A program made the position numbers and the translations under genes. The notes below the pieces were generated by a model. That model saw only the letters and a list, made by a program, of their open reading frames with translations, was not told where the DNA came from and ran no database searches. This document shows, one piece after another, positions 1-40,156 of a stretch of 40,156 nucleotides of DNA. Position 1 is the first letter of the stretch; each line of letters begins with the position of its first letter. Source of the stretch: an uncultured Bacteroidota bacterium (GTDB taxonomy: Bacteria > Bacteroidota > Bacteroidia > Flavobacteriales > Flavobacteriaceae); contig CACKBZ010000009.1 in the NCBI GenBank assembly GCA_902598525.1, positions 1 to 40,156 on the forward strand, in the 5' to 3' direction.

Positions 1-52
1 ATTGTTAATAACTTTACTTAAAACATTGAATATCAGTGCTTTATGTTAAGAG

Positions 53-118
53 TTAGCATTCACAACAAGTGCAATCACATGAATTTTGACAATTACACTT
101 TACACAGTTACATTCCAT
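53..118 (-). CDS. Possible cysteine-rich micropeptide (21 aa), metallothionein-like or Cys leader peptide
   Basis: An ATG at 118 opens a 21-codon frame ending in TAA at 53-55. Nine of the 21 residues are cysteine (positions 3, 5, 8, 10, 14, 16, 18, 19, 21), as CNC, CNC, CDC and CTCCEC blocks. The DNA is not a simple tandem repeat, and both TGT and TGC codons are used. CxC spacing of this kind is typical of metal-thiolate proteins such as metallothioneins. A run of Cys codons could also be an attenuation leader for a gene beyond the window's left edge. The frame stays open upstream to a stop at 164-166, but without another ATG. No TAnnTTTG element lies upstream. It faces away from the tRNA. 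I do not recognise a known family, and whether it is translated is unproven. Confidence 0.4.
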   Translation of the reverse strand: MECNCVKCNCQNSCDCTCCEC

Positions 119-166
119 AATAAATTTTAAATCATGTAGAAGATAATGAAAATTTAAACTAGATTA

Positions 167-196
167 CTGAATAATTTAATTATATACATATTTTTG
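167..196 (+). promoter_or_regulatory. Bacteroidota-type promoter for tRNA-Arg
   Basis: TATTTTTG at 189-196 matches the TAnnTTTG -7 consensus exactly. CTG at 167-169, 19 nt upstream, is one base away from the TTG -33 element. The mature tRNA starts 9 nt after the -7 element. The same promoter could also serve the antiporter gene behind the tRNA. Confidence 0.5.
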
Positions 197-204
197 CAAT
201 TAAT

Positions 205-277
205 GGGCAATTAGTTCAACTGAATAGAACAGAAGATTACGGCTCTTCAGATGGGGGTTTGAGTCCTCCATTGCCCT
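205..277 (+). tRNA. tRNA-Arg(ACG)
   Basis: A full cloverleaf can be folded. Acceptor stem 205-211/270-276 has 7 perfect pairs. D stem is 214-217/227-230. Anticodon stem is 232-236/244-248, with loop 237-243 and anticodon ACG at 239-241. The variable loop has 4 nt. T stem is 253-257/265-269 with one G-U pair. CCA is not encoded. A20, C35 and G36, known arginine identity bases, are present. Oddities: position 19 is A (224 is A20; 223 is A19) instead of G, and position 56 (260) is U instead of C, so the elbow pair G19:C56 is exchanged for A19:U56. The discriminator would be U73, which is unusual for bacterial tRNA-Arg. A15-U48 (Levitt pair), U8-A14 and G18-U55 are intact. ACG would need A34-to-inosine editing to read CGN codons, which are rare beside AGA in this window. 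Confidence 0.85.
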
Positions 278-290
278 CTAATTTTAAATT

Positions 291-1232
291 TTGGATTTTT
301 TAGGTATTTTATTTGGTGTTATACTTCTTTCTCATGGTGGGGATTTACTTACTAAATCCTCTGTTGATTTATCATATAAGTTTTCTATTCCTAAAATAAT
401 TATTGGGATGACAGTTGTCTCATTTGCTACATCTGCTCCTGAGCTTATTGTAAGCTTAAATGCTACTTTAAATGGATTTTCAAGTTTTGCTCTTGGAAAT
501 GTAATAGGCTCAAATATTGCAAATATTGGATTGGTTCTTGGTATAATTATAATTATTTACCCTATAACATTACAGAACAGGTTTTATAATTCGGATTTTC
601 CAATTTTGATGATTTCAACGTTTTTATTTTATATTTTATTAACTACTGGTAGTAGAATTTCTAGAATTGAGGGAATAATACTCCTTGTATCAATTTGTGT
701 AATTCTTATCTATCTATTTATATATCAAAAAAAAAATATATCTGAGTTTTCAGATATAAATGATATATCAAGCATTTCAGTTCCTAAATCAGTTTTCTAT
801 GTATTCTTTAGTGGTTTACTTCTATGGCTTGGCTCTGAAACCTTGATTAAGTCTTCTATATCTGTTGCAAATGAATATGGAATATCAGAGAGGGTAATAA
901 GTATATCAATGGTTGCAATTGGGACAAGTATTCCTGAATTAGCTGCATCTGTTGTAGCATCAATAAAAAAGCAAAACGATCTTTCTATTGGAAATCTTAT
1001 AGGATCTAACATTTTTAATCTTCTTGTAGTAATCGGAATAACATCTACTGTCATGCCAATTGAAAAAATTGATTCTAAAATTATATTTAACGATATGTTA
1101 TGGGTAGTCTTTTTCTCAGCTTTAATTCTACCGTTAGCATATTTGAGTAGAAGGAATGTTTTAACAAGAAAAAAAGGGATTATTCTATTAATATTGTATT
1201 TAATTTTTATAATCCCTTTACTAGTAAATTAA
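291..1232 (+). CDS. yrbG: Calcium/sodium antiporter, YrbG (CaCA) family
   Basis: Inner-membrane cation/Ca2+ exchanger of 313 aa. The two inverted alpha repeats that form the transport site are visible: FATSAPE followed by GNVIGSN near residues 45-75, and GTSIPE followed by GNLIGSN near residues 208-240. Each is set among hydrophobic helices, about ten in total. Length matches YrbG-type proteins (~310-325 aa). The start is the TTG at 291: a TAA lies two codons upstream (285-287), the first ATG would remove the first helix, and the N-terminus aligns with the family by eye. It begins only 13 nt after the tRNA and probably shares its transcript. It converges with glutamine synthetase (10 nt between stops). 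Transported ion in this organism is inferred from the family. Confidence 0.9.
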   Translation: MDFLGILFGVILLSHGGDLLTKSSVDLSYKFSIPKIIIGMTVVSFATSAPELIVSLNATLNGFSSFALGNVIGSNIANIGLVLGIIIIIYPITLQNRFYNSDFPILMISTFLFYILLTTGSRISRIEGIILLVSICVILIYLFIYQKKNISEFSDINDISSISVPKSVFYVFFSGLLLWLGSETLIKSSISVANEYGISERVISISMVAIGTSIPELAASVVASIKKQNDLSIGNLIGSNIFNLLVVIGITSTVMPIEKIDSKIIFNDMLWVVFFSALILPLAYLSRRNVLTRKKGIILLILYLIFIIPLLVN

Positions 1233-1242
1233 GATTGTATAC

Positions 1243-2247
1243 TTAAGATGCGCCTTTAACTGTTTTTACAATTATTGCTGCCACTTTGTAGGGGTCAGCA
1301 TTTGAAGCTGGTCTTCTATCTTCCAACCATCCTTTCCAGCCACTTTCGACTGTCATTATAGGTATTCTAATAGATGCTCCTCTATCCGAAACCCCGTAGC
1401 TAAACTCTGTGATTGATTGTGTCTCATGATCACCTGTTAGTCTTTGATCATTGTAAGCACCATATACGGCAATACAGTCATCAACAACAGGTCTAAAAGA
1501 TTCACAGATTTTTTCATAAGTTTCTTTTGATCCACATGTTCTTAAAGTTGTATTTGAAAAATTTGCATGCATTCCAGATCCATTCCAATCTGTTGCTCCA
1601 AGAGGTTTTGGGTGATATTCAATTTTGATAGCATAGTCCTCAGCTATTCTCTCCAATAAATATCTTGCAACCCACATTTCATCACCAGCTTGTTGAGCTC
1701 CTTTTGCAAATGTTTGAAATTCCCATTGACCTGCTGCAACTTCAGCATTTGTACCTTCAACGTTGATTCCTGCCTCTAGACATACATCCAGGTGACGGTC
1801 CATTATTTCTCGTCCAAAAGTGTTAGCTCCACCAACAGAACAATAAAATTGCCCCTGAGGAGTTTGATCTTTTGGAAATCCTAAAGGTAAATTTGTTTCT
1901 GTATCCCAAAGAAAGTATTCTTGTTCAAAACCAAACCAAAAGTCATTATCACTATCATCAATAGTAGCTCTCCCATTTGATTCATGTGCAGATCCATCTG
2001 CATTTAATACTTCAGTCATTACTAGAAATCCGTTTTTTCTTTCAGGATCAGGATAAATTGCAACTGGTTTTAGAAGACAATCAGATGAACCACCTGGTGC
2101 CTGTAAAGTTGAGGATCCATCAAAAGACCACATTGGACAGCTAGAAAGTTTGCCGTCAAAATCAGAGACGACTTTAGTTTTACTTCTAAGGCTTTGAGTT
2201 GGTTTATAACCGTCAAGCCATATATATTCTAATTTAGATTTGCTCAT
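1243..2247 (-). CDS. glnII: Glutamine synthetase, type II (eukaryote-like)
   Basis: Cytosolic enzyme making glutamine from glutamate, ammonia and ATP. At 334 aa it is far shorter than GSI (~470) or GSIII (~700) and fits GSII. An N-terminal beta-Grasp region (about 1-100, with WSFDGSST) is followed by the catalytic domain: metal/substrate residues in FGFEQEYFLWD, NAEVAAGQWEFQ and NGSGMHANFSN, and the C-terminal DRRPASNADPY signature. Short GSII enzymes are found in Bacteroidota. The ATG at 2247 gives a standard N-terminus. It stands alone on the minus strand, divergent from purM across a 311-bp gap. Its partner GOGAT (gltB/gltD) lies 16 kb away in this window, and a shared upstream 10-mer is described under findings. 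The adenylylation site of GSI is not expected in this type. Confidence 0.93.
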   Translation of the reverse strand: MSKSKLEYIWLDGYKPTQSLRSKTKVVSDFDGKLSSCPMWSFDGSSTLQAPGGSSDCLLKPVAIYPDPERKNGFLVMTEVLNADGSAHESNGRATIDDSDNDFWFGFEQEYFLWDTETNLPLGFPKDQTPQGQFYCSVGGANTFGREIMDRHLDVCLEAGINVEGTNAEVAAGQWEFQTFAKGAQQAGDEMWVARYLLERIAEDYAIKIEYHPKPLGATDWNGSGMHANFSNTTLRTCGSKETYEKICESFRPVVDDCIAVYGAYNDQRLTGDHETQSITEFSYGVSDRGASIRIPIMTVESGWKGWLEDRRPASNADPYKVAAIIVKTVKGAS

Positions 2248-2397
2248 AATTATTTTATTTGTTGTTATACCAAATTAATTTTTTTAGATTTTTAGGGTTG
2301 TTGATAACCTCAATTTTAATGAACTTTTATTAATCTAATATTTTAATTAAAAAAAATTATTAAATACATATAAAATTGTATGAAAAATTGAGAAAAA

Positions 2398-2417
2398 TAC
2401 ATTGTTATATAACATTG
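2398..2417. promoter_or_regulatory. Candidate operator: palindrome with ACATTG repeats
   Basis: The perfect 12-nt palindrome TGTTATATAACA (2403-2414) sits midway (about 150 bp) between the glnII and purM starts and is framed by two ACATTG copies. The 10-mer TACATTGTTA here (2398-2407) recurs on the minus strand at 24330-24339 upstream of gltB. AT-rich palindromes can arise by chance, so regulator binding is only inferred. Confidence 0.3.
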
Positions 2418-2530
2418 AGTTTTTCATTTAACAAATTCATTATCAGTATTAAAAACCTATTAACTAAATTATATTATTAAAAAATTTTAAGCTTAATAGT
2501 TAATGGTGAATTATTAAAAACTTATTAAGA

Positions 2531-2549
2531 TTTTTTTTTGATAACTTTG
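2531..2549 (+). promoter_or_regulatory. purM promoter: T9 tract plus TAnnTTTG -7 element
   Basis: TAACTTTG at 2542-2549 matches TAnnTTTG exactly, 9 nt before the purM ATG. It is preceded by nine T's and GA. The 19-nt block is the same at 18 of 19 positions as the block upstream of secA (27869-27887, minus). No TTG -33 element is seen at the usual distance. The expected transcript would have a leader of only a few nucleotides. Confidence 0.55.
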
Positions 2550-2558
2550 CTGGGAATA

Positions 2559-3725
2559 ATGACCAATAGATACAAATTAAGAGGTGTTTCTTCTGATAAA
2601 GAAGATGTCCATAATGCAATAAAAAAATATGATAAAGGTCTATATCCTAAAGCCTTTTGTAAAATCCTTCCTGATTTAATTTCAAATTCAGACGATCATG
2701 CTTTAATTATTCACTCAGATGGTGCTGGGACCAAATCATCTCTTGCATATATTTATTGGAAAGAAACTGGAGATAATTCAGTATGGAAAGATATTGCTCA
2801 AGATTCAATTGTGATGAATCTCGATGATGTAGCTTGTGTAGGGGCTATTGATAATATTGTAATTTCTTCTACGATAGGACGAAATAAAAATAAAATTCCA
2901 GGAGAGGTGATCTCTCATATAATATCAGGGACAGATGAAATCTTAAAGTATTACAGAGGATTAGGAATAAATATTCATAGTGGTGGAGGCGAGACAGCTG
3001 ATGTAGGTGACCTAGTAAGAACAATAGTAGTAGATTCTTGTATGACTGTTAGAATAAAAAAAAATCAAATAATTAATAATTCGAATATAAAAGCTGGAGA
3101 TGTTATTGTTGGCTTATGCTCTTCTGGAATTTCATCGTATGAAAAAGAATATAACTCAGGAATAGGGAGTAATGGACTTACATCCGCTAGACATGATGTG
3201 CTTTCGAAGTACATTAAAACAAAATATCCTGAATCATTTGATAACGAGCTCCCTGAAAATCTAGCTTATTGTGGTTCAAAAAGGTTAACTGATAAATTAG
3301 ATGGGTTCGATATGGATATCGGAAAAATGCTTTTGTCTCCAACAAGGTCATATGCACCTCTTTTAAAATTAATTTTCGATAAAATTGGAAGAAATGAAAT
3401 ACATGGTATTATTCATTGTACAGGAGGTGGTCAAACAAAAATTCTTCATTTTATTGATAATTTACATATAATTAAGAATAATCTTTTTGAAATACCACCA
3501 ATTTTTAGATTAATCATGGAGGAGTCGGATACTGATCCAAAAGAAATGTATAAGGTTTTTAATATGGGGCATAGGATGGAGATTTATTTAGAGCCAAAAA
3601 ATGCGTCTAAAGTTATTGATTTATCAAAATCAGTTGGAATAGATGCTAAAATAATTGGAGAAGTAAATGAATCAGACGTTAAGAAACTAAGTATTCATTC
3701 AGAATTAGGTAATTTTGATTATTAA
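2559..3725 (+). CDS. purM: Phosphoribosylformylglycinamidine cyclo-ligase (AIR synthetase), Bacteroidota type
   Basis: Purine biosynthesis step 5: ATP-dependent ring closure of FGAM to AIR in the cytosol. The 388-aa product has the N-terminal [15 protein letters not shown] block, the glycine-rich [12 protein letters not shown] nucleotide/substrate segment near residues 55-65, and [14 protein letters not shown] near residue 145, followed by the C-terminal half of the PurM fold. It is longer than the ~345-aa proteobacterial enzyme; the ~390-aa form is the one seen in Flavobacteriia. An in-frame TTG at 2538 would add seven residues, but the ATG at 2559 gives the family N-terminus and lies downstream of the -7 element. 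First gene of a tight operon, 8 nt before prfA. Confidence 0.93.
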
Positions 3726-3733
3726 AATTCATA

Positions 3734-4810
3734 ATGCTTACAGATAGAATCGATATAGTAAAAAAAAGATATGATGAGATATATCAAATGATTAGCAATC
3801 CAGAAATTATTGCTGACCAAAAAAAATATATTGAGTTAAATAAAGAGTTAAAAGAATTAAGTGTTCTTGTAAATAAAGGAAAGCTATACAAAGAAGCAAT
3901 AAATCAAAAAGATGAAGCAGAGGATTATATAAAATCTTCTAATGACACAGATATGATTGAGATGGCAAAAGAACAATTAGAAATCTCAAAAAAATCAATA
4001 GAAAAACTTGAGGATGAGATTAAAATTCTTTTAATACCTAAAGATCCAGATGATGCAAAAAATGTTTTAGTAGAAATTAGAGCAGGAACTGGTGGAGATG
4101 AAGCAAGTATTTTTGCAGGTGACTTATTTAGAATGTATACAAAATTTGCTCAAGATAAAAAATGGAATTTGAGTGTAGTTGATACTAGCGAGGGAACAGC
4201 AGGAGGATTTAAAGAGGTTATATTTGAAATATCAGGCGAGGATGTATATGGGGAATTAAAATATGAATCCGGAGTTCATAGGGTTCAAAGAGTACCTCAA
4301 ACTGAAACTCAAGGAAGAGTTCATACATCTGCTGCAACTGTAATGGTTCTTCCTGAAGCCGAAGAATTTGATGTTGAAATTAATATGAATGAGGTAAGAG
4401 TTGACTACTTCTGTTCATCTGGTCCGGGAGGTCAATCAGTTAATACTACATACTCAGCGGTCAGGTTAACTCATGAGCCTACAGGAGTTGTAGCCCAATG
4501 TCAAGATCAAAAATCTCAACATAAAAACAAAGAAAAGGCTATGAAAGTTCTAAGATCAAGACTATATGAGATTGAGCTTAACAAAAGGATGGAGTCTGAT
4601 TCCAAAAAGAGAAATGAGCTAGTAAAGTCAGGAGACAGATCCGCTAAAATTAGAACATATAATTATCCTCAAGGAAGAGTTACAGATCATAGAATTGGTT
4701 TAACACTTTATGACCTTCCAAAAATTATAGACGGAGATGTCTCAAAACTTATTGATGAGATTAAATTATATATCAATACTGAGAGACTTAAAGAAGCTGG
4801 AGAAGTATGA
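3734..4810 (+). CDS. prfA: Peptide chain release factor 1
   Basis: Class I release factor that reads UAA and UAG in the ribosomal A site and triggers peptidyl-tRNA hydrolysis. At 358 aa it has normal RF1 length. The codon-recognition tripeptide is P188-Q189-T190 (the P-x-T form that marks RF1 rather than RF2's SPF), and the catalytic GGQ is at 232-234 within [12 protein letters not shown]. The N-terminal ~100 residues are helical/coiled-coil, as expected for domain 1. It starts 8 nt after purM and its stop overlaps the pyrF ATG by 4 nt (ATGA), so translational coupling is likely. Genes in the window end in TAA, TAG and TGA, so both release factors must be needed. Confidence 0.97.
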
Positions 4811-5634
4811 TTCGGAATAAATTACATGATCAAATAAATTATAAGAAATCATTTCTTTGTATTGGTCTTGATATTGATAAAGATAAAATCCCTAAATCAC
4901 TTTTAAAATTTGATGATCCTATCTTTGAATTTGCTAAGAGAATTATTGACTCAACAAATCAGTATGCTATCGCCTATAAACCTAATATTGCTTTTTTTGA
5001 GGCTTATGGTGCAGATGGATTTAAATCTCTAAAAAAAATAGTAAACTATCTTAATCAAAGTTATCCTGAAATATTGACTATAGCCGATGCTAAAAGAGGT
5101 GATATTGGAAATACGTCAAAAATGTATGCTAACGCATTTTTAAAAGAACTCAACTTTGATTCAATAACTGTATCACCATACATGGGTTATGACTCTGTTG
5201 AACCTTTTTTAAGTATTGAAGATAAGTTAGTCTTTCTACTTACATTAACCTCAAATAATGGCTCAAATGATTTTCAGGAACTTGATATAGATGATAACAA
5301 TAAGCTCTATCAAAAAGTAATAGAAATTTCAAAAACTTGGAAAAACAGTAATAGAATTATGTATGTAGTTGGTGCAAAAAATACTAAAGAGATTCTTAAA
5401 ATTAGAAGAATGGTTCCTAACTCTTATCTTCTAATCCCGGGGGTTGGCGCTCAAGGAGGTAATATGACAGAAATTTGTAAATATGGTTTAGATAAAAATT
5501 TAAAATTGATTATAAACTCCACAAGATCAATTATTTATGCATCAGTTAATGATGATTTTGCCCAATCTGCTGCAAATGAAGCTAAAAAAATTCAAGTTGA
5601 GATGGAGAAGAATATAAATGCATTAAAATTATGA
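4807..5634 (+). CDS. pyrF: Orotidine 5'-phosphate decarboxylase
   Basis: Last step of UMP synthesis, decarboxylating OMP. The 275-aa sequence is the longer, type 2 form of the enzyme: FLCIGLDID near residue 17 opens the barrel, the catalytic lysine network is in [12 protein letters not shown] (K96), and the phosphate-gripper region is [12 protein letters not shown] near residue 210. The ATG overlaps the prfA stop (ATGA), and its own stop overlaps the next gene in the same way, so the operon reads as a coupled unit linking purine (purM) and pyrimidine synthesis with termination of translation. Confidence 0.95.
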
Positions 5635-6416
5635 TTCATTACACTAAATTTCTGTGTAAAAATAAAGATGCAGATTGGATTACTTTTGTTCATGGAGCAG
5701 GAGGTAGTTCAACAATATGGTTTAAACAAATAAAATATTTTTCAAAAAAATATAATTTATTACTACTTGATTTAAGAGGCCATGGTAAATCAAAATCAAT
5801 TCCAATTAATCCATTTAAGAAAAAATATACATTCAATTCAATAACTAATGACATTCTTGAAGTAATAAATGCTGAAAAAATAAAAAAATCCCATTTTGTT
5901 GGTATTTCGTTAGGATCAATTTTGATTAGAAATTTTGCTGAAAGAAATCCTTCAAGAGTAAAAAGTCTCATAATGGGCGGAGCAATAATGAAGTTAAATT
6001 TTAGGTCGAAGGTTCTTATGTTTTTAGGTAATTCTACGAAATCAATTTTACCATATATGTGGATATATAAGCTCTTCGCATTTATTGTAATGCCGAATAA
6101 TAACCATAGAGAATCTAGACTTTTATTTGTTGAGGATGCAAAAAAGCTTTATCAAAAAGAGTTTAAAAGATGGTTTCAATTAACTGCCGAATTAGTCCCC
6201 TTATTAAAATTCTTCAGACAAATAGATATAAAAATTCCAACCTATTACATTATGGGTGATCAGGACTATATGTTTTTACCATCAGTTAAGGAAATAGTAA
6301 AAAATCATAAAAATTCAAAGCTATTTGTCATACCTGATTGTGGACATGTAGTAAATGTTGAAAAGTCTAATATTTTTAATGTAAAGATGTTTGAGTTTAT
6401 AAATAACAGTAGCTAA
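5631..6416 (+). CDS. Alpha/beta hydrolase, substrate unknown
   Basis: A 261-aa alpha/beta-hydrolase-fold protein. HGAGGSSTIW near residue 20 forms the oxyanion-hole strand. LLDLRGHGKS is the typical second block. The nucleophile serine sits in VGISLGSIL (near residue 94, GxSxG). The acid is probably D in MGDQDYMF near 210, and the histidine is in DCGHVVNVE near 239. No signal peptide, so cytosolic. It is the last gene of the purM operon, overlapping pyrF by 4 nt, and its stop overlaps the stop of the convergent amidohydrolase gene by 4 nt. Substrate (ester, thioester, lactone) cannot be told from sequence. Confidence 0.85.
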   Translation: MIHYTKFLCKNKDADWITFVHGAGGSSTIWFKQIKYFSKKYNLLLLDLRGHGKSKSIPINPFKKKYTFNSITNDILEVINAEKIKKSHFVGISLGSILIRNFAERNPSRVKSLIMGGAIMKLNFRSKVLMFLGNSTKSILPYMWIYKLFAFIVMPNNNHRESRLLFVEDAKKLYQKEFKRWFQLTAELVPLLKFFRQIDIKIPTYYIMGDQDYMFLPSVKEIVKNHKNSKLFVIPDCGHVVNVEKSNIFNVKMFEFINNSS

Positions 6417-8011
6417 TCTATAATTTCACCTTTCTTTGATGTCAGATTTATCTTCTGTCCAGGTTGGTATATTTCGTAGTTTAATTCATCTTTTCTTTTT
6501 TTGACCATTCTTTTTACATCTTCTAATAGAAGTTTTGAATTATATACAATACCATCCTTGATTGTATAGTTTATACCTCCAACTCTTTCTACTTCATTAT
6601 CTTCATTAAGCTTTATTGCTCCTGTACCATATAAAACTTTAAGATTTTCAAGGGGATTTTCTTCAACAAGGATAAGATCAGCTTTTTTACCTATTTCTAT
6701 TGAACCAATTTCATCATCCATATCCAATGCCTCTGCACCTTTTAATGTAGCTGACATTATAACTTCTAATGGATGGAATCCTGCTTCTCTTAATAACTCC
6801 AACTCTCTTATATAAGCAAATCCATATAGTTGAAAAATAAAACCAGAATCTGATCCAACAGTTACTCGTCCTCCTCTATTTTTATATTCATTAACAAAGC
6901 TCATCCATAAATTAAAATTCTTTTTCCAAGCAACTTCTTGCTCTGTACCCCAAAAATGCCAATATGATCCATGGGATATCCTGCTAGGTTGATAAAATTC
7001 CCATAAGCTTGGTAAAGTATATTCTTCATGCCACTCAGCTCTTCTTGCTCTTTGAAGATCTCTACTAGCTTCATATATATTAAAAGTTGGATCTAATGTA
7101 AAATCCAATTCAATTAATTCATTCATAACATTATTCCAATGATCTGATCCAGGTTTTGCAGCTTGTCTCCATAATTTTCCAGCTTCTTCAAATCTATGCT
7201 GTTCATTAGAGTAATTGTAATCATATGGGTAGTCCTGAACTAACTTATCATCAAAGAGTGCCTCTGGTAGACCATACCAATGTTCCATTGAGGTCAAGCC
7301 TGCTCTTGCAGAATTTAATACATTCCATCTTACTACATTTAATTGAGCATGATGCATTGCTGATCCAAGTCCTAATAAATTATTTTCATCTAAAGCTGCA
7401 ATCATTATATCAGGCTCAGCTCCAAAAAACTTAATACCATCTGCACCTTTCTTAGCATTAAACCTGACCCATTCTCTAGCTTGATCGGGATTACTTATTT
7501 CATTAGTGTAACCTGACCCAAAACTTGAATAAATAACAAGTCTTGGCGCAATAATTTCATTTTTAATACTCTTATTCTTTAAATCTAGACTAAAGTCAAT
7601 GCCTCTTCCTCCAGGCTCTCTTACTGTTGTGACACCATGTGCTAGCCAAAGTTTAAAAACATAGTCAGGTTCAGCTCCTTGAGCAACTCCTCCAATATGA
7701 CCATGCATATCGATGAATCCAGGAAGAACATACATTCCATTAGCTTCAATTTCATGTCCACCTTTTATAAGTTTAGGTCTTCTACGCTCATTGATTTCAA
7801 CTCCAGGATAACCCACACTTTTAATAGACTTAATAATATTTTTCTCTATTACAATATCAACTGGTCCTAATGGTGGACTTCCATTCCCGTTAATTAAGGT
7901 TACTCCTCTTATTATCAATTGCTCAAAAGGTCCTTCTGAAAGATCTTTTTCTTGAGAGCTTAGATTAAAAGAAAATAAAATACATAGTGTAAGTAACAGA
8001 ATCCTTTTCAT
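6413..8011 (-). CDS. Secreted amidohydrolase family protein
   Basis: Metal-dependent hydrolase of 532 aa with an N-terminal signal peptide (MKRILLLTLC hydrophobic core, then LSSQ as a probable cleavage region), so it is exported. The amidohydrolase (imidazolonepropionase/prolidase-like) features run in order: small beta domain with GNGSPPLGPVDIVIE, metal-binding H-x-H in GFIDMHGH, a possible carboxylated lysine in GADGIKFFG, metal histidines in MHHAQLN and TSMEHWYG, and the final metal aspartate in VTVGSDSG. IEIGKKADLILVEENPL is the standard closing strand of the composite domain. It follows crcB with a 1-nt gap. Substrate unknown; cyclic amide or dipeptide hydrolysis would fit the family. 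Confidence 0.85.
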   Translation of the reverse strand: MKRILLLTLCILFSFNLSSQEKDLSEGPFEQLIIRGVTLINGNGSPPLGPVDIVIEKNIIKSIKSVGYPGVEINERRRPKLIKGGHEIEANGMYVLPGFIDMHGHIGGVAQGAEPDYVFKLWLAHGVTTVREPGGRGIDFSLDLKNKSIKNEIIAPRLVIYSSFGSGYTNEISNPDQAREWVRFNAKKGADGIKFFGAEPDIMIAALDENNLLGLGSAMHHAQLNVVRWNVLNSARAGLTSMEHWYGLPEALFDDKLVQDYPYDYNYSNEQHRFEEAGKLWRQAAKPGSDHWNNVMNELIELDFTLDPTFNIYEASRDLQRARRAEWHEEYTLPSLWEFYQPSRISHGSYWHFWGTEQEVAWKKNFNLWMSFVNEYKNRGGRVTVGSDSGFIFQLYGFAYIRELELLREAGFHPLEVIMSATLKGAEALDMDDEIGSIEIGKKADLILVEENPLENLKVLYGTGAIKLNEDNEVERVGGINYTIKDGIVYNSKLLLEDVKRMVKKRKDELNYEIYQPGQKINLTSKKGEIID

Positions 8012-8012
8012 T

Positions 8013-8384
8013 TTAATTCAATATTTTATTCATTATTAGAAAACCTAAATAGGCCAACGCAATACATAAAGATACACTAATAAAAATGTATATAAATGAG
8101 TTAAATGTTTCATTAGACTTTATAAAATTGAAATTCTCAATTGAAAATGCAGAGAAAGTCGTGAGACCACCACATATTCCAACAACAAGGAAGTAGTAAT
8201 AATCTGATTTTAACATATTGGAATTAATTAAATAACTTATAATTAGTCCAATTAAAAAACTACCAATCATATTAACTGTTAATGTTGAATATGGAAAGGA
8301 TTCACTTGGAATTAATCTATTTATAATTAATCTTATTATAGATCCTAAACCTCCTCCTAAAAAAACAAGAAATAAATGTTTCAT
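8013..8384 (-). CDS. crcB: Fluoride ion channel CrcB (Fluc)
   Basis: Small dual-topology membrane channel that exports fluoride. With the ATG at 8384 the product is 123 aa with four hydrophobic segments, the usual length. An in-frame upstream start would add ten residues inside the preceding gene and is less likely. Family marks: GGGLGSIIR near residues 10-18, TLTVNMIGSF with conserved Asn38, and GGLTTFSAFSIE at 72-83, whose Phe77 and Phe80 correspond to the phenylalanine track lining the pore. The ATG lies 1 nt after the stop of the 61-aa membrane protein, and the gene ends 1 nt before the amidohydrolase start, so the three look co-transcribed. No fluoride riboswitch fits in the 48 bp upstream of this unit. 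Confidence 0.94.
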   Translation of the reverse strand: MKHLFLVFLGGGLGSIIRLIINRLIPSESFPYSTLTVNMIGSFLIGLIISYLINSNMLKSDYYYFLVVGICGGLTTFSAFSIENFNFIKSNETFNSFIYIFISVSLCIALAYLGFLIMNKILN

Positions 8385-8385
8385 T

Positions 8386-8571
8386 TTATCTAAAAAGATT
8401 ACTATATGCAGCAATTATTGAAATAAAAACAATAAATACAATTAAAATTACATAAGAGTTCTTGTAGTAAACAGTGTGAAGTCTTGAATCCTTAATATAA
8501 GAGTACCCCATTATTAGAGAAAATAATATTATGAATATTATAGCAAAAATTAGTTGTCCTTTAGTAAACAT
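8386..8571 (-). CDS. Small conserved two-helix membrane protein
   Basis: A 61-aa protein with two predicted transmembrane segments (about residues 7-23 and 42-57) joined by a short charged stretch (YIKDSRLHTVYYKN). The MFTKGQLIFA start and the KD-x-LH-x-YYK-x-SY centre resemble small hypothetical proteins I recall from Flavobacteriia, but no function is known to me. It is immediately upstream of crcB (stop and next ATG 1 nt apart), which suggests an operon and perhaps a link to the channel or membrane. A chance frame is unlikely given the regular hydrophobic pattern and the tight coupling. Confidence 0.75.
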   Translation of the reverse strand: MFTKGQLIFAIIFIILFSLIMGYSYIKDSRLHTVYYKNSYVILIVFIVFISIIAAYSNLFR

Positions 8572-8619
8572 TAATTAAATTTATTTTAATCAAACTTTTC
8601 TAATATAAAATTAACAATT

Positions 8620-9009
8620 ATGATAACTAATGCTATTGATGCAGTAAAAGAATTTAATGAAGCTTTTAAAATAAATTACTCAAAAAATCAAAAAGCAGAT
8701 CTTGATGAATCCACAATTGAGTTAAGATATAGACTGATGCAAGAAGAAAATGATGAGTATTTAGAAGCAGCAAGAAAAAAGGATTTAGTTGAGATTGCTG
8801 ACGCACTTGGTGATAAACTATATATTCTTTGTGGAACAATACTTGCCCACGGGTTACAAGATAAAATTGTAGAGGTTTTTAATGAAATTCAAAGAAGTAA
8901 TATGAGTAAGCTTAGTGCTGAAGGAAAACCAGTAATTAGAGAAGATGGTAAAATTTTAAAAGGACCGAATTATTTTAAGCCAAATATAAAATCAATTTTA
9001 GAAAAGTAA
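8620..9009 (+). CDS. MazG/HisE-like nucleoside triphosphate pyrophosphohydrolase
   Basis: A 129-aa all-alpha NTP pyrophosphohydrolase domain. The Mg2+-binding helices are visible: QEENDEYLEA (the E-E-x-x-E pattern near residues 41-46) and, about 18 residues later, EIADALGDKLY with the second pair of acidic residues (E-x-x-D-x-x-x-D). The C-terminal part (MSKLSAEGKPVIREDGKILKGPNY) is typical of the phosphoribosyl-ATP pyrophosphohydrolase-like subfamily that also occurs in phages. No his genes are nearby, so a house-cleaning or nucleotide-pool role is more likely than histidine synthesis. Divergent from the crcB unit (48 bp) and convergent with ilvE (4 nt between stops). Confidence 0.85.
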   Translation: MITNAIDAVKEFNEAFKINYSKNQKADLDESTIELRYRLMQEENDEYLEAARKKDLVEIADALGDKLYILCGTILAHGLQDKIVEVFNEIQRSNMSKLSAEGKPVIREDGKILKGPNYFKPNIKSILEK

Positions 9010-9013
9010 ACTA

Positions 9014-10060
9014 CTAAGTAATTTTATACCTCCAATTGTGAGTATCATCAGAAATATTTTGTTGAATATTAATAACAGCAGTTTTAATTTTTGAGGCGAA
9101 ATCGTTATCTAATTCTTTAAGTTGGAATCTCTCATCTTTATAACCAAATGAATTAATTGGAGCTATAACTGCGGCGGTTCCACATCCAAAAATTTCTTTT
9201 AAATTACCAGACTTAAACTCTGAAATCACTTCTGTTACAGTAATATCTCTCTCCTCTACTTTGATACCAATATCATTAGCCACCTGTATTACACTTTTTC
9301 TTGTTACTCCGTCTAGAATTGTGTCACTTGTAAGTGGAGTAATAAGTTTATCATTAATTCTGAATACTACACTCATAGTTCCAACTTCCTCAATCTTTTG
9401 ATGAGTAGAAGAATCAGTCCATACTATTTGATCAAAGCCTTTTGATATTGCAAGAGATGTTGGATAAAATGCAGCACCATAATTTCCAGCAGCTTTAGCA
9501 TATCCAGCACCACCAGGAGCAGCTCTGCTATACTTATCCTCGATGTAAACACTAATTGGCTTTGAATAATAAGCGGCACCAGGCGAGCATATAATTAAAA
9601 ATTTATATGCTTTAGAGGGGCTTGCAGCTAGCATTGGTGAGGAGGAAAAAACAAAAGGTCTAATGTAGATTGAAGAGCCCGGCTTATCAGAAACCCATTC
9701 TTTTTCTATGCTAATCAATTTATTAAGACCCTCAAAAAAATAGTTTTCAGGTATTACTGGAATATGCATCCTTTCGCATGATTTTTTAAGTCTCTCATAA
9801 TTATCTTTAGGTCTAAACAACCATAAATCCCCATTTTTATCCTTGTACCCTTTCATTCCTTCGAAAATAGCCTGGCCGTAATGGAAAACATGGGTTGCTG
9901 GATCAAGAGTTATTGAACTGAAGGGTTTAATTATTGGTTCTTCCCATTTGTCATTATCATAATTACATTCAAACATATGATCTGTAAATATTTCTCCAAA
10001 TTTTATAGTAGAGAAGTTTACATCATTTATTTTTGTAGTCTTAGACTTAATGATTTTCAT
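9014..10060 (-). CDS. ilvE: Branched-chain amino acid aminotransferase
   Basis: PLP enzyme that transfers the amino group between glutamate and the keto acids of Leu, Ile and Val. The 348-aa length matches the longer BCAT subgroup (type II, as in many Bacteroidota and eukaryotes). HVFHYGQAIFEGMKGYK (57-73) is the substrate-pocket block. The Schiff-base lysine is K189 in GYAKAAGNYGA. EEVGTMSVVF, then TSDTILDGVTRKSV, is the PLP-phosphate-binding region. FGCGTAAVIAPI is the C-terminal signature. The ATG at 10060 is 28 nt from the divergent TIGR01777 gene. A variant -7 element TATCTTCG (10067-10074, minus) lies 6 nt upstream of the ATG. Confidence 0.95.
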   Translation of the reverse strand: MKIIKSKTTKINDVNFSTIKFGEIFTDHMFECNYDNDKWEEPIIKPFSSITLDPATHVFHYGQAIFEGMKGYKDKNGDLWLFRPKDNYERLKKSCERMHIPVIPENYFFEGLNKLISIEKEWVSDKPGSSIYIRPFVFSSSPMLAASPSKAYKFLIICSPGAAYYSKPISVYIEDKYSRAAPGGAGYAKAAGNYGAAFYPTSLAISKGFDQIVWTDSSTHQKIEEVGTMSVVFRINDKLITPLTSDTILDGVTRKSVIQVANDIGIKVEERDITVTEVISEFKSGNLKEIFGCGTAAVIAPINSFGYKDERFQLKELDNDFASKIKTAVINIQQNISDDTHNWRYKIT

Positions 10061-10088
10061 ACAATTCGAAGATAATTAAAAAATAAAT

Positions 10089-11003
10089 ATGAAGCTATTA
10101 ATTACAGGTGGTTCAGGGACTTTAGGTAAAGAAATTACAAACCTTGTATTTAAGAAAAAATACGAAGTAAATATACTAACTAGAGATAAAAACTTAAAAT
10201 CTCATAATTCACGCTTAAAATACTTTCATTGGAATCCTAAAAAAGGGGTTATTGATTTAAATTGTTTCAAAGATGTTGATTCTGTAATAAACCTTGCAGG
10301 TTTTCCTGTATTTAATCTATGGACAAAAGCTAATAAAACTAAAATATTTGATAGTAGAGTAGGGTCAACAAATTTTATTTTAGATGTTATTTTAAAGAAA
10401 AAAATTAAAATTAAATCATTTGTAAATGCATCTGCAATAGCTGCATACAGAGACTCTTTAGATTTTACATCCTCAGAAAATGATTCAATCAATAATTCTA
10501 ATTCATTTATAAATCAAGTTGTTGTAAAATGGGAAGATGAAGTTAAAAGATTTGAAAGCAAACTCCCTGATATTTCATTTTCCATAATGAGGATTGGACT
10601 CCTTTTATCAAAGTCTGGTGGACTTTATAAAATATGTAAAATACTATCAAAGTTATTTATGCTTTCTCCACTTGGAAGTGGTAATCAATGGCAATCATGG
10701 ATTCACGAACAAGATGCTGCTAAAATTATATTATCAGGTTGTGAGAATTCATGGAATGGGACCTATAATTTAGTTGCTCCAAAACCAGTTAAACAGAATG
10801 AGTTAATCAATAAAATTGCAATGTTTAATAATTCAAGGGTGATATTTCCTAATATACCCTCTTTTATAGTTAAGTTAGTATTCGGAGAAATGTCTGAGGT
10901 TATTCTTTCTAGTCAAAAAGTAAAATCGGTTAAACTAAGTGAGTCTAACTTTTCATTTAAAAATATTAATGATGCTTTAAAAGACCTATCAAAAAGTACA
11001 TGA
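10089..11003 (+). CDS. TIGR01777-type NAD(P)-binding epimerase
   Basis: Atypical short-chain dehydrogenase of 304 aa, similar to E. coli YfcH and human SDR39U1. A Rossmann dinucleotide-binding loop TGGSGTLGKEI is at 7-17. YFHWNPKKG and VINLAGFPVF are typical TIGR01777 blocks. FVNASAIAAY holds the SDR serine/tyrosine region. GSGNQWQSWIHEQDAAKII is the strongest family signature. GTYNLVAPKPV opens the C-terminal DUF1731 segment. Function of the family is not settled. Its stop overlaps the start of a TGACAT repeat that precedes grpE; it may be the first gene of the following cluster or have its own transcript. Confidence 0.88.
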   Translation: MKLLITGGSGTLGKEITNLVFKKKYEVNILTRDKNLKSHNSRLKYFHWNPKKGVIDLNCFKDVDSVINLAGFPVFNLWTKANKTKIFDSRVGSTNFILDVILKKKIKIKSFVNASAIAAYRDSLDFTSSENDSINNSNSFINQVVVKWEDEVKRFESKLPDISFSIMRIGLLLSKSGGLYKICKILSKLFMLSPLGSGNQWQSWIHEQDAAKIILSGCENSWNGTYNLVAPKPVKQNELINKIAMFNNSRVIFPNIPSFIVKLVFGEMSEVILSSQKVKSVKLSESNFSFKNINDALKDLSKST

Positions 11004-11040
11004 CATTCTGACATAAAATCAAAATGGCAAAAAAATTGAT
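11001..11040 (+). promoter_or_regulatory. Candidate grpE control region: TGACAT repeat and sigma-54-like motif
   Basis: TGACAT occurs twice (11001-11006 and 11009-11014). TGGCA (11025-11029) followed by TTGAT (11036-11040) keeps the GG-to-GC spacing of a -24/-12 sigma-54 promoter, though the -12 GC is GA. The ATG of grpE would lie about 12 nt after the predicted start point. No TAnnTTTG element is seen in this gap. Moderate to low confidence. Confidence 0.35.
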
Positions 11041-11061
11041 TATAATAACATAAAATAGTTC

Positions 11062-11565
11062 ATGAATAAAAAGAAAACTGAAAGTAAAACTGCTAAATCA
11101 GGTGCTAATAAAAAGAAATCTCCTTCAGTTAAAGAGTTAAATGAAACAATAAATATTGAGAAGGATAAATATGTAAGATTATTTGCTGAATTTGAAAACT
11201 ATAAAAGAAGAACTGCAAAAGAAAGAATTGATTTGTTCAAAACTGCTGGTAAAGAAGTTCTATCTAGTTTGATACCAGTTGTTGAAGATTTTAAAAGAGC
11301 CTTAAATCAGGAGGATGCAAATCAGGAGGATACTCAAGGTATCCAGTTAATCTACAATAAGCTTAAAGAAACTCTCAAAAACCAAGGTCTTGAAGAACTG
11401 GAAGTTAAGATTGGTGACTCATTTGATTCAGAAATTCATGAAGCAATTAGTCAAATTCCTGCTCAAAATGATGATCAAAAGGGAAAAATAATTGATATAA
11501 TAGAAGGAGGTTATAAATTAGGAGATCAGGTTATAAAATTCCCAAAAGTTGTTGTCGCTCAATAA
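11062..11565 (+). CDS. grpE: Nucleotide exchange factor GrpE
   Basis: Co-chaperone that releases ADP from DnaK. The 167-aa protein has a lysine-rich disordered head (1-25), a long coiled-coil helix with the family block LFAEFENYKRRTAKERIDLFKTAGKE cut across residues 40-66, the four-helix region with LIPVVEDFKRAL, and a C-terminal beta domain (HEAISQIPAQ, IIEGGYKLGDQVIKFPKVVV). Normal length. It lies 6 nt upstream of dnaJ, and DnaK itself is not in the window. A sequence resembling a sigma-54 promoter precedes it. Confidence 0.95.
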   Translation: MNKKKTESKTAKSGANKKKSPSVKELNETINIEKDKYVRLFAEFENYKRRTAKERIDLFKTAGKEVLSSLIPVVEDFKRALNQEDANQEDTQGIQLIYNKLKETLKNQGLEELEVKIGDSFDSEIHEAISQIPAQNDDQKGKIIDIIEGGYKLGDQVIKFPKVVVAQ

Positions 11566-11571
11566 AAAGTT

Positions 11572-12684
11572 ATGAAAGAAGATTATTACGAAATATTGGG
11601 TGTATCAAAAAGTGCTTCTACTGCTGAGATAAAAAAGGCGTATAGAAAAAAAGCTATTCAATATCACCCCGATAAAAATCCTGGAGATAAAACTGCAGAA
11701 ACAAATTTTAAGAAAGCTGCAGAAGCATATGAGGTTCTTAGTGACCCAAATAAGAAAGCTAAATACGACCAATTTGGTCATAGTGCTTTTGATGGTGCAG
11801 GAGGTTTTGGTGCAGGAGGTATGAATATGGATGATATCTTCAGTCAATTTGGAGATATTTTTGGTAGTGCATTTGGTTCTTCTTTTGGTGGATTTGGTGG
11901 AGGAGGTCAAAGAGTTTCAAAGGGTTCAAATCTCAGAATAAGAGTAAAATTATCACTTGAAGAAATTGTAAATGGTGTTGAGAAGAAAATCAAGGTCAAA
12001 AGAAAGATTCTGTCACCTGATTCTAAATTTTCAACATGTACAACATGTAATGGTACAGGACAAGTGACTAGAGTTACAAATACTATTCTAGGTAGAATGC
12101 AGTCTTCATCAATCTGTCCTGCTTGTGGTGGATCAGGGCAAACGATTATTAGTAGAGGGTCAGGGGCAGACTCTAATGGAATGCTTAATTCAGAGGAGAC
12201 AGTTTCAATTAAAATTCCCCCTGGAGTTGAAGAAGGTATGCAACTTAAAGTATCAGCAAAAGGAAATGATTCTAATAATCCTAATGGTATCCCTGGAGAT
12301 TTATTGGTTCTCATTGAAGAGTCAAACAATGACCTTTTTACAAGAGATGGAAAACATCTTCACCATGATCTTTACATTAGTATCTCAGAAGCCGCACTTG
12401 GAGTATCAAAGGATATTAATTTGATTGATGGGAAGGTTCGAATAAAGCTTGAATCTGGAATTCAGTCTGGAAAGACACTTAGACTAAAAAATAAAGGAAT
12501 ACCTGACCTTAATGGGTATTCTAAAGGAGATTTGTTAGTTCATGTTAATATTTGGACACCAAAAACCTTAACAAAAAAACAAAAAGAATTCTTTAGAGAA
12601 ATGTTAGATGATGATAATTTTAAGCCAAACCCAAAGAAATCTGAAAAGTCCTTTTTTGAGAAAGTTAGGGATATGTTTGCATAA
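11572..12684 (+). CDS. dnaJ: Chaperone protein DnaJ with a two-motif zinc finger
   Basis: Hsp40 co-chaperone of 370 aa that delivers substrates to DnaK and stimulates its ATPase. The J domain (1-70) has HPD at 32-34. It is followed by a Gly/Phe-rich linker (75-115) and substrate-binding C-terminal domains (about 118-350). The zinc region carries only two CxxCxGxG motifs (C156/C159 and C182/C185) instead of the classical four, so it can form only one zinc site. From memory, similar shortened fingers occur in flavobacterial DnaJ. The two motifs are 26 residues apart and the flanking sequence is continuous, so this is not a frameshift. Six nt after grpE. Confidence 0.95.
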
Positions 12685-12718
12685 ATAATTTTATCTTAGA
12701 TTATACAATAATTCTATC

Positions 12719-13885
12719 ATGAGTAAAATCCTTATAATTGAAGATGAGGAACCAATCAGAAGAGTTCTAGTAAGAATTCTAAAAGAAGAAGACGATAATT
12801 TTGTCATTCATGAAGCATCTGATGGTAAGTTGGGGCTTGATCTATTGAAGAATGAATCTTTTGATTTGGTATTATGTGATATTAAGATGCCTAAAGTAGA
12901 CGGTATTGAATTACTTCAAAGAACTAGAAAAAATAATTCTACCATTCCATTTATAATGTTAACAGGACATGGCAATATTGAGACTGCTGTTGAGTCAATG
13001 AAACTTGGTGCTTATGATTTTATATCAAAACCTCCCGACTTAAACAGACTAATTAACTCCGTAAGAAATGCTCTAGAAAAAAAAGAACTTGTTGTTGAAA
13101 ATAAAATTTTAAGAAAAAAAGTTGCAAAAAAATATGAGATTATTGGTAACTCTAAGGCTATAGTGGAAATACATGCAATGATCGATAAAGTTTCTAAGAC
13201 AGAAGCAAGGGTTTTAATTACAGGAGAGAGTGGAACTGGAAAGGAACTTGTTGCTCACAATATTCATGAAAAAAGTAGTAGAAGTAAATCCTCATTCATT
13301 GAGGTTAATTGCGCTGCTATCCCTTCTGAACTAATCGAAAGTGAACTATTTGGACATTTAAAGGGTTCTTTCACATCTGCTGTTAAAGATAGAGAAGGTA
13401 AGTTTGAAGCTGCAAATAATGGAACAATTTTTTTAGATGAGATTGGAGATATGAGTCTTGCTGCTCAAGCTAAAGTATTGAGGGCCCTTGAAGAAAATAA
13501 AATTCAAAGAGTTGGAAGTCAAAAAGATATTATTGTTGATGTTAGGGTTTTAGCTGCAACGAATAAGGACCTAAAAAAAGAAATAGAAAATGGTAATTTT
13601 AGAGAGGATTTATACCATCGATTAGCTGTTATAATGATTGAAGTCCCTGAATTGAGCAAAAGAAAATCTGATATCCCTATTCTTGTTGATCATTTTTCAA
13701 ATTTGATTTCAAAGGAACAAGGAATTGAGCAAAAGAAATTTAGTAAAGATGCTCTTAAACTTCTTCAAGACTCTGACTGGTCCGGGAATGTTAGAGAACT
13801 AAGGAATGTAGTCGAAAGACTCATAATATTAGGTGGTGAGACTATTTCAAAAAATGATGTAAGCTTATTTGCTATAAAAAAATAA
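12719..13885 (+). CDS. NtrC-like response regulator lacking GAFTGA and DNA-binding domain
   Basis: A 388-aa two-domain protein. The receiver domain (1-120) has the acidic pocket D9/E10, phosphoacceptor D54 and K104. The AAA+ domain (140-370) has Walker A GESGTGKE at 169-176, Walker B FLDEIGD at 238-244 and the RLAVIMIEVPELSKRKSDI sensor region. The sigma-54-contacting loop GAFTGA reads GSFTSA at 216-221. The protein ends about 25 residues after WSGNVRELRN, so the Fis-type helix-turn-helix is missing. The reading frame ends in a clean TAA 4 nt before the next ATG, so there is no sign of a frameshift. It may act without DNA binding, by protein contact or from solution, or in a role other than sigma-54 activation. 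No histidine kinase is adjacent. It sits 34 nt downstream of dnaJ. Confidence 0.88.
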   Translation: MSKILIIEDEEPIRRVLVRILKEEDDNFVIHEASDGKLGLDLLKNESFDLVLCDIKMPKVDGIELLQRTRKNNSTIPFIMLTGHGNIETAVESMKLGAYDFISKPPDLNRLINSVRNALEKKELVVENKILRKKVAKKYEIIGNSKAIVEIHAMIDKVSKTEARVLITGESGTGKELVAHNIHEKSSRSKSSFIEVNCAAIPSELIESELFGHLKGSFTSAVKDREGKFEAANNGTIFLDEIGDMSLAAQAKVLRALEENKIQRVGSQKDIIVDVRVLAATNKDLKKEIENGNFREDLYHRLAVIMIEVPELSKRKSDIPILVDHFSNLISKEQGIEQKKFSKDALKLLQDSDWSGNVRELRNVVERLIILGGETISKNDVSLFAIKK

Positions 13886-13889
13886 AAGT

Positions 13890-15266
13890 ATGAGACTTAG
13901 AATAATTGTATTGACACTATTATCATACTTTACCCTAAATTCCCAAACTAATCAAAATAATATTGACTTTATTGACAAAATATATGATTTTGCTTTATCA
14001 AACGGTAAGTCTTATGAATGGCTTGATTATTTATCAAATCAAATTGGAGGTAGGCTATCTGGATCGATTAACTATGAAAGATCAGTTAAATGGAGTAAAG
14101 ATGAACTTGAATTATTAGAAATTGATTCACTTTGGCTTCAACCAGTAATGGTGCCAAAATGGATTAGAGGTGCTCCTGAATATGCACATATTGAGACTAG
14201 TCCAGGAAATAACATTTCCGTACCAATTGCTGCATTGGGTGGTTCAATAGCAACTCCATCTATAGGTATTTCCGCAAATGTAATTGAAGTTAAGAGTTTT
14301 AAAGAGTTAGAAGAGATTGGCAAAGACTCAGTTAGTGGTAAAATTGTTTTTTTTAATCGTCCAATGGATGTGACCTTAATTAATACTTTTGAGGCTTATA
14401 GTGGAACTGTTAATCAAAGAACGCAAGGAGCAATTCAAGCATCAAATCTTGGAGCTATAGGTGTAATTGTTAGATCTTTAACTACAACACTAGATGATTA
14501 TCCTCATACAGGGTCAACTTATTATAATGGACTTTCTTTAAATAAGAGAATACCAGCCGCAGCTATAAGTACCAATGGTGCAGAGCTTCTTAGCTCTATG
14601 TTATCATTGAATCCTGAAATTAAGTTCTTCTTTAGACAGAATTCTAAAAATTTACCAGATGTATTAAATTATTCAGTAATAGGTGAGATAAAGGGATCTA
14701 AAAAACCAGATGAAATCATTGTTGTTGGAGCACATCTTGATTCATGGGATGTTGGAGATGGAAGTCATGATGATGGTGCAGGAATTGTTCAATCAATGGA
14801 AGTTATTAGGATATTCAAATCCTTAAATTATACTCCAAATAGGACTATAAGAATAGTGCTTTTTGCTAATGAGGAAAATGGATTAAGAGGTGGAATTAAA
14901 TATGCTGAAGTTGCCAAGTTTAATAATGAAAATCATTTTTTTGCAATTGAATCTGATGCAGGTGGATTTACTCCAAGAGGTTTTAGTTTTGATACATCAA
15001 AAAAAGAGTTTGAGTCTTTAAAACAACTTGAGAAATATTTTAAGAATTATGACATAAGTTTTTTTAGAGGTGGAAGTGGAGCTGATATTGGACCTCTAAA
15101 AGATGGTAAAATTATTTTAGCTGGTTTAAGACCAGATCCACAAAGATATTTTGATTATCATCATGCTGCATCAGATACTTTCGATAAAATTAATAAACGT
15201 GAATTAGAGCTTGGTGCTGCCGCAATTGCATCTCTTGTATACCTTATCGATAATTATAAGCTTTAA
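13890..15266 (+). CDS. Secreted M28 family metallopeptidase (carboxypeptidase Q-like)
   Basis: Zinc exopeptidase of 458 aa with a signal peptide (hydrophobic IIVLTLLSYF, then NSQ). A PA-type insert domain lies near residues 100-230. The M28 metal ligands are in order: H in VVGAHLDSWDVG, D in GSHDDGAG, the general base and ligand E-E in FANEENGLRGG, D in IESDAGG, and H in DYHHAASDT. This layout matches plasma glutamate carboxypeptidase (CPQ)-like peptidases, which trim dipeptides or N-terminal residues. It begins 4 nt after the regulator gene and its TAA is 1 nt from the MATE start. No type IX secretion C-terminal domain is seen, so it is probably periplasmic or surface-anchored otherwise. Confidence 0.9.
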   Translation: MRLRIIVLTLLSYFTLNSQTNQNNIDFIDKIYDFALSNGKSYEWLDYLSNQIGGRLSGSINYERSVKWSKDELELLEIDSLWLQPVMVPKWIRGAPEYAHIETSPGNNISVPIAALGGSIATPSIGISANVIEVKSFKELEEIGKDSVSGKIVFFNRPMDVTLINTFEAYSGTVNQRTQGAIQASNLGAIGVIVRSLTTTLDDYPHTGSTYYNGLSLNKRIPAAAISTNGAELLSSMLSLNPEIKFFFRQNSKNLPDVLNYSVIGEIKGSKKPDEIIVVGAHLDSWDVGDGSHDDGAGIVQSMEVIRIFKSLNYTPNRTIRIVLFANEENGLRGGIKYAEVAKFNNENHFFAIESDAGGFTPRGFSFDTSKKEFESLKQLEKYFKNYDISFFRGGSGADIGPLKDGKIILAGLRPDPQRYFDYHHAASDTFDKINKRELELGAAAIASLVYLIDNYKL

Positions 15267-15267
15267 A

Positions 15268-16659
15268 ATGGACCATATAATAAACAGGTTCAAAAATTAC
15301 ACCAAAGAATTTAGATATAACTTAAAATTGGCTTATCCTGTAATGATAGGTATGTTAGGTCATACATTTGTTCAGTTTATTGATAATGTTATGGTTGGTC
15401 AGTTAGGTACTGCTGAACTAGCAGCTATTTCTCTAGGGAATAGTTTTGTTTTCATTGCAATGTCACTAGGTATTGGTTTTTCACAAGCAATTACACCTTT
15501 AATAGCTGAAGCAGATGGAGCTAAAAAAAGTAATGATGTATCAAGGATATTTGAACATAGTTTTTTAATCTGCTTCCTTCTTGGAATTATTTTATTTTTA
15601 GTTGTATTCCTTAATAAAGATCTTCTGTATTTTATGAATCAACCAGTTGAAGTAGTTGAACTTGCTTCTCCTTATCTTTTTTGGGTATCAATATCTCTGA
15701 TAGCTACTGTAAATTTTCAATCTTTTAGGCAATTCGCTGATGGTATGTCATTTACAAGAGCTGCTATGTACTCAACTATTGTTGGAAATATCATTAATGT
15801 GGCTTTAAACTTCTTTTTAATCTTTGGTTATTGGATTTTCCCCAAACTTGGAGTTGAGGGTGCAGCAATTGGTACATTAATCGCTAGGTTTTGTATGCTC
15901 TTATTTATTATTTTTTATTTAAAACTTCACAAAAAATTATCTGTTTATATAAAGAGATTTATTCCATCAAAAGTAGAGACTAAGAGATTAAAAAAAATCC
16001 TTTATTTAGGACTTCCATCAGCTCTTCATAGTTTTTTTGAAGTTGCATTCTTCATATCTGCTGTTTGGATGTCAGGATTTATAGGTAAAAACTCACAAGC
16101 AGCCAACCAAATAGCTTTGAATCTTGCTTCTATGACATATATGGTTGCCCTCGGGGTTGGTGTTGCAGCAATGATTAGAGTGGGTAATCAAATGGGCACG
16201 ATGAATTTTAAAAAATTAAGAGAAGTAGCTCTATCAACCATTTTACTTATAATATTTATTGATATAGTTTTCTGTTTAATATTTCTATTATTTAATGATT
16301 ATCTACCTCTTCTTTATTTGGATGCTAATAATCCTTTAAATTTAACAGACGTAAATCAAGTTTTAGATATTGCATCAAAGCTATTAATTATTGCAGGAGT
16401 TTTTCAGCTCTTTGATGGTATACAAGCAGTTGTTCTTGGAGCTTTGAGAGGAATGCAGGATGTTAATAAGCCTGCTGTAATTATTTTTCTGTCATACGGT
16501 GTTATTGGATTTCCAATATCATATTATCTTGGTTTTTATACAAATTTATCTATGGTTGGAATATGGCTAGGACTTTTATCTGGTTTATTCTCTTCTTCTT
16601 TATTTCTTTTTTTAAGATTTAATTATCTTTCAAAAAAAATAATAATACTTAATGATTGA
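15268..16659 (+). CDS. MATE family multidrug efflux transporter
   Basis: Cation-coupled drug exporter of 463 aa with about 12 hydrophobic helices in two homologous halves. The first half has VMIGMLGHTFVQFIDNVMVGQLGTAELAAISLGN, given here as position 15-48, and the second half begins near residue 245 with GLPSALHSFFEVAFF, including the typical pattern AANQIALNLASMTYM. It resembles NorM/DinF-type proteins. The ATG at 15268 is 1 nt after the M28 stop and gives a normal N-terminus; an upstream in-frame start within the peptidase gene is unlikely. Its end overlaps the PAP2 gene by 8 nt. Substrate unknown. Confidence 0.92.
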   Translation: MDHIINRFKNYTKEFRYNLKLAYPVMIGMLGHTFVQFIDNVMVGQLGTAELAAISLGNSFVFIAMSLGIGFSQAITPLIAEADGAKKSNDVSRIFEHSFLICFLLGIILFLVVFLNKDLLYFMNQPVEVVELASPYLFWVSISLIATVNFQSFRQFADGMSFTRAAMYSTIVGNIINVALNFFLIFGYWIFPKLGVEGAAIGTLIARFCMLLFIIFYLKLHKKLSVYIKRFIPSKVETKRLKKILYLGLPSALHSFFEVAFFISAVWMSGFIGKNSQAANQIALNLASMTYMVALGVGVAAMIRVGNQMGTMNFKKLREVALSTILLIIFIDIVFCLIFLLFNDYLPLLYLDANNPLNLTDVNQVLDIASKLLIIAGVFQLFDGIQAVVLGALRGMQDVNKPAVIIFLSYGVIGFPISYYLGFYTNLSMVGIWLGLLSGLFSSSLFLFLRFNYLSKKIIILND

Positions 16660-17236
16660 GAAAATTTTAGATCTTGATTCATATTTATTTCTATACTTAA
16701 ATAATCTTGGAAGCCAATATTATGACAATTTCTGGATATTTCTTTCGAGAACTGAAGCCAATGTAATGTTTTACCTGGTAGTTTTAATTGCATATATATA
16801 CTCAATTAATAACAAAAAAAGGACTAAAATTTTATTTCATTTAATTATTACTATAGTAATACTTATAACCATTTCAGATCAAACTTCAAATTTATTTAAA
16901 GATTCCTTTCAAAGGCTTAGACCATGTTATAATGAACTAATTTCTGACTCATTAAGACTTGTTAAAGATTCATGTGGCGGAAGATATGGATTCTTTTCAG
17001 CTCATGCATCAAATTCTTTTTCATTGGCAATCTTTTTCGGTCTATTATTAAGATCATCGAATAAATTATTAATTCTGTTATTTGCTATATACGCATTTTT
17101 AATTTCCTATAGTAGAATTTACCTTGGAGTACATTACCCAATTGATATTTTAGTAGGTACAATTTTTGGGACTATAAACGCAATAGCTCTATATAAAATA
17201 TACCTATATAGTTTTAATTTTCTTAACAAAAGTTGA
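16652..17236 (+). CDS. PAP2 family membrane phosphatase
   Basis: Type 2 phosphatidic-acid-phosphatase-like membrane enzyme of 194 aa with five to six hydrophobic segments. The three catalytic motifs are present: K-x6-R-P (KDSFQRLRP near residue 87), a variant second motif FFSAHASN where PSGH is usual (the catalytic histidine is kept), and SR-x5-H-x3-D (SRIYLGVHYPID). The likely substrate is a lipid phosphate or pyrophosphate such as undecaprenyl pyrophosphate, acting on the periplasmic face; this is inferred. It overlaps the MATE gene by 8 nt, and its 3' end overlaps the convergent glycosyltransferase gene by 33 nt. Confidence 0.88.
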   Translation: MIEKILDLDSYLFLYLNNLGSQYYDNFWIFLSRTEANVMFYLVVLIAYIYSINNKKRTKILFHLIITIVILITISDQTSNLFKDSFQRLRPCYNELISDSLRLVKDSCGGRYGFFSAHASNSFSLAIFFGLLLRSSNKLLILLFAIYAFLISYSRIYLGVHYPIDILVGTIFGTINAIALYKIYLYSFNFLNKS

Positions 17237-18319
17237 CCAGGTATAATAATTTTTTGCTTGTATAATATTTGAAACATATAGTTGATTTCTTTTTTCGTCA
17301 ATACAATTTAGAATTGCTTTTGCTAAATTTTCAGGAGTTTTATCAAATACTTCCCCGCTCTGATCTTTATTTATAATTTCTTTTAATCCTCTAACTTTTG
17401 AAACTACTAAAGGTTTATTATAAAAGTAGGCAAGGGGAGTAATTCCACTTTGACTCGCATTAATATAAGGCTGAACTATTAATTCACTTGCACATATATA
17501 ATCTCTTATCCTGTCAAGTTCAAGGAAGTTATTGTCAATCAATATTTTTTCGCTAAGATTAAGTTCATTAACCAACTGTTTATATTCATTTAATGAATCA
17601 TAGAACTCCCCTGCAATTATGAATTTTATATTATCATCTTTTATATAATTAATAGACTTTATGAATGTTTGAACACCTTTATATTTTCTAATAAGCCCAA
17701 CAAATGTGACATACTTATAGTCTTTCAAGTTTAGATCATTTTTTGCTTTTGCTTTTTCTTTAAATATGGGAAGATTTGTATTTATTGGATGATATAGGGA
17801 TAAGACCTCTTTTTTCGTATTAAAACGAATCATTTCTGCAATATTTTCAGAAAAAGAAATAAATTTTGAACATGATTTTAGAAAAAGTTTTCTTAAGATA
17901 TTTTCAAAAGGAATTTTTTCATGATTTTTCCAGTTATCTACAATCCCAATAACTCTTATTTTTTTACTTAAAAAAAAACTAATAAAATAATAGGGTAGAC
18001 ATAAAATTGGTGACCAATATCTTAAGATTACTACTTCTGGACTTAATTTGTTGATTTTTTTGGAAACTGTTAACCAATTAAAAGGATTAATTGTATTAAT
18101 CTTTCTTTTAATTTGAAATTTTTGCTCATACCTCTCTCTACTGTATTGGGTATTTCCAGGAAAAAGAAAACTTGGATATAATAATGAGAAGGTCCAAACT
18201 TCTATAGATTCCCCTGAATCAACAAGTTCATTACAAAAAGAATGAGTAGAATCTGAAATACCTCCTCTATAGGGATAGGCACTTGAAATTACTAGGAATT
18301 TAATCCTCTCTGAATTCAT
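17204..18319 (-). CDS. Glycosyltransferase family 4 protein
   Basis: A 371-aa GT-B fold glycosyltransferase. The N-terminal domain starts FLVISSAYPYRGGISDSTH (acceptor side, residues 8-26). The C-terminal donor domain begins at YVTFVGLIRKYKGVQTFIK near residue 203 and contains ELIVQPYINASQSGITPLAYFYNKPLVVS, the nucleotide-sugar E-x7-E-like region, split here near residues 285-315. No membrane segment, so a cytosolic or peripheral enzyme, perhaps for surface polysaccharide or glycolipid. It lies 23 nt downstream of gltD on the same strand and may be read through from the GOGAT operon. No other polysaccharide genes are adjacent. Donor and acceptor unknown. Confidence 0.87.
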   Translation of the reverse strand: MNSERIKFLVISSAYPYRGGISDSTHSFCNELVDSGESIEVWTFSLLYPSFLFPGNTQYSRERYEQKFQIKRKINTINPFNWLTVSKKINKLSPEVVILRYWSPILCLPYYFISFFLSKKIRVIGIVDNWKNHEKIPFENILRKLFLKSCSKFISFSENIAEMIRFNTKKEVLSLYHPINTNLPIFKEKAKAKNDLNLKDYKYVTFVGLIRKYKGVQTFIKSINYIKDDNIKFIIAGEFYDSLNEYKQLVNELNLSEKILIDNNFLELDRIRDYICASELIVQPYINASQSGITPLAYFYNKPLVVSKVRGLKEIINKDQSGEVFDKTPENLAKAILNCIDEKRNQLYVSNIIQAKNYYTWSTFVKKIKTI

Positions 18320-18342
18320 AATACTAATTTATGGAAATATAT

Positions 18343-19794
18343 CTAGAGGTCTCCTAAAGAGCTTTTTTGAGGTAAGTTAGAACTTCCCATTAAGTATTTG
18401 TCAATGTGGTGAGCAGCTTCTCTTCCTTCAGATATAGCCCAAACAATCAAAGACTGGCCACGTCTACAATCACCTGCAGTAAAAATATTATTTCTTTTAG
18501 TTTGATAGTTTGAATTTGAGCTAATATTACCTCGTTTGTTAATTTCAAGATTAAATTTATTTGGAAGATCAGTTTCAGGCCCTGTAAATCCTAAAGCTAA
18601 AATAACTAAATCACAATCCCATGTTTTAGTTGATCCAGGTATTTCAATGAACTCTTTTCTGTCAGAGTCAAACTTCACATTTACTGTCTTAAGACCAATA
18701 AGATTATTATCACAGTCACTAACAAATCCCTTAGTTAGAATACTCCATTCTCTTTCAGCTCCTTCCTCATGGGAAGATGATGTTTTAAGTGTGAAAGGCC
18801 AATAAGGCCATGGATTCTCTTCACTTCTATTAGTTGGAGGTTTTGAAGTAAGTTCAAAATTTATCACATTTTTTGCTCCATGCCTATTGGAAGTACCTAT
18901 ACAATCTGATCCTGTGTCTCCACCTCCAATAACAATAACGTTCTTTCCTTTTGCATTGTAGCATTCAAGATGATCACTAAATTGATTGTCAACAAAACGA
19001 TTATTATGAGTTAAAAAATCCATAGCTTGGATAACACCAGATAATTCAATACCTGGGATATCAAGACTTCTTTTTATAGTAGACCCAGTACACAATAAAA
19101 TACTGTCATATTTAGATTCAAGGTCAGTAATATCAATATCTTTTCCGATCTCTACATTACATTTGAAACTAACACCTTCCTTTTCTAATATTTCTATTCG
19201 CCTATCGATTACATTCTTTTCAAGCTTGAAGTCCGGAATACCGTATCTAAGTAAACCTCCGATTTTATCATCTCTTTCATATACAGTAATTTTGTGACCA
19301 ACTGAATTTAGTTGCTGAGCAGCTGCTAAGCCAGCTGGACCAGAACCAACAATAGCAACTTTTTTACCAGTTCTTTTACTCGGAATTCTAGGTACTATCC
19401 AATTTTCACTAAAGCCTTTTTCTACTATATGCTTTTCTATCAATTCAATTGAAACGGGTGGATCGATAATTCCTAAAACACATGCAGCCTCACATGGAGC
19501 TGGACAAAGTCTTCCAGTAAATTCAGGAAAATTATTAGTTGAATGAAGAACATCAAGAGCTTCTTTCCATTTATTATTGTAAACTAAGTCATTAAAATCA
19601 GGAATCAAATTACCTAATGGACATCCACTATGACAGAAAGGTACGCCACAATCCATGCATCTTGCAGCCTGGGATTTTAATTCTTTATTTTTTGGAGATA
19701 TTGTAAACTCCTTGTAGCTTTTTAATCTTTTTCTAACGGGAATATACTTCTCGTCAATTCTATCATATTCCTTAAAACCTTTAACTTTTCCCAT
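18343..19794 (-). CDS. gltD: Glutamate synthase small (beta) subunit
   Basis: NADPH-side subunit of GOGAT, 483 aa. It feeds electrons to GltB through FAD and iron-sulfur clusters. The N-terminal cluster cysteines are C46, C49, C54, C58 and C97, C101, C105 (in CMDCGVPFCHSGCP and CPAPCEAAC). The FAD-binding Rossmann loop is VAIVGSGPAG near 147-154 and the NADPH-binding loop is NVIVIGGGDTGSDC near residue 285. It ends with the FAD site NIFTAGDCRRGQSLIVWAISEGREAA. Its ATG overlaps the gltB stop by 1 nt (TAATG), so the two subunits are translationally coupled. Confidence 0.96.
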   Translation of the reverse strand: MGKVKGFKEYDRIDEKYIPVRKRLKSYKEFTISPKNKELKSQAARCMDCGVPFCHSGCPLGNLIPDFNDLVYNNKWKEALDVLHSTNNFPEFTGRLCPAPCEAACVLGIIDPPVSIELIEKHIVEKGFSENWIVPRIPSKRTGKKVAIVGSGPAGLAAAQQLNSVGHKITVYERDDKIGGLLRYGIPDFKLEKNVIDRRIEILEKEGVSFKCNVEIGKDIDITDLESKYDSILLCTGSTIKRSLDIPGIELSGVIQAMDFLTHNNRFVDNQFSDHLECYNAKGKNVIVIGGGDTGSDCIGTSNRHGAKNVINFELTSKPPTNRSEENPWPYWPFTLKTSSSHEEGAEREWSILTKGFVSDCDNNLIGLKTVNVKFDSDRKEFIEIPGSTKTWDCDLVILALGFTGPETDLPNKFNLEINKRGNISSNSNYQTKRNNIFTAGDCRRGQSLIVWAISEGREAAHHIDKYLMGSSNLPQKSSLGDL

Positions 19795-22700
19795 TATTGA
19801 ATTAACTGATCTATTTTTTCTTTTGCTATCCTTTCTAGAGCTATTTTGTATTCTTTAGGCATCACTTTTATAAAGTTTTTCTTTTTATTCTTCCAATTTG
19901 ATAATATTTTTTCAGCTACTTCACTATTGGTGTTAGAAAAGTGATTTTCTAGCATTTCATAAATTATATCTTCATCTTGGATATTGGGTGTTTCAAGATC
20001 AATCATTTCCATATTAAAATTCTCGATCGATTTTTTATTTTCTTTGTAAATATATGCAATGCCACCACTCATACCAGCTCCAAAGTTTCTACCAATTTTG
20101 CCAAGAATTAGAACGGATCCCCCCGTCATATATTCACACCCATGATCACCAACACCCTCAACTACAGCTTTTGCACCAGAATTTCTTACACAAAAACGTT
20201 CACCTGCAATCCCGTTAATATATGCCTCACCACTTATAGCTCCATAAAGGGCGACATTACCAATTATAATGTTTTCATTTGAAATAATACTCGATTCTTT
20301 AGGAACTCTTACAGCTAATGTTGCACCTGATAAACTTTTACCAAAATAGTCATTTGTATTTCCATATACTGTCATATTTAATCCGTTTACAGAAAAAGCA
20401 CCAAAGCTTTGACCAGCTGAACCATTGAAAGTTATGTTTAAAGTATTTTTTGGAAGACCTTTCTCACCATGAATCTTTGAAATTTCATTACTTAATAATG
20501 CTCCAACTGCTCTGTCTGTATTTTTAATATTAAATTCGAATGAAGATTTCACCTTTTTATTAACGGACAATTTTGCAGCTTTTAATATTTTAAAATCTAA
20601 AACATTATCTAAGTTGTGATTTTGTTTTGTAGTATTTCTTAGCTTTTCATCATCACCAGATAATGGCTTGTAAAGTAATTTTTCCAAATTAATTCCTTTG
20701 ACTTTATAATCATCAATCCCAGTTTTAGCTTTGAGTTTTTGTGTCTGACCAATCATCTCGTCAATACTCCTAAAACCAAGTTCTGCCATAATTTCTCTTA
20801 ATTCCTGAGCAACGAAATACATAAAATTAATAACATGCTCAGGTTTACCTTTAAAGTTTTTCCTAAGCTCAGGATCCTGAGTTGCTATTCCAACTGGACA
20901 AGTATTTAAATGACATGCTCTCATCATTATACAACCAGATGCTACAAGGGGTGCAGTTGAAAAACCAAATTCTTCAGCTCCTAATAAACATGCAATTGCA
21001 ACATCACGACCCGTTTTTAATTGTCCATCACATTCTAGTACAACTCTGCTTCTTAAATTATTTAAAACTAAGGTTTGCTGAGCTTCTGCAACTCCAAGCT
21101 CCCATGGTAATCCTGCGTGTCTTAAAGAAGTTAAAGGTGAAGCTCCAGTTCCTCCATCATAACCAGAAATTAAAATTACATCAGCCTTAGCTTTTGCAAC
21201 TCCGGCAGCAATTGTTCCAACTCCAACTTCAGAAACAAGTTTAACATTAATTCTGGCGTTTCTGTTAGCATTTTTCAAATCAAATATTAGTTGAGCTAGA
21301 TCTTCAATTGAATAAATATCATGGTGTGGTGGAGGTGATATCAGTCCTACATATGGAGTAGAATTTCTTACTTTAGCAATTAAAGGATTTACCTTTGGTC
21401 CTGGAAGTTGTCCACCTTCTCCTGGTTTAGCACCTTGTGCCATCTTTATTTGTATTTCATCAGCATTAGATAAATAATATGAGCTAACTCCAAATCTACC
21501 CGAAGCAACTTGCTTAATTGAACTATTTCTGAAGTCACCATTTTTATCTTTATTAAATCTTTTAGAGTCTTCCCCTCCTTCACCAGAATTACTTTTACCT
21601 CCAATTCTATTCATTGCAATAGCAAGATTTTCATGGGCTTCTGAGCTTATAGATCCGTAAGACATAGCACCCGTTTTGAATCTTTTAACTATCTCAGTCC
21701 ATGGCTCTACCTCTTCAATCGGAATTGGATTAAAATCTACAAACTTGAGAAGACCTCTTATAGTCATAAGTTGTTCTTCTTGTTTATTGACTATATCAGA
21801 GTATTCTTTGTAAGACGAATAACTTTCTGTTCTAACTGAATTCTGAAGTTTAGAAATAGTTGAAGGATTAAACATATGACTTTCTCCATCTCTTCTCCAT
21901 CTGTAATCACCTCCAGTTTTAATTGATGAAAAGTCAGATTCTGATTTAAATGCATAATTTATCCTCTCACTGATTTCTTTTTCAATAACATAAAGTCCAA
22001 CACCTTCTATTCTAGAAGGCGTATTTTGAAAATATTTATTTATAAAATTTGTTTTGAGTCCGAGTGCTTCAAAAATCTGCGAACCTCTGTATGAATTAAG
22101 TGTTGAGATTCCAATTTTATTCATAATCTTTAGGATACCTTTTGCAATAGCATCGTTAAAGTTAGAAATTGCGGAATCTATAGAAATGTTATTTAGATAT
22201 CCTGAATCAAAGTGATATTTTATCACCTCATTAACTAAATAAGGGTTTATTGCACTAGCACCATATCCGAAAAGCATTGAGAAATGGTGAGGTTCTCTAG
22301 GCTCAGCAGATTCAATTATTATACCAAATTTTGATCTTTTTTTTCTCTTAATCATTGTTTGATGAATGAATGAACATGCAAGAAGAATAGGAATAGGGGC
22401 CATTTTTTTTGAAACAAGCCTATCACTTAATATTATAATGTTACTTCCCTTATCAATACACTTTTCAACCTCTAAAACAATTTTGTCTAAAGCCTCTTCA
22501 ATTCCATTATGACCTTTCTTAAATTGATATAAACATTTAATTTCACTTGCCTTAAAATTTTTATGAGATATATATTTAATTTTGTCTAGATCCTCATTGG
22601 AAATAATAGGATTCTTAATAGTAAGATTAATTGAATGTTCTTCAGTTATTTCAAACAGATTATGATTCCGTCCTAAAGAAAGACTTGTGTCTGTTATAAT

Positions 22701-24299
22701 CTCTTCTCTTATACCATCTAAAGGTGGATTTGTAACCTGAGCGAATAGCTGCTTAAAATAGTTATAAATAAGTTGAGGTTTTTTGGAGAGAACTGCAAGA
22801 GGAGTATCAGTTCCCATTGATCCAATAGACTCTTTACCAGTTTGACACATTGGTATAATTATTTTTCTAAAATCTTCCTTACTGTATCCAAATATTTTCA
22901 ATCTTGTTTCTATACTTAACTTTTCTTCTGGAGTTCTATTTCCAGTATAAGGTACATCTGATAACTGAAGAATATTCCTATTTATCCAATCCTCGTAAGG
23001 TCTTTTGGAGACAATATTCTCTTTAATTTCATTATCATTTACAATTCTACCTTCTTCCATATCAACAAGAAAAATCTTTCCAGGTTCCAATCTTCCATGA
23101 GATAGAACATTATCCGGCTTTATGTCAACAACACCAGTCTCTGAAGACATAACTACATATCCATCTTTAGTCACAGTATATCTTGATGGTCTCAAACCAT
23201 TTCTATCAAGAAGAGCACCAATGAATTTTCCATCTGTAAATGGAATAGAAGCTGGCCCATCCCATGGTTCCATGATACAACTATTATAATTGTAGAAAGC
23301 TTTTTTACTGTTATTCATAGAATTATGCTTCTCCCAGGCCTCAGGAACAAGCATCATCATTACCTCAGGAAGCGATCTGCCTGTCATTAATAATAATTCA
23401 ACAACCATATCCATAGAAGCTGAGTCAGACTTTTTTGGAACAATTATTGGTAATATCTTTTTCATATCATCATCAGAGATTTCACTAGAATAAAAAAGCT
23501 CTTCTCTTGACGACATTCTACTTACATTACCTTTGAAAGTATTTATTTCACCATTGTGACACATATATCTAAATGGTTGTGCAAGATCCCATGTTGGGAA
23601 TGTATTTGTTGAAAATCTTTGATGAACGAGTGCGAGTTTAGTAACTAAGTCTTTGTTTTTTAAATCTATATAAAATCTTTCAATATCCTCTGGGATAAGT
23701 AATCCCTTATAAATAATTGTTCTTATACTAAGGCTTGAGAAGTAGAAATAATCACTTTGAGATAGTTCAGAATTATATATAATATTTTCGCAAATTTTTC
23801 TGGCTACGAAAAGCTTTAAATTAAATTGTTTTTCATTCAATTTAGAATCTTTAGGTCTGATAAAAACTTGTTTGATTGTAGGCTGAGTTTTACCAGCAAT
23901 AGATCCCACAACTTTCGAATTTACAGGTACATCTCTCCATCCAATAATTTCTAATTCTTGTTTTATGATTTCTTCTTCAAATATTTTAATACAATAATTT
24001 GATTGATTTATTTTATTAGGGAGAAATAGCATACCTACAGCATATTCATTTGCCTCTGGTAATTGAAAATCACATTGTTTTTTAAAAAAATCATGAGGTA
24101 TTTCAATTAAAATCCCAGCACCATCACCAGTTCTGCCATCTGAACTAACAGCGCCTCTATGTTCTAAACAAGTTAAAATATTTAATGCTTTGCTGATGAT
24201 TGTATTAGTCCTTTCACCATTTAAGCTACAGATAAAGCCTGCGCCACAGTTGTCATGTTCGAACTCAGATATATAGAGTCCTTGGTCTTTTAATTTCAT
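19794..24299 (-). CDS. gltB: Glutamate synthase large (alpha) subunit
   Basis: Converts glutamine plus 2-oxoglutarate to two glutamates. The 1501-aa size is normal. The N-terminal glutaminase domain should mature at C18 (in HDNCGAGF). A central linker domain follows. The FMN synthase domain holds AMSYGSISSEAHE and ISGYDGGTGASPL. The 3Fe-4S cluster cysteines are in CIMMRACHLNTC. The C-terminal beta-helix domain is rich in G-x-x-G repeats (GGSVLILGKIGRNFGAGMSGG). With gltD it completes the GS-GOGAT route with glnII in this window. The ATG at 24299 is preceded by an exact -7 element, 9 nt away. Confidence 0.97.
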   Translation of the reverse strand: MKLKDQGLYISEFEHDNCGAGFICSLNGERTNTIISKALNILTCLEHRGAVSSDGRTGDGAGILIEIPHDFFKKQCDFQLPEANEYAVGMLFLPNKINQSNYCIKIFEEEIIKQELEIIGWRDVPVNSKVVGSIAGKTQPTIKQVFIRPKDSKLNEKQFNLKLFVARKICENIIYNSELSQSDYFYFSSLSIRTIIYKGLLIPEDIERFYIDLKNKDLVTKLALVHQRFSTNTFPTWDLAQPFRYMCHNGEINTFKGNVSRMSSREELFYSSEISDDDMKKILPIIVPKKSDSASMDMVVELLLMTGRSLPEVMMMLVPEAWEKHNSMNNSKKAFYNYNSCIMEPWDGPASIPFTDGKFIGALLDRNGLRPSRYTVTKDGYVVMSSETGVVDIKPDNVLSHGRLEPGKIFLVDMEEGRIVNDNEIKENIVSKRPYEDWINRNILQLSDVPYTGNRTPEEKLSIETRLKIFGYSKEDFRKIIIPMCQTGKESIGSMGTDTPLAVLSKKPQLIYNYFKQLFAQVTNPPLDGIREEIITDTSLSLGRNHNLFEITEEHSINLTIKNPIISNEDLDKIKYISHKNFKASEIKCLYQFKKGHNGIEEALDKIVLEVEKCIDKGSNIIILSDRLVSKKMAPIPILLACSFIHQTMIKRKKRSKFGIIIESAEPREPHHFSMLFGYGASAINPYLVNEVIKYHFDSGYLNNISIDSAISNFNDAIAKGILKIMNKIGISTLNSYRGSQIFEALGLKTNFINKYFQNTPSRIEGVGLYVIEKEISERINYAFKSESDFSSIKTGGDYRWRRDGESHMFNPSTISKLQNSVRTESYSSYKEYSDIVNKQEEQLMTIRGLLKFVDFNPIPIEEVEPWTEIVKRFKTGAMSYGSISSEAHENLAIAMNRIGGKSNSGEGGEDSKRFNKDKNGDFRNSSIKQVASGRFGVSSYYLSNADEIQIKMAQGAKPGEGGQLPGPKVNPLIAKVRNSTPYVGLISPPPHHDIYSIEDLAQLIFDLKNANRNARINVKLVSEVGVGTIAAGVAKAKADVILISGYDGGTGASPLTSLRHAGLPWELGVAEAQQTLVLNNLRSRVVLECDGQLKTGRDVAIACLLGAEEFGFSTAPLVASGCIMMRACHLNTCPVGIATQDPELRKNFKGKPEHVINFMYFVAQELREIMAELGFRSIDEMIGQTQKLKAKTGIDDYKVKGINLEKLLYKPLSGDDEKLRNTTKQNHNLDNVLDFKILKAAKLSVNKKVKSSFEFNIKNTDRAVGALLSNEISKIHGEKGLPKNTLNITFNGSAGQSFGAFSVNGLNMTVYGNTNDYFGKSLSGATLAVRVPKESSIISNENIIIGNVALYGAISGEAYINGIAGERFCVRNSGAKAVVEGVGDHGCEYMTGGSVLILGKIGRNFGAGMSGGIAYIYKENKKSIENFNMEMIDLETPNIQDEDIIYEMLENHFSNTNSEVAEKILSNWKNKKKNFIKVMPKEYKIALERIAKEKIDQLIQ

Positions 24300-24309
24300 A
24301 AGGAACTTA

Positions 24310-24339
24310 CAAATGTATAGTTATGAAGCTAACAATGTA
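24310..24339 (-). promoter_or_regulatory. gltB promoter and possible nitrogen operator
   Basis: On the minus strand TACATTTG (24317-24310) matches the TAnnTTTG -7 element exactly and ends 9 nt before the gltB ATG. TACATTGTTA (24339-24330) lies 12 nt further upstream, contains the only nearby TTG (spacer 15 nt, shorter than the usual 19), and is identical to a 10-mer in the glnII/purM gap. Confidence 0.5.
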
Positions 24340-24458
24340 AGTTTATTAAAGTTATTAACTGTTATGAAAACATTTTTTAATAAATATTCAAAAAAAAATA
24401 GATTATTTTGAAAAATTGATATTTATCATGAAAAAAAATAAAAATCTAGTAATTGTTG

Positions 24459-24478
24459 GTTAGTATTAAAATACTAAC
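24459..24478 (-). terminator. Perfect AT-rich inverted repeat after secA
   Basis: GTTAGTATT and AATACTAAC form a perfect 9-bp inverted repeat with a 2-nt centre, 15-34 nt beyond the secA stop. On the minus strand it is followed after about 14 nt by a T-rich stretch (24444-24430). It could be a weak secA terminator. An operator is the alternative. Confidence 0.35.
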
Positions 24479-24492
24479 TAAATATTTCATAA

Positions 24493-27400
24493 TTAATTTT
24501 TCTTAATTTCCCAATCATTGTTTTGAAGAAGTCTCTCTGCTTGCTTAAACTTAAGTGTCCTCAATTCTCCAGTTAATGAATTTTGTATTTGAACTTTTTC
24601 ATTTCTGCCAATCTTTGGTAATTCTCTAGTTACAGTTTCAACTTTTTGAGAGTTTTGGCTAGCACTTGCACCTATGCTTCTGGCCTTTTCAGCTAATTGA
24701 TCACTATTTAAGCTTTCCTCTTTGGATGTTTTGTAATCACTATTAGTATTCATATTAGATCCAGCATCCCTTATATTTCCATGATTGTTTGGAAGATTTG
24801 ATTTAAACAAGAAAGAGAGTAATTCTTTGTTGAGAATATGAATCATAGATTTAAAAAGTTCATATGCTTCGAATTTATATATCAAAAGAGGATCTTTTTG
24901 CTCATGAACTGCTAATTGAACGGATTGTTTAAGCTCATCCATTTTTCTTAAATGATTTTTCCACTTTTCATCAATTATTGCGAGTGAAATACTCTTTTCG
25001 AAGTCCTGTATTAAATTTTCTCCATTACTTTCATATGATTTCTCTAAATCAGTAACAATATTTATTACTTTTTTTCCATCGGTAAATGGTACAACAATCC
25101 TTTTAAAAGAATTACTTTTATTTTCAAAAACATTTTTTATGACTGGGAGTGCAATTACTCTGTTAAGCTCTTTCTTATTAGCGTAGAATGTTTTTAATTC
25201 ATTAAATAACTTTGTAATAAGAGTTTCTTCATCTAAATCTAAAAATTCACTTTCACTAATTGGCGATGTCATTGAAAAAGTGCTAATTAGCTCAAATTCA
25301 TAATTCTTAAAATTATTATTTGCCTTATTGCTTCTGATTATTTCCTCAATTGTATCAAACATTATATTAGAAATATCAATTTGAAGTTTATCTCCTCTTA
25401 AGGCATTCTTTCTAAGTGTGTAAATAATATTTCTTTGAGAGTTCATCACGTCATCGTATTCCAAAAGTCTTTTTCTTATACCAAAATTATTTTCTTCAAC
25501 CTTTTTCTGCGCTCTCTCAATTGATTTTGTAACCATTGGATGTTGGATATTTTCTCCGTCCTTAAGGCCCATTCTATCCATTACATTCGCAATTCTATCT
25601 TGACCAAATAGTCTCATAAGATTGTCTTCAAAAGAAACATAAAATTGAGAGCTCCCTGGATCTCCTTGTCTTCCTGATCGTCCTCTCAGTTGCCTATCAA
25701 CCCTTCTAGAATCATGTCTTTCAGTTCCAATAATTGCGAGACCACCTGAATTTATAACATCCTGACTCAACTTAATGTCAGTACCTCTACCAGCCATATT
25801 TGTTGCAATAGTTACAACACCTGGATTACCTGCCTCAGCTACTATATCTGCTTCTTTTTTATGAAGTTTTGCATTTAAAACATTATGACTAATATTTGAT
25901 CTGCTTAACATTTTACTCAGTAATTCAGAGATTTCAACTGAAGTGGTACCTATTAATATAGGCCTCTTTTGATTTCTAAGATTAATTATTTCTTCAATTA
26001 TAGCATTATATTTCTCTCTTTTAGACTTATAAATTAAATCGTCATGGTCTTTTCTTATGACAGGTTTATTTGTAGGAATCTCAGTTACGTCGAGCTTGTA
26101 AATTTCCCAAAATTCTCCTGCTTCAGTAATAGCTGTACCAGTCATACCTGATAATTTGGAATAAAGTCTAAAATAATTTTGTAAAGTAATAGTAGCAAAA
26201 GTCTGAGTTGCTGCCTCGATCTTAACATTCTCTTTTGCTTCTATGGCTTGATGAAGTCCATCTGAATATCTTCTTCCATCCATAATCCTACCCGTCTGTT
26301 CATCAACAATCATAACTTTATTCTCAACAACTACATACTCAATATCTTTTTCAAATAAAGTAAATGCCTTTAGAAGCTGATTTATACTATGAATCCTTTC
26401 ACTCTTTACATTAAAATCATTGAATAGATCATTCTTTTCTTTTGCTTCTTCTTCTGGTGATAGTCCCTTATTTTCTATTTCTGAAATATCAGATGCTATA
26501 TTTGGCATTACAAAGAAGTCTTTGTCATCAAGATCTTTTGATAAAGTTTCAATCCCCTTCTCAGTTAATTCAATTTGATTATTTTTCTCATCAATTGTAA
26601 AATAAAGTTCTTTGTCAATTTGATGCATCTCTCTGTTATTGTCTTGCATGTAAAAATTCTCAGTTTTCTGAAGAATCTGTTTCACTCCCTCCTCACTCAA
26701 AAATTTGATTAATGCTTTATTCTTTGGTAAACCTCTAAACACTCTATATAAAAGAAATCCGCCATTTTCATTATCGGAATTATTAATTAGAGATTTTGCC
26801 TCAGCTAATATGTTAGATAAATATGTCTTTTGAAGAGAAACAAGATTTTGGATCTTTGGCTTGAGGTTGTCAAACTCATGTCTATCTCCATCCTTAGTTG
26901 GACCTGAAATTATCAAAGGTGTTCTTGCATCATCAATCAAAACAGAATCTACCTCGTCAATAATAGCGTAATTATGCTTCCTTTGAACTATATCATCCAA
27001 AGAATGAGACATGTTGTCTCTTAGATAATCAAATCCAAATTCATTGTTTGTCCCGTAGGTAATATCTGCATTGTAAGCTCTTCTCCTTTCAGGTGAATTA
27101 GGCTTATGATGATCTATACAATCAACTCTTAATCCATGAAATTCAAATATAGTTCCCATCCATGCACTATCTCTTTTAGCTAAATAATCATTCACAGTTA
27201 CAAGGTGGACTCCATCTCCTGTCAATGCATTTAGATAAATTGGTAAAGTTGAAACAAGTGTTTTACCTTCACCTGTCTGCATTTCTCCAATTTTACCTTG
27301 ATGAAGAACTATACCACCAATTAATTGAACATCGTAATGAATCATATCCCATAGCACGTTCTTACCAGCGGCATCCCATGAATTTTTCCAGATAGCACTC

Positions 27401-27855
27401 TCACCATCAATACTGACGTATGTTTTTTTAGAACCAATTTCCACATCAAAATCTGTTGCAGAAACTTTAATAGAATCATTTTCATAAAACCTCCTTGCAG
27501 TCTCCTTAACTACTGCAAAAGCCTCTGGAAGAATTTCGTCAAGAATTTGAGATTTTGTTTCTGTAAGGTCATTCTCAATTTTTTCTACTTCACTAAATAG
27601 TTTTTCTTTTTCAATATTAGAAGACTCATTGGCTATTGTTTCATTTAATTGTTTTATTGAAGAAACTAATTCAGAAGTTTTATCAGAGATAATCTGCTTG
27701 AAATTATCTGTTTTACCTCTTAACTCATCATTTGATAAAGATGACATTCCGATGAAATGTTTATTTATTTCATCAACTAGTGGAGTAAGCTTTTTTAAAT
27801 CTTTACCTGATTTATCACCAAGAAAAACCTTTAAAAGAGAGTTAACAATGGACAT
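24493..27855 (-). CDS. secA: Preprotein translocase ATPase SecA
   Basis: Motor ATPase pushing unfolded preproteins through SecYEG, peripheral at the inner membrane. 1120 aa, the long Bacteroidota form. Walker A EMQTGEGKT is at 191-199, and the Walker B/DEAD-like DEVDSVLIDDARTP is near 300. A large insertion lies within the first nucleotide-binding domain (about 340-480). GMTGTAITEAGEFWEIYKLDV and TNMAGRGTDIKL are in the second half, with the RQLRGRSGRQGDPG arginine-finger region. The C-terminal Cys-Cys-His zinc tail of E. coli SecA is absent; the end is KFKQAERLLQNNDWEIKKN. The ATG is 13 nt after an exact -7 element. It serves the Sec cargo here (three signal-peptide hydrolases). Confidence 0.97.
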   Translation of the reverse strand: MSIVNSLLKVFLGDKSGKDLKKLTPLVDEINKHFIGMSSLSNDELRGKTDNFKQIISDKTSELVSSIKQLNETIANESSNIEKEKLFSEVEKIENDLTETKSQILDEILPEAFAVVKETARRFYENDSIKVSATDFDVEIGSKKTYVSIDGESAIWKNSWDAAGKNVLWDMIHYDVQLIGGIVLHQGKIGEMQTGEGKTLVSTLPIYLNALTGDGVHLVTVNDYLAKRDSAWMGTIFEFHGLRVDCIDHHKPNSPERRRAYNADITYGTNNEFGFDYLRDNMSHSLDDIVQRKHNYAIIDEVDSVLIDDARTPLIISGPTKDGDRHEFDNLKPKIQNLVSLQKTYLSNILAEAKSLINNSDNENGGFLLYRVFRGLPKNKALIKFLSEEGVKQILQKTENFYMQDNNREMHQIDKELYFTIDEKNNQIELTEKGIETLSKDLDDKDFFVMPNIASDISEIENKGLSPEEEAKEKNDLFNDFNVKSERIHSINQLLKAFTLFEKDIEYVVVENKVMIVDEQTGRIMDGRRYSDGLHQAIEAKENVKIEAATQTFATITLQNYFRLYSKLSGMTGTAITEAGEFWEIYKLDVTEIPTNKPVIRKDHDDLIYKSKREKYNAIIEEIINLRNQKRPILIGTTSVEISELLSKMLSRSNISHNVLNAKLHKKEADIVAEAGNPGVVTIATNMAGRGTDIKLSQDVINSGGLAIIGTERHDSRRVDRQLRGRSGRQGDPGSSQFYVSFEDNLMRLFGQDRIANVMDRMGLKDGENIQHPMVTKSIERAQKKVEENNFGIRKRLLEYDDVMNSQRNIIYTLRKNALRGDKLQIDISNIMFDTIEEIIRSNKANNNFKNYEFELISTFSMTSPISESEFLDLDEETLITKLFNELKTFYANKKELNRVIALPVIKNVFENKSNSFKRIVVPFTDGKKVINIVTDLEKSYESNGENLIQDFEKSISLAIIDEKWKNHLRKMDELKQSVQLAVHEQKDPLLIYKFEAYELFKSMIHILNKELLSFLFKSNLPNNHGNIRDAGSNMNTNSDYKTSKEESLNSDQLAEKARSIGASASQNSQKVETVTRELPKIGRNEKVQIQNSLTGELRTLKFKQAERLLQNNDWEIKKN

Positions 27856-27868
27856 TCCAATTTTTTTT

Positions 27869-27887
27869 CAAATTTATCAAAAAAAAA
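27869..27887 (-). promoter_or_regulatory. secA promoter: T9 tract plus TAnnTTTG
   Basis: On the minus strand nine T's, GA, then TAAATTTG (27876-27869), an exact -7 match ending 13 nt before the secA ATG. The block differs at one of 19 positions from that of purM. The following A8-TT sequence is also shared with the DUF2795 gene. Confidence 0.55.
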
Positions 27888-27908
27888 CCCAATAATGATT
27901 AAATCAGA

Positions 27909-28130
27909 TTAATACTCATCCTCATTCCATAGGTAATCTTCTTCTGTTGGATAGTCTGGCCAAATTTCTTCTATGGATTCATAGACATCTCCCTCATCCT
28001 CAAGGGACTGAAGGTTCTCGACTACTTCTAACGGAGCACCAGTTCTAATTGAAAAATCAATAAGTTCATCTTTTGATGCAGGCCAAGGAGCATCACTTAA
28101 GTAAGAAGCTAATTCTAATGTCCAATACAT
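27909..28130 (-). CDS. DUF2795 domain protein
   Basis: A 73-aa acidic soluble protein (tail of EEWPDYPTEEDYLWNEDEY type) with the DUF2795 core: LASYLSDAPWPASKDELIDFSIRTGAP split over residues 7-33, then VVENLQSLEDEGDVYESIEEIWPDY. Members are small conserved proteins of unknown function in Bacteroidota and other phyla. The gene lies between lnt (50 nt upstream) and secA (53 nt downstream) on the same strand, each with its own promoter-like sequence. Position next to secA may be a conserved feature, from memory of flavobacterial genomes. No catalytic motif is seen. Confidence 0.88.
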   Translation of the reverse strand: MYWTLELASYLSDAPWPASKDELIDFSIRTGAPLEVVENLQSLEDEGDVYESIEEIWPDYPTEEDYLWNEDEY

Positions 28131-28143
28131 GTGAATTTTTTTT

Positions 28144-28173
28144 CAAAAATATATTAAAACTTCAATATTCCAA
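28144..28173 (-). promoter_or_regulatory. Complete Bacteroidota promoter of the DUF2795 gene
   Basis: On the minus strand TTG (28173-28171), a 19-nt spacer and TATTTTTG (28151-28144) reproduce the full TTG-N19-TAnnTTTG consensus. The ATG follows after 13 nt. This is the best promoter match in the window. Confidence 0.7.
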
Positions 28174-28180
28174 GCAAAAA

Positions 28181-29794
28181 CTATTTTTTTAGCTTAGAAA
28201 ATGAAATAAGTAAAAGTAAAACTGAAATCAGAATACATATCCTTGCTATGTAATCTCCATTTTTACTGTAAAAAGTTCTCTTATCAATTGTATATGCTTT
28301 ACCAGATAAAGTACCTTTATCATCAAAAGGTAATCTAGCCTTGTATTCTCCAACCTCATTTATAATTGTAGAAACTCCAGAATTTGCACTTCTTACAACA
28401 TATCTTCTGTTTTCAATAGCCCTTAATCTTGCATAACTTACAAGGTGTCTATGACCAGGAGAATCAAACCACCAAGCATCATTAGTTATTACAGTTATAA
28501 AATTTGCACCCATATCAACATAGTCAGCGACATATTCACCATAGATTGTTTCATAGCAGACTATAGGTATGGTTTTTAAGTCTTTATTAATATGCTTAAA
28601 TAATTTTCTATCAGATGGATGTTGAATACCTTTTGATACAGTAGCACCACCTAAATCAATCATAACATTTCCAATTAATGGCTCAAGAAAAGATTTAAGA
28701 GGCATATATTCACTACCAACAACTAATTTTGCCTTATGATTGTATTCAAATCCTTTATCTGCTGAAAAGTTTATTGACGAATTATAGTAATCTACCCATA
28801 AGTTATCTCTAACGAAATTTGCTGTTTTTGAAGGCTTATTCTCTTCATTCTGATACAATTGAAAAAATTGAATACCGGAGATAAGATTTGTATTTTTAAA
28901 TTTATTAAGAAAATTATTCAGACTATCGTGGAGCTTGGTATACTCAAAATATTCTAAATTCTCCCCATAACCTTCAGAAAAGTATGTTTCGGGTGCTATA
29001 ATAAAATCATATTGATCTGATTTTAATTTATCAAATGTTAGTTCTTTAAATATCTCAAAATAATCAAGATTTGTTTGTGAATTACCATTTTTTGTCGACC
29101 ATGGGTCTATACGAGGTTGTGTAATTAAAACCTTAAACTCTTCTCCTAATTTAACAGTAGGTTTAACTAAATATGATATTAAAATGGGAATACATATAAT
29201 AATAACTCTAGAAACTAGTCTAACATAAAATCTTCTTTTATCATTAAATTGGTGAAATCTTTTTATAAGACTAAAAAGAAAAACATTAGAGCATAAGACC
29301 CAAAGACTTCCTCCAAAACTTCCCGTGAATTCATACCATTGTATCCAATTAATTCTTTCAGAAAATACATTACCTAAATTTAGCCAAGGCCAAGAAAACT
29401 CCCAGTTTAAGTGAAATTTTTCAAAAGAAATCCAAAAAGTTATTAAGAATAAGACCCCTGCTTTATAGTCAATTTTCCTTTTTACTCTGCTATATAATAT
29501 GAAGATAATAGAGTAAAAAGATGAGTTTACAACATTGGCAAAAATTGCGCCGGGTAAAGTAGTATATACAATCCACCATGTAGTTAGAAGATTCCATATT
29601 AAAAATGAAACATATGAGTAGAAAAATAATCTAAGATTTTTTTTATTATAGCTATCTTTACTTATTATTTCCTCAATGAAAAGTAGAGGGATTAAACCAA
29701 CAAATATAAGAGGCGTAAAACCATTAATTGGCCATGCAGATGCTAATAAAATTCCAGAAAGTAATGAATAAATGAGAAGTCTACTCATTTTCAT
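28181..29794 (-). CDS. lnt: Apolipoprotein N-acyltransferase
   Basis: Inner-membrane enzyme that adds the third acyl chain to the N-terminal Cys of lipoproteins. 537 aa: about six N-terminal transmembrane helices (1-210), a periplasmic nitrilase-like domain (220-510) and a final helix. The catalytic triad is visible: E269 in IAPETYF, a lysine in HKAKLVVGSEYMP (K354 or K356) and C413 in IVCYETIYGEY. ITNDAWWFDSPGHRHL is the substrate-side signature. ATG at 29794; a second Met two codons later is an alternative start. Divergent from pssA across 62 bp, and both act in membrane lipid metabolism. Confidence 0.95.
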   Translation of the reverse strand: MKMSRLLIYSLLSGILLASAWPINGFTPLIFVGLIPLLFIEEIISKDSYNKKNLRLFFYSYVSFLIWNLLTTWWIVYTTLPGAIFANVVNSSFYSIIFILYSRVKRKIDYKAGVLFLITFWISFEKFHLNWEFSWPWLNLGNVFSERINWIQWYEFTGSFGGSLWVLCSNVFLFSLIKRFHQFNDKRRFYVRLVSRVIIICIPILISYLVKPTVKLGEEFKVLITQPRIDPWSTKNGNSQTNLDYFEIFKELTFDKLKSDQYDFIIAPETYFSEGYGENLEYFEYTKLHDSLNNFLNKFKNTNLISGIQFFQLYQNEENKPSKTANFVRDNLWVDYYNSSINFSADKGFEYNHKAKLVVGSEYMPLKSFLEPLIGNVMIDLGGATVSKGIQHPSDRKLFKHINKDLKTIPIVCYETIYGEYVADYVDMGANFITVITNDAWWFDSPGHRHLVSYARLRAIENRRYVVRSANSGVSTIINEVGEYKARLPFDDKGTLSGKAYTIDKRTFYSKNGDYIARICILISVLLLLISFSKLKK

Positions 29795-29856
29795 AAGTTT
29801 AAATGCTTTGTAAACTTAATATTACAATTTTTTTATAAATTGGAAACACAAATATC

Positions 29857-30615
29857 ATGATAAAAGCCCTTATTCCAAATATTCTAACTGTATTAAATCT
29901 TTTATGTGGTTGTTTTTCAATTTCTTTCGCATTCCAATTTCAATTTGAAGCAGTACTTATACTTGTATTATTAGGTGTTTTTTTTGATTATTTGGATGGT
30001 GTTGTAGCAAGGGCCTTAAACGCTGAATCTCAATTTGGGAAACAACTTGATTCGCTTTCAGATATTATAACTAGTGGTGTTGTTCCTGGAATTATTGTTT
30101 ATCAGCTTTTTAAACTATCAGGAAATCGTGTTACTGATTATAATTTAGACCTAAATTTAGAGCCACTTATAGACATAGATTTAATCTTGTCATTATCGCC
30201 TATCGCATTTATAGCTTTTCTAATTACAGTGGGATCTGCATTAAGATTAGCTAAATTTAATACGATTGATTATACTGATGAGTTTGAGGGATTGCCAACT
30301 CCTGCAAATGCTCTATTTTTTGCCTCATTACCCATTTTACTTGATAACAATTATTTTATTGAATCAAAGGAATATTTCTTGAATAATTATACTTTAATAT
30401 TACTAGTTCTGTCAAGCTTCACTCTCATGAATATACCTTTTAGGCTTTTTTCACTAAGAATTTCTACTAGAAAATATGACTATAACATATTCAAAATATT
30501 ATTAATTGTTTTGAGTATTCCAATAATCTTGTTTTTTGGAATTGGAGGATTCTGCTTAATTATTATACTCTATCTCTTTCTCAATGTTATAAGAAATCTT
30601 TGGTACTTGCTTTAA
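29857..30615 (+). CDS. pssA: CDP-diacylglycerol-serine O-phosphatidyltransferase
   Basis: Integral membrane enzyme making phosphatidylserine, the precursor of phosphatidylethanolamine. In the 252-aa sequence the CDP-alcohol phosphotransferase motif DG-x2-AR-x8-G-x3-D-x3-D fits exactly at D47-G48, A51-R52, G61, D65 and D69. Six to eight hydrophobic helices are seen. The start MIKALIPNILTVLNLLCG is typical of the PssA subtype that opens with a membrane helix. It is alone on the plus strand, converging with lptB (8 nt between stops). No exact -7 element; TAAATTGG at 29836-29843 is a near match. Confidence 0.93.
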   Translation: MIKALIPNILTVLNLLCGCFSISFAFQFQFEAVLILVLLGVFFDYLDGVVARALNAESQFGKQLDSLSDIITSGVVPGIIVYQLFKLSGNRVTDYNLDLNLEPLIDIDLILSLSPIAFIAFLITVGSALRLAKFNTIDYTDEFEGLPTPANALFFASLPILLDNNYFIESKEYFLNNYTLILLVLSSFTLMNIPFRLFSLRISTRKYDYNIFKILLIVLSIPIILFFGIGGFCLIIILYLFLNVIRNLWYLL

Positions 30616-30623
30616 ACTAAAAA

Positions 30624-31358
30624 TTAAATTTTTTTTCGTTTAAACTCAAAATTTTTTCCTAAATATACTTTTCTTACCATTTCATCTTTTGCAAGATCTT
30701 CGGGTATTCCCTCCTTTAGAATCTTTCCTTCAAACATCAGATATGTTCTATCAGTTATAGCAAGAGTTTCTTGTACATTATGATCAGTAATAAGAATTCC
30801 GATATTTTTTCTTTTTAAAACAGAGATAATCGATTGAATATCTTCGACTGCAATAGGATCAACACCTGCAAACGGTTCATCTAATAGTAAGAATTTTGGA
30901 TTATTTGCTAAAGCTCTTGCTATTTCTGTCCTTCTTCTCTCCCCACCAGACAATAGATCGCCTCTATTTTTTCTAATATTAATTAATCCAAACTCTTCCA
31001 TTAATTGTTCAGCTTTTTCTTTTTGCTGAATTTTAGTAAGCTCTGAGAACTCTAAAACACCAAGTATATTATCTTCAACAGAAAGTTTTCTAAATACAGA
31101 TTCTTCCTGAGCAAGGTATCCAATTCCTTTTTGTGCTCTTTGATACATTGGATACGTAGAAATAACCTCTTGATCAAGAAATATATCTCCATTTTCTGGC
31201 TTAATAATTCCAACTATCATATAAAATGATGTAGTTTTACCAGCACCATTTGGACCCAAGAGACCAACAATTTCACCTTGTTTTACATCAACTGAAATAC
31301 TATTTACTACTTTTCTGCCTCTGTAAGATTTTGATATATTTTTTGCAGTTAATATCAT
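30624..31358 (-). CDS. lptB: LPS export ABC transporter ATP-binding protein LptB
   Basis: Cytosolic ATPase of the LptB2FG complex that extracts LPS from the inner membrane. 244 aa, normal length. Walker A GPNGAGKTT at 35-43, Q-loop in YLAQEESVFRKLSVEDNI, signature LSGGE at 136-140, Walker B FLLLDEPFAGVDP at 156-168 (D160, E161), and H-loop ITDHNVQETL. AQEESVFRKL and EIARAL neighbours are typical of LptB rather than amino-acid importers. Third gene of kdsD-tatC-lptB, 10 nt after tatC. With kdsD it links Kdo supply and LPS export in one unit. Confidence 0.96.
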   Translation of the reverse strand: MILTAKNISKSYRGRKVVNSISVDVKQGEIVGLLGPNGAGKTTSFYMIVGIIKPENGDIFLDQEVISTYPMYQRAQKGIGYLAQEESVFRKLSVEDNILGVLEFSELTKIQQKEKAEQLMEEFGLINIRKNRGDLLSGGERRRTEIARALANNPKFLLLDEPFAGVDPIAVEDIQSIISVLKRKNIGILITDHNVQETLAITDRTYLMFEGKILKEGIPEDLAKDEMVRKVYLGKNFEFKRKKI

Positions 31359-31368
31359 CTAACAAATA

Positions 31369-32166
31369 TTATGTATTTAATTTTTTATATCCAATTTTTG
31401 ATATAATAATACTTATCTCATATAAAATTAGAATCGGAATACTCACAATTATTTGACTAGCTATATCAGGTGGTGTTATTATTGCTGATAAACTTAAGAC
31501 AATAACTAGAGCAAATTTTCTATTTCTTCTTAAAAAATCAGGTGTAACTAGGCCTACCTTTGTTAAATAGTGAATAATAATTGGGAGCTCAAAAATTAAA
31601 CCAGATGCTAATACAGATGCTCTTAAAAGACCAATATAGCTACTTAAATCAAAATCATTGAACACCTCTGAACTAATAGTATAATTACCAAGGAAATTTA
31701 TAGACAATGGTGTAACAATATAATATCCAAATAAAACACCAATAAAAAAGAGTATTGATGATATAAAAATAAAACCTCTTGCACCCTCTTTTTCATTTTT
31801 ATATAAGCCAGGACTTATAAATTTCCAAAATTCATAAATCACGTATGGGAATGAAATAATAAAACCAGCTAAAATTGAAGTCCAAAGATGAGCAGAGAAT
31901 TGCCCTGATACTGTTCTGCTTTGAACTCTAAATGGGAGTTCATCAAAACAGAAGGCATTACCTCCAAATGACTGAGAAATTGAACAAAATAACTCATAAC
32001 TAATAAAATTCCCTCTTTTGGGTCCAAATATTATCTGATCAAAAATAATATCCTTAGCTAAAAATGCTAAAACGGCAACTATCAAAACTGCTATTGTAGA
32101 CCGTATAATATGCCATCTTAACTCTTCTAGATGATCTAAAAAAGACATATCCTTAGAATTACTCAT
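31369..32166 (-). CDS. tatC: Sec-independent protein translocase TatC
   Basis: Receptor subunit of the twin-arginine translocase that binds RR signal peptides of folded proteins. 265 aa with six transmembrane helices. The N-terminal cytosolic FLDHLEELRWHIIRS contains the conserved HLEELR, including the glutamate used in signal-peptide recognition. The first periplasmic loop is longer than in E. coli. The second cytosolic motif is FWKFISPGLYKNEK. FELPII-type helix 4 and SLSAIITPPDIASQ are typical. Overlaps the end of kdsD by 8 nt. tatA is not in the window. Confidence 0.95.
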   Translation of the reverse strand: MSNSKDMSFLDHLEELRWHIIRSTIAVLIVAVLAFLAKDIIFDQIIFGPKRGNFISYELFCSISQSFGGNAFCFDELPFRVQSRTVSGQFSAHLWTSILAGFIISFPYVIYEFWKFISPGLYKNEKEGARGFIFISSILFFIGVLFGYYIVTPLSINFLGNYTISSEVFNDFDLSSYIGLLRASVLASGLIFELPIIIHYLTKVGLVTPDFLRRNRKFALVIVLSLSAIITPPDIASQIIVSIPILILYEISIIISKIGYKKLNT

Positions 32167-33016
32167 CGTTGATACCTTGTTTAATGATATCTAAAATATG
32201 AACAACTCCAATAAGACTATTATTCTTATCAGTAATTAAAACCTGACTAATATTATTTTTTCTCATGATTTTTAATGCTTCGTTGGCTAAAATATCCGAT
32301 TTTAATATTTTCGGGTTACTACTCATAAATTCTGAGGCTATTATATCTTCTATATTCTTTCTTTTTTCTATTACCCTTCTTATATCTCCATCGGTAATTA
32401 TACCAACAATTTCATTGTCTTTAGTTACTGCTGTAGCTCCATACATTTTTGATGATATTTCATCTATAACTTCAACAAAAGATGATGATGGATTTACTCT
32501 AGGGATTCTTTTTGAGTCAATAAGAGTATCCAATGAAAGATTAAGTTTCTTTCCGAGACTTCCAGATGGATGATACTCTCCAAATTGATTATGAGAAAAA
32601 CCTTTTAATTTTTGAATTGCCATTGCAATTGCATCACCAACAGCTAGGTGACATGCTGAACTTGTTGTTGGAGCTAAGTTATTGTGACATGCTTCCCTTT
32701 CTATCTTAGTGTGAATGAACATATCAGATATTTTTTCCAGAGATGAACCATTTACACAAGAAATACCAATAAGTTTAATCTGAGCTTTATTCAAGTAATT
32801 TGAAAGAGATATTATTTCACTTGACTCGCCACTTTTGGATAGACAAATTACTATATCTTCTTTACTAATAACACCCATATCTCCATGAAGAGCATCTCCA
32901 AGATGTAAAAAAATAGATTTTGATCCAGTAGAATTCAAAGTAGCTGAAATTTTCATTCCAATAATAGCACTTTTACCAATTCCCGTTAAAATTATCTTTC
33001 CCTTACAATTCATCAA
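32159..33016 (-). CDS. kdsD: Arabinose-5-phosphate isomerase (KpsF/GutQ/KdsD), 5' end unclear
   Basis: Converts ribulose-5-phosphate to arabinose-5-phosphate, the first step of Kdo synthesis for LPS. The SIS domain (KIILTGIGKSA, LHLGDALHGDMG, ICLSKSGESSEI, NNLAPTTSSACHLAVGDAIA) is followed by two CBS domains (about 165-285). The earliest usual start in this frame, TTG at 33016 (ATG at 33013), gives 285 aa. That lacks the first 35-40 residues of the family and begins just before the first SIS strand. The missing part is present in frame upstream (see the next entry), so the true product is probably about 325 aa. First gene of the kdsD-tatC-lptB unit, divergent from recQ. Confidence 0.9.
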   Translation of the reverse strand: MMNCKGKIILTGIGKSAIIGMKISATLNSTGSKSIFLHLGDALHGDMGVISKEDIVICLSKSGESSEIISLSNYLNKAQIKLIGISCVNGSSLEKISDMFIHTKIEREACHNNLAPTTSSACHLAVGDAIAMAIQKLKGFSHNQFGEYHPSGSLGKKLNLSLDTLIDSKRIPRVNPSSSFVEVIDEISSKMYGATAVTKDNEIVGIITDGDIRRVIEKRKNIEDIIASEFMSSNPKILKSDILANEALKIMRKNNISQVLITDKNNSLIGVVHILDIIKQGINDE

Positions 33017-33132
33017 TAATTCAACAATTTCACAAAAGTTAGAATCAATAATTTTTGAGAGATTTGAGATAGCTCTAGATTCAAGATTTAATGTATCTAG
33101 AGCAGTTTTTTAATTATTTCAGAATTAGTCAA
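33017..33132 (-). other. kdsD: N-terminal part of kdsD with start missing or frame broken
   Basis: The kdsD frame stays open from 33016 up to a TAA at 33112-33110. It encodes family-like sequence with ALDTLNLESRAISNLS followed by KIIDSNFCEIVELL, but without ATG, GTG or TTG. In the next frame a TTG at 33132 starts a nine-codon stretch (M-TNSEIIKK) that meets the kdsD frame at a run of six A's (33111-33106); seven A's would join them into one normal N-terminus. A TAAATTTG -7 element lies at a fitting distance (33172-33165). Explanations: a one-base sequencing or assembly deletion, a real frameshift mutation, slippage on the A run, or an ATT/ATC start. Confidence 0.65.
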
Positions 33133-33164
33133 AATGGGATATTTTTTTTAAATTATATATACTA

Positions 33165-33172
33165 CAAATTTA
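33165..33172 (-). promoter_or_regulatory. kdsD -7 element
   Basis: On the minus strand TAAATTTG matches TAnnTTTG exactly, 32 nt before the TTG at 33132. It lies in the 62-bp divergent gap to recQ. No -33 TTG at 17-23 nt. Its position supports a translation start near 33132 rather than 33016. Confidence 0.45.
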
Positions 33173-33194
33173 TAAAATTTGAAACAACCATAAT

Positions 33195-35321
33195 TTGGAT
33201 AGTTTAAAATTAAGTTTAAAGAAATACTTTGGTTTTAATGAATTTAAAAACCATCAAGAATCTATAATACAGAATCTTCTTGAAGGAAATGATTCCTTTG
33301 TTATTATGCCTACAGGGGGTGGTAAATCACTTTGTTATCAATTGCCAGCTCTAATGTTAAGTGGAACAGCCATTGTAATTTCACCACTTATTGCTCTTAT
33401 GAAAAATCAAGTTGATTTAATTAGAGCAAATAGTACAGATTATTCTATTGCAAACGTTCTAAATTCAACTTTAACAAAGCAACAGGTTACAAGCGTAAAA
33501 GAAGATGTTACAAATAAAAAGACTAAACTTTTATATATAGCTCCTGAAACATTATCTAAAAATGAAACTATTGAATTTTTAAAATCTGTAAAAATCTCAT
33601 TTTTAGCAATAGATGAAGCGCATTGTATTTCTGAGTGGGGGCATGATTTTAGGCCAGAGTATCGAAAAATAAGAGATATTATAGATCAAGTCGATCCTAA
33701 GATTAAAATAATAGCTCTAACTGCAACAGCAACTCCAAAAGTTCAAGATGACATAATTAAAAATTTAAAAATAAATAATTCAAAAGTATTTAAATCATCA
33801 TTTAATAGGCCAAACTTATTTTACGAAGTTAGAGGTAAAAGTCAAACAACAGATTTAGATTTGATAAAATTTATAAAGTCAAAATCTAATCAATCTGGAA
33901 TAATCTATTGTTTATCAAGGAAAAATACTGAGGATTTATCTGAATTACTTAATATAAACGGTATCAAAAGTTTACCTTATCATGCAGGGTTAGAAAAAAA
34001 ATTAAGAGAAGAAAATCAAGACAAATTCCTTAAAGATGATTGTAATATAATAGTTGCAACAATTGCATTTGGAATGGGTATTGACAAACCTGATGTTAGA
34101 TTTGTAATTCACTATGATGTTCCTAAAAGTATTGAAGGTTACTATCAGGAAACAGGTAGAGCTGGAAGAGATGGAGTTGTAAGTCATTGTATAATGTACT
34201 ACTCAGATGAAGACGCAAATAAACTTGAAAAGTTACTATCAAAAAAGAAATCCTCTGAAAGAGAGATTGCTGTAATGCTTTTAAAAGAAGTTAAAAACTT
34301 TGCTAAATCTTCAATTTCTAGAAGAAAATATTTGTTGAGTTATTTTGGAGAAAAATATGATTCTACAAGATACAACGATCAAGAAATGGATGATAATTCA
34401 AAAAATCCAAAAGAAAAAATTAATGCTATTGAAAAACTTAATTTTATGGTTTCAAATTTTTTTAAGTTAGATAAAAAAATCTCATTTAAAGAATTAATTA
34501 ACAGTTTGCCTTTAGAAGAAAATGTGATTAGTAGAAATTTCTGGAAAACTTTAATAACACATTGTATTGTTGATGGAATATTGATAAGAGATATTAACGA
34601 TATAGGATCATTGAAAATTACTAATTATGGACGAGAATACTTAAATAAGTTTGACAAATATGATATCTCCGTTGATAATGATTTTAGTATTGAAGACCTA
34701 GGAAATCATACAAGTCTTAAAACAGGAGTAATAGACACTAATTTGATGAATAAATTAATCTTACTTAGAAAAGATATTGCTAAAAAAAGTTCCTTACCAC
34801 CATATGCCATTCTTCAAGAATTCTCTTTAGAGGATATGACCTATAAGTATCCGACTTCATTAGAAGAGTTCAAAAATATCAACGGAGTAGGAGAGGGAAA
34901 GGTTAGTAAATTTGGGAATTATTTCATTAAACTTATAAAAGAATATATTGAGGAGAATCAAATTCAGAAACCAGAGGATCTTATCCTTAGAACATCAGGT
35001 GAAAAATCTTCAAAAAAGCTTTCACTTATTCAAAATATTGATAAAAAAATACCTTTAGATGAAATTAGTGAGTCAAGAGGAATTGAGTTTGCTGAAATAT
35101 TATCTGAACTCGAAAGTATTGTTTTCTCTGGAACAAAATTAGACATCGACTACTATTTAGATGAAATACTTGATGAAGATCAACAAGAGGAACTAAAGGA
35201 ATACTTCCTTGAATCTGAGAGTGAAGATATTTTAGATGCTCTAGAGGAGTTTGACGGAGATTACGATGAAGAAGAACTTAGACTGTACAGAATAAAATTT
35301 CTAAATGATGTGTCAAATTAA
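33195..35321 (+). CDS. recQ: ATP-dependent DNA helicase RecQ
   Basis: 3'-5' DNA helicase of the RecF-type recombination pathway, 708 aa. Motif 0 region YFGFNEFKNHQ, Walker A PTGGGKS (39-45), DEAH 140-143 followed by the aromatic-rich loop CISEWGHDFRPEYR, motif V ATIAFGMGIDKPDVRF and motif VI YYQETGRAGRDG. The RecQ-C zinc domain starts ISRRKYLLSYFGE, but the four zinc cysteines are absent (the first is Ser). Winged helix and HRDC domain (about 512-600) follow, then an acidic C-terminal extension typical of Bacteroidota. Start is TTG at 33195: an in-frame TGA at 33180-33182 and no ATG before motif I leave no better choice. Its stop abuts that of the M14 gene. Confidence 0.95.
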   Translation: MDSLKLSLKKYFGFNEFKNHQESIIQNLLEGNDSFVIMPTGGGKSLCYQLPALMLSGTAIVISPLIALMKNQVDLIRANSTDYSIANVLNSTLTKQQVTSVKEDVTNKKTKLLYIAPETLSKNETIEFLKSVKISFLAIDEAHCISEWGHDFRPEYRKIRDIIDQVDPKIKIIALTATATPKVQDDIIKNLKINNSKVFKSSFNRPNLFYEVRGKSQTTDLDLIKFIKSKSNQSGIIYCLSRKNTEDLSELLNINGIKSLPYHAGLEKKLREENQDKFLKDDCNIIVATIAFGMGIDKPDVRFVIHYDVPKSIEGYYQETGRAGRDGVVSHCIMYYSDEDANKLEKLLSKKKSSEREIAVMLLKEVKNFAKSSISRRKYLLSYFGEKYDSTRYNDQEMDDNSKNPKEKINAIEKLNFMVSNFFKLDKKISFKELINSLPLEENVISRNFWKTLITHCIVDGILIRDINDIGSLKITNYGREYLNKFDKYDISVDNDFSIEDLGNHTSLKTGVIDTNLMNKLILLRKDIAKKSSLPPYAILQEFSLEDMTYKYPTSLEEFKNINGVGEGKVSKFGNYFIKLIKEYIEENQIQKPEDLILRTSGEKSSKKLSLIQNIDKKIPLDEISESRGIEFAEILSELESIVFSGTKLDIDYYLDEILDEDQQEELKEYFLESESEDILDALEEFDGDYDEEELRLYRIKFLNDVSN

Positions 35322-37835
35322 CTACATAATATTAGAGTGAAACAACATATTAAGCAGAACCCTGTTTGAACCATACCAAAATGCTCTAAAGTTTGTATTG
35401 TCAGTCATCAACATAATCTTACCTTTTCCGCTTCTAATAACTTTAAATGGTACAGAATTCTTTAAAAGTGATAAATTTTCTTCGGAAATATAACCACTTA
35501 GTAAAGGGCTAGATGAGTATGATATTGGATTATTAAAGCTTTGTTCACTTTTACTCATGTAAATATTGGAATTTCTAAATAATGGTAGTGTATTAGATTC
35601 GATTCCATAATTTACAGGGTGACTTCTATCAATATTTGATTCAAATATGGCGCCACCTGTTTGTTGAGCACCATAAAATTTTTCTCGATCTGAAAAAGAA
35701 ACTCCCGAAGCTTTTAGATCATTGGATAAAAATTCAATTTCACTTAAATTATTTGAAACCCATTTTACAGAGTTTCTGTAAGCAATAAGATTACCTCCTC
35801 CGTTAATATAATTCTTTAGCTGTTCAGCCTTTAGCTTGGTTCCACTGTAATCTGGTAGAATAATATGAGAGTATTTGCTAAGATCCATATATCTAATATC
35901 ATCCACGTCAAGTTTAGATATAGGAATATTATACCTGGTGTCAAGTAAATGCCATATCTCGCCTGCATCATAACTTCTTACACCATCACCGACAACTAGT
36001 CCAATTTTAGGTTTATCTACGATAATGAAGTAATCTGATCCTAGATCAATTCCTGAAGTTATACCAGTTGATTGAGATTCAAAGTCTATGTTATACTCAT
36101 TAGATACCTCTAGTAGTTTATTATAAATATCTTCAGAATTCATACTTTGATTTTGAACAGGAATAAGATAAGTTCCATAATCAAACTCTTTGCCGTTAAT
36201 TGAAAATTTTCTTGTGGCAGTTTTGATTCTTATTCCTTCCTTAATTAGACTATATACTGCAGCCTGAGCATAATATTCATGCGGTTCAAATAAATATGCA
36301 TAATTGGATTTAGAATTTACACTTCCTGCTGGCTTGATTATCTCTTTAACCTCCTCTGCGAATATATTAGCAACATTAGACTTTTTAAGATTATTTGTAT
36401 ATGAATAATTAACATTAAATGCTAAAGGGAATGTCCATGCTGATACATCATAAAATAAGCTATCCTGAAATTTAGTCTGGGTATAAAACATGGCATTTAT
36501 CAGTGTCCTCTTAGGTTGATTCATTGGAACTATAAAACTATTATCTTTTGTAAATTTTTTCCCATTTAGAACAATATCTTCAGATAACCTATTAAACTTA
36601 ATTTTATGGGTATTTAATATATCTGCAAGATGATAAACTGTAGATTCATCTTTCAGCTTTCCAAAAACAATATTATCACTTGACTTAGGGTTCAATTCAA
36701 TTTGATCATCAAAAAACTCTTTCATGTAAGTTAAAAGCTTTACTCTCATATTTTTTGCAGCTTTAACTGTCGAGAATGCTGTTTTAAGTTGATTTCTAAT
36801 AGTAAATGGAAATGTAAGGATTCCATTTACACTCTCTTGTATATGACCTCTTGAGCTACCTTGCTCAAATAAGATCCCAATACCTCCATTAGCATCTGGA
36901 TATGTTGATCCCTTACCAAAAAAGAAATCATCATAGTCTTCTTCAGAATAATAAAGAGAACCTATTTCATTTAGAGCCTCTTCATGATATGTTCCAATCT
37001 CTCTGGTTAACTCTTGATTTAAATCGGAAATAAGAGGATTTTTTCTTTCAGGAACACCAGGTTGAAAGAAAAAAGTTGAGTTTGTACCCATTTCGTGATG
37101 ATCTGTCATAATATTTGGTAACCACTCTGTGTAAGTTTGAATTTTATGGTTAGTCTCAACAAGTTGATTGGGAAGGTAATCTCTATTCAGATCAAACCAA
37201 TAGTGGTTAGTCCTACCTCTAGGCCAATATTGATTGTATTCTCTATCGTTTGGATCAGGATTTAAGCTTTGATTCTTATTACTATTAGCCCATTGGGAAA
37301 AGCGTTGCAATCCATCAGGATTTAAGCTTGCATCTAGAAGTATGATTACATTATCTAACAACTCATTTGTTTCATCAGAATCACTAGCAAGAAGATGATA
37401 CATATAGGGCAAGGCAGCATTCGATCCACTAGGTTCGTCTCCATGAACTGAAAACCCCTGATACACGACGATTGGCATATTAGATACATCAATATCTTTG
37501 TCTTTAGAATTTGAAAGCTCTAAATGTTGCTGTCTTATTTCCTCTAATCTTGAATGATTTGACTCGCTAGTAATTATCATTAACCATGAAGTTCTATTTT
37601 CATAAGATTTACCTCTATCTATTAGTTTAACTCTTTTAGATGATCTTGAAATCTCCTGTATATAATGACTTAATTTGTCATGACTTATATGGAATTCTCC
37701 AACCTCATGACCAATAATACTTAGAGGAGTTGGTATAGACTTATTGTATTCACTTAGATCTCCAAGATAATATTCAAGACCAACTTGAGCATTTAAAAAA
37801 AGTGAAGGAATTAAGAGTAATAAGAGTTTTTTCAT
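35322..37835 (-). CDS. Secreted M14 family zinc carboxypeptidase
   Basis: Exported 837-aa metallocarboxypeptidase. Signal peptide MKKLLLLLIPSLFLNAQ. The peptidase domain spans about 35-340: zinc ligands H131 and E134 in VHGDEPSG, a histidine in TDHHEMG (246/247), substrate-binding NPDG and R-rich WPRGRTN, and the catalytic glutamate E324 in LFEQGSSRG. A long C-terminal part (350-837) includes a glutamine-amidotransferase-like fold region (IILPDYSGTKLKAEQLKNYI, then GGGNLIAYR), as in large Bacteroidota M14 proteins. No type IX sorting domain seen. It lies 14 nt after the DUF3276 gene and abuts recQ stop-to-stop. Confidence 0.9.
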   Translation of the reverse strand: MKKLLLLLIPSLFLNAQVGLEYYLGDLSEYNKSIPTPLSIIGHEVGEFHISHDKLSHYIQEISRSSKRVKLIDRGKSYENRTSWLMIITSESNHSRLEEIRQQHLELSNSKDKDIDVSNMPIVVYQGFSVHGDEPSGSNAALPYMYHLLASDSDETNELLDNVIILLDASLNPDGLQRFSQWANSNKNQSLNPDPNDREYNQYWPRGRTNHYWFDLNRDYLPNQLVETNHKIQTYTEWLPNIMTDHHEMGTNSTFFFQPGVPERKNPLISDLNQELTREIGTYHEEALNEIGSLYYSEEDYDDFFFGKGSTYPDANGGIGILFEQGSSRGHIQESVNGILTFPFTIRNQLKTAFSTVKAAKNMRVKLLTYMKEFFDDQIELNPKSSDNIVFGKLKDESTVYHLADILNTHKIKFNRLSEDIVLNGKKFTKDNSFIVPMNQPKRTLINAMFYTQTKFQDSLFYDVSAWTFPLAFNVNYSYTNNLKKSNVANIFAEEVKEIIKPAGSVNSKSNYAYLFEPHEYYAQAAVYSLIKEGIRIKTATRKFSINGKEFDYGTYLIPVQNQSMNSEDIYNKLLEVSNEYNIDFESQSTGITSGIDLGSDYFIIVDKPKIGLVVGDGVRSYDAGEIWHLLDTRYNIPISKLDVDDIRYMDLSKYSHIILPDYSGTKLKAEQLKNYINGGGNLIAYRNSVKWVSNNLSEIEFLSNDLKASGVSFSDREKFYGAQQTGGAIFESNIDRSHPVNYGIESNTLPLFRNSNIYMSKSEQSFNNPISYSSSPLLSGYISEENLSLLKNSVPFKVIRSGKGKIMLMTDNTNFRAFWYGSNRVLLNMLFHSNIM

Positions 37836-37849
37836 AGTAGGTTTTTAAT

Positions 37850-38251
37850 TTACTGATCGTCATTTTCAAAATCAACATCAGCAATGTCTTTTTCTTCATC
37901 AGTATTTTCAGAATCAGAAGATTTTTCTTCTTCTTTTTCTTTTTCTTTTTTTGAATCAAAATCCTTGTCATGTTTTTCACTTATCACCTCAGATCCTTTT
38001 TCATCAATTATAAAGTTGCATGTTTCATTTAATGAATTTTTAAATTCATCAAAGTCCTCCTTATATAAATAGATTTTATGTTTTTTATAATAAAATGTAC
38101 CATCTTCATTAGTAAATTTTTTACTTTCAGTTATGGTTAGATAATAGTCTCCAGCCTTAGTCTCTCTTACATCAAAAAAATAAGTTCTTCTTCCAGCTCT
38201 TAATGCTTTTGAAAAAATTTCTTCAGCACTAAATTCGTTTTGATTTTCCAT
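37850..38251 (-). CDS. DUF3276 / PUR-alpha-like nucleic-acid-binding protein
   Basis: A 133-aa protein with one PUR repeat. The core ALRAGRRTYFFDVRETKAGDYYLTITESKKF (split over residues 14-45) and HKIYLYKEDFDEFKNSLNE match the bacterial DUF3276 family, whose relatives bind single-stranded nucleic acid. The last ~45 residues are a low-complexity Lys/Glu/Ser/Asp tail ending in an acidic run. The tail is encoded by a 31-nt homopurine stretch. A -7 element TATATTTG (38273-38266) is 14 nt upstream of the ATG. It may also be read from the ABC gene (23 nt upstream). Cellular role in Bacteroidota is unknown to me. Confidence 0.88.
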   Translation of the reverse strand: MENQNEFSAEEIFSKALRAGRRTYFFDVRETKAGDYYLTITESKKFTNEDGTFYYKKHKIYLYKEDFDEFKNSLNETCNFIIDEKGSEVISEKHDKDFDSKKEKEKEEEKSSDSENTDEEKDIADVDFENDDQ

Positions 38252-38265
38252 AATTTAATTTTAAT

Positions 38266-38273
38266 CAAATATA
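38266..38273 (-). promoter_or_regulatory. -7 element of the DUF3276 gene
   Basis: On the minus strand TATATTTG matches TAnnTTTG exactly, 14 nt before the ATG, lying directly after the ABC transporter stop. No TTG at the expected -33 distance. Confidence 0.4.
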
Positions 38274-38274
38274 A

Positions 38275-40038
38275 TCAAATCTCTTGAGTAATCTCTGAGT
38301 TTTGTTTATTGTACAACTCTTTGTAATAACCATCCATATTAATTAGATTTTTATGAGTACCCTGTTGAATAATTTTACCATTTTCAAGAACAATTATTTT
38401 ATCCGAATGTTTTATACAAGATACTCTATGGCTTACTATAACAACTGATTTATTTTTCAACCTGTTTTTTAAATTATTTATTAATCTTTCCTCAGTATCA
38501 GTGTCTAACGATGAGAAGCAATCATCAAAAAGATAAAGTGCAGAATCCTTAATAAGTGATCTAGCAATTGAAATTCTTTGAATCTGACCTCCTGATAAGG
38601 TGATTCCTCTTTCACCGAGAATTGTTCTATATCCTTTTTCAAATTTATCTATTTCGGAATCAATTTCAGATAGTTTTGCAGCTTTTTGAACTTGTTCATT
38701 TGTAGCGCCTGGATTTCCAAACTGAATATTTTTATATATACTATCTGAGAATAAAAAATTGTTTTGAGGAACATAGCTAAAAAGCCCCCTTAAATTATTT
38801 ATTTTGAATGATCTAATGTCTTTATTATTATATAATATTGAGCCTTTTTCTGGATCGTATACTCTAGATAAAAGATCTAATAATGTTGTTTTTCCAGATC
38901 CAACCTTTCCTATAATCCCAAGTGTCTTACCTCCCTCGATTTCTAGGTTAAATGAATCAAAAACTTTAATGCCTGTTCTTTGATATGTGAATGTTACATT
39001 TTTAAAAATTATATTTTTTGAATTTCTATCCTTTATAGAAAGATGACCATCTTCAAGTGATGATTTTGAATCTAAAAATTCATTAATTCTTTTTTGAGAG
39101 GCTTCAGCTTGTTTAACTATGGATGTAACCCAGCCAACTAGAGTTACTGGCCATGTTAGCATGTTTACGTATATAATAAACTCTGCTATAACCCCTATCT
39201 CAATATTTCCATTAATAAACTCTCTACCACCAATGTAGATTACAATTAAGTTGCTAAGGCCAATTAAAAAGAGAATAATTGGAAAAAACCAGGCTTGAAT
39301 TTTAGCAAGACTCAGATTATTCTTGTAACTCGTCAAAGCAAAATTATTAAACTTATCAAATATTTTTCTTTGCAGGTTAAAAGACTTTAGAATAGAAATT
39401 CCGCTAAAGCTTTCTTGTGAATATGAAGAAAGATCTGACAAACTCTCTTGGACTTTTGTACTTTTTAAATTTATAAGATTACTTATTTTATAAATAAAAA
39501 TTGATAAGATTGGTAGAGGAATTAAACTGTAAACAGTAAGCTGAGGAGCTACACTATACATATAAGTAATAATTACTAAAAACAGTACAATTGCATTAGT
39601 TCCATACATTATTACAGGACCGTAATACATTCTTACCTTACTTACATCCTCACTTATTCTATTCATTAGATCACCTGTGCGATTTTTTTTATAAAATTTT
39701 TGATCTAGAGATTGGTAATGAGCAAAAATTTGATTTTTAACATCATATTCAATATATCTAGATACATTGATTATAGTTTGCCTCATCAAAAAAGTAAAAA
39801 ACCCAGATATCAGTGAAGCAGCAATAATCAATAAAATATTAGTTAAAAGAACTTCTCTTAATTCTTCTGAGGATATTGTTTCAAGATTAAGATAATTCTC
39901 TATTGTTGTCATAGAGTCTCCAACAAGTCTGGGAGTAACTAGGGAAAATAGCCTTGCAACTATTGTTATAATTAGGCCAACAGCTAACCTGCCTTTATAC
40001 TTTAATAAAAAACTGTTTAATCTTTTAAGTTCTTTCAT
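38275..40038 (-). CDS. ABC exporter, fused permease and ATPase (MdlA/YheI-like)
   Basis: Half-transporter of 587 aa: six transmembrane helices (about 15-310) then the ATPase domain. Walker A GKVGSGKT at 377-384, Q-loop YVPQNNFLFSD, signature LSGGQ, Walker B LYLFDDCFSSLD where the usual catalytic Glu is Asp (506), and H-loop SHRVS with H537. The D for E change marks the MdlA/YheI/BmrC-like group, which often pair with a second half. No partner is adjacent here. The ATG at 40038 is preferred over an in-frame TTG at 40050 because it follows a -7 element by 9 nt. Probable lipid or drug exporter of the inner membrane; substrate unknown. Confidence 0.92.
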   Translation of the reverse strand: MKELKRLNSFLLKYKGRLAVGLIITIVARLFSLVTPRLVGDSMTTIENYLNLETISSEELREVLLTNILLIIAASLISGFFTFLMRQTIINVSRYIEYDVKNQIFAHYQSLDQKFYKKNRTGDLMNRISEDVSKVRMYYGPVIMYGTNAIVLFLVIITYMYSVAPQLTVYSLIPLPILSIFIYKISNLINLKSTKVQESLSDLSSYSQESFSGISILKSFNLQRKIFDKFNNFALTSYKNNLSLAKIQAWFFPIILFLIGLSNLIVIYIGGREFINGNIEIGVIAEFIIYVNMLTWPVTLVGWVTSIVKQAEASQKRINEFLDSKSSLEDGHLSIKDRNSKNIIFKNVTFTYQRTGIKVFDSFNLEIEGGKTLGIIGKVGSGKTTLLDLLSRVYDPEKGSILYNNKDIRSFKINNLRGLFSYVPQNNFLFSDSIYKNIQFGNPGATNEQVQKAAKLSEIDSEIDKFEKGYRTILGERGITLSGGQIQRISIARSLIKDSALYLFDDCFSSLDTDTEERLINNLKNRLKNKSVVIVSHRVSCIKHSDKIIVLENGKIIQQGTHKNLINMDGYYKELYNKQNSEITQEI

Positions 40039-40047
40039 AAAACCTAA

Positions 40048-40055
40048 CAAATATA
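40048..40055 (-). promoter_or_regulatory. -7 element of the ABC exporter gene
   Basis: On the minus strand TATATTTG matches TAnnTTTG exactly and ends 9 nt before the ATG at 40038, the same spacing as at purM and gltB. The remaining ~100 bp to the window edge show nothing else. Confidence 0.5.
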
Positions 40056-40156
40056 GAATTTATAAGCACTAATAATTTTAATATGAGTTAGAATTATATA
40101 ATTTTGTATCAGTTCTTTACAAATGTTAAATAGAAGACATATCCGTACACTTGTTA

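Follow-up and report, generated by a model that had tools for sequence, protein, structure and literature searches.

The window, the whole 40,156-nt stretch of DNA that was analysed, starts with the first base of its contig (C9 of genome G000; the genome is 1.17 Mb and 79% complete), and its left edge carries a gene for a micropeptide of 21 residues (Table 1). The gene reads from an ATG at 118-116 to a TAA at 55-53 and its translation is MECNCVKCNCQNSCDCTCCEC, with cysteines at positions 3, 5, 8, 10, 14, 16, 18, 19 and 21 (43% Cys). Length, location and cysteine positions are as given in the original prediction, which did not state that the frame is on the minus strand. The start codon is separated by 86 nt from a divergent tRNA-Arg gene, beyond which lies a gene for a yrbG-like exchanger. 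If the micropeptide gene is transcribed on its own, this A+T-rich gap must carry its promoter and start signals. TAnnTTTG is a promoter motif of Bacteroidota. No such box is present within 200 nt upstream of the window micropeptide; among 17 copies from the same genus one has it within that distance (L010, at -123), and it lies directly upstream of the copy in G028, a genome of another genus. Because the window opens at contig base 1, the left neighbour of the micropeptide can be read in relatives only.

Table 1. Features of the micropeptide locus in the window and of associated RNA elements elsewhere.
Feature	Position	Strand	Basis or context
Conserved box AAAGTTATTAACAAT	1..15	-	Precedes an apparent structured RNA gene in 15 relatives
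Micropeptide gene, 21 codons + TAA	53..118	-	Frame, conservation in relatives, codon-level constraint
A+T-rich stretch, micropeptide start to tRNA-Arg	119..204	-	Upstream region
tRNA-Arg (ACG)	205-278	+	Divergent from micropeptide; context only
yrbG-like Na/Ca exchanger, PF01699	291-1232	+	Context gene; used to locate the locus in relatives
Apparent RNA gene, examples	L003:988-1156; L009:517-818 (strand given for these two); 13 more genus loci	-	Box and fold
Hairpin with terminator-like stem, examples	L299 about 2613-2720; L212 about 826-930	+	Viral loci

Conservation and constraint within the genus

A search with the yrbG protein over 60 genomes (the source genome and 59 relatives) gave matches in 47. 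The micropeptide was found by profile search in 18 of the 25 genomes of the genus, and these are exactly the 18 in which yrbG turned up; the seven others, all incomplete (54-87%), yielded neither. At 17 same-genus loci, that of the window included, a frame with nine cysteines at identical places lies upstream of yrbG, and both the cysteines and their spacing are invariant in the alignment of these copies. In four of the 17 an earlier start extends the called frame to 22-36 aa; counted from the aligned ATG, these too have 21 aa. The eighteenth copy, in G004, keeps the whole frame, the nine cysteines and their spacing, with ATA in place of ATG, which may be a real change or an error. Histidine is absent from the genus copies. 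In part of the genus a 119-aa frame (L035:10128-10487, minus strand) separates tRNA-Arg from the micropeptide; it is absent from the window and has no match in Pfam, NCBIfam or PADLOC.

Such a cysteine content is exceptional in this DNA. Of the window's 322 frames that start with ATG and encode 15-40 aa, the next most cysteine-rich reaches 25%. Resampling the window 200 times under a first-order Markov model (rather than by an exact shuffle) gave 87,689 such frames, none of which combines nine or more cysteines with a cysteine content of 40% or higher. The earlier argument that 43% cysteine is very unlikely to arise by chance is borne out by both comparisons.

Across 17 species, pairwise comparison shows no difference (0%) at the first two positions of the cysteine codons, against 36% at the third; the remaining codons differ in 36, 29 and 50% at positions 1, 2 and 3. 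TGT and TGC replace one another at the cysteine codons, every change there being synonymous, and the other residues vary. Median dN/dS is 0.15 (72 of 136 pairs usable). Selection therefore acts on the protein, and translation of the frame is strongly indicated. The sequence checks proposed at the outset, among them alignment of the locus in relatives and comparison of synonymous with non-synonymous change, thus came out in favor of a conserved coding frame.

The apparent adjacent RNA gene and other cellular copies

An apparent structured RNA gene comes after the micropeptide in all 15 relatives whose sequence extends far enough. Ahead of it stand the box AAAGTTATTAACAATTT, which deviates at a single base in L019, and then a promoter-like stretch; as cut to a terminator-like stem, the RNA gene measures 164-170 nt at seven loci or 301-302 nt at eight. 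Its consensus fold has 44 pairs, of which 21 show at least one compensatory change. Rfam at gathering scores identified only tRNAs at six genus loci, and the matches from permissive Rfam scans all fell short of the gathering scores. The box at the edge of the window is the sole remnant of this region there, since the contig ends at that point.

These flanks bear on the main alternative that accompanied the original prediction, namely that the frame is a cysteine-attenuation leader, on which ribosomes stall at the cysteine codons in starvation and so control a downstream sulfur gene. A very short frame dense in cysteine codons would suit such a leader. However, on the left side of the locus, where the leader reading would place a sulfur gene, the relatives examined have the RNA gene, and beyond it either a frame of lipoprotein type or a pirin gene in convergent orientation. 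No sulfur gene is evident downstream in the five genus loci listed (eight proteins scanned); one of the proteins scanned is MsrA (methionine sulfoxide reductase), encoded some kb off, beyond pirin. The RNA gene, moreover, has a promoter-like stretch and a terminator of its own.

The profile built from the 17 copies was found in three of 299 genomes of the family: the source genome, G022 (same genus) and G028 (another genus). Within this second genus the micropeptide occurs in two of 22 genomes, G028 and G1048, in gene contexts that differ from those of the first. The G028 copy, MDCNCKSCNCNNSCDCSCCDC, lies between a lipoprotein-like frame and an apparent tRNA 3' end at the contig edge (read by eye; ARAGORN calls none), and the G1048 copy, MNCNCKNCNCDNSCSCNCCDC, adjoins tRNA-Val. 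In both, the stop codon of the micropeptide runs straight into the ATG of the following frame (TAAATG), which leaves no room for an attenuator. Attenuation also requires no particular spacing of cysteines, whereas the exact spacing is common to bacteria and phages (see below). On these grounds an attenuation leader is very improbable.

Searches with a wider profile recovered the source genome alone among 395 genomes of the order, and likewise among 395 of the phylum. A DNA pattern of eight cysteine codons, applied to genome contigs, gave no clean relative among the matches listed (at least 119 stretches), a result silent as to absence because the pattern is too loose. The three cellular contexts are all near tRNA genes, so that insertion of mobile DNA at these places would fit.

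Copies in viral genomes

Frames of the same kind were found in viral contigs, which had not been foreseen. In IMG/VR the eight-cysteine DNA pattern returned clean relatives together with much poly-cysteine noise. The pattern with the ninth cysteine and the stop codon gave at least 99 clean loci, and two more scans, with the ATG included, brought the running total to at least 202 loci encoding at least 132 distinct peptides; the locus count is a lower bound, and the contigs are possibly redundant. As the search imposed the cysteine pattern, its invariance in the viral copies is not independent evidence. The in-frame ATG was not imposed in the first viral set and is nonetheless present at 99 of 99 loci, 97 of which give a peptide of 24 residues or fewer. 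Measured from the nearest ATG, length is 20-23 residues in 200 of the 202 viral loci listed, and none of the 202 has an extra cysteine, though the pattern allowed one. Beyond the imposed cysteines the viral consensus is C-[ND]-C-[KQ]-x-C-[NK]-C-G-[TK]-S-C-x-C-x-C-C-[DN]-C. The residues between the cysteines are chiefly N, S, K, D, T and G, with histidine and aromatic residues near zero. A tblastn search of the phages collection with the window peptide and one viral peptide gave no match, for which the low-complexity filter may be the reason.

The mirror image of the spacing, searched with the same stop codon in the same collection, gave no clean locus among the 120 matches listed, versus 78 of 120 for the forward pattern. 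A frame that lies under the gene-calling limits and has neither annotation nor family might be suspected of having arisen by chance; this control, the Markov resampling and the occurrence in most genomes of the genus all contradict that reading, to which we attach next to no probability.

Representatives of ten clusters of neighboring viral proteins were compared with PHROGs. Two matched the large terminase, and one each a clamp loader, tail sheath, DNA primase, exonuclease, holin, thymidylate kinase and dehydrogenase; the tenth had a weak match without function. Nearest to the clamp loader is that of a 462-kb phage, at 58% across 73% of the query, and next come those of phage PAU and the Prevotella Lak phages, at about 36%. 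The micropeptide itself was not detected, at E up to 0.1, in LR756500, phage PAU or Lak-A2, which were found through the clamp loader. Among 80 distinct viral upstream stretches a Shine-Dalgarno-like core occurs in one, and the stretches average 61% A. A-rich upstream regions lacking a Shine-Dalgarno sequence are a trait of Bacteroidota. The neighboring genes and the upstream composition suggest that the viral copies lie among the genes of large T4-like phages, probably with Bacteroidota hosts. The source genome itself looks flavobacterial: across residues 1-1117 its SecA shares 63% identity with a Flavobacterium SecA, against 56 and 54% for two other Bacteroidota, and it aligns only piecewise with the three further bacteria compared. 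A search for T9SS families matched nowhere, not even in the 14 controls, and so does not help to place the taxon.

The commonest phage neighbor is a gene for an FAD-dependent dehydrogenase, within 5 kb in 34 of the 99 loci listed, so that no gene accompanies the micropeptide throughout. In PADLOC the dehydrogenase had a single weak match, and two other proteins had no match. A viral hairpin with the loop ATTCATAGC lies within 90 nt 3' of the micropeptide in 24 of the 99 listed viral loci; its stem covaries, with six variants that all pair perfectly, and a terminator-like stem comes after it. In eight further loci the paired hairpin is away from the peptide and precedes the FAD-dependent dehydrogenase, in two of them with a small frame in the gap. 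The dehydrogenase had been considered as an operon partner of the micropeptide; this was dropped, because hairpin and stem remain beside the dehydrogenase even where other genes separate it from the peptide. The hairpin seems to belong to the dehydrogenase gene and is a possible cis-regulatory RNA.

Many of the neighboring phage proteins open with similar short stretches (among them ISESELISLIEK and KESELVDLIEK; for example in L167, L229 and L359), which may represent a common signal for head targeting.

Relationship to metallothioneins

The micropeptides show the compositional traits of the metallothionein class, with very high cysteine content, CxC and CC motifs, and few or no aromatic residues. 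Known families, the bacterial SmtA/BmtA and MymT among them, gave no match: three members queried against Pfam and NCBIfam matched no family at E up to 1 (short queries have little power), and PHROGs had no match for the micropeptide. The sole PDB profile hit was the wheat Ec-1 metallothionein (2kak), at a non-significant E of 7.8; the two have a CxCGxxCxC-like stretch in common, and the resemblance is probably convergent. As no family model matches and Ec-1 is the only PDB hit, the micropeptide appears to be metallothionein-like rather than a member of a known family. The original description of a possible minimal metallothionein-like thiolate peptide is partly supported, the frame and its nine-cysteine pattern being conserved; no link to any known family was found.

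Three kinds of metallothionein invite comparison. The beta-domain of mammalian metallothionein forms a Zn3Cys9 cluster (PMC10243857). It is likewise rich in CxC, coreless and equipped with nine cysteines as ligands for one cluster. It differs in being part of a longer protein with another cysteine order and spacing, and no sequence relation was found. Among bacterial metallothioneins, those of SmtA and Pseudomonas type have a longer, folded chain. PMC7387436 names Zn3Cys9His and Cd4Cys9His clusters for them, and they resemble the micropeptides in being bacterial and cytosolic and in having nine cysteines; they differ in using histidine ligands as well, which the genus micropeptides lack, and the micropeptides have no match to them in Pfam or NCBIfam. 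The same paper describes a divergent SmtB-type repressor beside the gene for the cyanobacterial type only. The divergent neighbor of the micropeptide is tRNA-Arg/yrbG, and neither an SmtB-like repressor nor any other metal-sensing regulator was recognised in the part of the neighbors scanned. Very small fungal metallothioneins mark the lower end of the size range at 22 residues according to PMC12508003, which places them in the same class of size and cysteine density; they come from different organisms, and the micropeptides, with 20-23 residues and nine cysteines, are likened to them by size and cysteine density. The open-access papers searched yielded no account of a phage metallothionein, which does not prove that none has been published.

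Proposed function

A chain of 20-22 residues that is both short and polar would have no hydrophobic core. With nine thiolates at fixed spacing on such a chain, and scant aromatic residues or histidine, metal clustering is the simplest reason for keeping every cysteine. The nine thiolates would probably wrap a cluster of d10 metal ions (roughly three of Zn or Cd, or several of Cu(I)), through which the peptide might serve the cytoplasm as a buffer against metal or thiol stress. Metal binding we infer from cysteine spacing and composition. Large T4-like phages, probably of Bacteroidota, would bear the micropeptide near lysis or replication genes, and the copies found near tRNA genes in cells probably arrived with mobile DNA of this kind, after which the genus retained its copy at a single locus. 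The buffering role, the hosts of the phages and the direction of transfer we likewise infer. Taken as a whole, the likely reading is a gene that is translated into a metallothionein-like micropeptide, which forms a metal-thiolate cluster and serves in buffering, with cellular copies derived from phages.

A thiol peptide that is no metal buffer is unlikely, though it deserves some weight. It might act in redox or persulfide chemistry, hold an Fe-S cluster, or strip zinc from a host protein in infection, and the position of phage copies near lysis and replication genes, some of them beside the FAD-dependent dehydrogenase, would suit takeover or thiol chemistry. However, a fixed spacing of nine cysteines with few other conserved side chains fits a cluster better than a protein contact, hairpin and terminator-like stem separate the dehydrogenase from the peptide, and the fixed copy in a cellular genus speaks against a role in infection only. 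Short cysteine-rich genes may also encode precursors of modified (RiPP-like) peptides. Most frames, however, total 20-22 residues with no leader region, and no modification enzyme was recognised in the scanned part of the genus and phage neighbors, so that a precursor is highly improbable.

The preferred reading, a metal-thiolate cluster peptide, can be extended. The micropeptides may constitute a family of metallothioneins carried by phages, no larger than the smallest metallothionein size encountered in the literature consulted, that would act as an infection-time metal or thiol buffer of large T4-like Bacteroidota phages, became domesticated in one genus, and was missed through length limits; on this extended proposal our judgment is evenly divided. 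If it is correct, metal-thiolate cluster chemistry enters phage biology. It would also provide an example, backed by the mirror-pattern control, of a conserved gene family that is invisible to standard annotation, and genes of this kind would be missed as a class because they are shorter than the length limits of gene calling. The micropeptide would also rank among the smallest gene-encoded metal-cluster proteins, and is short enough for direct synthesis. A longer form exists on one viral contig of 158,420 bases (L284), where a 36-residue frame, MRNRQNCNCENCKCQKACNCMKCNCSKSCDCACCDC, reads like the motif repeated one and a half times.
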